Assembly (NCBI GenBank): GCA_017557425.1
Contig: JAFYYU010000007.1
Location: 139,450-203,449 of the forward strand
Direction of reading: 5' to 3'
Length of the DNA: 64,000 bases
Source of the DNA: Muribaculaceae bacterium
Lineage (GTDB): Bacteria > Bacteroidota > Bacteroidia > Bacteroidales > Muribaculaceae
In this document: positions 1 through 64,000 of the stretch, piece by piece
Layout of the letters: the number at the start of each line of letters is the position of its first letter
Position numbering within the stretch: the first letter of the stretch is position 1
The notes under the pieces: model-generated
The model's database searches: none
What the model saw: the letters and a program-made list of their open reading frames with translations, nothing else
Told to the model about the DNA's origin: nothing
Translations under genes and position numbers: made by a program

Positions 1-2
1 TC

Positions 3-236
3 CCACTCCTTATTGTACCTATGGCCGAGATTTCCCAAGGAATTATTGTGAAAGAAAAGTCTCTCATTATTGGCGGTGCCATAGGGTTGTGTGTTGGACT
101 CTTCACTTTTTGCTGCCTTGTCGGCAACGTGCGACTCCTCATCAACTGGTTCCTGCCGTTGTTTATGGTCGCCTTCGCCTGCATGATGATTATCCCGGGC
201 CACATTGTCAACCATAAAGCCCGTCTGCAGCGATGA
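3..236 (+). CDS. Small membrane protein, 3' end of a gene that probably begins upstream
   Basis: The reading frame is open to the left edge of the window, so the ATG at position 21 may be internal and the gene may start outside. The visible 70-odd residues contain two hydrophobic stretches that look like membrane helices (about residues 16-35 and 40-58 counted from the ATG), followed by a short basic tail. The stop codon overlaps the start of the winged-helix regulator by four bases (ATGA), so the two are probably translationally coupled. Pairs of an uncharacterised membrane protein and a small winged-helix protein are common in Bacteroidetes. I do not recognise the family and assign no function. 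Confidence 0.6.
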   Translation, partial: PLLIVPMAEISQGIIVKEKSLIIGGAIGLCVGLFTFCCLVGNVRLLINWFLPLFMVAFACMMIIPGHIVNHKARLQR

Positions 237-514
237 AAGAGCTTGATCCCATCCTTCACTCCCAGCTGCGGCTGGCGGTGATGTCCATCCTGATGAGCGT
301 GGACGAGGCAGACTTCGTCTATCTCAAGGAGAAGACCGAGTCCACCGCAGGGAACCTGAGTGTACAGCTCGACAAACTCTCAGCCGCCGGTTACATCACC
401 GTCACCAAGGGGTTTGTCGGCAAGAAGACCCGCACGACATGTAAGGTCACCGAAGAGGGCCGTCAAGCCTTCGAGGAGTACGTCGAGACCTTAAAGGACT
501 ATTTGAACTTGTAA
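233..514 (+). CDS. Winged-helix transcriptional regulator (HTH_34/MarR-like, 93 aa)
   Basis: This small protein is almost entirely one winged-helix domain. The helices around LRLAVMSIL and FVYLKEKTESTAGNLSVQLDKL form the recognition part, and the segment around ITVTKGFVGKKTRTTCKVTEEG looks like the wing. That pattern is typical of single-domain regulators of the PF13601 type, about 90-100 residues long. It overlaps the preceding membrane protein by four bases, which suggests the regulator acts with, or controls, that operon. No ligand-binding domain is present, so the signal is unknown. The family call is firm; the target is not known. Confidence 0.85.
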   Translation: MKELDPILHSQLRLAVMSILMSVDEADFVYLKEKTESTAGNLSVQLDKLSAAGYITVTKGFVGKKTRTTCKVTEEGRQAFEEYVETLKDYLNL

Positions 515-535
515 AAAATCAGATTCAGCCATAAT

Positions 536-569
536 AGAGGCGCTCATCCATAATAGGGTGGGCGCTTCT
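536..569. terminator. Bidirectional intrinsic terminator between convergent genes
   Basis: A 14-bp stem (536-549 with 556-569, a few G-T pairs) closes a six-base ATAATA loop. It lies between the ends of the regulator (+) and the methyltransferase (-), overlapping the first base of the latter's stop codon. Confidence 0.7.
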
Positions 570-1933
570 TATAATACCTGTGGTTTGGCATCGGGGAGGT
601 GGGTGCTGAGGATGCGTTGAGGCTTGGGGTAGAGGTTGTTGGCGCGGTTGCCCAGGTTGTTGGCGAAGCCCAGAACGGCGCCCTCATGGGCGATGAGGAC
701 GTGACCGCGGGGACCATCTACGGTGATGGACTCGCCGCGCAGGTAGCGCAGGGCGGTGGGGTAGTCCACCTCACATACGGGGAAAGCACCATTGGCACGT
801 GCTGTCGACATCGCCAGGGCATGGTGGGGCATTACCTTGCGACCCATAACAGTGGCCAGTTCAATCCCGGCATGAAGCACATTTAACGAGGCGCGTAGGG
901 CCACAATCTCGCGTCGGATGTCCAGTGGCACGGCGATGCTGAGGTCGCCCTGCAGCTCAATAGCGAACTCATCGGGCTTTTTTAGCCAGTTTTTACCCGT
1001 TTCATCGGCTTTTTTTGTTGTTTTTTCCTTGATGCGCGGGAGTTCTCGCGGCATGTCACCATCCTTGCGGAAAACCGCCATAAACAAGCCCTCGCCGTTC
1101 ACTCGGTGAGGCATGAAACGGTAACAGTGGCAATCGCTGCCGATGGCGGGGTGGATGTTCCAACAGTCTTCGATGGGCACCTCGAGCGAGGTAGCCCCGA
1201 GTTCATGGACGATGTAATGGGCGATTTCCTCGTTCTCCTGGCGGTTATAGGTGCAGGTGCTGTAGATTAGCAGGCCGCCGGGGCGCAGGGCGGGCCACAC
1301 GTCGGCGAGGATCTCGCGCTGCCGCTGGGCACACTGCTCGACCAGAGCGGGCGACCACTGGCTGACGGCCTCGTCGTCCTTTCGCATCATGCCTTCGCCG
1401 CTGCATGGCACGTCGGCAGCAATGACGTCAAAGAAACGGGCCAATTTGCCCAGATGGGCGGGCGCGTTGCTGGTCACTACACACCGCGGGTCACCCCAGC
1501 GGATGATGTTGTCGGCCAGCACACGGGCGCGCGGCGGCACAATCTCGTTGGCCACCACCATCGAGCCTTGAGGCAATGCCTGGATGGCCGCTGTGGTCTT
1601 GCCTCCGGGGGCGGCACACAGGTCCAGATAACACACGGGCTCATGGATGAGGCTGTTAATCACGTGGGCGATGAACATCGATGAAGCGTCCTGCACATAG
1701 TAGCGCCCCGCATGCCAGTCGGTATCAAAGGTGAAAGCAGGCCTGTCGCCGAGATAAAACCCCTGTTCGCACCACGGCACGCGTTGGGCGCCCTCGGGCA
1801 CGTTCACCCCACGCGCCTCGTTGACACGCACGGCGACACTGGGCTCACTCGACGTGATGGCCTCGGCCAACGCCTCCCATTCTTCGGGCAACAGTCCGCG
1901 CAGTTGATCTATAAACCCCTCAGGTAAATTCAT
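569..1933 (-). CDS. RsmF/NOL1-NOP2-Sun family rRNA (cytosine-C5) methyltransferase
   Basis: This is an S-adenosylmethionine-dependent RNA m5C methyltransferase, 454 residues from the chosen start. The SAM-binding motif CAAPGGKT lies near residue 106. Both cysteines of the family's two-cysteine mechanism are visible: PCSGEG near residue 177 (motif IV) and STCTYN near residue 227 (motif VI). The C-terminal 150 residues fit the RsmF-type RNA-binding extension. A longer frame runs up to 2059, but the ATG at 1933 matches the family start (MNLPEGF) and lies only five bases below a perfect promoter element, so the extension would be untranscribed. Target position in 16S rRNA is inferred from homologues. 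Confidence 0.9.
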   Translation of the reverse strand: MNLPEGFIDQLRGLLPEEWEALAEAITSSEPSVAVRVNEARGVNVPEGAQRVPWCEQGFYLGDRPAFTFDTDWHAGRYYVQDASSMFIAHVINSLIHEPVCYLDLCAAPGGKTTAAIQALPQGSMVVANEIVPPRARVLADNIIRWGDPRCVVTSNAPAHLGKLARFFDVIAADVPCSGEGMMRKDDEAVSQWSPALVEQCAQRQREILADVWPALRPGGLLIYSTCTYNRQENEEIAHYIVHELGATSLEVPIEDCWNIHPAIGSDCHCYRFMPHRVNGEGLFMAVFRKDGDMPRELPRIKEKTTKKADETGKNWLKKPDEFAIELQGDLSIAVPLDIRREIVALRASLNVLHAGIELATVMGRKVMPHHALAMSTARANGAFPVCEVDYPTALRYLRGESITVDGPRGHVLIAHEGAVLGFANNLGNRANNLYPKPQRILSTHLPDAKPQVL

Positions 1934-1938
1934 CACTG

Positions 1939-1969
1939 CAAAGGTAGTGAATGCCGAGCGCAGAACAAA
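1939..1969 (-). promoter_or_regulatory. Promoter of the rsmF-like gene, near-leaderless
   Basis: On the minus strand TACCTTTG (1939-1946) is a perfect -7 element and TTTG (1966-1969) a perfect -33 element, spaced 19 bp. The start codon at 1933 begins five bases after the -7 element, so the transcript would have almost no leader. Confidence 0.75.
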
Positions 1970-2107
1970 CAGAATTCCTTCTTTTTTATTCCCAGACCTT
2001 GCCTGATACCACGGCAAACAACTGTAACAGAATCGCGCCACGCTCCAGCCAGACGCCATAAAAAAACAAAAAATGACTTCATCGTTAACCCCTACTGAAA
2101 TTCGGAC

Positions 2108-2204
2108 TTTTGTCCAAATCGGGGTATTTTACCCTACTTTTGGACGAAAATCTTTCAGTTTTTGTCCAAATCTAGGTTTTTTACCCCACTTTTGGACAAA
2201 AATC
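2108..2204. repeat. Two tandem hairpin repeats upstream of gyrB
   Basis: Two direct repeat units (about 2108-2152 and 2160-2204) each read TTTTGTCCAAA, then a T-rich centre flanked by G-runs and ACCC, then TTTTGGACAAAA or the variant TTTTGGACGAAAA. Each unit is therefore an inverted repeat able to fold by itself. A degenerate partial copy (ACCCCTACT...GGAC) precedes the first at about 2089-2107. Confidence 0.85.
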
Positions 2205-2298
2205 GTTGTTTTGGAGAGTCATCTTCTTTCGTCATTATATAGCCTTTTTCCTATGGGGAATCAGCAATACAAATTAGGGTTTTTTAAGGTTTCAGGCT

Positions 2299-2329
2299 TT
2301 TGGCAAATGGGCGATTTTTTGTAATTTTG
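2299..2329 (+). promoter_or_regulatory. gyrB promoter
   Basis: TTTG at 2299-2302 and TAATTTTG at 2322-2329, spaced 19 bp, match the Bacteroidetes -33/-7 consensus. The leader would be about 50 nt. Confidence 0.75.
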
Positions 2330-2357
2330 TACGTTTTTAGACACCCCCGATTTTTGA

Positions 2358-4367
<2,010 letters not shown>

Positions 4368-4379
4368 TCAAATTATTAT

Positions 4380-4423
4380 AAAAGAAATCCTCGGGGCAAT
4401 TTACAGCTCCGAGGGTTTCTTTT
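4380..4423. terminator. Bidirectional terminator after gyrB
   Basis: A 15-bp stem (4380-4394 with 4409-4423) with A-rich left and T-rich right flanks ends gyrB and, on the other strand, the M56/TonB gene. Confidence 0.9.
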
Positions 4424-4490
4424 ATTAAAAACATCACTATTATTGGCTTTATCACGCTACTAAGCCTTTGACTGCTTACTTGTTAGCTGG

Positions 4491-5732
4491 TTATTGGGCA
4501 TCTCCTTTAAGTTTGAAAGAGATGGGCAGGGTAAACCATACTGATACGTCCTTGCCGTCATGTCGGCCAGGAATGAAATTGGGCATTGAGTTAACCACAC
4601 GGATGGCCTCGGCGTCAAGTTCCTCATTCACCGAACGGACAACCTTGGCATCACACACCTGTCCGGTCTTGTCAACGATAAACTGCACGAGCACGCGCCC
4701 CTCAATATTGTTTTTTACAGCATTTTCAGGATATTTGACATTCTCTTGCAAGAAGTTGATCAGAGCCTCCATGCCGCCAGGGAATTCCGGCATCTGCTCA
4801 ACGGCCTCATAAACCTTGGTGCCCTGAGGGGAGGGTGCCGGAGCCTGCTCGTTTGCCACTACTGTACCATTACTCGGGTTGGCAAAGGCCAACAAAGCCA
4901 ATGCTATCACGGGAACCGCAGCCAGCGCCCGCAATCTGTTCCATCGGCTGCTTTTGTTAATCGTCATCATACGGATTCGTTTTTTTAGAGATTGATAATT
5001 GAAGTTATTTGCCATCGAGAATAGCTGGTCCCCGACGGACTTTCGTATCAGCAGCAATTGGTACTGCTTTACGTCGACGTGTTCGTTTAGTACGGCTTCA
5101 TCGGCCTCATATTCATGCACTTGCCGCAATTCTCGGCACAATAGCCAAGCGGCGGGGTTCCACCACTGGAACAATGTCACCAGCCCCATAAACATCACAT
5201 CATATGAATGACGCAGACGGATGTGGGCCTTTTCATGAATCAGGATCTCACGCGGGTTGTCACGATAGTCCTGCTCGTTGATCACGATATGCTTGAAGTA
5301 GCTGAACGGGGCCACCTCGCCGGGAAGCACATGCAATGTAACGCCCTCGGGCAGCGACTCGGTCTTCCCCTTCTTGAGCAGTCGGTGCAGGCTCCACTGG
5401 CTGTGCAGCAACCATGCGAGTGCCAGCACTATTCCAACAAAATAGGCTATAGTGGCTATGTTCAATATACTCCAGGGCTGGGTTGCCTGAGTCGGCTGGA
5501 TCGCTCCTGACGGCGTGACAATCAAGTCCTCGATCATGACCATCTGCTGGGTGAGCGGGGACGGTGAGTCAATCGAGAAGCGTATCCACGGCAGCACCAG
5601 TGCAAGTGTCATAACCACCAGCAGTGCTACACGGTTGAAGCGGTGGAACGTCTCGCGGCTGAGCAGCAGTTTCCACAACAGATAAAAAGCGATGAGGCAA
5701 ATGCCCACTTTAATTTGATAAATGAGTAACAT
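4491..5732 (-). CDS. M56 (BlaR1-like) metallopeptidase with C-terminal TonB domain
   Basis: A 413-residue inner-membrane protein. N-terminal helices (residues about 3-24, 35-50, 92-110) surround a cytoplasmic zinc peptidase domain with HEKAH at 166-170 and the downstream HEYEAD acid residues near 206-211. Another hydrophobic helix follows near 265-283, then a proline-rich linker and a TonB C-terminal domain (about 315-410, starting at the family's MPEFPGGMEAL motif). M56-TonB fusions are common in Bacteroidetes and sit beside a BlaI-type repressor, as here with a 13-bp gap. By analogy with BlaR1 the peptidase would inactivate the repressor on sensing a periplasmic signal. No beta-lactamase is nearby, so the inducer is unknown. 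Confidence 0.9.
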   Translation of the reverse strand: MLLIYQIKVGICLIAFYLLWKLLLSRETFHRFNRVALLVVMTLALVLPWIRFSIDSPSPLTQQMVMIEDLIVTPSGAIQPTQATQPWSILNIATIAYFVGIVLALAWLLHSQWSLHRLLKKGKTESLPEGVTLHVLPGEVAPFSYFKHIVINEQDYRDNPREILIHEKAHIRLRHSYDVMFMGLVTLFQWWNPAAWLLCRELRQVHEYEADEAVLNEHVDVKQYQLLLIRKSVGDQLFSMANNFNYQSLKKRIRMMTINKSSRWNRLRALAAVPVIALALLAFANPSNGTVVANEQAPAPSPQGTKVYEAVEQMPEFPGGMEALINFLQENVKYPENAVKNNIEGRVLVQFIVDKTGQVCDAKVVRSVNEELDAEAIRVVNSMPNFIPGRHDGKDVSVWFTLPISFKLKGDAQ

Positions 5733-5745
5733 GCGGTTGGCGGTT

Positions 5746-6117
5746 TTACTGTTGGTTGTTCTGTTCCACTTCGCGGATGAGTTCCTTCAGGTCCTCGATG
5801 CTGACCTTTTCACTCTGGACAAGGGCCGAGACAGCGCTCAGGTAAGACTTGCCGAAGAATTTGTTGACCACGTTGGTCAACGTGCCGCCGCGGTATTCCT
5901 CGCGGCTGATGCGGGCAAAATACTGGAAGCAGCGGGCGGTGATGGCCTTGTGGCCCAGGAAACCCTTCTCCTCCAATATTTTCATTAATGTAGCCAAGGT
6001 GTTCACATGGGGGCGGGGCTCGTCATAGCAGGCCTGCAGTTCGCGCACCAGCATGGGGCCGTGATCCCACATCCGCTCCATGATTTCCTCTTCTTTTTGT
6101 GTCAATTGTTTCATCAT
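5746..6117 (-). CDS. BlaI/MecI/CopY-family transcriptional repressor
   Basis: A 123-residue penicillinase-repressor-type protein: the N-terminal winged helix starts LTQKEEEIMERMWDHGPMLVRELQ and contains the typical PHVNTLATLMKILEEKGFL recognition segment. The C-terminal part (about 80-123) is the helical dimerisation domain where BlaI proteins are cleaved. It is the first gene of a two-gene operon with the M56/TonB sensor. Two adjacent ATGs open the frame, so the start could be three bases later. Three TAACTAA/TTAGTTA dyads lie directly upstream, the first inside the promoter, implying autorepression. Confidence 0.93.
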   Translation of the reverse strand: MMKQLTQKEEEIMERMWDHGPMLVRELQACYDEPRPHVNTLATLMKILEEKGFLGHKAITARCFQYFARISREEYRGGTLTNVVNKFFGKSYLSAVSALVQSEKVSIEDLKELIREVEQNNQQ

Positions 6118-6143
6118 TCTGGCCTTTTTATGATTGTACGACG

Positions 6144-6176
6144 CAAAGTAACTAATACTTTTAGTTATATGACAAA
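6144..6176 (-). promoter_or_regulatory. blaI-type operon promoter
   Basis: On the minus strand TTACTTTG (6144-6151, seven of eight consensus bases) and TTTG (6173-6176), spaced 21 bp. The first repressor dyad (6149-6167) lies between and overlaps the -7 element. Confidence 0.6.
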
Positions 6177-6211
6177 TTATTTTAGTTAATAAAACTAAAA
6201 ATATTAGTTTT
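6149..6211. promoter_or_regulatory. Three operator dyads for the BlaI-type repressor
   Basis: Dyad 1 (6149-6167) is TAACTAA-5-TTAGTTA. Dyad 2 (6180-6200) is TTTTAGTT-5-AACTAAAA. Dyad 3 (6191-6211) is AAAACTAA-5-TTAGTTTT and shares the half-site at 6193-6198 with dyad 2. All three have five-base spacers and perfect arms, strongly suggesting the binding sites of the divergent-side BlaI homologue. Confidence 0.75.
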
Positions 6212-6314
6212 TGTGTGTTTAAGCGGGTTTTTCGGGGTCTTTTGGAGGGTTGGCATGAGATTTGCAGATTGAAAGAGAAATAAGTTTAAAGTTAATAATG
6301 AAAGGAGTAGAACG

Positions 6315-6563
6315 ATGTCACTGTTCAGAGTATTATTATCGATTATCTTCCCGCCGCTGGCCGTGTTGGACAAGGGCTGTGGATCGGTGCTGATTGTGAC
6401 GTTGCTCACTATTGCCGGATGGATCCCGGGTGTAATCGGCGCTCTGGTTATCCTGAACAAAGACAATGAGCCGTCGCCCCGTAACAATTACCCCACCTAT
6501 CCTACTTACCCCTCTTATCCCACTTACCCCTCAAACAACAACCGCACCCGTTGCGAGTATTAA
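6315..6563 (+). CDS. Pmp3/YqaE (UPF0057) family small membrane protein with Tyr-Pro tail
   Basis: An 82-residue protein whose first 55 residues are the Pmp3 domain: two membrane helices, with the LSIIFPPLAVLDKGCG segment and WIPGVIGALVIL. Homologues in yeast, plants and bacteria are linked to membrane potential and salt stress. The C-terminal 25 residues are a hydrophilic tail with a repeated tyrosine-proline pattern (YPTYP and SYP units) that is not part of the core domain. The gene diverges from the BlaI operon, and the three dyads lie between the two, so it may share that control. Its 3' region contains the alternative hairpins described separately. Confidence 0.9.
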   Translation: MSLFRVLLSIIFPPLAVLDKGCGSVLIVTLLTIAGWIPGVIGALVILNKDNEPSPRNNYPTYPTYPSYPTYPSNNNRTRCEY

Positions 6564-6567
6564 GACC

Positions 6568-6711
6568 GATTCTCACGCGATGGCGCTAAGATGTAATAAA
6601 GAGCGCATGTGTCCCTTTTCATAGAAATGTGGATTTTGTCTAATTGTTGGTTATTTTAATCCGTGAGAATCAGTGTAATTGGCGTTAAGCAAATGGCTTA
6701 GCGCCTTTTTG
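6568..6711 (+). terminator. 3' region of the Pmp3 gene with terminator and competing hairpins
   Basis: The terminator stem is GGCGTTAAG (6681-6689) with CTTAGCGCC (6697-6705) followed by TTTTT. Upstream GGCGCTAAG (6582-6590) is a perfect match to the same right arm, and GATTCTCACG (6568-6577) pairs with CGTGAGAATC (6662-6671). The structures are partly exclusive. Confidence 0.75.
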
Positions 6712-6758
6712 CATTCCCGTGAGGCAAGGTTGTAGGGTGGTGGTATTGGAATTTGCTG

Positions 6759-6766
6759 TAACTTTG
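6759..6766 (+). promoter_or_regulatory. -7 element immediately before the MATE start codon
   Basis: TAACTTTG ends four bases before the GTG start at 6771. Its TAA is an in-frame stop, so translation cannot begin further upstream. The -33 match is poor. Confidence 0.55.
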
Positions 6767-6770
6767 CAGC

Positions 6771-8060
6771 GTGAATCGGGAAATCTTAAAGATTGCATTG
6801 CCGGCGATTGTCGCCAACATCACCGTTCCGTTGTTGGGACTGGTGGATACGGCCATTGCGGGGCACCTGGGAGACAAGGTGTTCATTGGAGCCGTGGCGG
6901 TAGGCGCGATGATGTTCAACCTGGTGTATTGGAACTTTGGATTCCTGCGCATGAGCACGTCAGGGATGACGGCGCAGACCTGCGGCAGCGGCGACTTCAA
7001 GGAATCGGCCAAGCTGCTGGGCGAGTCCACCGCGCTGGCCATTGTCATTTCGGCCGCTATCATCCTGCTGCAATGGCCCATCCGTCTGCTGTTGTTGTGG
7101 ATTATCGGCCCCTCGCCCGAGGTCACTTCCCTTGCCATCACCTATTTCACCATCTGCATCTGGGGTGTGCCGCCCGTGCTGGTGATGATGGCGTTCAAGG
7201 GGTGGCTGCTGGGCATGCAGGACTCGCAGAGCGCGATGTGGATTTCCATCATGACCAACGTCTTTAACATCGCCGCCAGCCTGATTTGCGTTTATCTCCT
7301 GAACATGGGCTTTATAGGCATCGCCGTGGGTACTCTGGCGGGCGAATGGCTGGGACTGCTCTATGCGGCCCTGACGGTGCAGCGCAAGTTCCCGCAACTC
7401 GACGGCATGATAGACTGGCGACGTGTGTGGCGCTTCAAGGGCGCGGGACGCTACTTCAAGGTGAGCCGCGACATCTTCGTGCGCAGTTTCCTGCTGATGA
7501 CCGTCAGCCTGGCGTTTGTCTCTATCGGTGCCCGCAGTGGCGACCTCATCCTCGCCGTCAATGCCTTGATTTTGCAACTTTTCACCCTCTACAGCCACTT
7601 CATGGACGGCATCGCCTTTGCCGGGGAGGCCGTTGTGGGCAAATATTACGGCATGGGCGACATGGGACGCATGAGGCGCTGTGTGCGACTGCTGTTCTTG
7701 TGGGGACTTGGCGTCGCCGCAGTGTATACGCTGATTTACTCGTTCCCACGCATCGCTTTTTCGCTGCTCACCGACCAGCATAGCGTCATCGATGCTGCCA
7801 TGGACTATCGCGTGTGGTGCGCACTGATTCCCGCAGCCGGCATGGCAGCATTCGTGTGGGACGGCGTGTTCATCAGCCTGACGCGGTCGATGGGCATGCT
7901 CATCAGTGCCAGCATCGCCTGGACGCTGTTTTTTGTTATCTACTGGATTACGCCCGAGGCATGGGGCAACAACCGCCTTTGGATCGCCTACCTGAGTTTC
8001 CTCGCCCTGCGTGGCATCATCCAGACCATCCTCTACAACCGCTACCACCTCCAGAATTAA
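6771..8060 (+). CDS. MATE-family multidrug/cation antiporter (DinF-like)
   Basis: A 429-residue polytopic inner-membrane protein with about twelve hydrophobic helices. The N-terminal NREILKIALPAIVANITVPLLGLVDTAIAGHLG block is the MatE signature of the DinF/eukaryotic-like branch, which exports drugs or other organic molecules using proton or sodium gradients. The frame must start at GTG 6771, because an in-frame TAA lies in the promoter element just upstream and the next methionine is well inside the conserved domain. It stands alone between two terminators. Substrate cannot be read from sequence. Confidence 0.93.
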   Translation: MNREILKIALPAIVANITVPLLGLVDTAIAGHLGDKVFIGAVAVGAMMFNLVYWNFGFLRMSTSGMTAQTCGSGDFKESAKLLGESTALAIVISAAIILLQWPIRLLLLWIIGPSPEVTSLAITYFTICIWGVPPVLVMMAFKGWLLGMQDSQSAMWISIMTNVFNIAASLICVYLLNMGFIGIAVGTLAGEWLGLLYAALTVQRKFPQLDGMIDWRRVWRFKGAGRYFKVSRDIFVRSFLLMTVSLAFVSIGARSGDLILAVNALILQLFTLYSHFMDGIAFAGEAVVGKYYGMGDMGRMRRCVRLLFLWGLGVAAVYTLIYSFPRIAFSLLTDQHSVIDAAMDYRVWCALIPAAGMAAFVWDGVFISLTRSMGMLISASIAWTLFFVIYWITPEAWGNNRLWIAYLSFLALRGIIQTILYNRYHLQN

Positions 8061-8061
8061 A

Positions 8062-8140
8062 AAAGAAAACAATAAATACAATAAATACAAATGACTGAAA
8101 ATCAATAGATTGTATTTATTGTACTTATTGTCTTCCTTTT
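8062..8140. terminator. Long bidirectional terminator hairpin
   Basis: An approximately 27-bp nearly perfect stem (left arm 8062-8090, right arm 8110-8138) built from ACAATAAATACAATAAATACAA and its complement separates the convergent MATE and M6 protease genes. Confidence 0.85.
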
Positions 8141-8153
8141 GATATATTGTTTT

Positions 8154-10997
8154 TTAGTGGGTCAGCAAGATGTCGATGAGGGCGGTCACGTCGGCGATGT
8201 TAACGTTACCGTCCTGGTCCACGTCGGCACAGATGAGGCAAGTGTCGCCAGCACCACTCAGCAGATAGTCGATTAGGGCCGTCACGTCGGCAATATTCAC
8301 GCTTCCGTCATGGTCCACGTCGCCGAGGTCAAAGCCGTGTCCGTTCTCGAACAGTGTCACTTCCTCGACGTTGCTCCAGTCGCTCTCAGTGCCATCGGCA
8401 AAGATGCTCTTCACCTTATAAATATAGGTACCCTCAGCCTCAAGGTCTTTTACGGTGTAGAACCTGTCGGTAATGCCCGTAATCAGGCGGTAGGTAGCGT
8501 CGCCGGTCTCATGGGACTTGTAGGAGAGCGAGGTCAAATCGCCGGCATAGACCGTGACTTGACGGATGCTGCTATAGTTGGTCAAGGACGTGATGGTTGC
8601 TGCATCATCGTTGGCACAGTCGAGCACGACGGTATATTCCGTCATGGATTGGTTTAACGTCAGCTCCTGATAATCCACGTTGGTCGATACGCTGATTTTT
8701 GAATTATCATAATAATAGGATGCGGCCCTGATAACAACGGTTATCTTGTCATAACCGTTGAGTTGATAGGTCGGAGTCTTGATGGTTCCGTCATAGGCCA
8801 GGATCAAAGCGTTGCTGTAGGCGCCCAGATAAGACGTTGCTGACCAGCCGTCGGGCAGATAGTCGCCATAGTTTCCGCTGATGTCGGCAAGGCCTTGTCC
8901 ATCCTCGGTCAAGGCGTCGGGCACCATCGAGAAATCAGCGGTCTCAAGTAGCTCTACTGTCGGCTTGGTCTTCACCTCGAGGGTGTAGCTGGCCAGGTTC
9001 TGGGCAGGCGTCTCGTCGGTCCAGTCGGCACGGAACTGCGTCAGGTTGATGTATTGCTCGTTGGCAGGCTGCATCACGGGAGCATAGCCTTCAATCAGGC
9101 CATGGCCGGTGAGGGTAACAACCACATCCTGGGCGTCGGGGCTGCTCAATGTCAGGGTGGCGCTATAGTCCTGGATAGCTGTCGGTGTGAACGTCACCGT
9201 CACTTCAGCACCAACCGAAGCAGCAGAACTGCTGACGGCCGTCGGATTAACGGCAAACACTCCGTTGGGGTCATTGAGGGTGAGGGTTACATCACCCGTC
9301 AAGGCTGCACCGAATACTTTAAAGGTCTTCTCGGCGCTGGCGGTCATCATCACGTCGCCACAGTCGAGGGCATCACTTGTTACCGAGATGGTGGGGTTGG
9401 TGACCGAGCCCTTCATGAACCAGAAACTGGCGGTGCCGTCCTGATTGATGACCATTTCGGTCACGGGTTTGCCCAGATAGCCGGCATTGTTCACGATGCC
9501 GCCGCGGGCGTTCATGTGAAGTTTAGCGGCAGGCGTGGAACTGTCGGTGAACTCGGTCTTGCCGCTCTGGGGCCACAGGTCGGTGGACTCGTCGTAGTAG
9601 GACCACGAGTTGTCGGCATTCATGAGGGACATCAACTGGATGTTTTCGTTGTTGGGGGTGTTGCCCCACCAGCGGTCGGCATTGTAGATGACATGGGTGA
9701 TCATGATGCCCTCGCCGGGAGCATAGCGGTCCCAACCCTGTTTCTTGCGGTTCTCCAGGATGAAGAACTCGTTCTGGTTCAGGTTGCTCGTGATGCACAG
9801 GGCCTTGTCGGTCGCTGCATTTTTCTGGTTAAACACGGGCAGTGTGTAATAGGTGCCGGGCTGCGGAGTGATGTACTCAATCCATCCCATGAATTTCTTT
9901 TCATAGGCGCTGTAGCCTGGAGGCGTAAAGCCGTCATTGTTGTAGCATCCCAGGCACATGATGTCCCAGTCACCCATGCCGTAGTGGTCTCCACCACCCG
10001 TATCATAGAAGTCGGGCAGGCCCAGGCAGTGGCCAAACTCATGGGCAAACGTGCCGATACCATCGACGGTGGTGCCATTATCGTCGCTGCCGTGCAACTC
10101 GTTAAAGACGGCAAAGTTATCCACCAAGGGGTCTCCATTATTGGGACGGAATGCACCCGTGCCGCCCATGCCATAGTAAGAGGCCGATGACAAGTTCCAG
10201 TTGCAGGGCCAGACGGCCTCGGGATGATTCCACGAAGCCTGCGCCTCGCCCACACCGGCATAGATGACGATTACCACATCGCAGTAGTCGTCGTTGTTGG
10301 TGTCATAGGGTTTGAACGATACACCGTCGGCAGCGGCCAGTTGGCAGGCCTCGGTCACCAGGTAGCCCAGTCCCTTGTCGCTGTTGCCGCCGCTATGACC
10401 GCCGTAGTATTCACGGTTATGTGATAGACCGTAGATGCCATGGACCTCAAAGTCAGGCTGATAAAGCTCGTTAGACTGATCACGGAAGTATTGTCCCACG
10501 CTCTCGTTGCCCGTGAGCATGGCCTCGATGATTTCTTGGCGGGTATTGTTGAACTTTTTGTCGGTGAACTCGACTAGGATGATGGGAATCTTGCGTGTTC
10601 CTATAGCCGGAACGCCCGATTCGTCATTGCTGCCGCCCGTAGTCAGCTTACCTTTCTCACGCGGTATCTTGTAGGGTTGGTACGACATCGTCAGGCTGCC
10701 GCGCTGCACATTGATGAAAGCATTCTCGCTCGCAGAGCGTTGATTGGCCTCATGGGCACGTACCGTCGTCAGGCCTGTTGCCGACGAGAAGTAGTAGAAG
10801 TCGCCGTCTTGGCCACGAGCCACCGTCAGCCCGTCACGGGTGAGAATGGCGTTGTTAAAGGCATTGCCTACGGTCTGAACCTGCAGGGTGGTGCCGTCAC
10901 TTTGGGAAATGGTGTGCCATCCGGGTCGAGCGGGCACTGCCTGTGCGATTAGCCCACCACACAGGCACAGTAACAATAAAAAGAGAATTTTCTTCAT
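8154..10997 (-). CDS. Secreted M6-family metalloprotease with C-terminal dockerin
   Basis: A 947-residue exported protease. A signal peptide (about residues 1-20, ending AQA) is followed by an N-terminal region, then the M6 (immune inhibitor A-type) catalytic domain with the zinc motif HEFGH at 319-323, extended as HEFGHCLGLPDFYD, and the MGDWDIMC met-turn region. Beta-sandwich domains follow, including a section near 555-650 resembling an abnormal-spindle-like/Ig fold. The last 60 residues are a type I dockerin with two DVDxDGxVNIADVTALIDxLL calcium-binding repeats. The frame extends to 11051, but the signal peptide and promoter favour ATG 10997. It probably degrades host or dietary protein outside the cell. 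No cohesin partner is visible. Confidence 0.93.
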   Translation of the reverse strand: MKKILFLLLLCLCGGLIAQAVPARPGWHTISQSDGTTLQVQTVGNAFNNAILTRDGLTVARGQDGDFYYFSSATGLTTVRAHEANQRSASENAFINVQRGSLTMSYQPYKIPREKGKLTTGGSNDESGVPAIGTRKIPIILVEFTDKKFNNTRQEIIEAMLTGNESVGQYFRDQSNELYQPDFEVHGIYGLSHNREYYGGHSGGNSDKGLGYLVTEACQLAAADGVSFKPYDTNNDDYCDVVIVIYAGVGEAQASWNHPEAVWPCNWNLSSASYYGMGGTGAFRPNNGDPLVDNFAVFNELHGSDDNGTTVDGIGTFAHEFGHCLGLPDFYDTGGGDHYGMGDWDIMCLGCYNNDGFTPPGYSAYEKKFMGWIEYITPQPGTYYTLPVFNQKNAATDKALCITSNLNQNEFFILENRKKQGWDRYAPGEGIMITHVIYNADRWWGNTPNNENIQLMSLMNADNSWSYYDESTDLWPQSGKTEFTDSSTPAAKLHMNARGGIVNNAGYLGKPVTEMVINQDGTASFWFMKGSVTNPTISVTSDALDCGDVMMTASAEKTFKVFGAALTGDVTLTLNDPNGVFAVNPTAVSSSAASVGAEVTVTFTPTAIQDYSATLTLSSPDAQDVVVTLTGHGLIEGYAPVMQPANEQYINLTQFRADWTDETPAQNLASYTLEVKTKPTVELLETADFSMVPDALTEDGQGLADISGNYGDYLPDGWSATSYLGAYSNALILAYDGTIKTPTYQLNGYDKITVVIRAASYYYDNSKISVSTNVDYQELTLNQSMTEYTVVLDCANDDAATITSLTNYSSIRQVTVYAGDLTSLSYKSHETGDATYRLITGITDRFYTVKDLEAEGTYIYKVKSIFADGTESDWSNVEEVTLFENGHGFDLGDVDHDGSVNIADVTALIDYLLSGAGDTCLICADVDQDGNVNIADVTALIDILLTH

Positions 10998-11032
10998 TTG
11001 GGTTGTAGTTATTATTAAATGATTACAGCCCG

Positions 11033-11064
11033 CAAATTTAGTCCAAAACAATCAATCCTGCAAC
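11033..11064 (-). promoter_or_regulatory. Promoter of the M6 protease gene
   Basis: Minus-strand TAAATTTG (11033-11040) with GTTG (11061-11064) 20 bp upstream; leader about 30 nt. Confidence 0.6.
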
Positions 11065-11119
11065 TCAATCCCGATTCGCAGGCGTGATAGTATTCTGCCA
11101 AACGCCTTGTGTTATGCCT

Positions 11120-11243
11120 CACGCTAAGTCGCAAATACGCTAAGTTATTGTTTTATAGTCATTTGTTGTAAAAAGAAAGGTGTTATTGGAACTGAAATGT
11201 GTCAGCAGCAATTAATATCTTTGCGCTTTCGCGTCTTCGCGTG
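11120..11243. repeat. Imperfect inverted repeat with CGCnAAG units
   Basis: Arms 11120-11144 and 11219-11243 are complementary at 19 of 25 positions across a 74-bp spacer. Each arm is itself a run of about eight-base units such as ACGCTAAG and CTTCGCGT. Confidence 0.65.
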
Positions 11244-11312
11244 GGGTCTCTTTCGGCGAATGGGGCGGGAAGTGTTAAAAAAAAACAACGGGGCAAAAAA
11301 GTCGATTGTTTT

Positions 11313-11343
11313 TTTGCCAGTTCGCCAAGTTGCCTTAACTTTG
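11313..11343 (+). promoter_or_regulatory. tnaA promoter
   Basis: TTTG (11313-11316) and TAACTTTG (11336-11343), spaced 19 bp. The leader of about 85 nt contains a hairpin, AAAATTGAA (11348-11356) with TTCAATTTT (11378-11386). Confidence 0.8.
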
Positions 11344-11431
11344 CATAAAAATTGAATATAATTACCTTTTTAAAGGGTTCAATTTTGACGAAAACAATAA
11401 GAGGAAGTTTAACCTAAATAATTGATATTCA

Positions 11432-12808
11432 ATGGAATTACCATTTGCCGAATCTTGGAAAATCAAAATGATCGAGCCGCTGCGCAAGAGCACTCGTGCT
11501 GAGCGCGAACAGTGGCTCAAGGAAGCCCATAACAACGTCTTCATGCTCAAGGCCGAGCAGGTTTACATCGACTGCCTGACCGACTCCGGTACTGGTGCGA
11601 TGAGCGACCGCCAGTGGTCTGAGATGATGCTGGGTGACGAGAGCTATGCCGGCGCCACTTCATTTTATAAGTTCCAGAGCGTGGTTCAACGCATCTTCGG
11701 TTTCAACTATGTAATCCCCACCCATCAGGGCCGTGCTGCCGAGAACGTACTGTTCTCCTATCTGGTAAAGCAAGGTAACGTCGTCCCCGGCAACGCCCAC
11801 TTTGATACCACCAAGGGCCACATCGAGAGCCGCCATGCTTCGGCTATCGACGTCACCATCGACGAGGCCCGTGACACCCAGCTCGAAATTCCCTTCAAGG
11901 GCAACGTGTCGCTGGAGAAGCTGGAGAAGGTGCTCAGCGAGAACAAGGGCAACGTGCCCTTCATGGTACTGACCGTGACCAATAACACCGTGGGCGGCCA
12001 GCCCGTGTCGATGCAGAACATCAAGGACACCTGCGAACTGTGCCACAAGTATGACGTGCCCGTGGTGATGGACAGCGCCCGCTTTGCCGAGAACGCTTAC
12101 TTCATCAAGACCCGCGAGGAGGGCTATGCCGACAAGACCATCAAGGAGATTGCCCGCGAGATGTACTCCTATGTTGACGCCATGACGATGTCGGCCAAGA
12201 AGGACGGTCTGGTGAACATGGGCGGCTTCATCGCCACCAACCGCGAGGACTGGTACGAGGGCGCCAAGTTGTTCTGCATCCCCTTTGAGGGCTTCCTTAC
12301 CTATGGCGGTTTGAACGGTCGCGACCTGAACGCCCTGGCAGTTGGTCTTGACGAGAACACCGAGTTTGAGATGCTCGAGACCCGCATCCACCAGGTTCAG
12401 TATCTGGCCAGCAAGCTCGACGAGTATGGCATCCCCTATCAGCGTCCCGTGGGCGGTCACGCCCTGTTCATCGATGCCGACAAGGTGCTGTGCAACATCC
12501 CCAAGGAAGAGTTCCCCGCCCAGACGCTCACCTGCGAGCTCTATCTCGAGGCCGGCATCCGTGGTTGCGAGATCGGCTACATCCTGGCCGACCGTGACCC
12601 CGTGACCCGCGAGAACCGCTTTGGCGGCATGGACCTGCTGCGTCTGTGCATCCCTCGCCGCGTCTATACCGACAACCACATGAACGTGATTGCCGCCGCA
12701 TTGAAAAACGTCTATGACCGTCGCAACGAGATCACGCGCGGTGTTGCCATCGAGTGGGAAGCCCCGCTGATGCGCCACTTCACCGTGAAACTCCAGCGAC
12801 TGGGATAA
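11432..12808 (+). CDS. tnaA: Tryptophanase (tryptophan indole-lyase)
   Basis: This PLP enzyme splits L-tryptophan into indole, pyruvate and ammonia. The 458-residue protein has the beta-eliminating lyase fold, and the PLP lysine is in SAKKDG (residues 254-259, probably the second lysine). Tyrosine phenol-lyase is a close relative, but two specificity positions favour tryptophan. The HFDTTKGH segment has aspartate (residue 125) where tyrosine phenol-lyase has threonine, and the C-terminal MRHFTVKL has histidine where the latter has phenylalanine. The N-terminus MELPFAESWKIKM is the form seen in Bacteroides homologues. It is monocistronic. No TnaC-like leader peptide and no tryptophan permease are visible nearby. 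Confidence 0.95.
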   Translation: MELPFAESWKIKMIEPLRKSTRAEREQWLKEAHNNVFMLKAEQVYIDCLTDSGTGAMSDRQWSEMMLGDESYAGATSFYKFQSVVQRIFGFNYVIPTHQGRAAENVLFSYLVKQGNVVPGNAHFDTTKGHIESRHASAIDVTIDEARDTQLEIPFKGNVSLEKLEKVLSENKGNVPFMVLTVTNNTVGGQPVSMQNIKDTCELCHKYDVPVVMDSARFAENAYFIKTREEGYADKTIKEIAREMYSYVDAMTMSAKKDGLVNMGGFIATNREDWYEGAKLFCIPFEGFLTYGGLNGRDLNALAVGLDENTEFEMLETRIHQVQYLASKLDEYGIPYQRPVGGHALFIDADKVLCNIPKEEFPAQTLTCELYLEAGIRGCEIGYILADRDPVTRENRFGGMDLLRLCIPRRVYTDNHMNVIAAALKNVYDRRNEITRGVAIEWEAPLMRHFTVKLQRLG

Positions 12809-12844
12809 GCCATAACAATTAATACCATTAACAAAACCTGAATG

Positions 12845-12876
12845 AAGTGACGGTGGGGCTTTCCCCACCGTCACTT
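12845..12876. terminator. tnaA terminator
   Basis: A perfect 14-bp stem, AAGTGACGGTGGGG with its complement, closes a CTTT loop, followed by TTACTTTTT. A smaller CCCTC/GAGGG hairpin follows at about 12886-12901. Confidence 0.9.
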
Positions 12877-12916
12877 TACTTTTTCTCCCTCTCGTGAGGG
12901 AATGTCCCCTGTAGGT

Positions 12917-14299
12917 TTACTTCACGAGGATCTTCTTGCCGTTGTGGATGTAGATACCGGGAGCGGCAGGTGTTTCGCTAGGCATACCCATGAGGTTGTA
13001 ATACAAACCGTCGGCCTGCTGGGCATTGAGTTCCTCAACAGCGCTGGGGGTCTCTTGGTGGGGCGGCATGAAGATGACCAGACCCTTGCTGGGATCGTCC
13101 ACCTGGTGGTAAACAACTTCCTCGATGCTTGCCTCGTCCTGAATCTCGACATTCCAGGTATTGCCCTGTGCCCATACGTCGCAAGTACCGTTGTTGTACA
13201 CGTCGTAGTATGCACCGTCAAATCCGTTGTTCACAAAGATATTGTTGCCGGGGTTGTAGTCCTCGGCCTCGGGATCTTCGGTCTTACCCAGGTTCACATT
13301 GGGAGCGCCAGTAACGATGGTGATGCCCCAGAAACCGCCTTCCATCAGGTTGCCCTCGATGTAGATGTTGCTGCTACTGCTGCTGTCATAGATGCTGATG
13401 CAGCTGCCGCCGTTGTTGGGGTTGGTCTCATAGTGGTTGTCAACCATCGAGTTGTTGCGGATGATGGCGTCCACGCTGCCGATGGTGGTGATACCGTAGC
13501 GGTTGTCGGCGATGTAGTTGTTCTCAACAATGTTGGTGCCGGTGTGTGCAAGACCCATCATGTTGCTCAGTGCGATACCGCCCGACATGGTGAACTGGCC
13601 GCCGATGACCTCGTTGTCGGCAATCAGCACATCGTAGTCACCGCCCACGGTCAGGTTGATCTGGGGCTTGTTGCGGTTGTCGGTGGTGTTGTGCCAGAAC
13701 AGGCAGTTGCGAATGATGATGCCCACAGGGTTGGTGGCACCGTTACCGATGGCGTTGAGGGTGTTCTCGATGAAGTAGCAGTTCTCCACGATGTTGTTAT
13801 CGCATGAGGCGTTGAAGCCCAGCGCACCGCTGCTGTTCATCTTGCCGTTGTACAGGGTGAAGGTGCAATTGTCGGCATGCAGGCTGCTGTTTACGCCGCC
13901 AAAGGTCACGCCCACATACTCAAAGGTCACGTTTTTGAGATTGGCATTGCCGTTGTCGCCCATCATCCAGAACCCCTTGGGATTAGAGTCCTCGGCGTCA
14001 CGGGTAACGACTGCAGTGTCGGCGGGAGCGAAGTCGGCATCGCCATTGATGTAAATCCTCACGCCATTAGCCATCTTGATGATAGCGTTGTTGTCCATTT
14101 GCAGCACGTCGCCCTCACTGATGGTGAAGTCGGCAGCAACCAGGTAGGAGCCGTCGTCCTGAAGGGTCACGCCGGTGCCCTCGATCTGGCTCAGAGAGTT
14201 AAAGGTGTAAACGGTGCCCGTGCCGTCGCTGACGAAGTCCTGGGCCATTGCTCCGGCGGCCACAGCGGCCATGAGCAGGAAAGCGTAAAATTTCTTCAT
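12917..14299 (-). CDS. Secreted right-handed beta-helix protein with C-terminal sorting-type tail
   Basis: A 460-residue exported protein with a signal peptide (MKKFYAFLLMAAVAAGAMA, cut before QDF). Residues about 60-390 show the repeated short beta-strand and asparagine-rich turn pattern of a parallel beta-helix (for example NNIVENCYFIENTLN, GIIIRNCLFWHN, NNYIADNRYGI, AIIRNNSMVDN). This fold is shared by pectin lyases and many surface adhesins, but no catalytic residues can be assigned. The C-terminus NLMGMPSETPAAPGIYIHNGKKILVK belongs to the short tail class of Bacteroidales secreted proteins, likely used for export or surface anchoring. It is probably monocistronic; a TAATTTTG promoter element lies at 14368-14375 on the minus strand. 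Confidence 0.85.
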   Translation of the reverse strand: MKKFYAFLLMAAVAAGAMAQDFVSDGTGTVYTFNSLSQIEGTGVTLQDDGSYLVAADFTISEGDVLQMDNNAIIKMANGVRIYINGDADFAPADTAVVTRDAEDSNPKGFWMMGDNGNANLKNVTFEYVGVTFGGVNSSLHADNCTFTLYNGKMNSSGALGFNASCDNNIVENCYFIENTLNAIGNGATNPVGIIIRNCLFWHNTTDNRNKPQINLTVGGDYDVLIADNEVIGGQFTMSGGIALSNMMGLAHTGTNIVENNYIADNRYGITTIGSVDAIIRNNSMVDNHYETNPNNGGSCISIYDSSSSSNIYIEGNLMEGGFWGITIVTGAPNVNLGKTEDPEAEDYNPGNNIFVNNGFDGAYYDVYNNGTCDVWAQGNTWNVEIQDEASIEEVVYHQVDDPSKGLVIFMPPHQETPSAVEELNAQQADGLYYNLMGMPSETPAAPGIYIHNGKKILVK

Positions 14300-14367
14300 A
14301 AATCTTGTCGTTTATTGGTGAATAATATAAAGGATAATAGTCGTTAAGCAATTCCTCCCTTGGATGA

Positions 14368-14375
14368 CAAAATTA
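14368..14375 (-). promoter_or_regulatory. -7 element of the beta-helix protein gene
   Basis: Minus-strand TAATTTTG about 68 bp before the start codon; no good -33 match. Confidence 0.4.
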
Positions 14376-14525
14376 AGTATTAATTTTCGATTTCACGCGA
14401 TATGATATGTGGTTTTTCGGCTAACCCTGCAAAAAATCACTTGAAAAAGCGGTTTTATGCAATCGAAATCACGCTGCTTGTTGAAAAAAATAGGGTCCTA
14501 ACAATGAATTGTTCCCGTTTTTTTA

Positions 14526-14533
14526 TAATTTTG
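14526..14533 (+). promoter_or_regulatory. -7 element of the Na/Pi cotransporter gene
   Basis: TAATTTTG 39 bp before the ATG at 14573. The -33 match is weak. Confidence 0.5.
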
Positions 14534-14572
14534 TAACCAAATATTAATCACTATACTAACACTTATTGTTCA

Positions 14573-16402
14573 ATGGATTATTCCTTTGTTGACTTTCTTG
14601 CTTTGCTGGGAGCTGTATGCCTTTTCCTCTATGGTATGAAAATCATGAGTGAAGGCTTGCAGAAGACCGCCGGCAGCCGTTTGCGTGCCATTCTGGCCTG
14701 GATGACCAAGAACCGTTTTCTTGCCATCGTCACAGGTATAGTTATCACTGCGTTGATTCAGAGTTCATCGGCATCGGTATCGATGGTGGTCAGCTTTGTC
14801 AACGCCGGTCTGATGCCGCTGGAGCAGTCGCTGGCAGTGAGCTTCGGTGCCGCATTGGGTACGACGTTCACCGAGTGGATCATCGCCATCTTTGGCTTCA
14901 AGGTCAAGTTGTCGGCATTCCTGCTGCCCTTGTTGGCCTTTGCTGTTCCCATGCTGTTCATCAAGAAGAACAACTACAAGAACATCGGCGAGTTGCTCAT
15001 TGGTTTCGCATTCCTGTTCATGGGACTGGATGCCATCAGCGCCAATGTGCCTGACCTGGCCAAGTCGCCTGAGGTATTCGCCTCGTTGCAGCAGTACACG
15101 TCGATGGGATTTCTGTCGATCATTTTCTTCACCCTTGTCGGGTGGGTAGTGACGATGGTGATCCAGTCTAGTGCCGCCACGTTTGCCATCGTGCTGATTA
15201 TGGCCGCCAAGGGATGGATCTCGTTTGATATCGCTTGTGCCATGGTGCTGGGTGCCAGCATCGGTACCAGCATCACCCCCCTGCTGGCGTCGCTGGGCGG
15301 TAATGCCGAGGCCAAGAAGGCCGCATTGGGACATGCGCTGTTCAACTTCTTTGGTGCAATTTGGGTGCTGATACTCTTCCATCCGTTTGTGTCAATGGTG
15401 ACCTGGGTAGTCAAGGACCTCTTCGGCTTGGGTGATCCCTTGGCATTATATAATAGCGTGAAAGGCGGAGCCACTGTCGAGGGCAATGCATTGGCCCAGG
15501 AACAGGTGGCCATGTCTATCGGCATGACTATGTTCCATACCATCTTCAAGCTTTGCAACCTGCTGATCATGATTTGGTTCACCAAGTTGTATGTCAAGCT
15601 GCTCAATGTGCTTGTCAAGAGCAAGAAGAAAGAGGACGAGGAATTCCAGCTGAAGTACATCCAGGGTGGTCTGATGAGCGCCAGCGAGTTGAACATCACC
15701 CAAGCACAACGCGAAATCGTCGTATTTGCCGGACGTGTCGAGCGCATGTTGGGCATGGTCAAGGAACTCGTGCATACCAAGACCGGAACGCCCGAATTCA
15801 ACAAAATCCTCTCGCGCATCCAGAAATATGAGGACATCACCGACCGCATGGAGTTTGAGATCGGCAGTTACCTGAATAAAGTGCTCGACGGACGCCTCAG
15901 TAGCGATGCCAAGGCCCGCGTTGCCAGCCTGCTGAGCATCATCAGTGAGCTGGAGAGCATCGGTGACAGCTGCAACAACATCTCCAAGGCCCTCGTGCGC
16001 AAGGAGGAGGCCGATGCTCACTTCAACGAGTACAACTATGCCAATATCGATGAGATGCTCAAGCTGGTGAGCGAGGCAATGACCAACATGTATGCCGTGC
16101 TGAGCGATATCGACAATGTGACAGCCGAGGATCTGATGCGCAGCTACAACAAGGAGCGCGAAATCAACAATTTCCGCAATGCCTGCCGCACCGAGAACAT
16201 CGAGAACGTCAACCAGAAGAAGTATCCTTACAAGGCCGGTATCTTCTATATGGACATCGTCTGCGAGGCCGAGAAACTGGGCGACTTCATCGTCAACGTC
16301 ATCGACAGCATGGAGGACATTATGCGCCGCAGCTCATCGGTGACCAGTGGCATGCCCATCGGTGAGCTGAATCCCGAGAAAACGGCTATGGGATCTAAAT
16401 AA
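14573..16402 (+). CDS. Na/Pi cotransporter family protein with PhoU-like C-terminal domain
   Basis: A 609-residue membrane protein. Two Na_Pi_cotrans repeats carry the characteristic QSSSASVSMVVSFVNAG (residues about 63-79) and QSSAATFAIVLIMAAKG motifs, which line the transport path. Hydrophobic helices cover roughly residues 5-350. The C-terminal 240 residues are soluble, helical and PhoU-like (REIVVFAGRVERMLGMVKELV and later SIISELESIGDSCNNISKAL), typical of the bacterial NptA/YjbB group. It imports or exports phosphate coupled to sodium. No pst or pho genes are adjacent, so control by phosphate is an inference only. It is monocistronic and convergent with the next lipoprotein. Confidence 0.94.
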   Translation: MDYSFVDFLALLGAVCLFLYGMKIMSEGLQKTAGSRLRAILAWMTKNRFLAIVTGIVITALIQSSSASVSMVVSFVNAGLMPLEQSLAVSFGAALGTTFTEWIIAIFGFKVKLSAFLLPLLAFAVPMLFIKKNNYKNIGELLIGFAFLFMGLDAISANVPDLAKSPEVFASLQQYTSMGFLSIIFFTLVGWVVTMVIQSSAATFAIVLIMAAKGWISFDIACAMVLGASIGTSITPLLASLGGNAEAKKAALGHALFNFFGAIWVLILFHPFVSMVTWVVKDLFGLGDPLALYNSVKGGATVEGNALAQEQVAMSIGMTMFHTIFKLCNLLIMIWFTKLYVKLLNVLVKSKKKEDEEFQLKYIQGGLMSASELNITQAQREIVVFAGRVERMLGMVKELVHTKTGTPEFNKILSRIQKYEDITDRMEFEIGSYLNKVLDGRLSSDAKARVASLLSIISELESIGDSCNNISKALVRKEEADAHFNEYNYANIDEMLKLVSEAMTNMYAVLSDIDNVTAEDLMRSYNKEREINNFRNACRTENIENVNQKKYPYKAGIFYMDIVCEAEKLGDFIVNVIDSMEDIMRRSSSVTSGMPIGELNPEKTAMGSK

Positions 16403-16430
16403 TCACCCTTAGCCGCATCTCAATATATTA

Positions 16431-16469
16431 AACAACTGAATACTCTGAATTTCAGAGTATTCAGTTGTT
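16431..16469. terminator. Palindromic terminator between convergent genes
   Basis: A 19-bp perfect inverted repeat beginning AACAACTGAATACTC with a one-base centre, between the Na/Pi transporter and the minus-strand lipoprotein. Confidence 0.75.
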
Positions 16470-16500
16470 ACGTATGTACTTCCTGTTTTTAAAACTGTTG

Positions 16501-17310
16501 TTAGGATTCGGCTTTGAAGTCGCTCAACTCAGGGCTGTAGTGATCGTAGTTCCAGGTCATGGTGACGGCGGCGCTGATGGTGGGCATGTCTTCATAGTGC
16601 AGCACCTTGCCGACCACAAAGTTCACACCAGGAGTGACATAAACCCTAATCTCGTTCGAGATGTCGTAGGTGATGATATCACCGATGTAGATGGCGTCGT
16701 CCATAAAGCCGCCCATATCCTCGATCGTGTTGGTCACTTTAACGAGTTCTTTACCCTCGGCATAGAAGGTGATTTCCTGGCCGTTGATGCTGTAAGTCAG
16801 CGCTTTGCACAGGGCCTGCTGCATCTCGTAGGGGTCAATCGAGGCCATAATACTGGCATAGCCAGCGCTATCGAATAACAGTTCGTAGAGACGTTCTACA
16901 TCCACGCCAGTGCCCTCCGTATCGCTGCCTACGATCCACAACTCTGTTGTGGAGGTGTCATATCGTGCCCGTGGCATACGGCCATGACGTATCTGGGGCA
17001 GGGCAGTCTTCACGTCGCCCTTGCCAACAACGATGCCATACCCCTCGCTAGAAACCTCGTCCGAGCACTTCAACAGGCTCCACACCTTTACGCTAACTCC
17101 CGTTAGATTCTCCTCCATCAGCATCTCATAGCGGTCGTCGATGTTGACATGTTTCATCAGATCTACTACCGCCTGGGGCGCTTCTCCGAGAGCAACAGCC
17201 TCTTCCATCGTTCCGTTCACGTGGCGCTGGGCCTTGCCCTTGCAGCCCGTCATCATGCCGCACAGTGCAACCACCGCGGCAACCTTTAACCACTGTTTCA
17301 TTTCTTTCAT
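16501..17310 (-). CDS. Orphan lipoprotein of about 270 residues
   Basis: Signal peptide and lipobox (VALCGMMTGC) put this protein on the outer or inner membrane as a lipoprotein; the mature form starts at CKGKAQRH. I recognise no domain. The soluble part mixes charged and beta-like segments and contains no obvious catalytic motif. The frame runs up to 17448, but ATG 17310 (or 17301) gives a normal signal peptide and sits downstream of a good promoter. A hairpin at 17434-17465 separates it from the upstream Cys/His-rich gene, so it has its own transcript. Confidence 0.8.
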   Translation of the reverse strand: MKEMKQWLKVAAVVALCGMMTGCKGKAQRHVNGTMEEAVALGEAPQAVVDLMKHVNIDDRYEMLMEENLTGVSVKVWSLLKCSDEVSSEGYGIVVGKGDVKTALPQIRHGRMPRARYDTSTTELWIVGSDTEGTGVDVERLYELLFDSAGYASIMASIDPYEMQQALCKALTYSINGQEITFYAEGKELVKVTNTIEDMGGFMDDAIYIGDIITYDISNEIRVYVTPGVNFVVGKVLHYEDMPTISAAVTMTWNYDHYSPELSDFKAES

Positions 17311-17342
17311 CGTCATCAGTTTATTGGTAGTAATTACACCGA

Positions 17343-17375
17343 CAAAGGTAGTATAAAACATCAAATCACCACAAA
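17343..17375 (-). promoter_or_regulatory. Promoter of the orphan lipoprotein gene
   Basis: Minus-strand TACCTTTG (17343-17350) and TTTG (17372-17375), spaced 21 bp, both perfect. Confidence 0.75.
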
Positions 17376-17433
17376 CAATATCCAAGCCTTTTGCAATTCC
17401 CTGTTCACGGGCGACAGTGCCATAGAGGACAAA

Positions 17434-17465
17434 AATCCCCGATTTCATCGAGGAAATCAGGGATT
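17434..17465 (-). terminator. Terminator of the Cys/His-rich repeat gene
   Basis: Stem AATCCC-GATTTC (17434-17446) pairs with GAAATC-GGGATT (17453-17465); on the minus strand it is followed by a run of T residues. Confidence 0.8.
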
Positions 17466-17524
17466 ATGGTGCTGGCTTGAAGGAATTGTCCACTCAAGCC
17501 AAGGCCTTGACGGGGGCCTTAATA

Positions 17525-18082
17525 TCAGTTCTTTTTAGCCTTTTCCTTGCAGTCGGGGCACTGCTGGTCGGCGGGCTTGGTGCAGGGCTGACCGTCCTTG
17601 TGGTCCTTGCACTCCTCGTGCTTCTTCATCATGGCGGCCTTGTCGCACTGCTTGCCTTCGCCCTCCTTGCACTCGTGCTTCATACCTTCCTTGCACTCAT
17701 GCTTCTTGCCTTCTTTGCATTCATGCTTCATGCCCTCGGCTTTCTCGCACTTGTGGCCCTGGCCCTCCTTGCACTCATGCTTCATGCCTTCGGCCTTCTC
17801 GCACTGGTGGCCTTGGCCTTCTTTGCACTCGTGTTTCATGCCTTCGGCCTTCTCGCACTGGTGGCCCTGGCCTTCTTTGCACTCATGCTTCATGGCAGCC
17901 TTTTCCTTGCAGTCGGGGCACTGCTGGTCGGCGGGCTTGTCACAGGCCTTGCCGTCCTTGTGACCTTCGCATTTTTCATGCTTCGGGGCAACCTTTGCAT
18001 CGTTTACCTTGACGGGGGTTTGAGCCATCGATACGCTTGCGGCAAATGCCACCAGAGCAAGTGATAATAAGAATTTTTTCAT
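17525..18082 (-). CDS. Secreted Cys/His-rich tandem-repeat protein, likely metal-binding
   Basis: A 185-residue protein with a signal peptide (residues 1-20, cut near SMA-Q). The mature part has 18 cysteines and 13 histidines. Three 18-residue units MKHECKEGQGHQCEKAEG (64-81, 82-99, 100-117; the third has HKC for HQC) are followed by shorter eight-residue KHECKEG units (118-141). This core lies between two related flanks, KDGKACDKPADQQCPDCKEKA (about 42-62) and KDGQPCTKPADQQCPDCKEKA (162-182). Regular HEC and CPDC motifs suggest metal binding in the periplasm or outside, but no family is recognised and the metal is unknown. Lysine and glutamate fill the spaces, so the protein should be highly soluble. 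It has its own terminator. Confidence 0.88.
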   Translation of the reverse strand: MKKFLLSLALVAFAASVSMAQTPVKVNDAKVAPKHEKCEGHKDGKACDKPADQQCPDCKEKAAMKHECKEGQGHQCEKAEGMKHECKEGQGHQCEKAEGMKHECKEGQGHKCEKAEGMKHECKEGKKHECKEGMKHECKEGEGKQCDKAAMMKKHEECKDHKDGQPCTKPADQQCPDCKEKAKKN

Positions 18083-18128
18083 TGTCTGTCTTCTATGTTT
18101 TAGTTTATAACTGTTTGTTTTTGTGCGG

Positions 18129-18136
18129 CAAAAGTA
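18129..18136 (-). promoter_or_regulatory. -7 element of the Cys/His-rich gene
   Basis: Minus-strand TACTTTTG about 46 bp before the start; no clear -33 element. A metal-responsive operator was looked for and not seen. Confidence 0.5.
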
Positions 18137-18196
18137 GCAAGAAAAACTGAATAATTAGACGTTTTAAGGTTTTTTTGGTTTAATCGTGGCCTAAAA

Positions 18197-18228
18197 TTTG
18201 AATTTTGTTGACAAAACCACTACTTTTG
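18197..18228 (+). promoter_or_regulatory. panB promoter
   Basis: TTTG (18197-18200) and TACTTTTG (18221-18228), spaced 20 bp, both perfect. Confidence 0.8.
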
Positions 18229-18272
18229 CCCACTGTAAATCTATTTGTTATCATTTAATTAAGGAAATACCA

Positions 18273-19094
18273 ATGTCAACCTATACTGTTACCGACCCCC
18301 GCAAGGTCACGACCAAGCGCATCGCCGACATGCGTACTGCCGGTGAGAAAATCGCGATGATTACCGCCTATGACTATACGATGGCTACCCTCGTGGACCA
18401 GGCCGGTATCGACATCATCCTGGTGGGCGACAGCGCAAGCAACGTCATGCAGGGCAACGCCACCACCATTCCTATCACTATCGACGACATGATCGTGTAT
18501 GGCCGCACCGTGGTACGTGCCGTCAAGCGTGCGATGGTCATCGTGGACATGCCCTTCGGCACCTATCAGGGCGATCCCATCGAGGCGCAGCGCAATGCCG
18601 TGCGCATCATGCAGGAAACCGGCGCCGACGGCGTGAAACTGGAGGGCGGCCGCGAGATGCGGTCCGCCATCGAGATGATTCTGCGGGCCGGCATCCCTGT
18701 AATGGGGCACCTGGGCTTGACACCGCAGAGCATCAACAAGTTCGGCACCTATGCCACCCGCGCCGAGGACGAAGCCGAGGCCACACGCCTGCTGGCAGAC
18801 GCCAAGGTACTGGCCGAGATCGGCTGCTTCGGCATCGTGCTGGAGAAGATTCCCGCCACGCTGGCCGCCAAGGTCACCCAGAGCATCAACGTGCCCACCA
18901 TCGGCATCGGGGGCGGCGGCGCATGCAGCGGCCAGGTGCTCGTGCTGCACGACATGCTGGGCCTGAACCGCGAGTTTAAGCCCAAATTCCTGCGTGTCTA
19001 TAACAACCTGGGCGAACAGATCATTGACAGTGTGGGCAACTACATTTCCGACGTAAAAAGCGGCGACTTCCCCAACGCTAATGAACAGTACTAA
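18273..19094 (+). CDS. panB: 3-methyl-2-oxobutanoate hydroxymethyltransferase
   Basis: PanB transfers a hydroxymethyl group from 5,10-methylenetetrahydrofolate to 3-methyl-2-oxobutanoate, the first committed step to pantothenate and coenzyme A. The 273-residue protein is full length with the family blocks ITAYDYTMATLVDQAGIDIILVGDSASNV, MQETGADGVKLEGG, GHLGLTPQS and the catalytic-region IGIGGGGACSGQVLVLHDMLG. The longer frame from 18198 would start inside the promoter, so ATG 18273 is used. The next gene starts 14 bases before the panB stop, an unusual coupling with a regulatory protein. Other pan genes are not in the window. Confidence 0.96.
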   Translation: MSTYTVTDPRKVTTKRIADMRTAGEKIAMITAYDYTMATLVDQAGIDIILVGDSASNVMQGNATTIPITIDDMIVYGRTVVRAVKRAMVIVDMPFGTYQGDPIEAQRNAVRIMQETGADGVKLEGGREMRSAIEMILRAGIPVMGHLGLTPQSINKFGTYATRAEDEAEATRLLADAKVLAEIGCFGIVLEKIPATLAAKVTQSINVPTIGIGGGGACSGQVLVLHDMLGLNREFKPKFLRVYNNLGEQIIDSVGNYISDVKSGDFPNANEQY

Positions 19095-20736
19095 AGCGCG
19101 TTGTTACATTATCAGATTTTTCAAGAGGACAGCGGCTATGTTGTGGCTGTGCCTGTGTTGTGCAACTGCACATGCCGGGCAGCAGTATTACAATGTGGAC
19201 TCGCTGCTCAATGTATTGGATGCCGTCATCGACAGCAGCGAAGTCTATAACCGTCAACTGCAGCATGAACTGATTCAATACCGTCAACGCTATGATAACG
19301 CCCCAAGTCCGGAAGCCCGTTTCGACATCGCCCATGAATTGTTTCTCCATTACCGCAAGTACAGGCTGGACTCGGCGCTGCACTACGCCCGCCAACGCGT
19401 TAAAATTGCTGCTGATTTAGGCGAGCCCGACTCGCTGTCATCGGCACACCTTGACGAAGCCGACGCGCTAAAGTGCCTCGGTCGTCTCCACGATGCACTC
19501 CATATTCTCGAAAAGATTCCTCACACCCCGTACATCAACAATAACGCCCATTATTACTACCTGTACCACAGCATCTTGCTCTCGTTGTCCCAGATGACCA
19601 CCGATCCTGATGAGATGGCCTATTACCGTCCGTTGCTGATGCGTTACCGCGATACTGTGAACATGGTGAACCGTGACGACCCGTTGACGGTGTGTGTCAA
19701 CACAAGTGAGATTGAGAAATGCCAGGGGCACATCAATCAGGCCCTCGAAAAACTGCTGCGGTTCGGCGAGCAGAGCAAGGACATGGTCAAACAGTCGGCA
19801 ATCTACTGGTATGTGCTGGGTGAAACTTACCGCGACATCGGAGACAATCAAGGCGCGAAATACTGTTTCACCATGTCTTCCATTATCGACAAGCGCAACT
19901 GTAACAAGACCTATACCTCGCTGCAGTCGCTGGCTTGGGTGCTCTATAACGAAGGCGACACTGAGCGGGCCTACCACTACATCACATGCTCATTGGGAGA
20001 CGTGATGGCGAGCAACGCCCGCAGCAGGCTGTCACTCGTGAGCGAGTACCTGCCCATCATCACTGCAGCCTATGAACAGAAGCAATACACCTCGGCGATG
20101 CGGCGCAATATCCTGATTGGCGCCAGTCTCATCGCCGCCATCATTCTGGGCATCATGTTGTGGATCCTCCATTCACGCAGCAAACGCCTGGCACTCATGC
20201 ATCATGAGCTCGCCGAAGGAAACAGTAAACTGCTGACACTCAACAGTCGCCTGGAAAATCTAAACCACGACCTTGTGGAGAGCAACTTGATTAAGGAGGA
20301 ATATATCGGTCAATTGTTCAACCTGTGTTCCAGCTACATCAACGAAGCCGAGAAAAACCGGGTCAAGATGTTGGCCAAGCTCAAATCGGGCAAAACCAAA
20401 GAAGTGGAGCAACAACTCGACCAATCGACCATGAAAGAGGATCTGAGCAAATTGTTCTATCATTTTGACATGATCTTCCTGCAGCTGTTTCCTGACTTCA
20501 TCGAGCGCTTCAACGGCTTGCTGCGTCCTGGTGAGCAAATCGAAGTGAAAGGTGACAACCTGCTCACGCCCGAATTGCGCATCTATGCTCTGGTCAGACT
20601 GGGTATCAATGACAGCACCAAGATAGCCAGTTTCCTGCACTATTCGCCGCAGACCGTCTATAATTACCGCATGAAAACCCGCAACCGCTCAAATATCCCC
20701 AAAGACGAATTTGCCAGTCGTGTGCAGCGGCTCTAG
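19081..20736 (+). CDS. TPR-membrane-HTH regulator (DUF6377-like)
   Basis: A 551-residue protein with an N-terminal signal or anchor segment (about 12-32), an alpha-helical TPR-type region (about 35-335), one membrane helix (ILIGASLIAAIILGIMLWIL, about 343-363), a coiled-coil (about 370-420) and a C-terminal helix-turn-helix (INDSTKIASFLHYSPQTVYNYRMKTRNRS, about 514-542). This layout, periplasmic TPR with cytoplasmic coiled coil and HTH, is typical of Bacteroidetes one-component regulators of the DUF6377 kind. The ATG at 19081 overlaps panB by 14 bases; a second ATG at 19138 would also give a signal segment. The signal and targets are unknown. Confidence 0.85.
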   Translation: MNSTKARCYIIRFFKRTAAMLWLCLCCATAHAGQQYYNVDSLLNVLDAVIDSSEVYNRQLQHELIQYRQRYDNAPSPEARFDIAHELFLHYRKYRLDSALHYARQRVKIAADLGEPDSLSSAHLDEADALKCLGRLHDALHILEKIPHTPYINNNAHYYYLYHSILLSLSQMTTDPDEMAYYRPLLMRYRDTVNMVNRDDPLTVCVNTSEIEKCQGHINQALEKLLRFGEQSKDMVKQSAIYWYVLGETYRDIGDNQGAKYCFTMSSIIDKRNCNKTYTSLQSLAWVLYNEGDTERAYHYITCSLGDVMASNARSRLSLVSEYLPIITAAYEQKQYTSAMRRNILIGASLIAAIILGIMLWILHSRSKRLALMHHELAEGNSKLLTLNSRLENLNHDLVESNLIKEEYIGQLFNLCSSYINEAEKNRVKMLAKLKSGKTKEVEQQLDQSTMKEDLSKLFYHFDMIFLQLFPDFIERFNGLLRPGEQIEVKGDNLLTPELRIYALVRLGINDSTKIASFLHYSPQTVYNYRMKTRNRSNIPKDEFASRVQRL

Positions 20737-20760
20737 TCTTATCAGGAATCACAAAAACGA

Positions 20761-20793
20761 GAGAGTGAGACATTAACTGGATGTCTCACCCTC
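20761..20793. terminator. Terminator between convergent genes
   Basis: Stem GAGAGTGAGACAT (20761-20773) pairs with ATGTCTCACCCTC (20781-20793), one mismatch, seven-base loop, with AAAAAC on the left and GCGTTTC on the right. Confidence 0.75.
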
Positions 20794-20845
20794 TTGCGTT
20801 TCACTCAACCCATCCCGTCAGATGGAAGTTGAGATAATGTTATGG

Positions 20846-23839
20846 TCACTCTGCCAGAATATGTCCCCAAACGTCATAGGTGACCCCGTTGCGGATAATC
20901 AGCACTTGTCCGTCACGCAACACCTTCTGCACACGAGGCATCTCCTCGTTTTGGCGAACATCAATCACAGCTGTTGGAAGTGTCTCGCCACGCAGTTTGG
21001 CAACACAGGTCCAAATCTCATCGGCATCCAGGTATCCCCCTTCGGTGAAGTGGGCGGCTACCGCGCTCTGCAACGTGGGCAGTGGGGTGCCTACCTCGGG
21101 ATAGGTGTAAAGCGCCTTGCCGCCGCTGTAGGCCGTGTGGGATGCAATAGCCTCTTCAAGGGTAGTTTCGGTATAAACCGTAGGCTCTGCATCGGGGCCT
21201 GAGGGCAGGATCAGCGGGTCAAAGCCGGTCAGCAGGTACAGGGCATGGCGCAACTGGTTGGAGTGGCGATACTCTGAAATCTGCAGGTCACTCGTGCGGT
21301 TATAGTCATTGGCGATGTCGTCCCAAGTAGCTCCGCACATAGCGGCCAAGACACCCGAGAACACACCCGTGCGGTCGGCTCCCAAGTGGCAATGGATCTG
21401 GAAGGGAACGGGGTGGTCTTCATCATTGATGAAGCGTACGATTTCCTGAATCCACTCGGCAAAGCGGCTCTGGTCGGTGTAGTACAGGGCGTGGTCATAG
21501 GACGGGGTGTGGCCGTTCTGCCTGCCCACGTAGAGAACCCTGTTGTTATTGATGATTTCGCGATAGTAATCGGGAATGGTGACCGTGTAGGTAGTTCCTG
21601 AAACCGTGTAGGTTGCGTGGCCGTCTTCGGCCTCAAGGTTACCTGACAAGGCGATGTCGCAGTTGATGCCTGCCTCGGTCGCTAATGCGGCCACCCACTC
21701 CATGCGTGCATGCTCGGTGTCGTAACTTGCACGGGACGGATGATAGGGGTGATACGAGCGGTACAGGTGCTCGGTACCGGGAACGCGGCGGAAGTTGGAG
21801 ATGCGTTCTTGCTCCATCCTGTCGGTCAGATCAAAGTCAGCCAGAGGACGGATGTAGAGGGCCGTCTCCTTGCGCAGGAGCAGATCGTCAACATCGTCAT
21901 CGTTGAAGGCTACGATCTGTTTCCAGCCGTTGGAGCAGAAGGTCATGTACTCCTCACAGCCCTCGGCCAGCGTGGGCCATGACTGGGTGACATAAGAGTT
22001 GCCGTTGGTGTGATATACATTAAACAGGTACTCTGGCTGGCCACCGTTGCCGGTGCGATCAATGTCAGCATAGGGCAGCGTCAGGTAGAAACAGCCATCG
22101 GTGCTGAAGCCCGACATCTGGTAATCGGGATCCGTCTTGCCCCAATTAGAGATAGAGCCATAGACATAAAGTTTCTGCACATTCAGCGGCGAGATGACGA
22201 AACGGGTGCGGGCCGTCGAGAAGATGAAGGTGATCTGCTTCAAGTTGTCGTTCAGACGGTAGCAGTTGTTCTTTTCGGTAGTGGTGAACTTTTCGCCATA
22301 TTCGCCCTCAAGATGGGTGATGGTGAGCGGGTTGCCATCCCTGTTATTGTTGACAGTAAGCATCCAGCCGTCGTTCACACCCGACTGAAGACCACCCGTA
22401 TAAACAGCGGTATAATGGTTTGCCGTACTGAGGTTAGCAGGCCCCCAGTCACCACTCGAGAAGTGGCTGTTACCCACAACGGCCATATAGGTGATATCCT
22501 CCTTGGTGTAAGGCATCGGACAGGTGAGTCGTCCCAATGTGTCGGGGAGGAAATGGATGCACTGGGATGCGGTTTCATTACCCACTACCAAGTAGTAATT
22601 CTCGTCATCCCATGCCACTTGTTCAAGGTCAAGATAAGCACGGCCACCGACCAGCGAGAACAGTTTCGTCGGGTCAGGCTCGATGATGACGCTGTCCTCG
22701 GGTGCAGCCTTGGTTAAGCGGATGGAGATTGCCTTGCTGACAGGATCGAAGACGAACTCTGCCGAGTCTCCGACAACGGGATTGTCAATCAAAGTGATGT
22801 TGGCCAAAGGAACCCATACCGAGTTGATGCCCAGCGCATTGTCGGCATAGTTACATCCGGTGCCTCCATAAACATCTTCGCGGATATATAAGGTGGAGTC
22901 GGCATTGGGATAGAGCTCGCGCCACTCCCATGAGGCATCCAGGCCGTCGCCCCAGCCATGCTTAAAGAACCAGCGCTGTACGGGGTCTTCCTCGGCTTCC
23001 TTATACATTCTTATAGTGATGGAACCCACAGCGGGGTCAAAAATGAATTCTGCAGAGTCTCCGACAACGGGGTCGCCAATCAAGGTAACGTCAGAGAGGG
23101 GAACCCATGAGGAACCGCTGCCCTGGGCATTGTCGGCATAGTTGCAGCCGTTGCCGCCGAACACGTCCTTGCGGGAATAGAGTGATGCATCCTCGTTGGG
23201 GAACACTTCACGCCATTCCCAAGAGCCACCGCCCCACGGGTGCTTGAGGAACCACTGACGATCGGGTTGCGTGCCGCCTTGATAATCGGGATTAGGTTTC
23301 AAGCGGATAGCATAAGTGTACCATGAGCCGGAAGATACCATGGCGATATCGGTGGCAGCGGAGCCGTTATAGATGACATAGCCATAGGAGGGATCTGAGC
23401 CGGTAGCCAATTCGACAGTACCCTGCGCGATACCATTGTAGCCGCCGCTCTTGAAAGTCAACGTACGGGCTGAAGATGAGGAGGTGGAATTACCCCACAC
23501 TTCAATAGTGTCTCCAGGGTTGGCGGTAAAGTACAGCCAGCGGTAGTCTGAGCTGGACTTGCCGTTGATTTTCAGGCGCTGAGTGAAAGTGAGCGTCTCG
23601 TTGCCGTCTTCCGATGTCCACGAACGTTCTGAACAGGACTGGAAGATGGGCACACGGTCGATCGACGAGCCGTCGGTGACAAGTGTGATACCGTTGATTG
23701 TCGTTGTTTGCCACAACGTGTCATTGGGGAACGCCTCGGTGTCACTGAAATTCCAGAAAGTTACATCCTGGGCTGACATCATCAGGGGCAACGCCAGCAC
23801 AAAAGCCAGCAACCCTCGCAGTAATGTTAGATTTTTCAT
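20846..23839 (-). CDS. Secreted CX5R (tyrosine-type) phosphatase with duplicated N-terminal module
   Basis: A 997-residue exported protein: signal peptide (1-23, cut near MSA-Q), a beta-rich N-terminal domain (about 25-185), two copies of an 85-90-residue module (194-282 and 289-379), a middle region of beta-sandwich type (about 390-650), then a phosphatase domain (about 660-880) with the loop HCHLGADRTG at 816-825. That is the HCX5R signature of PF13350-type tyrosine/dual-specificity phosphatases, with Cys817 and Arg823. Each module has a W(F)FLKH-WG start, SWEWRE, a GCNYADNA motif, and a VVGDSAEF(I/V)FDP end. The C-terminus VLRDGQVLIIRNGVTYDVWGHIL is a Bacteroidales sorting-type tail. Substrate is unknown; phosphoinositide, phosphoprotein or inositol phosphate are possible. 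Confidence 0.9.
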   Translation of the reverse strand: MKNLTLLRGLLAFVLALPLMMSAQDVTFWNFSDTEAFPNDTLWQTTTINGITLVTDGSSIDRVPIFQSCSERSWTSEDGNETLTFTQRLKINGKSSSDYRWLYFTANPGDTIEVWGNSTSSSSARTLTFKSGGYNGIAQGTVELATGSDPSYGYVIYNGSAATDIAMVSSGSWYTYAIRLKPNPDYQGGTQPDRQWFLKHPWGGGSWEWREVFPNEDASLYSRKDVFGGNGCNYADNAQGSGSSWVPLSDVTLIGDPVVGDSAEFIFDPAVGSITIRMYKEAEEDPVQRWFFKHGWGDGLDASWEWRELYPNADSTLYIREDVYGGTGCNYADNALGINSVWVPLANITLIDNPVVGDSAEFVFDPVSKAISIRLTKAAPEDSVIIEPDPTKLFSLVGGRAYLDLEQVAWDDENYYLVVGNETASQCIHFLPDTLGRLTCPMPYTKEDITYMAVVGNSHFSSGDWGPANLSTANHYTAVYTGGLQSGVNDGWMLTVNNNRDGNPLTITHLEGEYGEKFTTTEKNNCYRLNDNLKQITFIFSTARTRFVISPLNVQKLYVYGSISNWGKTDPDYQMSGFSTDGCFYLTLPYADIDRTGNGGQPEYLFNVYHTNGNSYVTQSWPTLAEGCEEYMTFCSNGWKQIVAFNDDDVDDLLLRKETALYIRPLADFDLTDRMEQERISNFRRVPGTEHLYRSYHPYHPSRASYDTEHARMEWVAALATEAGINCDIALSGNLEAEDGHATYTVSGTTYTVTIPDYYREIINNNRVLYVGRQNGHTPSYDHALYYTDQSRFAEWIQEIVRFINDEDHPVPFQIHCHLGADRTGVFSGVLAAMCGATWDDIANDYNRTSDLQISEYRHSNQLRHALYLLTGFDPLILPSGPDAEPTVYTETTLEEAIASHTAYSGGKALYTYPEVGTPLPTLQSAVAAHFTEGGYLDADEIWTCVAKLRGETLPTAVIDVRQNEEMPRVQKVLRDGQVLIIRNGVTYDVWGHILAE

Positions 23840-23890
23840 AAGCCAATAAAAATTTAGGTATTGATAATGATAAAGAAATATTTCAAGTCA

Positions 23891-23922
23891 CAAATTTAAT
23901 ACTTTATCCAGCCCTTTTCAAC
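23891..23922 (-). promoter_or_regulatory. Promoter of the secreted phosphatase gene
   Basis: Minus-strand TAAATTTG (23891-23898) with GTTG (23919-23922) 20 bp upstream. Confidence 0.6.
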
Positions 23923-24040
23923 CGTAATGAAACATAAAGTAACCCGTTTTACTACATCAAAACGCTGATTTTCAGTAGTAATTATGCCTACTTCAAAGCC
24001 CAAAAAGTAAATCAAAGATGAAGCGGTTTTTGCCCCGTTT

Positions 24041-25384
24041 TTACGAATTATTGTGCAGGATGGAGCGGAAAAAGCGGAGGGTTAGGGGGATGGCGAGCAG
24101 GAAGGCCAACACGTCGCAGACGGCTTGGCAAATTTCTACGCCGAAGAGTCCCAACAAGCGGGGCAGTATCAGAATCAAGGGGATGAAGAAGATGCCGTTA
24201 CGGGCGGCGGCAAGGACGTTGGCAGACAGACTCTGGCCGCTGGTCTGAAGTGTCATGTTGCACACGGTCACCACGGCGGCCATAGGCAGGGCGATAAGTT
24301 GCCAGCGCAGGGCTACGGCGCCCACGGCAACGACCTCGGGGTCGTCACGCAACAGGTGCACCAGCTGCTCGGCAAATAGATAAGCCGGGCCGCACATCAC
24401 CACCAGCACGGCCATGTCGAGCAGGATGGTAAACCAAAATCCCCGCAGCAGTCTTTTGTACAGGCCTGCGCCGTAGTTGAAGCCGCAAAAGGGCTGATAG
24501 CCTTGCCCAACCCCGATGATGATGGCAAAGATGATGAACGCCAACCTCGACACGATGGACATGCCGGCAATCGCCGCGTCGCCATACACGCCCGCCGCCA
24601 CGTTCAGCATCAGCGTGGCAATGCTGGCCAGTGCCTGGCGCGTGAGTGACGGCGTGCCACCCTTGAGGATCTCTTTCTGGAAATGCCACTTGCGGGATGC
24701 CTGTGACAAGTCGATGGGGATGTTCTCGCCCCGGCGCGACATCACCCACAAGACGATGAAACCGAATAACTGGCTCAATACTGTGCCGATGGCGGTGCCC
24801 AGGATGCCCAGCCCGAAGGTGAACATGAACAGCGGCACCAGCAGCACATTGAGCACAGCGCCCGATATCATACCATACATCGCCTGGGTGGCATTGCCCT
24901 GGAAACGCATCTGGTTGTTGATGACCATCGACGCGGTCATCAGCGGCGCACCCAGCAGGATGACGCCCATGAACTTCATCGTATAAGGTAGGATGGTGGG
25001 GGTGGATCCCAGAGCGATAGACAAGGGTTTGAGGAAAATAAGGCCCAGTACGGTGATGACAAGGCCCCACACGATGCTGCCGACAAACGAGGTCGCCGCC
25101 ATTTGGCGCGCCTCATCCAGGCGGCGGGCTCCCAAGTGCCGCGACATGTAGGTGCCTGACCCCTGCCCGAACAGGAAACCGATGGACTGGATAATCGCCA
25201 TCACGGGGAACACCACACCCACAGCTGCCGTGGCCTGGGTGTTGATAAGTCCCACATAATAGGTGTCCACCAGGTTGTAGATGCTCGTGACAAGCATACT
25301 GATGATGGTAGGTACCGCCATCGCGGGAATCACGCGACGGATGGGTGCCGTGGTCAGGAAAGTATAGTTGTCTTGCTTGCGCAT
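24041..25384 (-). CDS. MATE-family efflux transporter (NorM/MepA-like)
   Basis: A 447-residue polytopic membrane protein, unlike the first MATE gene in sequence. The start RRVIPAMAVPTIISMLVTSIYNLVDTYYVGLI is typical of the MepA/VmrA-like branch, and the two MatE halves are both present. A longer frame begins at TTG 25399; ATG 25384 is preferred. A TAATTTTG element (25411-25418, minus) lies 26 bp upstream. It probably exports cationic drugs or other organic compounds with a sodium or proton gradient. Substrate cannot be inferred. Confidence 0.93.
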   Translation of the reverse strand: MRKQDNYTFLTTAPIRRVIPAMAVPTIISMLVTSIYNLVDTYYVGLINTQATAAVGVVFPVMAIIQSIGFLFGQGSGTYMSRHLGARRLDEARQMAATSFVGSIVWGLVITVLGLIFLKPLSIALGSTPTILPYTMKFMGVILLGAPLMTASMVINNQMRFQGNATQAMYGMISGAVLNVLLVPLFMFTFGLGILGTAIGTVLSQLFGFIVLWVMSRRGENIPIDLSQASRKWHFQKEILKGGTPSLTRQALASIATLMLNVAAGVYGDAAIAGMSIVSRLAFIIFAIIIGVGQGYQPFCGFNYGAGLYKRLLRGFWFTILLDMAVLVVMCGPAYLFAEQLVHLLRDDPEVVAVGAVALRWQLIALPMAAVVTVCNMTLQTSGQSLSANVLAAARNGIFFIPLILILPRLLGLFGVEICQAVCDVLAFLLAIPLTLRFFRSILHNNS

Positions 25385-25410
25385 CGAGCCATTCTTCAAT
25401 TTTGAGGGTG

Positions 25411-25418
25411 CAAAATTA
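25411..25418 (-). promoter_or_regulatory. -7 element of the second MATE gene
   Basis: Minus-strand TAATTTTG 26 bp before ATG 25384; no -33 match at the right distance. Confidence 0.5.
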
Positions 25419-25510
25419 CAAAAATGCCATGAAATAAAGTGAAAACCTCAAAAAAAGATGTCGCGTTGATGTATTGCAAGGCATCGCCTTGTATGCCCGA
25501 AGCATGAAGA

Positions 25511-26194
25511 TCACGTGTTTTCCAACAGCCACTTGATGCCCTTGGCAACACGCAGGGGAGGATTCTTGAAGTGGTTGCCGGGGTTGAGCTCAAAGGTGAC
25601 GTTCACACCGCGAGAGGCCATCAAGTCGGCCATCGCTCGTGTGCGTTCGCCCACGGTCTGCAAGACGGCGTTGCGCGACGTACTTTCCTGTTCGCCAACC
25701 GAGAGATATATGCCCTGCAAGGGAGCTGCCAGTTCATGCTCGCGGGCATACTCCAGCCAGCCTGGGTACCACATCGATCCCGAGGCCGACAGGATGCGCG
25801 AGAACACGTCGGTATGGAAAGCGCTGTAAACAGCAAACAGGCCGCCCATCGAGTACCCCGCCAAGCATCGCCACGACGGCGGCGCATCGAGCATTTCCTC
25901 GACCTGCGGCACGATCGTTGTGGTGAGCAATGTCAGCAATTCATTGGCGTCACCCGTGAAGCGGTCGTCCTTAGAAATCACCGTCTCGATAGGCCATGGC
26001 GACAGTTCCTGATTCCAATGCAGCCCGCTGATGGTCACCAGGTTAAATCCGCCGATGCCCACTTGCCCTGCCGCATCGATGAGCAACTGCCCGTTCTCGT
26101 GGTAATCCACCGAATAGACCAGCGGCACATTGTCCTCACACAACCGGTAAAGGCACACCCTGCGGTGACCGAATGTCAACTCTTGCGCTTTCAT
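25511..26194 (-). CDS. Alpha/beta-hydrolase-fold esterase (PF00756 type)
   Basis: A 227-residue cytoplasmic-looking esterase. The nucleophile elbow GYSMGG follows WRCLAGYSMGGLFAVYSAF, and a later segment NPGNHFKN carries the likely catalytic histidine near the C-terminus. Relatives include siderophore esterases and esterase D-like proteins. The frame extends to 26251, but ATG 26194 lies five bases after a perfect -7 element, so the extension cannot be transcribed. It diverges from the CPBP protease, with overlapping promoters. Substrate unknown; no siderophore genes are near. Confidence 0.85.
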   Translation of the reverse strand: MKAQELTFGHRRVCLYRLCEDNVPLVYSVDYHENGQLLIDAAGQVGIGGFNLVTISGLHWNQELSPWPIETVISKDDRFTGDANELLTLLTTTIVPQVEEMLDAPPSWRCLAGYSMGGLFAVYSAFHTDVFSRILSASGSMWYPGWLEYAREHELAAPLQGIYLSVGEQESTSRNAVLQTVGERTRAMADLMASRGVNVTFELNPGNHFKNPPLRVAKGIKWLLENT

Positions 26195-26199
26195 CACCA

Positions 26200-26233
26200 C
26201 AAAAATACAAATTATTATTACCTTTGCTGCAAC
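26200..26233 (-). promoter_or_regulatory. Promoter of the esterase gene, near-leaderless
   Basis: Minus-strand TATTTTTG (26200-26207) and GTTG (26230-26233), spaced 22 bp. The start codon at 26194 follows the -7 element by five bases. Confidence 0.6.
26219..26226 (+). promoter_or_regulatory. -7 element of the CPBP protease gene
   Basis: TACCTTTG 23 bp before ATG 26250; it lies inside the divergent esterase promoter, so the two would compete for polymerase. Confidence 0.55.
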
Positions 26234-26249
26234 AACACAGAAAAAACTC

Positions 26250-27068
26250 ATGGAACCTCTCGCTTACATCAAGAAACTGCCCTTGTGGCAATGGCTACTG
26301 TTGTTTATCGGTGCAACGTTCCTGTCCTTCATCGGTTATGCAGCATTGATCGGGGGATATCAGTTGACACACATTGTCGGACTTCCCTGGCTGACCATCA
26401 TTTGTGCGGCCATCACCCTCGTGTTATATGCCGTGCTTGTCAAGGTTCTGGAGGAGCATTGGCCCACCAACCTGCCGTTGCGCAAAGCCGTCCCACACAC
26501 TTTGTTGGGCCTCTTGATAGGGTTCATCTTTATGGTTTTGGTAGTCAGCACTATCGTGGCGTCGGATTGTGCTACCCTGTCGTATATAGGATTTTCGTGG
26601 GAAGAGCAATTCGATATGATTATGATCTTCCTTGCCGTGGCTGTAGGCGAGGAAGTGATTTGTCGCGGTGTCATTTTCCGGCTCATCGACGAGCGCTGGA
26701 ACACCGGAATCGCTTTGCTGGTCTCCGCACTGTTTTTCGGGGTTATGCACATTGCCAACGACAACGCCACCTGGTGGTCATCACTCGCCATTGCCATCGA
26801 GGCGGGACTGCTGCTGGGTGCTGTTTACAAGTGGTCGGGCACACTGTGGGTCCCCATCGGCATTCATTGGGCATGGAACTACACCCAGGGCAACATCTTT
26901 GGCCTCGCCGTCTCGGGCGGCAATACCAACGAAACCATCCTTGCCACCACTGTCAACGGCCCCGAAATCATCACAGGCGGAGCCTTCGGCCCCGAAGCCT
27001 CGATCATTACCGTCATCCTGGGCATCTTCCTCACCCTCGTTTTCCTGCGCAACCGCTACCGCCGCTAA
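26250..27068 (+). CDS. CPBP-family intramembrane glutamic endopeptidase
   Basis: A 272-residue membrane protein with about eight helices. The three catalytic motifs of the CAAX-prenyl-protease/bacteriocin-processing (ABI) family are present: EEVICRG (EE at 134-135), FFGVMHIAN (His167) and GIHWAWN. Bacterial members are linked to bacteriocin immunity, regulated membrane proteolysis or prenyl-peptide processing. There is no bacteriocin gene nearby. It is divergent from the esterase, and nothing else suggests a partner. Confidence 0.9.
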   Translation: MEPLAYIKKLPLWQWLLLFIGATFLSFIGYAALIGGYQLTHIVGLPWLTIICAAITLVLYAVLVKVLEEHWPTNLPLRKAVPHTLLGLLIGFIFMVLVVSTIVASDCATLSYIGFSWEEQFDMIMIFLAVAVGEEVICRGVIFRLIDERWNTGIALLVSALFFGVMHIANDNATWWSSLAIAIEAGLLLGAVYKWSGTLWVPIGIHWAWNYTQGNIFGLAVSGGNTNETILATTVNGPEIITGGAFGPEASIITVILGIFLTLVFLRNRYRR

Positions 27069-27432
27069 CGCCCTCCCACTCCATCACATTTCAGCACTTT
27101 TTGCAGCCCCTTAGCCATTGATGCAAAACATCAATGCCTTCAACTTGCCCCATTTTTCCCCAAAACCTCCAGCAACTTACCCAAGCGGCAGATCTTGCCA
27201 CATTTCCACGCCTCCACCAGCACTTACACCACTGAAACGAGCACCAGAATTACCATAAAGCCATTCACAACTGCAAAAGATTCTGACGATTCTTGTGAAT
27301 GTCAAAAATTCTGACGATATTTGCAGTCGTTCGTGGGTAGAAGTACACCTGCAGATGGTGGCGGGTTTATATCAAAAGAACACCCCTTTTTTTCTCGAAA
27401 AAAAAATATTAACCGAGTTGAATTAATAAAAC
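27069..27432. other. Intergenic region with dyads and direct repeats
   Basis: Contains a hairpin CATTGATG-5-CATCAATG (27115-27135), possibly the CPBP terminator though no T-run follows. Nested dyads and an 11-bp direct repeat (27262-27327) overlap a weak promoter. No gene is seen. Confidence 0.55.
27262..27327. repeat. Nested inverted repeats plus 11-bp direct repeat
   Basis: CATTCACAA (27262-27270) pairs with TTGTGAATG (27293-27301). ACTGCAAA (27270-27277) pairs with TTTGCAGT (27320-27327). ATTCTGACGAT occurs at 27280-27290 and 27308-27318. The weak -7 GATATTTG (27316-27323) and TTG (27293-27295) fall inside, so the block may be an operator. Confidence 0.6.
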
Positions 27433-29022
27433 ATGAAAAAGACTATTGTAACTCTGATTGTGATGTTATCAATGTTGCCATTGATAGCTAATGCATATGA
27501 GCAGTTGGCCGATGGTGTTTATCAAGACGGTTCAACGCTCTATATTGGTAGTGGCGTGACTTCATTGGGTGGCCTGCAAGTTAACCCTAGTGTTATATAC
27601 TGCTATGCAACGATTCCACCTGCATGTGTTGCCAACACTTTTTCAGGTTATGGCGCAACTCTCCATGTGCCTACTGCGGCGATGGTCAATTATTTCTCAG
27701 CGCAATACTGGTATTATTTCAATAATGTTATGGCTGATGCAGTTGAGCCGACATCGTTGACTTTAAGCCATGAGTCTGTCACGATTGTAATTGGTGATCA
27801 GTTGCATATTAGTGCTATTGTGACCCCGACAAACTCCACTCCGAACGCGGTATCATGGCACTCAACTAATACGTCTGTAGCAACAGTCTCAGGCGGCACA
27901 GTAACAACGGCTGCTCCTGGTGAATGTGATATCATCGCGAATTGTGCTACATTGCAGGCGGTATGTCATGTATCAGTGACTTCAACACAAGTGACCATTA
28001 CCCTTGACAAACATGAAGCAAAAGTATTACCTAACCATATGCTGACACTAACAGCGACCTGCTCGCCCATGCCTACAGAGCTTTCAGTAATGTCAAGCGA
28101 CAATACCATTGCAATGCCTAGATTGATTAATGGTTCAATCCAAGTTCTTGGTCTTAAAGAGGGCACGGCAACTATCACTGTCGGGTCGGTTGACGGTACA
28201 GTTAATACTGATGCTTGCGTCGTTACCGTATACACAGAAATCGGTGATTCGAATAGGGATGGCTATGTTAATATTAGTGATGTAACCTCGCTTATTGATT
28301 ATCTCTTAAGTGATGATAACAACAGTATCAGCCTAACGAATGCAGATTGTAACAAAGACAGTGAAGTCAATATTGCTGATGTGACAACACTCATTGACTA
28401 CCTGCTGAGCGGTTTGTGGCCGTGGTCACATCCACATGATGCTGATTGGGTTGATTTGGGCTTGCCAAGTGGCACGCTTTGGGCAACAATGAACGTGGGC
28501 GCCAGCAGTCCAGAAGATTACGGCAACTACTATGCTTGGGGTGAAACTGAACCCAAGGAAATCTATAACTGGTCAAATTACAAGTGGTGCGACGGTAGTC
28601 GCACTACATTGACGAAGTACTGCACCAACAGCTCCTACGGCATGGTTGACAACAAGACGGAATTGGAGCTCGATGACGATGCAGCCTATGTGAATTGGGG
28701 ACCATCGTGGCGCATGCCCTCCGTTGAACAAATTCAAGAACTGAGAACACATTGTACTTCGGTCTGGACACAAAAGAACGGCGTAGATGGCCGGTTGGTT
28801 ACAGGTCCTAACGGAAACACTTTGTTCTTACCCGCCACAGGCGCTATAAATAATAGTGATAATAGTTCTTCGTGGAATGACTATTGGTCACGCACACTTA
28901 TCGATAGTAATCCAGATGTAGCATACGGCCTGTACTTCAGTTCGAGTTTCTTAATATGGTCCTCCGATTTTCACCGCTTTTACGGATTTTGTATCCGTGC
29001 TGTGCGCATCTCGCAGAATTAG
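27433..29022 (+). CDS. Secreted BIG2-BIG2-dockerin-FISUMP protein
   Basis: A 529-residue exported protein with a signal peptide (1-21). Residues about 106-183 and 186-267 look like two bacterial Ig-like (BIG2) domains (PTSLTLSHESVTIVIGDQLHI; VTITLDKHEAKVLPNHMLTL). Residues 270-327 form a dockerin with two calcium-loop repeats (GDSNRDGYVNISDVTSLIDYLL; DCNKDSEVNIADVTTLIDYLL), here internal rather than C-terminal. Residues 339-529 match the FISUMP/major-paralogous type (VDLGLPSGTLWATMNVGASSPEDYGNYYAWGE, SWRMPSVEQIQEL, CIRAVR), found in many Bacteroidetes surface proteins. The DNA is visibly more AT-rich than its neighbours, suggesting relaxed selection or transfer. Function is probably surface binding; no enzyme motif. 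Confidence 0.87.
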   Translation: MKKTIVTLIVMLSMLPLIANAYEQLADGVYQDGSTLYIGSGVTSLGGLQVNPSVIYCYATIPPACVANTFSGYGATLHVPTAAMVNYFSAQYWYYFNNVMADAVEPTSLTLSHESVTIVIGDQLHISAIVTPTNSTPNAVSWHSTNTSVATVSGGTVTTAAPGECDIIANCATLQAVCHVSVTSTQVTITLDKHEAKVLPNHMLTLTATCSPMPTELSVMSSDNTIAMPRLINGSIQVLGLKEGTATITVGSVDGTVNTDACVVTVYTEIGDSNRDGYVNISDVTSLIDYLLSDDNNSISLTNADCNKDSEVNIADVTTLIDYLLSGLWPWSHPHDADWVDLGLPSGTLWATMNVGASSPEDYGNYYAWGETEPKEIYNWSNYKWCDGSRTTLTKYCTNSSYGMVDNKTELELDDDAAYVNWGPSWRMPSVEQIQELRTHCTSVWTQKNGVDGRLVTGPNGNTLFLPATGAINNSDNSSSWNDYWSRTLIDSNPDVAYGLYFSSSFLIWSSDFHRFYGFCIRAVRISQN

Positions 29023-29074
29023 CGCTATCTTAATATGCTCTCATCGGCAAAATGCCACCACATTAATCATCAAT

Positions 29075-29101
29075 AAAAAAGGCGGCAAGTGCCGTCTTTT
29101 T
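29075..29101 (+). terminator. Terminator of the BIG2-dockerin gene
   Basis: AAAAAA-GGCGGC-AAGT-GCCGTC-TTTTT, a compact intrinsic terminator about 55 bp after the stop codon. Confidence 0.9.
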
Positions 29102-29215
29102 CGTTTCAGTAATGAAAAGTCACACTCTTAGAGCTTTCTCAAACTAGTGAAAGTTATACCAGATGTCGCGGTCCTCTTGTTGCTCCAGATTGTCGTTAGG
29201 GCTAGGTTTTATAAG

Positions 29216-30757
29216 CTATTTCCCCATATACGTGGGGCGGTCGAGGTTGCGGTAGGCGATGGCTTCCATGATGTGGTGGGTGAGGACGTCGGCGCAGCCT
29301 TCGAGGTCGGCGATGGTGCGAGCGACTTTCAGGATGCGGTCATAGGCCCTTGCACTCATGTTCATGCGGTCCATGGCGTCTTTCAACTTTTCGAGACCGG
29401 CGGCATCGGGCTCGGTGTATTTGTGGAGCAGTGACGGGGTCATTTGGGCGTTGCAGTAGATGCCTGGTTCGTCCTTAAAGCGGCGTTCTTGCAGCGCTCT
29501 TGCGGCGATGACACGCTGGCGGATGGCGGCGCTGGGTTCTCCGGGGGCTTTACTGGACATTTGGTCGAAGTCAACGGGCTGCACCTCGATCTGCAGGTCA
29601 ATGCGGTCCAGCAACGGCCCTGAAATTTTGCTCATATAGTGGCTGCGCTGGTACTCGTTGCACACGCATTTTTTCTTGGGATGCCCGTAGTACCCGCAGG
29701 GGCAGGGGTTCATACTTGCCACGAGCATAAACGAGGCGGGATACTCGGTTGAATACTTGGCGCGGGAGATAGATATTATCCTGTCTTCCAGCGGTTGACG
29801 CATCACTTCCAACACGGCTTTTGGGTACTCTGCGAACTCATCAAGGAAGAGCACACCATTGTGGGCTAGACTGATTTCGCCGGGCATGGGGAAACTGCCG
29901 CCGCCGACTAGGGCGACTGGCGAAATGGTGTGGTGCGGGCTGCGGAAAGGGCGCACGGTCATCAGCGTGGTGCCTTGGGGCAATTTGCCCGCTACGCTGT
30001 GGATTTTGGTCGTTTCCAGGGCTTCGCTTAGGGTGAGCGGCGGCATGATGGACGGCAAACGCTTGGCCATCATCGATTTGCCCGAACCGGGGCTGCCCAC
30101 AAGCAGAATGTTGTGTCCTCCAGCGCAGGCGACCTCAAAGGCGCGTTTGACATTCTCTTGCCCCTTAACCTCTGCAAAATCGTAGGGGAAAATGCCCTGT
30201 GCCTTGGCGAACTCGGCGCGCGTGTCCACCACGGTCGGCTCCAGTGTGATGTCGCCGTTGAGGAACTGCATCACCTGGGTGAAATTGTCCACACCATAGA
30301 TGTTGAGGTTGTTGACAACAGCGGCTTCCATCGCATTGGCACGCGGCAGGATAAATCCGTCGAGTTTCAGCTCGCGGGCTAGAATCGCCATGGGCAAGGC
30401 ACCCTTGATGGGCCGCAGGCTGCCGTCCAGTGACAGTTCCCCCATGAACATATAACGATCCAGCCGCTCGGTCGAAATCTTCTCGTCGGCGGCAAGGATG
30501 CCAATGGCCATGGGCAGGTCATAGGCTGAGCCCTCCTTCTTGATGTCGGCGGGCGACATGTTCACCATGACCTTTTTGCCCGGGAATTTGTGCCCCGCCT
30601 GCTTGACGGCGCAACGGACGCGCTCGGCGCTCTCCTTGACGGCCGTGTCGGGCAGTCCGATGACCATGAACCCCGCCCCAAAATCGACGGTGACCTCAAT
30701 TTCGACCCTGATGGCGTCAATGCCTTGTACCGCTGCTGCTATCGTCCTGGCTAACAT
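29216..30757 (-). CDS. YifB/ComM family Mg-chelatase-like AAA+ ATPase
   Basis: A 513-residue protein of the YifB/ComM family. The N-terminal ChlI-like domain (about 1-170; VDFGAGFMVIGLPDTAVKES) is followed by the AAA+ module with Walker A GSPGSGKS near residue 220, Walker B VLFLDEFAEYP, and the C-terminal Mg-chelatase domain ending [20 protein letters not shown] and RNLDRP. ComM is a hexameric helicase that promotes branch migration in natural transformation. It is the last gene of the rpoN-to-yifB cluster, 12 bp after the DUF4369 lipoprotein. A 180-bp relic of its 3' end lies at 55641-55823. Confidence 0.94.
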   Translation of the reverse strand: MLARTIAAAVQGIDAIRVEIEVTVDFGAGFMVIGLPDTAVKESAERVRCAVKQAGHKFPGKKVMVNMSPADIKKEGSAYDLPMAIGILAADEKISTERLDRYMFMGELSLDGSLRPIKGALPMAILARELKLDGFILPRANAMEAAVVNNLNIYGVDNFTQVMQFLNGDITLEPTVVDTRAEFAKAQGIFPYDFAEVKGQENVKRAFEVACAGGHNILLVGSPGSGKSMMAKRLPSIMPPLTLSEALETTKIHSVAGKLPQGTTLMTVRPFRSPHHTISPVALVGGGSFPMPGEISLAHNGVLFLDEFAEYPKAVLEVMRQPLEDRIISISRAKYSTEYPASFMLVASMNPCPCGYYGHPKKKCVCNEYQRSHYMSKISGPLLDRIDLQIEVQPVDFDQMSSKAPGEPSAAIRQRVIAARALQERRFKDEPGIYCNAQMTPSLLHKYTEPDAAGLEKLKDAMDRMNMSARAYDRILKVARTIADLEGCADVLTHHIMEAIAYRNLDRPTYMGK

Positions 30758-30769
30758 ATAATTGGGTAT

Positions 30770-31759
30770 TTAATGAATCAAGTCTGACACTTTTTTGGCC
30801 GCAACATCACAGCTGGAGCCCGAATAGACCACCAGGCCAGTGCTGTCGGTGACGGCATACCACGGCAACGACGTGATACCGAGCATTTGTATGCCTTGTT
30901 CCAGAGGACCGCCCGGAGCCCAATAGTGCTGCCAATCCTTGGGGTCATCGGCAATCGTCTGGTGCCAGCGCAAGCTGTCGCTCTCGGTCAGGATGTCGAT
31001 GATGCGGATGCCCTTGTCGAGCGTTTGCAGTCGGTCAATCAGGGTTTTTCGGTCTTTTTGAGGGTTGGCCCACATACTGAAGACCGACACCTTGTCAGTC
31101 AACTTGATTTCTTCAAAATTGCCGCCATGCTTAAACAAGGTGAGCGACGTTAATCGCGGCAGGTGGGCGCGTTTACGTTCTGCCTTGTTCTCATTAAGGG
31201 GCTGTGCCAATGACTCAGGGCGCGCCTGCTCCTGAATGCCTTGAAACAGCTTGTCTATCTTTTCACGGTCGCTGAAATCGCTGTAGTCCGTAACGAGCAG
31301 CACCGTCGAAAGGACATCTGCAGGATGTTCCCGCACATATTTCTCGATAGCGGCGTCCAGGCGGCTGGGATTGGGGTCGGCATAGAAGGCCCTGTGCTCG
31401 TCGCGAAAGAGTTGCCATTCATCGTTCAGGCGGTTCCCTTTTACGTTGACACCCATTGACTTGCCAGCGTCACCTGCAACCTTCAGGTGGTCACCATTCA
31501 TGGCTACCAGCTGAGCCAGCAACTCACCACGTTGATCACTCAGGCTCACCACTACGGGCTGTGATGACACCCCCGTGAAAGTGAAATGACCTTTCTTGTC
31601 CACATCCACCCATTCATCGACCACTACCGAATCAGCACAATAGATGATGTGCACCGCCGCACCGTTCAGATTAACGAGATTGCCGTCAATCTTGAAGCGG
31701 TCGCCGTTGCACGAAGCCAATGCCAGCATCACAAGTATGAAAAGAGATAATTTCTTCAT
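30770..31759 (-). CDS. DUF4369 lipoprotein with thioredoxin-like domain lacking CxxC
   Basis: A 329-residue lipoprotein (lipobox LALASC near residues 13-17). The N-terminal part (about 22-110) fits DUF4369, a beta-rich domain found before thioredoxin domains in Bacteroidetes. The C-terminal part (about 215-329) resembles a TlpA/AhpC-type thioredoxin fold (VSVFSMWANPQKDRKTLIDRL, then a cis-proline-like ITSLPWYAV). The usual WCxxC active site is replaced by WANPQKD, so it should have no disulfide-exchange activity. It lies 12 bp before yifB and follows ispG across 55 bp of heptamer repeats. Role unknown. Confidence 0.82.
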   Translation of the reverse strand: MKKLSLFILVMLALASCNGDRFKIDGNLVNLNGAAVHIIYCADSVVVDEWVDVDKKGHFTFTGVSSQPVVVSLSDQRGELLAQLVAMNGDHLKVAGDAGKSMGVNVKGNRLNDEWQLFRDEHRAFYADPNPSRLDAAIEKYVREHPADVLSTVLLVTDYSDFSDREKIDKLFQGIQEQARPESLAQPLNENKAERKRAHLPRLTSLTLFKHGGNFEEIKLTDKVSVFSMWANPQKDRKTLIDRLQTLDKGIRIIDILTESDSLRWHQTIADDPKDWQHYWAPGGPLEQGIQMLGITSLPWYAVTDSTGLVVYSGSSCDVAAKKVSDLIH

Positions 31760-31778
31760 TGTAAGTCCTTTTACGCTC

Positions 31779-31813
31779 CCTAAAACCTAAAGCCTAAAAC
31801 CTAAAACCTAAAG
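31779..31813. repeat. Heptanucleotide tandem repeat (CCTAAAA/CCTAAAG)5
   Basis: Five contiguous seven-base units on the plus strand, ending two bases before the ispG stop codon (31815-31817) and filling most of the ispG-DUF4369 gap. Confidence 0.9.
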
Positions 31814-31814
31814 C

Positions 31815-33632
31815 CTACTCCCGCCAGTCGCCGTTTTCCTTGATCAGAGCAACAAGGCGGTCAATGGCGTCATCCTCGGGGATATTCATCTCGACGCACT
31901 GTTTTCCCTTGTACAGGCTGATGCGTCCTGCCGCTGCACCCACGTATCCATAGTCGGCATCAGCCATCTCGCCGGGACCGTTGACGATACAGCCCATCAC
32001 GCCGATTTTGAGGTGGGTAAGGTGGGCAGTCGCCTGTTGCACGCGTTGCACGGTCGTCTGCAGGTCAAACATGGTCCTGCCGCATCCCGGGCACGAGATA
32101 AACTCCGTCTTGCTGATGCGCAACCGTGCCGCCTGCAAGATGGCAAAGGCATAGCGCACCACCTCAACGCTGCTGTGGATATTGGGCGCTTCAAGCCACA
32201 CGCCGTCAGCCCGGCCGTTGAGCAACACCGCTCCCATGTCGGCTCCCGCCTTGACCTGCAGCCATTCGTTCGAGCTGTCTGTATAGGTGTTGCGCAGGAT
32301 TACGGGGCAGTAGATGCCGGCCCTATCCAAAGCATGGACGAGTGCTTGCTGTTCACCTGGGATATCTTTTCCCACAGGGGTGATGACCAATACCGTGTCG
32401 GTGCGGCCGCGCAGGAATTCAAGCCGCTGAACCGGCGTGGTGGCAGGCAGTTGCAGGAACCGCATGGCTGCAGCGGGACAGCGGTCCCACTCGCCCAAGG
32501 TGAGCAACGGATACGCATTGCGTTCACCGTGCCAGCAGTCTAGAGGAACCAGGAACTGGTGCATGCCGTCAATGAGTCCATTGGCGCTATAATAGAAATC
32601 GGGCAATATGGCTGAGTCATTCAGTTCATCGGGGCGATAGCTGGCGATGACGATGGGCTGCCGGGTGCCACCAATACGGTCATTGACCGCAACGGTCTCA
32701 CGCCTCATGGGGCACAAGGTGTCATAACCCTCGGCATATTCCCCTACGATGTCGGGCTGCCCTTCACGCTGCATGATATAGTCCACCAGTTTGCGTGCCA
32801 CAGGTACCTCGAGTTCGGGTTCCTCGCTGAGTGACACGCGGATGGTGTCACCCAGGCCCTGGGCCATAAGTGCACCGATGCCCACGGCGCTCTTGACGCG
32901 TCCGTCCTCGCCAAAACCAGCCTCGGTCACGCCTAGATGAAGCGGGAAGTGCATGTCCTCACGGTCCATGGCATCTACGAGACGGCGTACGGCCTCGACC
33001 ATGACCACGACATTGGATGCCTTCATCGAAATCACCACATCCATGAAGTTTTCCTCGACAAACACGCGCAGGAACTCCATCACGCTCTCGACCATGCCCG
33101 CCGCCGTGTTACCATAGCGGCTCATGATGCGGTCACTCAACGAGCCGTGGTTCACGCCCAGGCGCACAGCCGTGTGATGCTCTCGGCACACCGCGATAAA
33201 CGGCAACAGCGCCTCACGCACGCGCTTGAGCTCGGCATCATACTCCTCCTGGGTGTATTCCAGTTGCTTGAATGTGCGTGCAGGATCCACAAAGTTTCCC
33301 GGGTTGATGCGCACACCCTCACACACCTTGGCAGCAGCAAGAGCAGCTTGGGGATTGAAGTGGATATCAGCGATAAGGGGAATGTCACAGCCCTGGGCCC
33401 GCAGCAATTGCGAGATTTCTCCAATGCTGTGTGCCTGCTTTACGCCTTGAGCAGTCAGCCGCACATAGTCGGCACCGGCATAGGCGATGCGTTGGCATTG
33501 GGCCGCACTGGCCTGTATGTCGTCGGTGGCGGTGTTGGTCATTGACTGGACGCGCACGGGCCACTCGCCACCCATGGCGATTCCGCCCACGTTGACGTTC
33601 ACGGTCGAACGTCGTTTATAGTTGAAGAGCAT
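31815..33632 (-). CDS. ispG: 4-hydroxy-3-methylbut-2-enyl-diphosphate synthase
   Basis: IspG converts methylerythritol cyclodiphosphate to HMBPP in the MEP pathway of isoprenoid synthesis, using a 4Fe-4S cluster. The 605-residue length is that of the large Bacteroidetes/Chlamydiae/plant type, with an inserted central domain (about 300-500) between the TIM barrel and the cluster domain. The barrel shows VNVGGIAMGGEWPVRVQSMTN and ADIHFNP. The three cluster cysteines are in CPGCGRTMFDL (two) and GCIVNGPGE (one). It is co-directional with the upstream PAP2 gene (27 bp) and rpoN. Confidence 0.97.
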   Translation of the reverse strand: MLFNYKRRSTVNVNVGGIAMGGEWPVRVQSMTNTATDDIQASAAQCQRIAYAGADYVRLTAQGVKQAHSIGEISQLLRAQGCDIPLIADIHFNPQAALAAAKVCEGVRINPGNFVDPARTFKQLEYTQEEYDAELKRVREALLPFIAVCREHHTAVRLGVNHGSLSDRIMSRYGNTAAGMVESVMEFLRVFVEENFMDVVISMKASNVVVMVEAVRRLVDAMDREDMHFPLHLGVTEAGFGEDGRVKSAVGIGALMAQGLGDTIRVSLSEEPELEVPVARKLVDYIMQREGQPDIVGEYAEGYDTLCPMRRETVAVNDRIGGTRQPIVIASYRPDELNDSAILPDFYYSANGLIDGMHQFLVPLDCWHGERNAYPLLTLGEWDRCPAAAMRFLQLPATTPVQRLEFLRGRTDTVLVITPVGKDIPGEQQALVHALDRAGIYCPVILRNTYTDSSNEWLQVKAGADMGAVLLNGRADGVWLEAPNIHSSVEVVRYAFAILQAARLRISKTEFISCPGCGRTMFDLQTTVQRVQQATAHLTHLKIGVMGCIVNGPGEMADADYGYVGAAAGRISLYKGKQCVEMNIPEDDAIDRLVALIKENGDWRE

Positions 33633-33659
33633 GATATGGTTCTTTTTATTTAGTTAGTG

Positions 33660-34301
33660 TTAACCCAAGAAGCGCATGGTGAGAGCCACAGACAGGAAGC
33701 CCACAACGGCACCGGCAAGGACCTGCCAGATGTCGTGTTGTTTGAGGGCCAGACGTGCTGAGCCCAGCAAGCCCGCTATGATGATGCTTAAGCACAATAA
33801 CCATAACAGATCAAAAGCGCTCAAGCCCTGTACGTGAATCTGATAGATCAAGGCGACTACTCCGCCGATGCCCGCCATGTGGGCACTGATTTTCCACCAG
33901 ATGTTGATCACTGCCATCAGCACCACAGTGATTGCCGATCCCACCATAAACATCACGAACCATTGCGGTGCGTGGCAGGTGGCATATAGGTAATAGGCGG
34001 CAACAGCGTAGCAGAACGCCGTGAACAGGTAGGGGATGAGTCGTTGCTCACGCACCTCAACGTGCAAGTCTTTGACCAGGTTGAAGTGACGCAGCACACT
34101 CAGGAAAATCAGCGGCACGATGCACGTGATGCCCATGCACACCAGCAGCACTGCCACACGACGGCCGTAGGGCAACAGGCACAATACCGAGACCCATAAC
34201 GCCAGAAAAACGCCGTATGTCGGCATAATCAGCGGGGAAAAAGCGGTGGACAGGAATCGTGCGAGTCCGGCTATAAACTTGTTGATTGTATATCTGTTCA
34301 T
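33660..34301 (-). CDS. PAP2-superfamily membrane phosphatase
   Basis: A 213-residue polytopic membrane protein. Residues near 140-200 show a PAP2-type arrangement: KISAHMAGIGG and SARLALKQHDIWQVLAGAVVG, where the HD and arginine fit the third phosphatase motif. The first KxxxxxxRP motif is weak, corresponding roughly to LVKDLHVEVREQRLIPY. Such proteins remove phosphate from phosphatidate, undecaprenyl diphosphate or other lipid phosphates. It sits 27 bp upstream of ispG, which makes isoprenoid precursors, so an undecaprenyl or prenyl phosphate substrate is a reasonable guess, not shown. Confidence 0.8.
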   Translation of the reverse strand: MNRYTINKFIAGLARFLSTAFSPLIMPTYGVFLALWVSVLCLLPYGRRVAVLLVCMGITCIVPLIFLSVLRHFNLVKDLHVEVREQRLIPYLFTAFCYAVAAYYLYATCHAPQWFVMFMVGSAITVVLMAVINIWWKISAHMAGIGGVVALIYQIHVQGLSAFDLLWLLCLSIIIAGLLGSARLALKQHDIWQVLAGAVVGFLSVALTMRFLG

Positions 34302-34313
34302 TTTGAGTTTTGA

Positions 34314-34344
34314 GTCTTTAGTCTTCAGTCCTTAGTCTTTAGTC
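34314..34344. repeat. Heptanucleotide tandem repeat (GTCTTTA)4
   Basis: GTCTTTA, GTCTTCA, GTCCTTA, GTCTTTA then GTC, contiguous, between the PAP2 gene start and the rpoN stop. On the minus strand the unit reads TAAAGAC, close to the CCTAAAG unit after ispG. Confidence 0.85.
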
Positions 34345-34359
34345 GGGACGGCAACATTT

Positions 34360-35823
34360 TTAACGGGACATTTTGCGGCGAATGGTGCTGCTGGGGATTT
34401 TCAATGCGTCGCGGTACTTGGCCACGGTGCGGCGTTCCAGCTTGTACCCCATCTCCTTAAGGCGGTCACACAGGGCATCGTCGCTCAAGGGGTGCTTCTT
34501 GTCCTCGCCATCGACGAGTTTCTTCAGGTCATCATAAACCTCGTGCCTTGACGAGCCGTTGATGTCCTCGCTGAAGAACGACTTGAGGCTCTTTATTCCC
34601 CACGGCAACTGCACGTACTTGTTGCTCACGGCACGGGAGACCACCGAGACGTCTTTGCCGATCATGTCGGCAATCTGCTGCTGTCCCAGCGGTTTCAGGT
34701 CGCGCTCGTCGCCATGCAGGAAATAATCGCGCTGGCACTTGACAATGGCGCTCATCGTGTTGAACAGGGTCTCCTGCCGCTGCTTGAGCACCTCGATGAA
34801 CATGCTGGCGCGCTGATAGGCGTCCTGAATCTGTTTTTTCTCTTTGTTTTCTTTCACACTCAGGGGAGCCGAACTCTTGTAGCGGTCATTCATCAGGACG
34901 TAGCTCTCGCTGATTTGCAGGGCAGGAATATTGTTGCGCAGGGTCACCGTCAAGCGGCCTGTTTCTTCTTCCAGCTCCACGTCAAAGTCGGGAGTCACCT
35001 GCTGGCTGCTGTCTGAGCGTGAGCCGAAGGCACTGCCGGGATAGGGGTTAAGGCCACGTCTGATGTGATGCTTGAACACCTCTTCCAATTTCTCGCCGGG
35101 AACGCCCATCTTGCGGCCCAACGTGTCGAAGCGCATGGCAGCAAAGTCGTCGAAATATTTCTCGACCATCGTGATGGCCAGGTCCACATCCTCGCTTCGG
35201 GGTTTGCGGCGCAGCTGCAGCAGGATGCATTCCCGCAGGTCCCGTGCCGCTATGCCGGGCGGATCCAGTGTCTGGATTGTCTCCAGCATCTCTTCCACCT
35301 GCTTGGCGTCCACCATGTACCCGTCGTTGAATGTCACATCATCGGCAATTTCGTTGACCGAGCGGCGCAGATAGCCGTCATCCTCCAGGTTACCCACAAT
35401 GGCTTGGGCAATAATCTGCTGGGTCTCGTCGAGTTCCAGCTCACCCAATTGGTCGGCAAGGTATTCTTGCAGTGTTTTTTCGCTTACTGCCGTCGGCGCA
35501 TAGTACTCGTCGTCGCGGCTGCGGTTGTTGGCGAAGTAGCGGTACCATGCCGCCGTGTCGTCGTCACCGTCGCTGTTTACCTCGCCGCTAGGTGTGGTGT
35601 CCTCGCCGGCATGGTCGTTGTTGCGACGCTCGTCGTTGTCATTGTCGTACTCGTTGTCGTCGTCAGACTTTTTTTCAAGGGCTTGAATTTCATTGACCTT
35701 ATTGTCGATGAATTCGGCCATCTCGGCATCGTTTTTCTCCAGCACCAGTCCCAGCATGCGTTGCTGTTCCAGTGCCAAGCGCTGCTTTTGTTTTTGCTCC
35801 AGTGTAAGTCCCTGTTTCGCCAT
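34360..35823 (-). CDS. rpoN: RNA polymerase sigma-54 factor
   Basis: RpoN directs transcription from -24/-12 promoters with enhancer-binding AAA+ activators. The 487-residue protein has the N-terminal glutamine/leucine-rich activator region (LTLEQKQKQRLALEQQRMLGLVLEKND), an acidic asparagine/aspartate-rich linker (about 52-95), the core-binding domain (about 110-320), and the DNA-binding domain with helix-turn-helix and the RpoN box RRTVAKYRD near residue 470. In homologues the box reads ARRTVAKYRE; here it is ERRTVAKYRD. It opens a minus-strand cluster with PAP2, ispG and yifB. No sigma-54 activator is in the window. A 24-bp palindrome lies at the -33 side of its promoter. Confidence 0.96.
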   Translation of the reverse strand: MAKQGLTLEQKQKQRLALEQQRMLGLVLEKNDAEMAEFIDNKVNEIQALEKKSDDDNEYDNDNDERRNNDHAGEDTTPSGEVNSDGDDDTAAWYRYFANNRSRDDEYYAPTAVSEKTLQEYLADQLGELELDETQQIIAQAIVGNLEDDGYLRRSVNEIADDVTFNDGYMVDAKQVEEMLETIQTLDPPGIAARDLRECILLQLRRKPRSEDVDLAITMVEKYFDDFAAMRFDTLGRKMGVPGEKLEEVFKHHIRRGLNPYPGSAFGSRSDSSQQVTPDFDVELEEETGRLTVTLRNNIPALQISESYVLMNDRYKSSAPLSVKENKEKKQIQDAYQRASMFIEVLKQRQETLFNTMSAIVKCQRDYFLHGDERDLKPLGQQQIADMIGKDVSVVSRAVSNKYVQLPWGIKSLKSFFSEDINGSSRHEVYDDLKKLVDGEDKKHPLSDDALCDRLKEMGYKLERRTVAKYRDALKIPSSTIRRKMSR

Positions 35824-35851
35824 TGTCGTTCGAGGTTTTTATTGTGACCTA

Positions 35852-35859
35852 CAAAGATA
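35852..35859 (-). promoter_or_regulatory. -7 element of rpoN
   Basis: Minus-strand TATCTTTG, 28 bp before the start codon. Confidence 0.55.
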
Positions 35860-35883
35860 GTGCAAAATTCCGATTAAGCGAAG

Positions 35884-35907
35884 ACAATGAGAATTAATTC
35901 TCATTGT
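35884..35907. promoter_or_regulatory. 24-bp perfect palindrome upstream of rpoN
   Basis: ACAATGAGAATT and its exact complement meet without a spacer. It lies just upstream of the -7 element, over the expected -33 region, which suits a repressor or activator site. Confidence 0.6.
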
Positions 35908-35984
35908 TGAGCAATAGGAATTTATCCAACCCGAGCGGAAAACAAAATTTTTTTTGATTTTCCCGAGGTGCCGCCTATCAAAAA

Positions 35985-36012
35985 AGCCACCAAGTATTAA
36001 CACTTGATGGCT
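35985..36012 (-). terminator. Terminator of the 1015-residue surface protein gene
   Basis: AGCCACCAAGT (35985-35995) pairs with ACTTGATGGCT (36002-36012), one mismatch; on the minus strand a T6 run follows. Confidence 0.85.
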
Positions 36013-36056
36013 CTTATTATTGTCTGGCACACAGGACACGTAATCCCGTAGCGTGT

Positions 36057-39000
36057 TTACATTACCTTCTTTTCGGTCGTGATCCTGCCGTCGGCATATC
36101 GGGTAACAACGATGTTTAAGCCCTGATAAGGCCGTAGGCTAGGTATTCCCTGCAGGTTGAAATAGGTTACTGACAGGGTTTGGGTATTGGCCAGTTCGTT
36201 AACATCGGTGGGAACATTTGTGAAATCAACGTTCACACGGCGTTCAACCACTACATAGTCTTTACCACCATGTTCTGCAGCACGACGGGGCAGGTCTGGA
36301 TTGACCAGGTCTGTGTTGTAGCCCTCGATATATGTGGCATAAAGGCGTGCGATATACTCAACCTCGATGCTTTCATCTTCATTATAGGGCTCGACGATGA
36401 TATCGGTCACTTCGATGGGAAGTTCACCCGGATAAGTGCTGTAGATGCTGGAATAGGTGGTTCCCCATTCAGCGGTCATGCCTGCTGAGTTTGTTCCCGT
36501 GCCGCTGATGTCCTCGAGCGAATTGAGTAGCACCTCGGTCTCCTGACCTTTCACCTTGCGCCACAAGCGATAGTAATAAACCTTATCGATCTCATCAGTC
36601 AGAATGGGTTCCAGTCTCAGGAATGCGGTGTAACCGATCAAGGTAACTATTGAGCCGTCATCCTGTTTTTTCTTGTATGGACGGGATTTCTCGGCAGCAA
36701 CGTTAAGGGCGAGTTGAGGATAGGACATGTCCTTGATATCGCAGCCATAGGTATTCACTTTGGTCTGATCGCCGCCAAAAAGCGAGATGATTGTCGGAAC
36801 ATAGCTGCTGATAGGCTCGTCGGTTGCACCATGCTGATCCAGCACCTTGATTTCCTGCGGGTCATCTGTGGCCGAGATATTCATGCGTTGAATCAGGTGG
36901 TTGAGGTAGCCCTCTTCACCCACTGTAAACACATGGTATTCACCACTGTTGTCGAAGTTCTCGGCTTTGCATACCTTAAACTCATCCACAGGATGATGAA
37001 TCCTGTTAACCCTTAACGCATCATACTCTACAACATTGTACGAGGGGTCATATTCGGCGGTGAAGGTAATCGCATTGATGGGTCGGGGCTCAAGGGTGTG
37101 CTCGGTGTCGGCAAGCACTTCGTCTCGCGTATAGCCTTCAGTTTCAACCTTGTTAGTGGTCTTGAACACGGGAACCGTCAGCGGGTTACTGCTCACTTCA
37201 TGGAACGATTCACCACCGTTGCCGTCCACATGAACCTGCTCAAACTGGTAGATGTAGTGGTCATAATGATCATTGGTTTCGGTAGAAGCGCGGAAACGGT
37301 CATACAGAACCATCTCATCGGCGGCACTGGCGATGACACCACTGTTGACAAGGTTGCCGTTGTCAAACAGATTGTTGGCAACATCTTGTTGCGTGGATTC
37401 GACATAATTCACCTGATAGGCATACCCGGTTTCTCCATGCACTTGCTCGAGGGTCACGTGGGCAATGGTCACTTTATCGCCTGACGGATCGGTACGCGTC
37501 ACATCAAACGAACCATTCAAGTCCTTGATGGCATTGAATGCCTTGTCGCTGGCGGGCTTGACAGATATCTTGTTGCGGTAGTAGTTCTGCTCGCTGTTCA
37601 CGTTGTAGAAACTGCGATATTCAAGCAGTTGCTGGAAGAAAGGCATGCCCAGCGGCGGGATGACTACGGTGCGGACGGGGCTCACAGCAGTGATGGTTAC
37701 CAGCGGCTTTTCGAGATCGGTGTTCAATGTGTCCATTCCATCCATTATCATGTTGCCGTCCATGTCATAGTTGATGGGGTGGGCAGTGATGACATAGTTG
37801 AAAACCTGCGTTTCATAGGTCTGCGGTACCAGATAGGAGCCTACGCGCTCCTCGACAGGCTCGTTGACATCAAGCAGGTCGTCAATTCTTACCCAGCTGC
37901 CGTCGTCCTTAACGATGTAGATGTAGAAATGCTCAGGCACATGGGCTCCTAACTTCTGGTCGGTAAACGAGGTGCTCCAGTCAAGATTCACCTGGTAGTA
38001 GTCTTCGATGTCTGAGGGCACTGCCTGGGCATTGAGATTAGCGGTGTACATGAGCACTTTGGGACGGACAATGGAGTCCATGGTCGATACACCGTCCTTG
38101 ACGCCATAGTTGGTGTAATAACGAGCTTGGTCGTCGTAACTCGTCAACTCATCTTCAAAGGGAACCATATCCTTACGCTCATTTTCAAAGCGGCGGTCGG
38201 GTACATACAGGCACAGGTTCTTCAGGCTATAGGCCTCACCTTCATTCGAGATGGTAAACCAGTGGCCAATGGGACGATTATTCTGATCTCTCTCGTTGAA
38301 GTAGGTTGATACGTCAACACAATCATGGAAACAGTAATAAACCTCACCCGACTTCATCTTGGAAATGAAATCATAGGTTGTCACTCCTGCATCGCCCTTG
38401 ACCGGGCTGATCTGCTCATACAACCGGAACAATGGTGAGGCGCTCGAGCCCCTGGATTTTCCTTTGGAGATGAAGAAAAATTTATTGGTTGCTGTACCAT
38501 CGATGGCAAACAGATAACCGGGGTTGTTCTGGTCGTGAACGCGGGTGAAATCCGTGACCACTTTGACCGACTGATAAGCCGTATCAATCGTTTTGCGCGC
38601 ATTATTGATGAATTTTGCACCCGAGGGTTCTGTCCAAGTTTCCTTTAATTGGACAAGCATGACGGTCATGCCGTCTTGGGTGGTTTCTTCGGGCACAACT
38701 ATGCCGTCCTTCTTATCCAAACTGCGCGGCCAGGTATTATTCGGGTTGCCTCCACCACCATTGGGAAACTCGGTTTTATCATTGTGTGCGGTGTAGTTGT
38801 AGCGATAGTTCATCTTGCGGTTAAGCAGGAATTCGCCCGTCTCGGGATTACGCCACATGTAAGCATAACGGATGCCCGGGATATCAGCATTGACATACAC
38901 CGCCCTCAACAGGCCGATGATATGATCTGTGGTCTTGGCCTCATCGGTGAGATTAGCCGTTTTTGTTTCGCCATTTTCGATAAAGGTGAAATTGAATTGA

Positions 39001-39104
39001 GACCAGTCAAAAGCAGTCACTTTATGACCTAATTCCTGGGCTTGAATACTCCAAGAGCAAGCCACCAACATTAAACCTAATCCAATCAAAAACTTTCTTG
39101 TCAT
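36057..39104 (-). CDS. Large secreted surface protein of unknown function (1015 aa)
   Basis: The protein has a signal peptide (1-22, cut near IQA-Q) and a C-terminal tail, TYFNLQGIPSLRPYQGLNIVVTRYADG..., which is the 'NLQG...GLNIVVTRYSDG' type found on Bacteroidales exported proteins. The 970 residues between are beta-rich and acidic, with repeated tyrosine and asparagine segments but no repeat or enzyme motif I can name. The gene stands alone: a terminator follows and a TAACTTTG element (39196-39203, minus) lies about 90 bp upstream. Function is unknown; a surface or matrix role is the best guess. Confidence 0.75.
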   Translation of the reverse strand: MTRKFLIGLGLMLVACSWSIQAQELGHKVTAFDWSQFNFTFIENGETKTANLTDEAKTTDHIIGLLRAVYVNADIPGIRYAYMWRNPETGEFLLNRKMNYRYNYTAHNDKTEFPNGGGGNPNNTWPRSLDKKDGIVVPEETTQDGMTVMLVQLKETWTEPSGAKFINNARKTIDTAYQSVKVVTDFTRVHDQNNPGYLFAIDGTATNKFFFISKGKSRGSSASPLFRLYEQISPVKGDAGVTTYDFISKMKSGEVYYCFHDCVDVSTYFNERDQNNRPIGHWFTISNEGEAYSLKNLCLYVPDRRFENERKDMVPFEDELTSYDDQARYYTNYGVKDGVSTMDSIVRPKVLMYTANLNAQAVPSDIEDYYQVNLDWSTSFTDQKLGAHVPEHFYIYIVKDDGSWVRIDDLLDVNEPVEERVGSYLVPQTYETQVFNYVITAHPINYDMDGNMIMDGMDTLNTDLEKPLVTITAVSPVRTVVIPPLGMPFFQQLLEYRSFYNVNSEQNYYRNKISVKPASDKAFNAIKDLNGSFDVTRTDPSGDKVTIAHVTLEQVHGETGYAYQVNYVESTQQDVANNLFDNGNLVNSGVIASAADEMVLYDRFRASTETNDHYDHYIYQFEQVHVDGNGGESFHEVSSNPLTVPVFKTTNKVETEGYTRDEVLADTEHTLEPRPINAITFTAEYDPSYNVVEYDALRVNRIHHPVDEFKVCKAENFDNSGEYHVFTVGEEGYLNHLIQRMNISATDDPQEIKVLDQHGATDEPISSYVPTIISLFGGDQTKVNTYGCDIKDMSYPQLALNVAAEKSRPYKKKQDDGSIVTLIGYTAFLRLEPILTDEIDKVYYYRLWRKVKGQETEVLLNSLEDISGTGTNSAGMTAEWGTTYSSIYSTYPGELPIEVTDIIVEPYNEDESIEVEYIARLYATYIEGYNTDLVNPDLPRRAAEHGGKDYVVVERRVNVDFTNVPTDVNELANTQTLSVTYFNLQGIPSLRPYQGLNIVVTRYADGRITTEKKVM

Positions 39105-39195
39105 CGTTACTGTAGTTATTCTGCAAATTATAAAATGTATGAATTATGAACACTAAAAAAAAGCCATGGAGAAAAATGGCTAGCTTTCCAGGCGG

Positions 39196-39203
39196 CAAAG
39201 TTA
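39196..39203 (-). promoter_or_regulatory. -7 element of the 1015-residue protein gene
   Basis: Minus-strand TAACTTTG; the -33 candidate (GTTG at 39220-39223) is rather close at 16 bp. Confidence 0.45.
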
Positions 39204-39274
39204 TGTATTCTCAGTAATACAACGATGATAAATTATAGATTAACAACACTTTTTTAGGTTATTTAATACTTGAA

Positions 39275-39319
39275 TCAATAGGAAACACCCCCGTAAAAAC
39301 GAGAGTGAATCCTATTGAT
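39275..39319 (-). terminator. Hairpin after cstA
   Basis: ATCAATAGGA (39275-39284) pairs with TCCTATTGAT (39310-39319); inner partial pairing, no strong T-run. Confidence 0.5.
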
Positions 39320-39338
39320 CTAATTGAAAATGAGTGCT

Positions 39339-40868
39339 TTATTGCCTGTGTTCCTTCTTAAGCCAGGCGGCAAACCAGATGACGGCAACCGCAATCACGG
39401 CGAGAGCCACCCAAGGTGTCAACTCAGCGTGGCCGAAGGCCTGTGGCGAAGCGACCAGGAACGAAGTGCACACTACGGTCATGAACACAGCGGGAATGAG
39501 CGTGATGATGTAGGCCTTATGGTTGCGGGCCAGATACACGGTAATCATCCACAGGGTGAATACCGACAAAGCCTGGTTGGACCAGCCGAAGTATTGCCAC
39601 AGCACATTGAAGCCGTCAGGGTTCTCCATTTGCCAGATGAGCAACAGCAGCGAGGCCACAAACAACGGAATACTGATCGTCAGGCGGCGTGCCATGCTTT
39701 TCTGTTCAAAATGAAGCCACTCGGCAATGATGAGACGCGCACTGCGGAAGGCCGTGTCACCGCTAGTGATGGGCGCGGCTACCACACCCAGCACGGCAAG
39801 CGTTCCGCCGAAGATGCCCAGCCAGCCGCTGCACACCAGTTTTACGACCTGGGGTGCGGTGAAATACTGGATTAACGACTTGCCGTCGGCCAGTTGCACC
39901 TGGGCCATGAAGTCATTGACCTCTTCGGGGCTGACAACCTCTTTCCAGCCGCCATAGTAGAAGAAGTAGGACGAGACGGTGGCCCAGATGAGCGCCACGA
40001 GGCCCTCGGTAATCATCGCGCCGTAGAACACAGGCCTTGCCAGGCGCTCGCTCTTCAGGCAACGTGCCATCAAGGGGCTCTGTGTGGCATGGAAGCCGCT
40101 GATGGCACCGCAGGCGACAGTGATGAACAGGCAGGGGAACAGGGGATTCTTCTGCATGTATCCGATAATGCCCAGTGTGTCGGTGCCGTCAATCACCTGA
40201 AACTGGCGCCAGGTGTCCATCTTACCCAGTTCCCACAACTCGGGCAGATGCGGCATTTTCACTAGCAAGCCGACAAACAGACCAGCCGCCATCACCAGCA
40301 GGGCAATGGCAAACAGGGGATAAACCCTGCCGATGATCTTGTCGATGGGCAGGAGCGTGGCGATGATATAGTAACAAAAGATGACGATAATCCACAAGAG
40401 CGGATTGCCCCACATGCTTGCCAGAATGAGCGCCGGACTATAGACAAACACGGCACCTACCATCATCAACAGCAACACCGTGAACACGAGCATCACGTTG
40501 CGTGTGCCGCCACCCAGGTATTTGCCGATGAGCGTCGGCAGGTTGGCACCGTCGTGCCGCAGCGAGAGCATGCCGCTCATGAAGTCGTGCACCGCACCGG
40601 CAAAGATGCAGCCCAGCACAATCCACAAGTAGGACGCAGGGCCGAACCACATGCCCATGATGGCGCCGAAAATCGGTCCCGTACCCGCGATGTTCAGGAA
40701 CTGGATCATAAACACCTTCCACGTGGGAAGCGCCACGAAGTCCACACCGTCGGCAAGGCGGATGGCAGGCGTTTCACGGTCATCGGGGCGCATCACGCGC
40801 TCCACAAGGGCACCATACACCAGATAACCCAATACCAGGGCAACAAGGCTTATAATAAATGTAATCAT
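39339..40868 (-). CDS. cstA: Carbon starvation protein CstA family transporter
   Basis: A 509-residue membrane protein with about fourteen helices. The N-terminal half has the CstA signatures GPASYLWIVLGCIFAGAVHDFMSGMLSLRHDGANLP and HATQSPLMARCLKSE. CstA and its relative BtsT take up pyruvate or small peptides under starvation. This is the shorter form, without the long C-terminal part of E. coli CstA. It is last in a minus-strand run (DUF2723, deacetylase, queG, lipoprotein, cstA), 41 bp after the lipoprotein, so it may be co-transcribed. Confidence 0.93.
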   Translation of the reverse strand: MITFIISLVALVLGYLVYGALVERVMRPDDRETPAIRLADGVDFVALPTWKVFMIQFLNIAGTGPIFGAIMGMWFGPASYLWIVLGCIFAGAVHDFMSGMLSLRHDGANLPTLIGKYLGGGTRNVMLVFTVLLLMMVGAVFVYSPALILASMWGNPLLWIIVIFCYYIIATLLPIDKIIGRVYPLFAIALLVMAAGLFVGLLVKMPHLPELWELGKMDTWRQFQVIDGTDTLGIIGYMQKNPLFPCLFITVACGAISGFHATQSPLMARCLKSERLARPVFYGAMITEGLVALIWATVSSYFFYYGGWKEVVSPEEVNDFMAQVQLADGKSLIQYFTAPQVVKLVCSGWLGIFGGTLAVLGVVAAPITSGDTAFRSARLIIAEWLHFEQKSMARRLTISIPLFVASLLLLIWQMENPDGFNVLWQYFGWSNQALSVFTLWMITVYLARNHKAYIITLIPAVFMTVVCTSFLVASPQAFGHAELTPWVALAVIAVAVIWFAAWLKKEHRQ

Positions 40869-40909
40869 ATCTTTTTCAGGACTTTAAGTCTTATACGATA
40901 GCCAAATAA

Positions 40910-41809
40910 TTATCCCTCAACGAGCACTTGGATTCTTTGAGCCAAGAATTCAATGACGTGAGCCGTGTGGGCCTCAGGAATGCCTTCGGATTCACTCAGT
41001 TTGGCACGTAACTCCAACCACTTGTCAAGCAGCGGAATCAGTTCATCACCCGACTTGCGCATGTCGTTGAGCGTATTCCTGTAATCCTCCTCATCCACCA
41101 GGTCATCTTCCAGGCTCTTGGCATCGTTTATCTCTTGAATCAGTTCAGTGCGGGCATCGTTTATCGACATTTCGCAAGAAGCGAACTTTCCTCCCTGTAC
41201 CAGTTGGCTGTAATCCTGCCAGCGGGCATCGGCCACAGCAGAGATATTGCCGCCATGGATGACGTTCACGATTGAGCCGCCCCAGTTGGCCACCTGAGTC
41301 AGACTGCCATAGAAATCCAGCAGTTTGTTCTCCAGCTCAAGCCAGGCATTCATTTCCTTTTGATAGAGAGGATTTTGCTGGTGATTATCAAAATAATTCT
41401 GTGCGGAAAGGAATCGTGAGATGACACCGCGAATTTCACCGCTCTGAGTCATGTCCCATGTAGAGCCGCCAGACAAGCTGTCGGCCAGTACGGTCAAGTC
41501 ATGGCACACGGTTTCGGTCACGTTATCCTTACCATCATCCTTATGGTTGATGTACCAGTAGGACGTCATTGCCGAGGAGACAGATTGATAAAAATCGACG
41601 AGATTCTCTTTCTCAATAATCTCACGCTGCTGGTCCAACATGTAAGCGACCAAAGTATCAATCGAGGCGAACCTGCTTTCAGGTTCAAACTGCTCGGTTG
41701 TCGTCGCAGTCTCGGTGACAGCCTTCTTCTGATTTTCACATGCCGCGAACCCCACGGCAACATTCATGATTCCAACAAGCACGAGGGTGCTAAATAATTT
41801 CGTTTTCAT
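40910..41809 (-). CDS. Orphan helical lipoprotein (299 aa)
   Basis: A signal peptide ends in a lipobox-like VGFAAC near residue 24. The mature part is predicted mostly helical and acidic, with several tryptophans and no cysteine motif. It has no family I recognise. Its start is 15 bp after the queG stop and its stop is 41 bp before cstA, so it is inside the same transcription unit, but nothing links it to either function. Confidence 0.75.
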   Translation of the reverse strand: MKTKLFSTLVLVGIMNVAVGFAACENQKKAVTETATTTEQFEPESRFASIDTLVAYMLDQQREIIEKENLVDFYQSVSSAMTSYWYINHKDDGKDNVTETVCHDLTVLADSLSGGSTWDMTQSGEIRGVISRFLSAQNYFDNHQQNPLYQKEMNAWLELENKLLDFYGSLTQVANWGGSIVNVIHGGNISAVADARWQDYSQLVQGGKFASCEMSINDARTELIQEINDAKSLEDDLVDEEDYRNTLNDMRKSGDELIPLLDKWLELRAKLSESEGIPEAHTAHVIEFLAQRIQVLVEG

Positions 41810-41824
41810 TGTGTTGCGTTTATT

Positions 41825-42736
41825 CTATTTGATATTTGTATTCTTGATCAGGTCAGCATTGCGGCGCAGAGTCTTATAGCGCAGGCGGGAGATAGCGCTG
41901 TGGGCAAAGGTGCGCTTGAATTCGCCCGATGTCATCGACTCGATGCGTTCACGGGTAAGTGTCATCACCGCCTCGGTCGGCGCGAAATCTTCAATGGTCG
42001 TTGCCACAGCATTTGCATTATGAGGGCAGCACAACTGGCACTCGTCACAGCCCACAACCCTGTTGCCTATCACATCACCTACCCAATCAGGCAACTGCTC
42101 GTCATGGTTCTCAATGAGCAGGCACGATAGGCAGCGCGTGGCATCCACGGCACCCTGATGAGTCAACGCTCCCGTGGGGCATGCTTCGACGCATTTCCCG
42201 CAGTCGCCGCAGGTCATTGTGCAGGGCTCATCGGGAGGTAACTGCGCTGTCGTGACAATCTCTCCTAGAAAGAAGAAAGACCCCTTGCCGGGGATGATGA
42301 GACAGTTGTTCAGCCCAACGAAGCCGAGTCCCGCCTGTTGAGCCCAGTAGCGCTCACGGATGGGAGCCGAATCGACGCACGGTCGAGTGGCGCAATGGGT
42401 GATTTCTTCGATGAAATGGGCCAATTCAGTCAGTTTTTCCCTCAAGACCTCATGGTAATCTCGGCCGTAGGCATAGTAAGCTACCCTCATGGTCCCCTCC
42501 GGCTGAAAAACGGCTGGATAGTAGTTCAGGGCCAGCGAGATGACCGTCTGTGCCCCTTCGAGCAACATCGACGGGTCGCGGCGCAGGTCACGATGGCCCG
42601 CTGCCCACTGCATACACCCGTTGTGCCCTTGTCCCACCCATTGGTCATAGCGCGCAACGGCCTCGTCATCGACAGGTGTCGCGGCAACGAAGCCACAGGC
42701 GTCAAATCCCAGACTTGCAGCCTGGGATTTAATCAT
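41825..42736 (-). CDS. queG: Epoxyqueuosine reductase
   Basis: QueG reduces epoxyqueuosine to queuosine in the anticodon of tRNAs for His, Asp, Asn and Tyr, using cobalamin and two 4Fe-4S clusters. The 303-residue protein has the N-terminal cobalamin-binding domain (IKSQAASLGFDACGFVAATPV), the catalytic Asp-containing CVDSAPIRERYWAQQAGLG, and the ferredoxin-type cluster motifs CGDCGKCVEACPTGAL and CDECQLCCPHN. A frame extends to 42817, overlapping the deacetylase; ATG 42736 gives the family N-terminus and a 10-bp gap. The C-terminal HEAT-like tail of longer QueG proteins is missing, as in other Bacteroidetes. Confidence 0.94.
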   Translation of the reverse strand: MIKSQAASLGFDACGFVAATPVDDEAVARYDQWVGQGHNGCMQWAAGHRDLRRDPSMLLEGAQTVISLALNYYPAVFQPEGTMRVAYYAYGRDYHEVLREKLTELAHFIEEITHCATRPCVDSAPIRERYWAQQAGLGFVGLNNCLIIPGKGSFFFLGEIVTTAQLPPDEPCTMTCGDCGKCVEACPTGALTHQGAVDATRCLSCLLIENHDEQLPDWVGDVIGNRVVGCDECQLCCPHNANAVATTIEDFAPTEAVMTLTRERIESMTSGEFKRTFAHSAISRLRYKTLRRNADLIKNTNIK

Positions 42737-42746
42737 CGACGGTATG

Positions 42747-43364
42747 TTACTGCTCGGGGATGGCATCAAATTTATAACCTTGCTCCTGCAGCCATTCGAT
42801 GGCACGTGGCAGGGCATATTTCATGTTTTTTTCGGCCTTCAACGAGTCGTGGAAGACGATAATCGAGCCGTTGCGGGCATAGCGCTTGACGTTGTTCAGA
42901 ACTTGCTCGCCAGTGAGTTTGCGGCTGTAGTCGCGTGTCACCAGGTCATACATGATGATGGCGAAACGTGAACGCAGCACCTTGGACTGCCCCCACCGCA
43001 GCAAGCCATGGGGAGGCCTGAATAAGGTGCTGCCTATCAGCTCGTTGGCACGGAAGACGTTGTGCAGGTAGTGTTTGGTGCCCACATGTGCGCCCTGCAG
43101 ATGGCTCATCGTGTGGTTGCCCACGCTGTGCCCGCGGCGGCGCACCTCCTCCAGCAACTCGGGATGGCGCTCCACGTTCTCGCCCACCATAAAGAAGGTC
43201 GCCTTGATGCCGTAGCGGTCCAGCGTATCGAGCACCCATGGCGTCACCTCGGGAATGGGTCCGTCGTCAAACGTCAAATAGACCGTGTGGTCGCGCTTGT
43301 GTATGCGCCACACGGTCTCGGGAAATATCATTCGATAAATGAGTGGAGGACGTTCAACTAACAC
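42747..43364 (-). CDS. NodB-type polysaccharide deacetylase
   Basis: A 205-residue single-domain CE4 deacetylase. TFDDGP (about 30-35) gives the catalytic aspartates, GNHTMSH (about 81-87) the zinc histidines, RPPHG the arginine/proline motif and IIVFHDS the last histidine. No signal peptide is clear; the start MLVERPPLIYRMIFPE may be a membrane-associated segment. It removes acetyl groups from a GlcNAc-containing polymer, possibly peptidoglycan. It lies 28 bp after the DUF2723 gene, suggesting common transcription. Confidence 0.92.
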   Translation of the reverse strand: MLVERPPLIYRMIFPETVWRIHKRDHTVYLTFDDGPIPEVTPWVLDTLDRYGIKATFFMVGENVERHPELLEEVRRRGHSVGNHTMSHLQGAHVGTKHYLHNVFRANELIGSTLFRPPHGLLRWGQSKVLRSRFAIIMYDLVTRDYSRKLTGEQVLNNVKRYARNGSIIVFHDSLKAEKNMKYALPRAIEWLQEQGYKFDAIPEQ

Positions 43365-43392
43365 GGTAGAGAGTTCTGTGTGAGGTTGAACA

Positions 43393-46300
43393 TCAGTTAC
43401 CTAGGGCTTCCTCTAGGTTGATGGAGGATTCCTCAGCCTTAGCGGCCTCGGCCTGCTGCTGTTGCACCATCGCCTGGTCATAGGCCTTCTGGTAAGCCTG
43501 CAGACGTTCCATATTCACGCCATTGGCGGCAAGTTTGCCCATGATTGCCTGATACTTCTGCTCGTTGGTATGCTGGTAATAATCATGGAGCATAAACAAC
43601 ATGTACTGTTGGTCGATGAACTTGTCCACATTGGTCAATCGAGAGTATTGGTCGGCATCCAGCGACTGGTAGAACTTGAGGTAGTTGCCATAACGCATGA
43701 TCTCATCTTCCAATAGCTTGTTGGCCTTCTCTATCAGAGCATCATTCTTGGTGAGCTTGCCCAGGTTGTAATAGACGTTGGATACCTGTTCACCCATCTG
43801 CACGGTAAACGGGGTGATGCTGGTGGGCAGTTTCTCCATCATCAGGTCAAGGATGGTCTGGGCCTTCTTGTAACGGTCGGCAGTAAAGGCCTCGCTCGTC
43901 ATACCGTCGGGAATGGCTATTTTCCCTTCGCGTGCCTGTGTTCCCTCGTTGCTGAGCGCACTGGCCAGATCAAGCAGGGCGCTACGCATCGTGGTCACCA
44001 TGCGGCTCACGGTCTCGTCAAGATAAATATCTTCGGGCTTGGAGGTATCAAGGCCACCCCACAGGAACTTGTTGACCACGTTGTCATACATGACATCGGT
44101 CGAAACGCCAAAGTCCCCATTATCCTTGTTGGTGATAAGCGGAGTAACTTGATAAGCCAGACCCGTCAGGCGCAGGTAGGGATCCAAACCTAAGTAATAA
44201 CTGTCAGGCACCGTCATGGCAAAGTAGCAGGGACGGTTCCAGCCTTGCGCAATGCTGTTGGCGATGATGTCAAGTGACATCATCTGGCTGGAGGTCATGC
44301 CCGAGCCCATACGCTGCAGGTCTATGTTGATGGACTGCTGAATCCTGTCGCGGTCAGATTCACGTACCACACCGGCCTTAATGGCTTGGTCGGCATCCAC
44401 ATTCATGTAAATCTTGGGATAGCGGATCTCGTTGATGCCGTAGGGGTTGTTCTTGGCATCGACACTATATACGGCGGCTAACGACTTGAGGGCCTCGGTG
44501 GGCGTCTGGTCAGGCTGGATGAAGTAGCTGAATTGACGGTCATCATAGGCAAAGGTATTCTTGTCGGCCAACATGGGCAGCGGAGCCGACTCATAGGCGG
44601 CACGCTGCATCTGGCTGATGTACCAGTCGGTGGACAGATAGCTCAAGTTGACAGCACGCACGTCGGTGCGGTAACCTTCCACTTCCTGCAGGTACCACAA
44701 GGGGAAAGTATCATTGTCACCGTTGCAGAAGATGACGCCGTTGGGGGCAATGCTCGACAGATAGTTGCGGCCGAAGTCGCGCGCTGCTGTACGGCCGCTG
44801 CGGTCGTGGTCGTCCCACGTCTGGCTTACCATCTGCAGGGGTACGGCGAGGCCGATGAGGGCGGCAACGGCAGCAATAGCGGTGGCTATAGCACCCTTGT
44901 TGCCGTTCTCGGTAACGGCGGCAGCCTCACCCTTGGCCTCTTTCTTGCCCTTCTTGCGCAATGCCCACATGACGAGGCTCCACAGGCCGGCAACACCCAT
45001 ACCGATCCAGATGCTGTAGGCATAGAACGAGCCGGCATAAGCATAGTCACGCTCACGAGGCTGGCTCGGGGACTGGTTCAGGTAGAGCACGATGGCGATT
45101 CCCGTCATGAAGAACAGGAAGAAGATAACCCAGAACTGCTCGATGCCGCGACGTCCGCGGTAGGCCTGCCACAACAGTCCGATGATACCCATCAGCAGCG
45201 GCAGCAAGTAGAACACGTTGTGTCCCTTGTTGCCCTTGCCCAGGTCGTCGGGGAGCAGGCTCTGGTCGCCCAAGCGGGGATTATCGATGAATGAATAGCC
45301 TGAGATCCAGTTGCCGTGGGTGATCTCGCCCATACCCTGCAAGTCGTTCTGGCGACCGGCAAAGTTCCACATGAAGTAGCGCCAGTACATGTAATTCAGC
45401 TGATAGTCCACAAAGAAGCGCAGATTCTCCATCATCGTGGGTTTCATCTTTGTTTCCTTGCTTACGACATTGCCGCTGGCGTCGATCTGGGTGGTCGCTT
45501 CGACTTGAGTACCCTGCATGCCCAGCCATTCGACATATTCACGCTCGTGTTTCTCGTCGTGGATGCGCGGGAACAGCATGTTTTGCTCGGGGCTGTAGCG
45601 GTAGCTCTTCTTGGGCCCCAAATCCTTGTAACGGTCGGGCTGGTCAGGGCTTTCCTTCACCTCGGGGGCATACATCGTCGGGCCGTTCTTGGTGGCCGGC
45701 TGCATGGTGCCGTTATCAGTCTGCTCGTATATGATGTCGCTGTACAGCGTGCGGCCGTAGAGCAGCGGAGTTTCGCCATACTGCTCACGGCTCAGGTACT
45801 TGGCCAAGGAATAGGTGTTATTGGGTGAGTTCTCGTCCAATGGGGTGTTCTGCGAACTGCGGATAAGAATCAGCGCATAGCTGCTGAAGCCGATGAAAAT
45901 CACCAGGATGCAAGACAGTATATTGCTGAATACACGCACAGGGATGTGCTTGCAGAATTTGAACAGATACACACACAGGGCGATGAGCAGCACCAGCGGA
46001 ATAATTAGGCTGTCGCCAATAAACAACATGCCGCTAAGCAGGATTGCCAAAGCGAATGACAGTTTCATGCGCATGGCGCTCTTGTTGGAGTACAGTTCCC
46101 ATAATGCCCATGCCAGCACGGCAATCAGCAGGATGGCATAGACCAGCACGCCCGAATTGAACGACATGCCCAACGTGTTGACGAAGAAGAGGTCAAATTT
46201 CTGTCCCCACTCCACAAAGCCTGGCTCCAGGCCGTAGAGAATCAGGCCGACGATGACAAACGACACGAGCAACGTGAGCAACGAGCCCTTGGCTGTCGAG

Positions 46301-46956
46301 TTCTGGCCTTTGAGGTGGCATTGGCGGTAATAGAATACCAGCGCGATGGCGGGGATGCACAGCAGGTTCAGCAGGTGCACACCCAGCGACACGCCCAGCA
46401 CATAGGCAATGAGCACGATCCAGCGGTCGCTGCCCGGTTCGGTGACACGGTTCTCCCACTTGAGGATGAGCCAGAATACCAGCGCCGTGCAGAACGATGA
46501 GAAGGCATATACCTCGGCCTCGACGGCACTGAACCAGAACGTGTCGCTCCACGTGTAGGCCAGCGCGCCGCAAATGCCGCTACCCATCACCACCAGGTAC
46601 TGGGCCAGGGTCATCTTGTCCTCCTCGCCGTCCTTGACGACGAGTTTCTTCACCAGATGGGTGATGGACCAGAAGAGCAACAGGATCGTCAGCGCACTGA
46701 AGATAGCCGACATGGCGTTAACGCACTTGGCAACGGCCATCACGTCACCACCGGCAAACTTGCTGGCGAAATTGGCGGCAAGAATGAAAATCGGGTTGCC
46801 GGGCGGATGGCCGATTTCAGTCTTAAAACCTTGAGCGATAAATTCCGGGCAGTCCCAAAAGCTGGCGGTGGGCTCGATGGTCAGCAAGTAGGTAGCTGCT
46901 GCTATCACAAAGATGAGCCATCCCAGCACATTGTTGATGAGTTTGTACTTCTTCAT
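43393..46956 (-). CDS. DUF2723 GT-C-type membrane protein (putative protein O-glycosyltransferase)
   Basis: A 1187-residue protein. The first 170 residues are DUF2723 (LLTIEPTASFWDCPEFIAQGFKTEIGHPPGNPIF), with the acidic WDCPEF loop after the first helix as in GT-C glycosyltransferases of the PMT family. About twelve to fourteen helices fill residues 10-360 and 590-720. A large periplasmic C-terminal domain (about 730-1187) contains YLSTDWYISQMQRAA and helical, TPR-like segments. Bacteroidetes O-glycosylate many periplasmic proteins, and DUF2723 members are candidates for that role; this is inference. It heads the cluster with the deacetylase and queG. Confidence 0.9.
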   Translation of the reverse strand: MKKYKLINNVLGWLIFVIAAATYLLTIEPTASFWDCPEFIAQGFKTEIGHPPGNPIFILAANFASKFAGGDVMAVAKCVNAMSAIFSALTILLLFWSITHLVKKLVVKDGEEDKMTLAQYLVVMGSGICGALAYTWSDTFWFSAVEAEVYAFSSFCTALVFWLILKWENRVTEPGSDRWIVLIAYVLGVSLGVHLLNLLCIPAIALVFYYRQCHLKGQNSTAKGSLLTLLVSFVIVGLILYGLEPGFVEWGQKFDLFFVNTLGMSFNSGVLVYAILLIAVLAWALWELYSNKSAMRMKLSFALAILLSGMLFIGDSLIIPLVLLIALCVYLFKFCKHIPVRVFSNILSCILVIFIGFSSYALILIRSSQNTPLDENSPNNTYSLAKYLSREQYGETPLLYGRTLYSDIIYEQTDNGTMQPATKNGPTMYAPEVKESPDQPDRYKDLGPKKSYRYSPEQNMLFPRIHDEKHEREYVEWLGMQGTQVEATTQIDASGNVVSKETKMKPTMMENLRFFVDYQLNYMYWRYFMWNFAGRQNDLQGMGEITHGNWISGYSFIDNPRLGDQSLLPDDLGKGNKGHNVFYLLPLLMGIIGLLWQAYRGRRGIEQFWVIFFLFFMTGIAIVLYLNQSPSQPRERDYAYAGSFYAYSIWIGMGVAGLWSLVMWALRKKGKKEAKGEAAAVTENGNKGAIATAIAAVAALIGLAVPLQMVSQTWDDHDRSGRTAARDFGRNYLSSIAPNGVIFCNGDNDTFPLWYLQEVEGYRTDVRAVNLSYLSTDWYISQMQRAAYESAPLPMLADKNTFAYDDRQFSYFIQPDQTPTEALKSLAAVYSVDAKNNPYGINEIRYPKIYMNVDADQAIKAGVVRESDRDRIQQSINIDLQRMGSGMTSSQMMSLDIIANSIAQGWNRPCYFAMTVPDSYYLGLDPYLRLTGLAYQVTPLITNKDNGDFGVSTDVMYDNVVNKFLWGGLDTSKPEDIYLDETVSRMVTTMRSALLDLASALSNEGTQAREGKIAIPDGMTSEAFTADRYKKAQTILDLMMEKLPTSITPFTVQMGEQVSNVYYNLGKLTKNDALIEKANKLLEDEIMRYGNYLKFYQSLDADQYSRLTNVDKFIDQQYMLFMLHDYYQHTNEQKYQAIMGKLAANGVNMERLQAYQKAYDQAMVQQQQAEAAKAEESSINLEEALGN

Positions 46957-47013
46957 CGTTTCTTTCTTGTCAAAAAATCAGTTCTATTTCGATGTTTGTA
47001 ATTATCCAAACGG

Positions 47014-47021
47014 CAAAGGTA
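47014..47021 (-). promoter_or_regulatory. -7 element of the DUF2723 gene
   Basis: Minus-strand TACCTTTG, 57 bp before the start; no spaced -33 element. Confidence 0.45.
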
Positions 47022-47196
47022 GTGCAAATATTTCAAACCGCCCCGCTTAACCCCACGAAATTGACCTAATTTAACGGCCTTTAGGTTCGATTTCAGTCAA
47101 TAGACGAGTTGTTGTGTAAACTGAGGCTCTGCCTCAGTCAACCGGCTTTTACAAGAAAACTTGGGGAAGGAACGTGGTTTTTTCACGAAATCTATT

Positions 47197-47204
47197 TAAC
47201 TTTG
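47197..47204 (+). promoter_or_regulatory. -7 element of the envelope operon at 47.2 kb
   Basis: TAACTTTG 47 bp before ATG 47252; no good -33 match. Confidence 0.5.
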
Positions 47205-47251
47205 TGGCTGATTACGAGTCTAAGAGTAAACTTTGTAATAAATTGACGATT

Positions 47252-47683
47252 ATGAAACAGCTTAGATTATACATGACTGCAGTGGTGCTGGCACTGGCTG
47301 GCATCATGGCGACCCAGGCAAGCGCACAAGTGCTGCGCGACGCCGACTTCAACAGCATCGGCCGCATCAACGGCAATGGCGTCGTCAGGGATGCCACTGG
47401 CCGCTCGGCCGGCTCATTTGACGCCGACGGCACCGTGCGCAGCGTCAAGGGTACCGCTGTGGGAGTCATCAAGGAACTGGAGATTTTTGATACCGAGGGC
47501 AACCGCATCGGGTACATCAACACTGACGGCACCGTGCGTGACGGCGAAAGCAATCTGCTGGGCTACATCAGCATCAACGACGGTAAGGTGACCGATGCCG
47601 AGAAGCAGACCATCGGCTTTGCCCGCGGTGTGCGTGTCGATTGGATTGCCTGCTACTATTTCTTCCATTTCTTCGAGAAATAA
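47252..47683 (+). CDS. Small secreted protein with I-x-x-DG-x-V repeats
   Basis: A 143-residue protein with a signal peptide (MKQLRLYMTAVVLALAGIMATQASA). The mature part has six or seven short repeats of about 18 residues, of the form G-x-I-x-x-DG-T-V-R-D (GRINGNGVVRD, GSFDADGTVRS, GYINTDGTVRD, GYISINDGKVTD). Such repeats resemble the small all-beta, YD- or flower-like folds of Bacteroidetes. It ends in an aromatic tail, WIACYYFFHFFEK. It is the first gene of an operon with a GH3 enzyme 24 bp downstream. The frame extends upstream to 47174, but that would start before the promoter. Function unknown. Confidence 0.75.
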   Translation: MKQLRLYMTAVVLALAGIMATQASAQVLRDADFNSIGRINGNGVVRDATGRSAGSFDADGTVRSVKGTAVGVIKELEIFDTEGNRIGYINTDGTVRDGESNLLGYISINDGKVTDAEKQTIGFARGVRVDWIACYYFFHFFEK

Positions 47684-47707
47684 GGATAAGAGAAATAAGG
47701 ATAACAG

Positions 47708-48820
47708 ATGAAGAAGATATTGTTGACATTGGCTATTGTGCTGTTGACAGCCAATAGCCTTTTTGCGCAAATGCCCCCCGACTCGGTGCTGCGGCGTTAT
47801 GCCGCCGGCATGCTCATGGTAGGCTTCAAGGGCGACAGCGTGACCGAGGACTGTGACGCGGCGCGTTATGTGCGCGACCTCAAAGTGGGTGCCATCGTGC
47901 TGTTTGATATCGATGTGACAGGTGATGCCACTCTAGGGTCACGCAACATCACCAGCAAGGAAAGACTCACGCGCATGACCGCCCAACTGAAGGCCTGGGC
48001 CGATTACCCCTTGCTCATCGCCACCGATCAGGAAGGGGGCAAGGTGGCTCGCCTGAAGCCGCAATACGGCTTTCTGCCCACCGTCACCGCCGAATATCTG
48101 GGCACTACCGATAACGAGGATACCACCCGTTACTATGCCTCGCGTCTCGCCCGCGAGATGGCCGAGGCCGGGGTGAATGTGAACCTGGCCCCTGTGGTCG
48201 ATGTGCTCAACCACGACTGCGCCGCTGTGGGGCATTATTTTCGCTGTTACTCTACAGATCCCCAGGTGATTACCCGCCATGCGGGCTGGTTCATTGACGA
48301 ATGTCATCGCCAAGGCGTGTTATGCACCTTGAAGCATTTCCCGGGCCACGGCAATGCCATCGATGACTCCCATTACGGCTTCGTGGACGTGACCAACGGC
48401 TGGACACCCCAGGAACTGGAGCCCTTCAAGGCACTCATCGATGCGGGTCAGGCCGACCTGATTATGACCGCCCACCTGTTCAACCGCAATATCGACGACG
48501 AGTACCCCGCGACGCTGTCTGAAAAGACCCTGAACGGCCTGCTGCGTGGTGAGATGGGGTTTGACGGCGTCATTGTGACCGACGACCTGTACATGCAGGC
48601 TATCCGCAACCAGTACAGCATCCCCACAGCGCTGGAGCTTGCCATCAACGCGGGGGCCGACCTCATCTGTGTGGGCAACAACATCAGCACCGGTTTCGAG
48701 GCGGATCGACCCTTCAAACTCGTGGACATGATTGTTAATTCGGTCAAGGAGGGACGCATTCCCTGGGAACGCCTGCAAGAGTCTTACGAACGAATCAAGA
48801 AATTAGGAACGAAAATATGA
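47708..48820 (+). CDS. NagZ-like GH3 beta-N-acetylhexosaminidase
   Basis: A 370-residue exported GH3 enzyme with a signal peptide (1-20). The single TIM-barrel domain has the NagZ features DQEGGKVARL, the His/Asp catalytic loop KHFPGHGNAIDDSH, and GVIVTDDLYMQ with the nucleophile aspartate. NagZ-type enzymes remove GlcNAc from peptidoglycan fragments by a two-step mechanism. Cytosolic NagZ is usual in Proteobacteria; the signal peptide makes this one periplasmic or surface-exposed. It overlaps the next gene, an LD-carboxypeptidase, by four bases (ATGA), supporting peptidoglycan turnover. Confidence 0.93.
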   Translation: MKKILLTLAIVLLTANSLFAQMPPDSVLRRYAAGMLMVGFKGDSVTEDCDAARYVRDLKVGAIVLFDIDVTGDATLGSRNITSKERLTRMTAQLKAWADYPLLIATDQEGGKVARLKPQYGFLPTVTAEYLGTTDNEDTTRYYASRLAREMAEAGVNVNLAPVVDVLNHDCAAVGHYFRCYSTDPQVITRHAGWFIDECHRQGVLCTLKHFPGHGNAIDDSHYGFVDVTNGWTPQELEPFKALIDAGQADLIMTAHLFNRNIDDEYPATLSEKTLNGLLRGEMGFDGVIVTDDLYMQAIRNQYSIPTALELAINAGADLICVGNNISTGFEADRPFKLVDMIVNSVKEGRIPWERLQESYERIKKLGTKI

Positions 48821-49857
48821 AACGTATATTATTGATTATCACTGCACTCATCATGTGTAATGCCATTACCGCCCTGGCCAGCGACCAGGCTCCTAAGGGA
48901 CCTCAAAGGCCTCCTATGCCTCATCCCCAGCCGCTGACGATGCCCGCGGCCCTCAAGCCTGGTGACAAAATCGCCATCATCTCGCCCGCCAGCACCCCCG
49001 GCGACGACAATCCCGTGAAGGCGGCAGCCACGCTTCGCGCATGGGGTTTCGAGCCCGTGATCGGACCGCATGCTCTGGCCAAGTGCCATTCCTATGCCGG
49101 CACCATCGAGGAGCGTTGTGCCGACTTGCGTTGGGCGCTGAATGACCCTGACATCAAGGCCATTGTGTGTACACGCGGCGGTTACGGTTCGGCCATGCTG
49201 CTCGACCCGATGACGAAGCAGGAATTCAGGAACAACCCCAAGTGGATCGTGGGTTACAGCGACATTACCGCCCTGCACAGCGCAATGGTGTGCAGTGGCG
49301 TGATGAGCCTGCACGCCAACATGGGCGGCGCCCTGGGCAGCCGCGGAGCCGATGACTCCATCAACCAGATGCTGCGCAGTGTGCTGATGGGCACATTGCC
49401 CAGCTACTCCGTTCCGTCCCATCCGCTGAATGTCACGGGTACGGCCCGCGGCATCATCCTGGGAGGCAACATGGCCGTGTTTACCAACATCGGCGGCAGC
49501 AAGGAATGGGACTTCCTGGACCGAGACAACATCAGGGGCCGGGACATCATCCTGTTCTTTGAGGACGTGAGCGAGAGCATGCCGCGTGTCAATAGCATGC
49601 TGCAGCAACTGCGCCTCAAGGGCGTGCTTGACCGTGTGAAGGGCATCATCGTGGGACGCTTCACCGAGTATGAGCCTCGTGACGGCTACACCGACATGAA
49701 CGAGATGCTGAGCGAGACCCTCAACGGCTATGGCATCCCCGTGTGCTACGACTTCCCCGCCAGCCACGACGAGGGATGGAACTACCCGATGATCGAGGGC
49801 TGTCCCGCCGTACTCGAAGTCACCCCTGACAACGTGTCGCTGACGTTCACTAAATAA
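48817..49857 (+). CDS. LD-carboxypeptidase (peptidase S66 family)
   Basis: A 346-residue protein with a signal peptide (about 1-22). S66 peptidases remove the terminal D-alanine from muropeptides (LdcA) or act on microcin C (MccF). The motifs IVCTRGGYGSAMLLD, VGYSDITALHSAM (nucleophile serine), FFEDVSES (glutamate) and SHDEGWNYPMIEG (histidine) are in the expected order. Translational coupling with the NagZ-like enzyme favours the muropeptide role. The LdcA/MccF distinction is not resolved by sequence alone. Confidence 0.93.
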   Translation: MKRILLIITALIMCNAITALASDQAPKGPQRPPMPHPQPLTMPAALKPGDKIAIISPASTPGDDNPVKAAATLRAWGFEPVIGPHALAKCHSYAGTIEERCADLRWALNDPDIKAIVCTRGGYGSAMLLDPMTKQEFRNNPKWIVGYSDITALHSAMVCSGVMSLHANMGGALGSRGADDSINQMLRSVLMGTLPSYSVPSHPLNVTGTARGIILGGNMAVFTNIGGSKEWDFLDRDNIRGRDIILFFEDVSESMPRVNSMLQQLRLKGVLDRVKGIIVGRFTEYEPRDGYTDMNEMLSETLNGYGIPVCYDFPASHDEGWNYPMIEGCPAVLEVTPDNVSLTFTK

Positions 49858-49867
49858 GTATCTCATC

Positions 49868-50410
49868 ATGACCAGGAAAGATAAATTGTTGGTAGCGGCA
49901 ATCCTCGTAGTGCTGGCTCTGGTGGCGGCACACGCGTTCCTGTCGGTCGATGTTGTAAGAACCGGGCGCAAGGTCATCTCCCGCGTCGAGCTCAAGAATC
50001 TCGACCCCGCCAACAACGGTATCAACATCGAGGTGACACAACCCTGGTACAACCCTCTTAAGGAACTGACCTTCAATGTGGGCAAAGCCGATGAGCGCAA
50101 TTTTGACCGTTTTGATGTCACGCGGTGCCTGCTGCAGTGCGCCCAAGAACTGGGAGACCGCGACTATAGCCGCATCTACCTGTGCAACAAGGGAGACAGG
50201 CTGTACTACATCAATGCCGACGATTTCAGGCAGTTGGGAGAGCAATACAAGACCGGCCAGACGCTGAACACGTTGAACCTCTATGTGAAACTGCCGCAAG
50301 TGACCTACACCCTCAACGACAGCCTCGCCTTTCCTGCCCACGGTGGCATTTTACATAGCATCTCAGATGCCAAGGACTGGAACACCATGATGAGCAACCT
50401 GCTGCGATAG
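49868..50410 (+). CDS. Membrane-anchored protein of unknown function (180 aa)
   Basis: One N-terminal helix (KLLVAAILVVLALVAAHAFL, about 6-25) anchors a soluble domain of about 155 residues with alternating beta and helical segments. No family recognised. It is the last gene of the NagZ-LdcA operon, 10 bp after the carboxypeptidase. The position suggests an envelope role only. Confidence 0.75.
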   Translation: MTRKDKLLVAAILVVLALVAAHAFLSVDVVRTGRKVISRVELKNLDPANNGINIEVTQPWYNPLKELTFNVGKADERNFDRFDVTRCLLQCAQELGDRDYSRIYLCNKGDRLYYINADDFRQLGEQYKTGQTLNTLNLYVKLPQVTYTLNDSLAFPAHGGILHSISDAKDWNTMMSNLLR

Positions 50411-50462
50411 CTTTTGGCAGGTCTTCCGTGCCGTGGCTCTGCCGCGGCCCCAAACAATAAAT

Positions 50463-50499
50463 CACACCGCCGCTCGACAGCAAATCGGGCGGCGGTGTG
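50463..50499 (-). terminator. Terminator of the OmpP1/FadL gene
   Basis: CACACCGCCGC (50463-50473) pairs perfectly with GCGGCGGTGTG (50489-50499); the minus-strand downstream flank is T-rich (ATTTATTGTTT). It also ends the plus-strand operon. Confidence 0.8.
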
Positions 50500-50533
50500 C
50501 CATAGGAAATAGATTCTTATGTAATCTCTTTTT

Positions 50534-51997
50534 TTAGAACTTGAAATCGATACCAGCACCAAAGACTTTGTTGGTACGGCTGTAGGTGTCGCTACCAGGC
50601 AGAGTAGTGCCGAAGTAGTTGGTCTCGCTACGCTCGTAATCCTTATAGGTGGTCCAGAAATAGCCCACGTTCAATTTCATCTTCTCACTCAGATTGACGG
50701 CACCGCCAAAACCAATGGAGTAGCTGTCGCAGGCGAAAGAAGTGTGAGTCTGATAACCATCGGCCAAGCCGTAGTCGGTATTCTGGACACCGCAACTTAC
50801 GGTAAACGTCTTGTTGATGTCCCACTCGACGCCACCCAGAACCTCATGGGTGCCATGGCGCAGAGCCTTCTGCTTATCGTGAGCCATCTCGGCATGCTTG
50901 TCATCATAGTAATGATACTCGACTGTAGCGCGCAACTTGTTGGGAATGAACTCATAACCCAGGGCAGCATAGAATACTGCGGGCAGGTCGTTGGGCGTGT
51001 TCACACCGTGCTTGTAGTCGTCAAGCGCAGCCTCGAAGGCGGCGGGCTCGGCAGTAGCGGTCTTGGTGTCGTTCTCGATGTTGAGGTTGGTCTTGAACTC
51101 ATACTTGGCAGCCAGCGTGAATCCCTTCCATACCAGGTCCACACCGATGATGGGAGTGATGCCCCAACCCGTCTGAGAACAGTCAAGGTCGATATTGGCC
51201 ATCTCGCCATTCTGGTTGACCAGCGTGTTCAGTGTCGGAGCAAATTCAGGATAGGCAATGGCTATCTGCTGAACAGTCGTAGCCAACTCAGGCGTAGGCT
51301 GAACTTTGACGAAACCGTTGTAATTACCGTCAAAGTAATTCATGCGCGCACCGGCATAGGCGCTCATCCAGTCAAGTACCTTGTAAGTAGCGCCTAACTG
51401 AAGGCCATAGATATACTGACGACCCTTCATGGCAGAATTGATGCTATACTTGTCGGCAGTCAGCGGCAGCAGTCCTGCTACGCGGGGATCGTTAAGGATG
51501 GGAGCGGTAGCGGGATTAGCGGCCAATGCCTGGGCCAAGTTTGCCGTCTGGCTATAAATACCTGCCATGATGCCTGCATCAAATACCGGCAGTCCGTTGG
51601 TGAACGAGCACTTGCCGCCACCACCGGTAAAACCGAAGAAGCCCGAGAAGGTCCAACGGTCACGCATGTAGGCACCATAGAGCGAGGGCACTACCGGAGC
51701 CTGGGTATCGCCGTGGTACAAACGGGTGTGGTCAGATTCGGGAAAGAGAGGGAAGGTCGTGAGCGCGTCACGCGACTGCGAGGCACTCTGGATATTTAAT
51801 GAGAGAGTCCAGCCTTCATGGTCCATAAATGCGAGACCAGCGGGGTTGGTGAAAACGCCATCAATCTCATGGCTGGCACCACGAGCCATCATACGCACAA
51901 AAGCGATGTGTTGGTTGGTGTTATGCAACAGACCGCCAGCCATAGCAGTCATGCCAAACATAACGAGAGAGAGCACTAATGTTGTAATCTTTTTCAT
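50534..51997 (-). CDS. OmpP1/FadL-family outer-membrane transporter
   Basis: A 487-residue outer-membrane beta-barrel. The signal peptide (1-20) is followed by the hatch-type N-terminus GLLHNTNQHIAFVRMMARGASHEIDGVFTNPAGLAF, a hallmark of FadL/TodX channels for fatty acids and hydrophobic compounds. Beta strands of alternating pattern continue to the C-terminal aromatic FKF. It stands alone between its promoter and terminator. Fatty-acid uptake is the family role; the acyl-CoA ligase at 61.1-62.7 kb could act downstream, but they are not adjacent. Confidence 0.93.
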   Translation of the reverse strand: MKKITTLVLSLVMFGMTAMAGGLLHNTNQHIAFVRMMARGASHEIDGVFTNPAGLAFMDHEGWTLSLNIQSASQSRDALTTFPLFPESDHTRLYHGDTQAPVVPSLYGAYMRDRWTFSGFFGFTGGGGKCSFTNGLPVFDAGIMAGIYSQTANLAQALAANPATAPILNDPRVAGLLPLTADKYSINSAMKGRQYIYGLQLGATYKVLDWMSAYAGARMNYFDGNYNGFVKVQPTPELATTVQQIAIAYPEFAPTLNTLVNQNGEMANIDLDCSQTGWGITPIIGVDLVWKGFTLAAKYEFKTNLNIENDTKTATAEPAAFEAALDDYKHGVNTPNDLPAVFYAALGYEFIPNKLRATVEYHYYDDKHAEMAHDKQKALRHGTHEVLGGVEWDINKTFTVSCGVQNTDYGLADGYQTHTSFACDSYSIGFGGAVNLSEKMKLNVGYFWTTYKDYERSETNYFGTTLPGSDTYSRTNKVFGAGIDFKF

Positions 51998-52051
51998 TGC
52001 TTATACCTATTTTATTATAAAACAAACCTGAAGTGGAGATTTTCTGGACGA

Positions 52052-52086
52052 CAAAATTACTGCCGTTAGACGAACCACTGTGCAAA
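52052..52086 (-). promoter_or_regulatory. Promoter of the OmpP1/FadL gene
   Basis: Minus-strand TAATTTTG (52052-52059) and TTTG (52083-52086), spaced 23 bp. Confidence 0.6.
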
Positions 52087-52188
52087 AAGTCTGGAAAAAT
52101 GGCCTTTTTGGCCCCATATCGCCACATTATTACATTTTTTAACAGTCCGAAACTGTTAAAAACGCTGGAAAACGAGCCAAATTATTGG

Positions 52189-52196
52189 TATCTTTG
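52189..52196 (+). promoter_or_regulatory. -7 element of the LOG gene
   Basis: TATCTTTG 36 bp before ATG 52233. Confidence 0.5.
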
Positions 52197-52232
52197 CTGC
52201 CGTCATAGTTTTACCCGAAAACCCCACTGCCG

Positions 52233-53195
52233 ATGATTACCTCAACAGGATATGATGAACTGAAGGACGTGATGGCCTATCTGGCCGAGGTGCCGTATGA
52301 CGTGGCGCGCAGGTCGCTTTACCACCCGGCCGAACTGTATGAAGGCTTCAACCCCGATGATGATGACAGTTACAGCCAGTGCTTTGACAGCTTGATTTAC
52401 CAGCGCTACAAGTCAATGGGGCAGCACACCAACAACGTGAAGGAACTGCTGGCGCGCACCTTGCACGATCACTGTATTCACACGGCGCTGGCACGGTTCT
52501 TCAAGACCCACGACCATCGCCGCAGCGTGGGTGTCATGGGTGGCCATGCCCTGCTCAGGACCGACAAAGCTTACCGCGAAATTGCCTTGTTGAGCCAGCG
52601 GCTCACCCAGGAGGGGTTTATCATGTTGAGCGGTGGCGGTCCCGGAGCGATGGAAGCAACTCACTTGGGGGCATGGATGGCGGGGTTCTCTAAACAAGAC
52701 ATGGAAGACGCCCTCGGCATGATGAGCATCGCGCCGTCGTTCAAGGATGCGGGGTGGCTTCGCACGGCTTTCGGCGTCATCGACAAGTATCCGCAGCAGG
52801 AGTATGTGAGCCTGGGCATTCCCACGTGGCTCTATGGCCACGAGCCGTCAACCCCGTTTGCCACCCACATTGCCAAATACTTTGAAAACAGCTTGCGCGA
52901 GGACCATATCCTCACTCTGGCCTTTGGTGGCACCATCTATGCCCCGGGCAGCGCAGGCACCCTGCAGGAAATCTTCCAGGAAGCGGTGCAGAACCATTAC
53001 TTGTCCTACGGCTTCTCCAGCCCGATGATTTTCCTGGGCAAGCAGTTCTGGACCGAGGAAATCCCCGTCTATCCCCTGATGGAGCGCCTGATGAAGACCG
53101 GCAAATACAAGAACCTGCTGCTCAACCTCACCGACGACATCGACGAGGTGGTCGACATCCTGCAGCAATTCAGCCACCAACAATCCCAAGAATAA
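52233..53195 (+). CDS. LOG (LONELY GUY)-family nucleotide phosphoribohydrolase-like protein
   Basis: A 320-residue protein of the LOG/lysine-decarboxylase-like family. The Rossmann motif VGVMGGHALLRTDKAYREIALL, the GGGPGAMEATHLGA motif and the signature APGSAGTLQEIFQEA (PGGxGTxxE, with Ser for the second Gly) are present. The N-terminal 85 residues and the insertion between the motifs make it longer than the 190-residue LOG proteins. Members release ribose 5-phosphate from nucleotide monophosphates; the annotation as lysine decarboxylase is historic. The substitution GSAGT should be noted when inferring activity. Confidence 0.88.
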   Translation: MITSTGYDELKDVMAYLAEVPYDVARRSLYHPAELYEGFNPDDDDSYSQCFDSLIYQRYKSMGQHTNNVKELLARTLHDHCIHTALARFFKTHDHRRSVGVMGGHALLRTDKAYREIALLSQRLTQEGFIMLSGGGPGAMEATHLGAWMAGFSKQDMEDALGMMSIAPSFKDAGWLRTAFGVIDKYPQQEYVSLGIPTWLYGHEPSTPFATHIAKYFENSLREDHILTLAFGGTIYAPGSAGTLQEIFQEAVQNHYLSYGFSSPMIFLGKQFWTEEIPVYPLMERLMKTGKYKNLLLNLTDDIDEVVDILQQFSHQQSQE

Positions 53196-53211
53196 CATGA
53201 AATGACATTAA

Positions 53212-53243
53212 TGGCCGTGGATGAGTGTTTCCATCCACGGCCA
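53212..53243. terminator. Terminator of the LOG gene
   Basis: TGGCCGTGGATG (53212-53223) pairs perfectly with CATCCACGGCCA (53232-53243), eight-base loop. Confidence 0.8.
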
Positions 53244-53254
53244 AATAGCAATGT

Positions 53255-53282
53255 CTCTAAACCCTAAACTTTAAACTTTAAT
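53255..53282. repeat. Heptanucleotide tandem repeat (CTCTAAA/CCCTAAA/CTTTAAA/CTTTAAT)
   Basis: Four contiguous seven-base units between the LOG terminator and the pyrH stop, of the same general type as at 31779 and 34314. Confidence 0.8.
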
Positions 53283-53300
53283 CTGCGAGCGAAGCGAGCA

Positions 53301-54014
53301 TTAAAGGGTGACGACGGTGCCGATGGGCTCGCCGGCCATGACCTTGCGCAGGTTGCCCACAACGTCCATGTTGAAGACGTGGATGGGCAGTTTGTTATCG
53401 CGGGCCATCACGGTGGCGGTCATGTCCATGACCTTGAGGCCGCGGTTGTAGATTTCGTCATAGGTGATGCGGTCAAACTTGGTGGCCGTGGGGTCCTTCT
53501 CGGGATCGGCGGTGTAGATGCCGTCCACGCGGGTGCCCTTGAGCATGACGTCGGCCTCTACCTCGATGGCACGCAGCGTGCTGCCCGTGTCGGTGGTGAA
53601 GAAGGGGCTGCCGGTACCGCAGGAGCAGATGGCTACCTTGCCGGCTTGCATGGCGTCGATGGCGCGCCACTTGCTGTAGGGCTCACCGATGGGGAACATG
53701 CCGATGGCGGTGAATACCTGGGCGGGCTGGCCGATGGCCTCAAGCGCCGAAGAGAGAGCCAATGCGTTGATGACCGTTGCGAGCATGCCCATCTGGTCGC
53801 CCTTCACGCGGTCAAAGCCCTGGGCGGCACCCTTGAGGCCGCGGAAGATGTTACCGCCGCCCACGACGATGGTGACCTGGACACCAGCGTCCACGATTTC
53901 CTTGATCTGGGTGGCATAGTCGGCTACACGCTGTGCATCGATGCCGCTGCCCTGCTCGGCTGCCAGCGACTCGCCGCTGAGCTTGAGCAATATGCGATGA
54001 TAGATAGGTGTCAT
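53301..54014 (-). CDS. pyrH: Uridylate kinase
   Basis: PyrH phosphorylates UMP to UDP, feeding all pyrimidine nucleotides. The 237-residue protein has the amino-acid-kinase fold typical of bacterial UMPK: RILLKLSGESL (phosphate loop), VVGGGNIFRG, DRVKGDQMGMLATVINALAL and the nucleotide-binding FFTTDTGSTLRAIEVEADVMLKGTRVDGIYTADP. It is full length. The upstream TPR gene ends with a strong hairpin only 14 nt before the pyrH start, and no separate promoter is visible, suggesting attenuation (see findings). Confidence 0.97.
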   Translation of the reverse strand: MTPIYHRILLKLSGESLAAEQGSGIDAQRVADYATQIKEIVDAGVQVTIVVGGGNIFRGLKGAAQGFDRVKGDQMGMLATVINALALSSALEAIGQPAQVFTAIGMFPIGEPYSKWRAIDAMQAGKVAICSCGTGSPFFTTDTGSTLRAIEVEADVMLKGTRVDGIYTADPEKDPTATKFDRITYDEIYNRGLKVMDMTATVMARDNKLPIHVFNMDVVGNLRKVMAGEPIGTVVTL

Positions 54015-54028
54015 AGTTTAGTTTTGAT

Positions 54029-54067
54029 AAAAAAGAGTTGGCTCAAAACCATGTTTTGACCAACTCT
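54029..54067 (-). terminator. Terminator hairpin directly before pyrH
   Basis: Arms AGAGTTGG-TCAAAAC in the sense of the minus strand, three-base loop, stem about 15 bp with one bulge, followed by T6 (54034-54029). It ends the TPR gene and sits in the pyrH leader, 14 nt before ATG 54014. Confidence 0.85.
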
Positions 54068-54095
54068 GAAGCATAAAATCATTATTTCGAGAGGA

Positions 54096-54788
54096 TTATT
54101 TGCCTGCAAGAGCATTTGCACGCTCCAAGTACTTGTCAATATTGAAGCCGTTCTGCTGGCCGTAGGTTGTGTACTTGTCCTTGATGGTCTGATAGATGGC
54201 GGCCTCCTCGGCATACTTCTTCTGACTGTGGAGGACGGTAGCCTTCTTGAGCATGAATGCAGGGGCATAAGCCTCGTTGTCACCAGCCAGGCTGATGGCC
54301 TTGTCATAGGCGCTGATGGCCTTGTCAAGCTTCTTGAGGTTTACATAGCAGTCACCCAGCAGCGACTGAGTGGCGGGGCCAATCAGGTTGCCGGCAGGGC
54401 TGAACTCCTCGAGGTGCTTTGCAGCCTTCTCGTATTCACCCTTCTGATAGAGCAGGATGGCAGCGTTGATGTGAGCGCGCTCACCGGCCTTGTTGCCAAA
54501 GTCCTCGGCTACCTTCTCGTAGTCCTTCAATACCTTATCCAGCTTTGCGGGATCATCCTGTGCCTGAAGCAGTTCGATGTCGGCCTCGCCGATTTTCTCC
54601 TTGGCTTCCTGCACGTTCTTGTTGTGGAGCCAGATGTAACCGCCAGCAAGCAGAGCCAGAATAGCGATACCGATAAGAGCCCAGTTGATGTACTTCTTGT
54701 TGTCTTCAATGCGTTGTGCCGCCGACGTCAGTGATTCATTCACCTCTTCGAGGGTCGTGCGGGCACTTTGATTTTGTTTTTTTGCCAT
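54096..54788 (-). CDS. Membrane-anchored TPR protein (YfgM-like)
   Basis: A 230-residue protein: an N-terminal soluble part of about 30 residues, one membrane helix (INWALIGIAILALLAGGYIWL, about 34-54), and a periplasmic helical domain with TPR-type repeats (AHINAAILLYQKGEYEKAAKHLEEF; LLGDCYVNLKKLDKAISAYDKAISL). This matches the single-anchor TPR family related to YfgM, thought to act with membrane-protein insertion or periplasmic chaperones. A minus-strand TACTTTTG element (54832-54839) lies 43 bp upstream. It ends in the hairpin before pyrH. Confidence 0.87.
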   Translation of the reverse strand: MAKKQNQSARTTLEEVNESLTSAAQRIEDNKKYINWALIGIAILALLAGGYIWLHNKNVQEAKEKIGEADIELLQAQDDPAKLDKVLKDYEKVAEDFGNKAGERAHINAAILLYQKGEYEKAAKHLEEFSPAGNLIGPATQSLLGDCYVNLKKLDKAISAYDKAISLAGDNEAYAPAFMLKKATVLHSQKKYAEEAAIYQTIKDKYTTYGQQNGFNIDKYLERANALAGK

Positions 54789-54831
54789 TTTTATTGTGTT
54801 AATTTTAATGTTTTCGACACTTTAGCGGGTG

Positions 54832-54839
54832 CAAAAGTA
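54832..54839 (-). promoter_or_regulatory. -7 element of the TPR gene
   Basis: Minus-strand TACTTTTG; a TTTG at 54864-54867 is 24 bp away, slightly long. Confidence 0.5.
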
Positions 54840-54942
54840 ATAGATAATATTAACATGAAAAAGCAAAAAGGCAACATTTTTTGTTTTATGGGCATTTTTG
54901 AGACCTTCTTTGGGGTTTTATAAACGACTAAGAGGCAAATTA

Positions 54943-54974
54943 TTTGCATTTTTGCCAGTTAAGTTGTAATTTTG
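54943..54974 (+). promoter_or_regulatory. Promoter of the zinc-ribbon gene
   Basis: TTTG (54943-54946) and TAATTTTG (54967-54974), spaced 20 bp, both perfect. Confidence 0.75.
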
Positions 54975-54999
54975 CGGTCACGACTAGATAGTGAACGAG

Positions 55000-55596
55000 A
55001 TGGAACTTAGATGCCCGCAATGTGGTAAATTGATGGTCATGTCACAGGAGGAACTTGTGATACACGACAGCCAGGTCGTGTGCCCCCAGTGCCTTGCCGT
55101 GTGCCGTTACATTGACGGCGCCCTGGTCGTGCGTGACGACAGCGACGCTCCTTATCGTCACACGGCCAGTGTTGCCACACCTAAGCAGGAAAGTACCAAG
55201 TTCTGCCATAGCTGCGGCAAGCAACTGCCTAGCGGCATCAAGTTCTGTCCCTATTGCGGCGCCGACCTGAGCGCTCCGTTTTCCCTGCCTAAAACTGTAG
55301 AAAAAAAGCCTGAGCCGACCCGTGTCCAAGCAAAGCCGCAAGCAACAAAACCTGTTGAGGCCAAAGTTGAACAGCCCAAGCCGTCCGTCGGGCATCAACC
55401 CACTCACAATCAAGTCGAGGACAAGTTGCGCACGATGTCGCGCCATTACAGCAATAGCGTGCGTCCCCGCCTGCACCAGCACGGCACCATGCCCAGCCGG
55501 GGCTTTAAGATTGCGGCTTACAGCATCATTATCGCCCTGCTCGTCGTTCTGGTGTGCATCATCATCGCAGGCCTCAATATCGAACCCACTATCTAG
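55000..55596 (+). CDS. Zinc-ribbon protein with C-terminal membrane anchor
   Basis: A 198-residue protein with four CxxC knuckles: CPQCGK (residues 4-9) with CPQC (about 24-27), and CHSCGK (about 66-71) with CPYCGA (about 81-86). Each pair forms a zinc ribbon of the RPB9 or double-zinc-ribbon type. A proline/lysine-rich linker (about 92-155) follows, and a single membrane helix (IIIALLVVLVCIIIAGL) closes the protein, so it is tail-anchored with the ribbons in the cytoplasm. A GTG at 54991 could add three residues. The role is unknown; such proteins may recruit partners to the membrane. Confidence 0.83.
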   Translation: MELRCPQCGKLMVMSQEELVIHDSQVVCPQCLAVCRYIDGALVVRDDSDAPYRHTASVATPKQESTKFCHSCGKQLPSGIKFCPYCGADLSAPFSLPKTVEKKPEPTRVQAKPQATKPVEAKVEQPKPSVGHQPTHNQVEDKLRTMSRHYSNSVRPRLHQHGTMPSRGFKIAAYSIIIALLVVLVCIIIAGLNIEPTI

Positions 55597-55640
55597 GAAT
55601 ATTCAGTCATTGAGCAGCCCGAGTTCATTCGATTGGTGCT

Positions 55641-55823
55641 GGTGAACTAGAAAAACTGCGCGACGCCATGGAACGCATGAACATGTCCGCACGCGCCTAC
55701 GACCGCATCCTCAAAGTCGCTTGCACCATCGCCGACCTCGAAGGCTGCCACGACGTCCTTACCCACCACATCATGGAAGCTATCGCCTACCGCAACCTCG
55801 ACCGCCCAAACTATTTGGGCACC
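55641..55823 (+). pseudogene. Relic of the yifB/comM 3' end
   Basis: About 180 bp encode [19 protein letters not shown] and on to [10 protein letters not shown], closely matching the last 60 residues of the yifB gene at 29216-30757, also at the nucleotide level. An in-frame TGA lies just upstream at 55611-55613, and there is no ATPase domain, so it cannot make a working protein. After NYLG the sequence is unrelated to the region after the real yifB. It lies 45 bp after the zinc-ribbon gene and before the terminator at 55839-55879. Confidence 0.85.
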
Positions 55824-55838
55824 AGGAAACGACATAAG

Positions 55839-55879
55839 AAATGCTTGTTGAGCAAAATTTCAAGTCTCAACAAGCATTT
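55839..55879. terminator. Terminator after the yifB relic
   Basis: AAATGCTTGTTGAG (55839-55852) pairs perfectly with CTCAACAAGCATTT (55866-55879), 13-base loop, then ATTAT. Confidence 0.8.
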
Positions 55880-55931
55880 ATTATCAGTAGAATGACCCTT
55901 TCAGGGTATATCATACTTCATTGAATAGTTG

Positions 55932-57353
55932 TTATTCAGCAGGCGACATCACAATCTCAATCCTGTTGCCAGTGGCAAGAAGTTGGCGGGCGAAGGCCGA
56001 AATCGACTCGGGTGTTATGGCGTTGAGCTCCTGCTCATAATCGGTCGTGTATTCAATACCATTCATGGCATATTCCATAATGGCGTTCGACCAGTACCAG
56101 CAGTCGTCTCTTACTGGCCGATTTTTGTGCCATTCGAGTTCTTCTTTCTTGAGTTCATCGAGACTTGCTGCATCGATGTATCCGCATGCGCGGAGCATTT
56201 CCTCTTTCAACATTCTGATGGCCTCGTCGGCAAACTCCGGCTTGACGTCAACAAAGGAGTGAACCTCGGTAAAAGTCATGTCGCCCTCCATGTAATGCTG
56301 CTCATTGCCCCCTACTCGACCGATGACACCGACATTCTCACCCATTTTGCTCCAGTATATTTTCGTTTTAAGATAGTTGCTCAAAAATTGAGCCTTGAGA
56401 GAGTTCTCCGAGGAATAGGGTATCTGGGTGTTGATCCAACGGATGTTGATTTTGGTTATTGGTGTCTCCATCTTGCTCTTGAAGTGACACACCGTCTCGC
56501 CCTGTGGGTAAGTGGCAACATTGACCCAGTTGGGCTTCACGCTCTTATCGGCTGGCAGCGAGGCGATATATCGCTCGATAAGTGGACGGATGTTGGACTC
56601 GTCAAAGGCCCCTGTGAACACGAAGGTGTAGCCAGCAGCGTTGGCGGTGCGCTCTTTGGCAATCTCGAGGATGCGGTCATAGTTGACCTGAGTCAAATCG
56701 TCTGCCTTGAGGCTCTTGTCACGCCAGTTGTGGTTATGTAACACGCTTCCAATCGAGTCAAGGAAAACAAATGTGGCATCATGGTCCTCACGAGCCTCTT
56801 CCCGAAGCGTGGTCTCATAGTTATTGAGCGCCTTTTTAAATCGGTCCTCGTCACGGGGGATAATGCTAGAGAACTGCAGATAAGTGAGCCGGAACAGGGT
56901 TTCCAGATCCTTGACTGTGGCAGAGCCATGGACATGATCAAAATCGATATCCATGCTTTGGAAGATTTCTACCTGCTTGTTATCGGAGGAGGTATCCCAA
57001 TTCCCCATTCGGTAATCTCCAAGAACATAATTGAACATCTCGCAGTTGGCCCAGTCTTCTTTGCCATAGAGTGATTTGCCGCCCCGTTGCCGTGCAGACA
57101 TCAAAATTTCGCCGTTCTCTGAATCGGTGGGCTTGATCAACACATGCACGCCGTTGCTCAGTTCCAGATCCTTGTAACCTAGTTTCTCGTTATAACTTTC
57201 CGTAACGATTTTCCCTTTCTTGGGCTTCTTTGACATCAAGGAATTCTTCACACTGGGTGAATTCTTGGCCATTGGGGTTGCGGCCGTCATCACGTTTGCG
57301 CTTAGTGCTGTTACCATGAGCAACAATGCTGCGATTCGTTTATTTGCTTTCAT
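55932..57353 (-). CDS. C-terminal half of an M16 metallopeptidase with its own signal peptide
   Basis: A 473-residue exported protein. The signal peptide is at 1-25. Residues about 58-470 match the second half of the approximately 940-residue Bacteroidetes M16 peptidases: the start YKDLELSNGVHVLIKPTD, RGGKSLYGKEDW, FVFTGAFDESNIRPLIERYIASLP, and the ending LLATGNRIEIVMSPAE. The zinc-binding HxxEH motif of the first half is absent, so it should not be catalytic by itself. M16 halves can work as separate subunits in heterodimers, so it might partner an active half elsewhere. It is next to the yifB relic, in a region with signs of rearrangement. Confidence 0.83.
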   Translation of the reverse strand: MKANKRIAALLLMVTALSANVMTAATPMAKNSPSVKNSLMSKKPKKGKIVTESYNEKLGYKDLELSNGVHVLIKPTDSENGEILMSARQRGGKSLYGKEDWANCEMFNYVLGDYRMGNWDTSSDNKQVEIFQSMDIDFDHVHGSATVKDLETLFRLTYLQFSSIIPRDEDRFKKALNNYETTLREEAREDHDATFVFLDSIGSVLHNHNWRDKSLKADDLTQVNYDRILEIAKERTANAAGYTFVFTGAFDESNIRPLIERYIASLPADKSVKPNWVNVATYPQGETVCHFKSKMETPITKINIRWINTQIPYSSENSLKAQFLSNYLKTKIYWSKMGENVGVIGRVGGNEQHYMEGDMTFTEVHSFVDVKPEFADEAIRMLKEEMLRACGYIDAASLDELKKEELEWHKNRPVRDDCWYWSNAIMEYAMNGIEYTTDYEQELNAITPESISAFARQLLATGNRIEIVMSPAE

Positions 57354-57408
57354 AAGCTGATCCGTCTTTTGTTATGTTATTAGTGATGGCTATTTTGTTT
57401 CGCAGCCA

Positions 57409-57440
57409 CAAAAATAATGTACCGTAGCATGCCACACAAA
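57409..57440 (-). promoter_or_regulatory. Promoter of the M16-half gene
   Basis: Minus-strand TATTTTTG (57409-57416) and TTTG (57437-57440), spaced 20 bp, both perfect, so the truncated gene is probably expressed. Confidence 0.75.
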
Positions 57441-57717
57441 CAAATCTTGCAAAAAAACTCCAAAGGTCTATTTTTTGCGCATTTCTGTCTAATAATTTTA
57501 CACTTTTGCTCGTGCTACTTGGGAAAACAGTCCGTATAGCACCAGAAATGGTATCATGTGGATGCTTTTTTTGATGTTAACTCGCCAAAGAGAAAAAGAA
57601 AATAGAAGAAAATAGGGAATATAATAGGGACGGTTCTTTTGATGTAATTTCTTCTTAAGAGAGAAAATATGAAAATCTTGGGAAAATCTTCCCAGAAAGC
57701 CCCCCAAAAATACAAGA

Positions 57718-57745
57718 TCCGCTGGCAGATGAAAATGCCAGCGGA
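57718..57745 (-). terminator. Terminator of the aminopeptidase P gene
   Basis: TCCGCTGGCA (57718-57727) pairs perfectly with TGCCAGCGGA (57736-57745); minus-strand T-rich flank follows. Confidence 0.8.
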
Positions 57746-57786
57746 CCTGTTTGTCGGTATTCTTCTTATCTGTGAAGTGGTGTAAA

Positions 57787-59187
57787 TCAGCAGGAAGCCA
57801 TGAAGTCCTCGACATCCTTGGGATGGTAGGGGATGCGCTTCTCGCCCAGGAAACGGCAGCCGTCGGCGGTGATGAGGATGTCGTCCTCGATGCGGATTCC
57901 GCCAAAGTCCTTGTAGGTCTCCAGTTTGTCGAAGTTCAGGAACTCGGCGCAATGGCCGCTGGCACGCCAGTCGTCGATGAGGGCGGGAATGAAGTAGATG
58001 CCCGGCTCATCGGTCACGACAAAGCCTTCCTGCAGGCGACGGCCCATGCGCAGGCAGTTGGTGCCGAACTGATCCAGGTTGGGGCGTGTTTCCTCGTCAA
58101 AACCGACGTAGATCTGTCCCAGACCTTCCATGTCATGTACATCCATACCCATCATGTGTCCCAGGCCGTGAGGCAGGAACATGGCATGGGCACCTGCAGC
58201 GACGGCCTCGTCCACATCGCCCTTCATCAGGCCCAGTTCTTTGAGGCGCTCGGTCATCCTGCGGCACACGGCCATGTGCACGTCAAAATACTTCATGCCG
58301 GGCTTGGAGATGCCTAAAGCCAGGTCGTGGCACTCCTCGACAATGCGGTAGATGTCGAGTTGGCGCTGGTCATACTTGCCGTTGACAGGCATCGTGCGGG
58401 TGTTGTCACTGCAGTAAAACTCCATAGTCTCGGCACCGCAGTCACACAGGGCGAGGCGGCCAGCCTCGAGCGGGGTCATCGACGGGTTGCCGTGCATGAT
58501 CTCGCCATGCTGCGAGAAGATGGTGGCAAAGCTCACCTTAGCGCCGTAGCTCTCGGCGATACCGTCAATCTGCCCACCGATGTATTTCTCGGTCACGCCC
58601 GGTTTGATGAGGCGCATCGCGGTGGTGTGCATCAGGTAGCCCACCTCGGCGGCACGTTCCAATTCGGCAATTTCCTCGGCCGTCTTGACCGAACGCATGT
58701 TGATAACGGCCATGCGCAGGTCGTGGGACACGGCTTCGGCCTGTTTGTCGGGGTGGATACCTAACAGATCCATGATTTGGATCTTGGTGTCATGGCGATA
58801 GGGGGGCAGGAAGTGGATGCGGCGGCCTTTGGCTTTTGCCTCGTCACAGATGACCTGCAGCTGCTTCATCGGGGCGGAATTGGCCACTCCCACCTGTGCG
58901 GCCATGTCGGCCACGCTGTCCACTGAGCCATACCACACGATATCCTCAATGTCGATATCGTCGCCCACGAGGGTCTCGACATTGTTGTCGATGTCAATCA
59001 CGCCCACCAGCCCGTCGCGTTGCTGACCAAAGTAGTACAGGAACGACGAGTCCTGACGGAAGGGATAATAAGCGTTGTTAGGATAGTTACACGGCGACTC
59101 GTTGTTGCCAAAGAGTAAAATCACGCCGTCGCCCACGAGTTTCTTTAACTCGTTGCGGCGACCGATGTAAGTCTGTTTGCTGAACAT
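57787..59187 (-). CDS. pepP: Xaa-Pro aminopeptidase (peptidase M24B)
   Basis: Aminopeptidase P removes the N-terminal residue preceding proline, using two metal ions. The 466-residue protein has the AMP_N domain (about 1-150; FSKQTYIGRRNELKKLVGDGVILLFGN and PFRQDSSFLYYFGQ) and the M24 pita-bread domain. The metal ligands are visible: CDCGAE, YCSDNTRTMP, HGLGHMMGMDVHD, DEPGIYF and GIRIEDDILIT. It is cytoplasmic and full length. It lies 50 bp after the DUF2807 gene in the dus cluster, so it may share its transcript. Confidence 0.95.
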   Translation of the reverse strand: MFSKQTYIGRRNELKKLVGDGVILLFGNNESPCNYPNNAYYPFRQDSSFLYYFGQQRDGLVGVIDIDNNVETLVGDDIDIEDIVWYGSVDSVADMAAQVGVANSAPMKQLQVICDEAKAKGRRIHFLPPYRHDTKIQIMDLLGIHPDKQAEAVSHDLRMAVINMRSVKTAEEIAELERAAEVGYLMHTTAMRLIKPGVTEKYIGGQIDGIAESYGAKVSFATIFSQHGEIMHGNPSMTPLEAGRLALCDCGAETMEFYCSDNTRTMPVNGKYDQRQLDIYRIVEECHDLALGISKPGMKYFDVHMAVCRRMTERLKELGLMKGDVDEAVAAGAHAMFLPHGLGHMMGMDVHDMEGLGQIYVGFDEETRPNLDQFGTNCLRMGRRLQEGFVVTDEPGIYFIPALIDDWRASGHCAEFLNFDKLETYKDFGGIRIEDDILITADGCRFLGEKRIPYHPKDVEDFMASC

Positions 59188-59237
59188 ATCAAAGATTTTA
59201 GTTGTTAGTTTATGAGTTATTGGTTGTTAGCGTTTTG

Positions 59238-59951
59238 TTATTCCATGGGGATAGCCTTGATGGTGCCCAACTTGTGCACGGTAACTTTGCTGGGCTTTCC
59301 CTTATAATAGACTTTGCCTGTTCCGCTGCCGCTCACCTTGAGGTTGCCGCCATTGACATGACAGCCCATTGAGCCGGTGCCCATGATGCGGCACGATACG
59401 TTTGTCGCGGTGACGTTGTCGGCCTGGATTTCGCCCGTTCCCACGAGACGCAACGACAGGTCATCACACGAGCCGTCAGCGATGATTTTGCCTTTGCCGC
59501 TCAGGATTTGCAGTTCCAGTTGTGATGCTTTCAATCCCCTTGCGATAACCTTGCCGTTGTCGGTGAGGCGTACCTTGAAGGTCTTCATTGGCGGCAGGCC
59601 GTTGATTCTCAGGGTGCTGTCCCCGGAATTTTCGGCCCCTTCAAGCGATGACGAATAGACCGTGATGGTAGGCAGATTGCCCGAGCGCTCATACTCGTCG
59701 GCCACCTGTATGCTCAACTGTCCCTTGCTGGACAGGGTGAACATGATGTGGTCGGCGACATTCTGGGGACAGGTGAGTACCGCCAGGCCTGCCGAGTCGG
59801 CATTGCAGCGGTAGTTGACGTTGATGTCATCCATCAGCGCCAGCCGGGTGAAATTCCCCACCTTGACCTCATGGCGTGTGGCTTGGGCCATGCCTGCCGT
59901 CGCCACGATGACCATCAATATGATACTAATCAGTCCTCGCTTCATCTTCAT
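59238..59951 (-). CDS. DUF2807 (GIN-domain) secreted protein
   Basis: A 237-residue protein with a signal peptide (about 1-23, from MKMKRGLISIILM). The GIN/DUF2807 domain fills about 25-225 as a chain of short beta-turns with glycine-rich G-x-G segments (SGKGKIIADGSCDDLSLRLVGTGEIQADNV, SGSGTGKVYYKG). These proteins form right-handed beta-helices and are found on Bacteroidetes surfaces, role unclear. ATG 59951 or 59945 overlaps the dusB stop (59926) by about 20-26 bases, so translation is coupled. The longer frame up to 60068 lies inside dusB and is not used. Confidence 0.88.
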   Translation of the reverse strand: MKMKRGLISIILMVIVATAGMAQATRHEVKVGNFTRLALMDDINVNYRCNADSAGLAVLTCPQNVADHIMFTLSSKGQLSIQVADEYERSGNLPTITVYSSSLEGAENSGDSTLRINGLPPMKTFKVRLTDNGKVIARGLKASQLELQILSGKGKIIADGSCDDLSLRLVGTGEIQADNVTATNVSCRIMGTGSMGCHVNGGNLKVSGSGTGKVYYKGKPSKVTVHKLGTIKAIPME

Positions 59952-60951
59952 TTTGATTTTGGGTTTCAGTATAAGGCAAAATGTCGTTCTCGATATGGTC
60001 CAGGATAGCGTCAAGTTCCTGGCGCGTGTTGGCCTGCAGCATCGCGATGCGTGTTGGCCTGAAGTCACGGATGCCCTTGAACAAAGGCGTCGCGGCCAAG
60101 TGGCGGCGGATGTGGAGGATGCCGCGGTACTCGTCGATGCGGTCGATGCTCTCGTCGATCTGGCGGCGTATGAGCGCCATCTTCTCGCTGTTGCTGATGT
60201 GGGGCACCTCTCCCGTGAGCAGGTACTGCTTCATCTCCTTGAAGATCCACGGCGCACCGATGCTGGCGCGGCCTACCATCACGCCGTCAACACCGTAGCG
60301 GTCAAAGCATTCCTTGACCCGCTGTGGGGTGGTGACGTCGCCGTTTCCGATAATAGGGATGTGCATGCGGGGGTTGTTTTTCACCTCGCCGATTAAGGTC
60401 CAATCGGCTTCACCGCTATAGATTTGGGATCGGGTGCGGCCATGGATGGTCAGGGCGGCGATGCCGCAATCCTGCAGTTGTTCGGCCAGCTCGACGATGA
60501 TTTTGTGGTCATGGTCCCAGCCTAGACGGGTTTTTACGGTTACGGGAAGGTCCACTGCCTGAACCACAGCGCGTGTGATTTCGAGCATCAGCGGCACGTT
60601 GCGCAACATACCGGCGCCCGACCCCTTGCCGGCAATCTTTTTCACGGGGCACCCCCAGTTGATGTCGATGAATTCGGGATTGGCGGTCGCGGCGATGCGG
60701 GCGGCCTCGACCATGGCGTCCTTGAAACGGCCGTAGATCTGGATTGCAGCAGGGCGTTCGCCAGGGGCGATGGCCATCTTCTGGAAAGAGCGCTCGATGC
60801 TGCGTATCAGTGCATCGGCACTCACAAACTCGGTATAGACCATATCGGCACCCTGTTCGCGGCAGATAAGCCTGAACGACTGGTCGGTGACATCCTCCAT
60901 CGGAGCCAACATCACCGGGCGCTCCCCCAAGTCTATATTCCCAATTTTCAT
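59926..60951 (-). CDS. tRNA-dihydrouridine synthase (DusB-like)
   Basis: A 341-residue FMN enzyme that reduces specific uridines in tRNA. Family blocks are complete: MLAPMEDVTDQSFRLICREQGADMVYTEFVS, the catalytic-cysteine motif NWGCPVKKIAGKGSGAGML, TVKTRLGWD, IHGRTRSQIYSGEADW, IGNGDV and GVMVGRASIGAPWIF. Bacteroidetes usually have one DusB-type enzyme. Its end overlaps the DUF2807 gene by about 26 bp; the link is probably transcriptional convenience. Confidence 0.94.
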   Translation of the reverse strand: MKIGNIDLGERPVMLAPMEDVTDQSFRLICREQGADMVYTEFVSADALIRSIERSFQKMAIAPGERPAAIQIYGRFKDAMVEAARIAATANPEFIDINWGCPVKKIAGKGSGAGMLRNVPLMLEITRAVVQAVDLPVTVKTRLGWDHDHKIIVELAEQLQDCGIAALTIHGRTRSQIYSGEADWTLIGEVKNNPRMHIPIIGNGDVTTPQRVKECFDRYGVDGVMVGRASIGAPWIFKEMKQYLLTGEVPHISNSEKMALIRRQIDESIDRIDEYRGILHIRRHLAATPLFKGIRDFRPTRIAMLQANTRQELDAILDHIENDILPYTETQNQNEDEARTD

Positions 60952-61123
60952 CGTGGTATTGTGCCCATGATTTGTTTTAATACTGCGAAATTACGACAAT
61001 TTACCCGACTGGCCAACTCCTTAACGCATTTTAGGAAAAAATGTGGTTGGGACAGGGGGCGGTCAGTATATAGGGCAGTATTATGACACATTCTTTGCGT
61101 CTGGCCTGGCTCGGTGGCAACTT

Positions 61124-62743
61124 TTAGCGGTACAGGAAGCGTTTGATGCTCATCTTGGGAGTCTTCTCGAAGGGCTCCGTTACGAACTCCACTTTTGTGA
61201 TCTTGCTGTAAGCGGGAAGGGACTTGTTGGCCTCGTCACGGATTGTTCCCGGGATAGTTGACTTGGTCTCCTCGTCCATGTCTTCAGGGAGTTCGGGATA
61301 GACCAGTGCTACGATTTTACCGCCGCGGTCCACCACGAGACATTCGTCCACATACTGGCAATTGTTCACAACGGCCTCTACCTCTTCAGGATAAATGTTC
61401 TGGCCCGAAGAGTTCAGAATCATCGATTTGATGCGGCCGCGAATGAAGATATTGCGCTTCTCGTCCATGATGCCCAGGTCGCCGGTGCGGAACCATCCGT
61501 CCTCGGTAAAGGACGCTTCAGTGGCTTCTGGATTCTTGTAATAGCCTGTTGTGAGGTTTTGGCCCCGGGCTTGGATTTCGCCGGGGATGTGTTGCGGATC
61601 CTCAGAGTCGATGCGCAGGTCGTGGACGGGCTTGCCGCAAGACCCTGGCACAAACTTCGTCCACCATTCAAATCCCAACAACGGGCAGGCCTCGGTCATG
61701 CCATAGCCCACGGTATAAGGCAGGTGAATCTTCTTGAAACATTGCTCGGCCTCGGGATTAAGCGCTGCACCACCCATGATAAAGCATTCCACGCTTCCGC
61801 CGAAAGCCTCGATGACTTTATTGCGTATCTTGCGGTAAATCAGCTGGTTCAGGCCTGGGATGGCCAGTAACGATTTTGTCTTCTCCATAGCCGGTTTGAT
61901 GGCGTTGGCATAGATCTTCTCCATGACCAGCGGCACCGTAACCACCATGTAGGGTTTGATGTCCTGCATCGCTTTGAGCAGCGTGGTGGGCGACGGGGTC
62001 TTGCCCAGGAAATACACGGTTACGCCATCCACGTTGGGATGGATGAACTCGATGGCCAAGCCGTACATGTGGGCCAGCGGCAACATCGACACCACGGTCT
62101 GGCCCGGATGGTTCGGGAAATGCGAGTTCGCGAAGTCGTCGGTATCCGACATGGCACTATAGGTGAGCATCACGCCCTTGGGGTTGCCTGTGGTTCCTGA
62201 CGTGTAATTGATGATGGCCAAATCATCCATATTGTCGTCGGGATAGGACACCTGCTCGGGGTACATGCCGTTGGGATGCAGCTGGGCGAAGGCATTTTTG
62301 CGGTTTTCCCAGGCATCGGCCACGACCTTGTCCTGGTGCCACAGCAAATGGCCGTCCTTGACATTGATGGCGGCTTTGAGATTAGGCGTCTCGTCGGGAT
62401 TCATTTTTGCCCAGATGTCATCATCGACAAAAAGGACAACACTGTCTGAATGGTTCGTCAGGATCGATACCGTATTGGGGTGGAAATCGGCCAACAGCGG
62501 GACTGCCACGCATCCGTTGACGTTGATGCCCCAGAAAGTCATCGCCCAGCGGGCGCTGTTGCGGGCGCACAGGGCAATTTTATCGCCCTTATTGATTCCT
62601 GCCGCCGAGAAGAAGATGCGGAATCTCTCGACGTTGATGGCTACTTGCGCATAGGTAAAGGAGTCGCCGTTGTAGTCACACAAGGCTTTTTGAGTCCAAT
62701 GTTCGCGGACGGTGTCTTCTAGATTCTTAAGATAGTGCCTCAT
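61124..62743 (-). CDS. AMP-dependent (long-chain acyl-CoA) synthetase/ligase
   Basis: A 539-residue member of the AMP-binding superfamily. The phosphate-binding motif INYTSGTTGNPKGVML, the adenylate motif VGYGMTEACPLLG, the hinge-region GWFRTGDLG and the C-terminal lysine region EPFEKTPKMSIKRF are clear. Length and motif VVSMLPLAHMYGLAIEF favour fatty-acyl-CoA ligases of the FadD/LCFACAS type. It activates fatty acids with ATP and CoA. The first ATG (62767) falls in the promoter, so ATG 62743 is used. A link with the FadL-like porin is only possible. Confidence 0.92.
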   Translation of the reverse strand: MRHYLKNLEDTVREHWTQKALCDYNGDSFTYAQVAINVERFRIFFSAAGINKGDKIALCARNSARWAMTFWGINVNGCVAVPLLADFHPNTVSILTNHSDSVVLFVDDDIWAKMNPDETPNLKAAINVKDGHLLWHQDKVVADAWENRKNAFAQLHPNGMYPEQVSYPDDNMDDLAIINYTSGTTGNPKGVMLTYSAMSDTDDFANSHFPNHPGQTVVSMLPLAHMYGLAIEFIHPNVDGVTVYFLGKTPSPTTLLKAMQDIKPYMVVTVPLVMEKIYANAIKPAMEKTKSLLAIPGLNQLIYRKIRNKVIEAFGGSVECFIMGGAALNPEAEQCFKKIHLPYTVGYGMTEACPLLGFEWWTKFVPGSCGKPVHDLRIDSEDPQHIPGEIQARGQNLTTGYYKNPEATEASFTEDGWFRTGDLGIMDEKRNIFIRGRIKSMILNSSGQNIYPEEVEAVVNNCQYVDECLVVDRGGKIVALVYPELPEDMDEETKSTIPGTIRDEANKSLPAYSKITKVEFVTEPFEKTPKMSIKRFLYR

Positions 62744-62766
62744 AAATCTTGTATTTTTAATTTTCA

Positions 62767-62774
62767 CAAAGGTA
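62767..62774 (-). promoter_or_regulatory. -7 element of the acyl-CoA ligase gene
   Basis: Minus-strand TACCTTTG, 23 bp before ATG 62743. Confidence 0.55.
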
Positions 62775-62889
62775 CAACGTTTTTTTCAAAATAGTGCCGA
62801 AAACAGAAGATTTCTTTGTGTTATCAGTATAGTTATCAACCCTAGCCGATTTTTCGGAGAGGAAGTTATCATGCTGTGAATAAAAATAT

Positions 62890-62897
62890 TAACTTTG
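62890..62897 (+). promoter_or_regulatory. -7 element of the phzF-like gene
   Basis: TAACTTTG 40 bp before ATG 62938; no -33 match. Confidence 0.5.
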
Positions 62898-62937
62898 CAC
62901 AATAATAATCATGGATCATGAAAAGTGTTTTAGTCGA

Positions 62938-63786
62938 ATGAAATACTACATTGTTGACGCATTCACCCGTGAGCCGTTCGGCGGCAATCCTGCCGGAGTC
63001 GTCCTGCTTGACGGCGCTTTCCCCAGCGACAAGTTGATGCAACAGGTCGCCGCCGAGTTGCGCTACACTGAGACGGCTTTTGTCTGGCAACAGGGTCCAG
63101 AGGAGTTCACGGTGCGCTACTTCACGCCAGCAGGAGAGGTGGACCTGTGCGGTCACGCGACGATTGCCGCTTTTGGGCTGTTACATCGTTTTGGCATCGT
63201 TCCTGAGGGTGTCACTTGCTTGAACCACACCCTGGCAGGTGACCTCATGGTGAAAATTGATACGCAGGTAATGATGCAGATGGCACCTCCGATGGTGGTG
63301 AACAGGCCCGTTGATGCCGACCGGCTTCACCGCATTATGACGGGAGGCAGAAACGAGGCCGTTTGGCCCGAGATGCCCGTAGAAATCATCTCTACCGGCC
63401 TGCCCGACATCATCCTGCCCGTGGCCAGCCTGGAGGCACTGAATGACCTGCGGCCCGATATGGATCTCCTGGCCGCTTACAGCACCGAGCTTGATGTGGT
63501 GGGAGTTCACGCCTTCGCGTTCTCAAATGATGACTATACCGCCCATGTGCGCAACTTCGCGCCTCGATATGATATCCCCGAGGAGTCGGCCACAGGCACG
63601 GCCAATGCTGCCTTGACCCATTACCTGCAGCGTCATGCGGCAGTCGCTGCCGGCGACAGTTGCCGTTTCCTGCAGGGTGAGGCGATGGCCCGCCCCTCAA
63701 TCGTCATGACAACCCTGGCCCGGGATGGTGATATATGGGTTGGAGGCGAGTGTTGTCTTGTCGCCGAGGGTAAACTTTTATTGTGA
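62938..63786 (+). CDS. PhzF-family isomerase
   Basis: A 282-residue protein of the PhzF/diaminopimelate-epimerase fold. The N-terminal MKYYIVDAFTREPFGGNPAGVVLL and the catalytic glutamate in RYTETAFV are as in the family; the second-half motifs CGHATIAAFG and ESATGTANAALTHYLQ are present. PhzF itself acts in phenazine synthesis, but most bacterial members have other, unknown substrates, and no phz genes are here. An in-frame ATG at 62911 would add nine residues; 62938 matches family starts better. Confidence 0.92.
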   Translation: MKYYIVDAFTREPFGGNPAGVVLLDGAFPSDKLMQQVAAELRYTETAFVWQQGPEEFTVRYFTPAGEVDLCGHATIAAFGLLHRFGIVPEGVTCLNHTLAGDLMVKIDTQVMMQMAPPMVVNRPVDADRLHRIMTGGRNEAVWPEMPVEIISTGLPDIILPVASLEALNDLRPDMDLLAAYSTELDVVGVHAFAFSNDDYTAHVRNFAPRYDIPEESATGTANAALTHYLQRHAAVAAGDSCRFLQGEAMARPSIVMTTLARDGDIWVGGECCLVAEGKLLL

Positions 63787-63812
63787 TTTGAAAGAAAATT
63801 CCAAAAATATTG

Positions 63813-63842
63813 TTGATATTTGTCTGAATATGATTATTTTTG
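63813..63842 (+). promoter_or_regulatory. Promoter of the last, partial lipoprotein gene
   Basis: TTG (63813-63815) and TATTTTTG (63835-63842), spaced 19 bp. Confidence 0.5.
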
Positions 63843-63897
63843 CGACAGAATACAATTTAGATGAAATGAAGATGAATTCCTAAACAGATTAAAGATT

Positions 63898-64000
63898 ATG
63901 AAAAAAATTTCCAGTTTAATGTTAGCAGCAATGATGTTGCTGTGTTCGGGCTGCAACACGGGACTGCTCAGTGGTCTGGGCGGCCTGGGCGGCCTTGGTG
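63898..64000 (+). CDS. Glycine-rich lipoprotein, 5' end only
   Basis: The first 34 residues show a signal peptide with lipobox (MLLCSGC) followed by a Gly-Leu-rich stretch, NTGLLSGLGGLGGLG. The gene runs off the window. No family can be named from this part. It has its own promoter element. Confidence 0.7.
   Translation, partial: MKKISSLMLAAMMLLCSGCNTGLLSGLGGLGGLG

Follow-up and report, generated by a model that had tools for sequence, protein, structure and literature searches.

What might be the role of an exported protein whose mature part consists of two CPDC boxes flanking a Cys/His repeat array? The question is raised by a minus-strand ORF in a 64,000-nucleotide stretch of a Muribaculaceae bacterium genome, called the window below. 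The ORF opens with ATG and encodes 185 residues, among them 18 Cys and 13 His, exactly the counts of an original prediction which had proposed periplasmic metal storage or copper/zinc buffering.

Architecture of the gene and its homologues

The layout of the protein is given in Table 1. Both boxes contain KPADQQCPDCK. Two of the three 18-residue units are identical at the protein level and the third carries a Q to K change; at the DNA level identities are 51/54, 49/54 and 46/54. Tandem Repeats Finder described the array as period 54, 3.5 copies, 89% matches (score 290). Three near-identical 18-residue repeats and KHECKEG units between duplicated CPDC flanks, as predicted, were thus confirmed from the sequence. 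The export signal is, by eye, of the Sec type without twin Arg, and a signal peptide is present in all 23 rows of alignment A2, in agreement with the proposed secretion. The 164-residue mature chain holds three residues of I/L/V/F/W/Y and no aromatics. Its Lys/Glu-rich scaffold bears 18 thiols, of which nine form HxC pairs, and the small protein is probably floppy and intrinsically flexible.

Table 1. Features of the repeat gene and its promoter side (positions in the window)
Feature	Position	Strand	Basis
CDS, exported Cys/His repeat protein (185 aa + stop)	17525..18082	-	ORF and homologue family
Signal peptide MKKFLLSLALVAFAASVSMAQ, residues 1-21, SMA-Q cleavage region	18020..18082	-	by eye; kept in 23-row alignment A2
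N-box KHEKCEGHKDGKACDKPADQQCPDCKEKAA, residues 34-63	17894..17983	-	sequence
Three 18-residue units MKHECKEGQGH(Q/K)CEKAEG, residues 64-117	17732..17893	-	sequence, Tandem Repeats Finder
Shorter KHECKEG-type units, residues 118-151	17630..17731	-	sequence, Tandem Repeats Finder
C-box KHEECKDHKDGQPCTKPADQQCPDCKEKA, residues 154-182	17537..17623	-	sequence
Terminator-like hairpin, 13 pairs then T-rich tail	17434..17465	-	just after gene; similar sequence behind L049 homologue
TACTTTTG, like the Bacteroidetes -7 box	18129..18136	-	alignment of 33 homologues
Conserved upstream element AAACCAAAAAAACCTTAAAA	18162..18181	-	alignment of 33 homologues
panB (ketopantoate hydroxymethyltransferase), divergent neighbour	18273..19094	+	Pfam PF02548, E 1.4e-107

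With a start-pattern rule, 33 different complete proteins (139-304 residues) were collected, the window protein among them; a wider rule brought in nothing more than a fragment at a contig end. Conservation across these homologues identifies 17525..18082 as a real gene. One of the 33 (L002) is cut short by a TAG stop; at L036 and L087, probably one genome (G020), a TAG stop lies inside the C-box and the protein ends before the last CPDC. The mature parts contain 24.5% K, 11% C and 4.3% H, at most two aromatics per chain and a net charge of +2 to +16. Units are mostly of 16-18 residues with two Cys, and their number varies across the relatives (15-27 Cys and 3-13 His per mature part, the window protein standing at the His-rich end), as expected from the suggestion that the array can expand or contract and that repeat number be compared.

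Position counts in unit windows indicate that Cys is firmly kept and that His varies: Cys occupies its position in 186/186 KCDKAEG-type and 137/139 KHECKEG-type windows, while the His position of the latter type retains His in 137/149. Lys is about as constant as Cys at two positions (137/139 and 186/190), and homogenised repeats keep every position, so that unit conservation is weak evidence of selection. The Cys/His rhythm that had been described therefore stood in part. HxC occurs nine times in the mature window protein; in 10,000 shuffles it averaged 1.43 and never came to nine. His is, however, not fixed family-wide.

Across the 33 proteins, Cys residues are mostly spaced 6-10 apart; the next residue is in most cases K, D or E and in none G. 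The 64 CxxC equal the box motifs in number, and CxC does not occur in any of the 33. Boxes lacking the H of CKDHK carry CC in 16/16 cases, compared with 7/39 among boxes keeping it (Fisher 8e-9, on the 55 boxes that fit the pattern, the rows being related). This CC-for-H exchange looks like the swap of one metal ligand for another.

The Cys count is odd in 18/33 mature proteins. Searches for the DsbB and VKOR families were negative in all genus genomes scanned (0/41) and positive in 6 and 3 of 14 control genomes, respectively. Together, odd counts and the lack of DsbB/VKOR make obligatory internal disulfides unlikely and free thiols plausible; a disulfide-rich reading is weakened accordingly, although other oxidants are possible. 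As background, using a crude signal-peptide rule on the small sample of fetched loci, counts were even in 16 and odd in 20 of 36 type I exported Cys-bearing proteins, and even in six and odd in four of 10 lipoproteins.

Distribution and genomic setting

An initial comparison with 60 relatives plus the own genome gave matches in 18/61 at E <= 1e-3. The GTDB scan returned 21 loci, all from Prevotellaceae, Muribaculaceae or Bacteroidales assemblies, with goat, sheep or water buffalo as animal source where stated. Using A2, 46/101 genus genomes matched. Seven were removed: G278, G393 and G789 (like G218) matched only via signal peptide or charged repeats, and G401, G797, G799 and G404 represent another protein architecture or locus. 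The family is thus present in 39/101 genomes of one Bacteroidales genus. At the family level 39/397 genomes matched, 38 of them in the genus (G278, G393 and G404 included), and the sole match outside was weak and unrelated. At the order level 5/393 genomes matched, namely the own genome and four with weak matches that were not accepted (L076-L078 are among the order-level rejects). L075, which is small, exported and K/C-rich but belongs to another family and has stops inside the match, was also discarded.

In a panB tree of 66 rows, a branch supported at 99/99 separates all gene-bearing rows from the others. As read from this tree, the gene is limited, in the genomes searched, to a single clade within one genus and has a single origin. 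Among 20 genomes with no listed match, or only a divergent one (G404), 18 have panB, and none of these 18 carries a Cys-repeat gene within 1.5 kb upstream of it, the available flanks being short in L096 and L104. A mobile-element origin was considered and rejected: there was no plasmid or phage match, and 15 pattern matches in viral contigs included no relative.

The divergent panB lies 190 bases away and adjoins the repeat gene in 21/21 long loci and in 33/33 loci of the tree; we use it purely as a positional marker. The Bacteroidetes -7 box has the consensus TAnnTTTG, and a TACTTTTG-like box together with a AAACCAAAAAAACCTTAAA element is conserved upstream of most of the 33 aligned homologues. 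The conserved upstream element is present at 7/7 panB-linked loci scanned, versus 0/7 loci of Spy-like or thioredoxin genes. The alignment of 33 upstream regions revealed no recognisable operator. A repeated block, GATAAATnAGGC..ACATAAAAAATG.., is seen in the promoter region of L004, L006, L008, L011, L013, L065 and L069. Downstream, the terminator-like hairpin is one of two such sites found, against 1.5 expected by chance.

None of the large window ORFs scanned with Pfam (12.9-25.4 kb) was recognised as a metal transporter or sensor, and no tRNA or Rfam match was obtained in the window. Neighbours in relatives were compared with window ORFs only, and those of fusion genes by eye from ORF starts in 5/10 fetched stretches. 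The repeat gene adjoins a probable lipoprotein without Pfam match (16504-17448, minus strand); in L049 and L085 a different large exported protein lies downstream. Further off, 20849-23839 (minus strand) encodes another large exported protein, whose domain is tyrosine-phosphatase-like (PF13350, E 2.4e-11); in 7/21 long loci (L032, L035, L036, L039, L041, L042, L049) a relative is located no more than 5 kb from the repeat gene.

Similar repeats on Spy-like proteins and thioredoxins

In two of the genomes set aside above, G401 and G797, KHECKEG repeats stand behind a Spy-like domain (weak match to PDB Spy, E 0.017). An L108 query matched 61/101 genus genomes at E <= 1e-4. Five matches (G036, G031, G375, G798, G035), due only to the Cys repeat in the main gene, were set aside, and the Spy-like protein was read in the remaining 56, of which 22 have the repeat gene and 34 do not (for L157, L159 and L165, longer stretches from their own genomes were used instead). 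In gene-bearing genomes the Spy-like tail is short, with 2-5 Cys (22/22). In genomes lacking the gene, the tail is expanded, with 8-19 Cys, in 8/34 (two of the eight genes, in G792 and G797, run to a contig end), has 1-5 Cys in 10/34 and no Cys in 16/34. The contrast in expanded tails, 8/34 versus 0/22 (Fisher P 0.017), is not independent evidence of replacement, because the gene-bearing genomes form one clade.

Spy-like tails differ by species, with motifs such as KHEGNCD, KAKAGHECD and KKGECAE (L196/L203, L150, L188, L200, L142, L143, L158, L176). Spy-like proteins of L201 (G015), L184 (G393) and L197 (G793) have His/Asp tails of GPRHDGK or RPDGK type and no Cys.

LTXXQ scored above the Pfam cut-off in 3/5 Spy-like proteins tested (L202, L203, L206), including the separate Spy-like gene of the own genome (L202, E 4.7e-6); L108 and L109 remain below the cut-offs for LTXXQ and Metal_resist. 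ZraP, which binds zinc, belongs to the LTXXQ group. The own Spy-like protein was matched in 41/295 order genomes outside the genus (own included). Of the matched loci outside the genus, 29 were examined and 21 resolved: one Spy-like protein has a Cys tail (L231, 4 Cys), another a single Cys, and one locus (L255) turned out not to be Spy-like.

Thioredoxins offer a second architecture. In G799 a box, CCKDHNKTECTKPESQQCADCKKH, is fused to an exported thioredoxin (L111) and resembles the family box in pairwise comparison (E 2e-05). In the closest relatives of this thioredoxin, from G338 and G016, long Cys repeats come first (L113, L114). All three thioredoxin domains are well recognised by Pfam (L111, L113 and L114: E 1.2e-19, 2.6e-19 and 4.5e-19) and keep the WCGPC site intact. 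Cys repeats were found in 3/10 thioredoxin loci examined (20 fetched), the other seven having none. In L111/L112, L113 and L114, a Cys box or a long Cys-Lys region lies ahead of the WCGPC domain. G404 has a free-standing EGHKCEK repeat protein elsewhere in its genome, with a similar C-terminal end (L079).

In the panB tree the expanded designs lie on separate branches (G013/G154/G380, G016/G338, G404 and G401/G797), which makes several origins likely. The small clade of G013/G154/G380 also holds the unexpanded G005 and G800; panB of G401/G797 is very divergent, and G008, G417 and G792 gave no panB. Cys/His repeat designs thus likely arose several times within the genus. Exported Cys-rich, metal-buffer-like proteins were already known, and their apparent recurrence inside one genus is unexpected. 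What is new here is that, as their predicted proteins read, genomes without the gene carry similar Cys repeats on exported thioredoxins or on Spy/LTXXQ-type tails. Such repeats on other exported proteins suggest a sponge, located outside the inner membrane, for metals that are toxic or scarce.

Known families and possible functions

Sequence searches of Pfam, NCBIfam, PHROGs, PADLOC and the PDB with the window protein or the alignment gave nothing credible. The predicted lack of a match to metallothioneins or another known family was therefore upheld for Pfam, NCBIfam, PHROGs and the PDB, and the same profile searches, suggested as a check, brought up no homology to a non-metal-binding family. 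DUF6520 was rejected, with a sub-threshold match in 1/23 members (E 0.0013) over residues 1-56, i.e. signal peptide plus N-box; so was a multihaem cytochrome (CxxCH 0 in 33 proteins). No earlier description of the family was recognised by title or abstract in the open-access literature, most subscription papers falling outside it.

Metallothioneins bind several metal ions through thiolates and have these clustered as CxC/CxxC, CxC being the usual cluster motif, and bacterial ones are cytosolic, without signal peptide. Like SmtA and MymT, the window protein is Cys-rich and aromatic-poor, has His and is probably unfolded without metal. Unlike them, its family is exported (signal peptide in 23/23 A2 rows), has Cys mostly 6-10 apart and no CxC in 33 proteins, and matches no metallothionein model in Pfam up to E 1 (23 members) or in NCBIfam up to E 10; membership was therefore rejected. 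Csp1 is described as an exported copper store with a Tat signal and a Cys-lined four-helix bundle (PMC7558416). The window protein is likewise exported and Cys-rich, but membership was rejected since it has no twin Arg, almost no hydrophobic residues (three I/L/V/F/W/Y in 164) and no Pfam match. Spy/CpxP/ZraP proteins (LTXXQ, Metal_resist) are presented as periplasmic and metal-linked in enterobacteria (PMC3852070). The same genus puts Cys/His tails on the Spy fold, whereas the window protein lacks a domain of this kind, and neither it nor the 23 members match LTXXQ in Pfam.

With modest confidence, we read the window protein as an exported, flexible thiol/His metal buffer of the periplasm. 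Sec would export the protein and, with neither DsbB nor VKOR, its thiols would stay reduced in the periplasm, presumably its site rather than the extracellular space. Thiols and His could then bind soft metal ions, whether Cu(I), Zn(II) or toxic ones, the unfolded chain folding around them as metallothioneins do. Repeat expansion or contraction would change the number of units and thereby tune the metal capacity, be it for storage or detoxification. The mode of action may thus be metallothionein- or bufferin-like, with assignment to neither family. The buffering role in the original prediction gains indirect support from the Spy/LTXXQ-like fusions, the CC/HxC swap and the failure to find DsbB/VKOR; it lost ground in that no metal gene was recognised among the window neighbours scanned. 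The missing recognised operator, the lack of CxC and the thioredoxin fusions also count against it.

These fusions lead to a second explanation, which we judge rather unlikely: a thiol-redox pool without a metal job, in which exported Cys reduced by thioredoxin would buffer oxidants, polysulfides or O2 traces in an anaerobe. It would account for the box (L111) or Cys repeats (L113, L114) joined in-genus to exported thioredoxins with WCGPC intact, and it fits the absence of DsbB and VKOR from the 41 genus genomes. However, a thiol pool has no need of His at -2 of many Cys or of the CC/H swap, the Spy/LTXXQ fusions point elsewhere, and the task of a fused thioredoxin might just as well be to hold metal-binding thiols in reduced form.

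The published layout that appears nearest to the window family is that of the Buf_EGKCG/oxazolin precursor (captophorin), with a Sec signal and 17-residue repeats with two Cys motifs (PMC12452194, PMC13097082, PMC12636315). Oxazolin-type precursors are there MNIO-modified copper-binding peptides (PMC12452194). The window family shares the Sec signal (by eye) and the repeated Cys motifs, and the protein may work like captophorin, which we set apart from membership of that class. If it were itself a metallophore precursor (bufferin, oxazolin or captophorin), a cytoplasmic MNIO would turn its Cys into copper-binding heterocycles before export, which we regard as improbable. A gene on its own would be compatible with this, some stand-alone precursor genes being described as genuine single-gene units (PMC12452194), and L111 scores weakly with the chryseobasin-precursor model of NCBIfam (E 0.014; 16 bits, cut-off 50). 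On the other hand, Cys in the window family stands mostly before K, D or E and never before G; EGKCG was absent from the 33 proteins (and from 34 by the wider rule) and CPxCGxG from the 33. Among the genomes searched, the family occurs in a single Bacteroidales genus. The order bufABC is described as strictly conserved in bufferin clusters (PMC12452194), and no MNIO, DUF2063 or DoxX match was obtained by Pfam among the large window ORFs at 12.9-25.4 kb, a scan that ends short of the gene at 11432-12808. An MNIO-cluster motif regex, run without positive control over 1.09 Mb of fetched loci, gave no match. Finally, MNIO enzymes are described as consuming molecular oxygen (PMC13097082), so this chemistry is unlikely in a strict rumen anaerobe, a lifestyle assumed from the sources of relatives.

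A structural or surface polycation, i.e. a disordered Lys-rich polymer that is disulfide-crosslinked outside the cell or Asr-like, seems hardly probable: charge (+2 to +16) and Lys content suit it, but Cys constancy would go unexplained unless the chains were crosslinked, and DsbB/VKOR were not found. Asr is an exported, acid-induced protein with Lys-rich repeats and no Cys repeats. The likeness lies in export and Lys-rich repeats; the Asr model (NCBIfam NF033636) gave weak sub-threshold matches in 5/23 members (best E 0.0047) and only 9.5 bits against a cut-off of 50 for the window protein, far too low for membership.

Returning to the metal buffer, we tentatively raise a broader proposal, possible though doubtful as a whole: an O2-independent, unmodified-thiol counterpart of bufferin/captophorin would have evolved several times in one anaerobic genus, as free proteins, Spy tails and thioredoxin heads, expandable by tandem duplication and possibly taking each other's place. 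If metal-binding, the family would provide rumen Bacteroidales with an exported Cys/His repeat metal buffer for which the libraries searched hold no profile. Envelope copper/zinc buffering in anaerobes presumably unable to run O2-dependent MNIO chemistry thereby becomes a testable question, and the free, Spy-like and thioredoxin versions form a natural series, ranging from 8 to 27 Cys, on which dose-response work could draw. The recurrent repeats also show how expandable low-complexity ligand arrays arise.

Two other short tandem arrays of 7-base units are seen in the window, at 31779-31817 (CCTAAAA) and 34313-34344 (AGTCTTT), and could vary in length.
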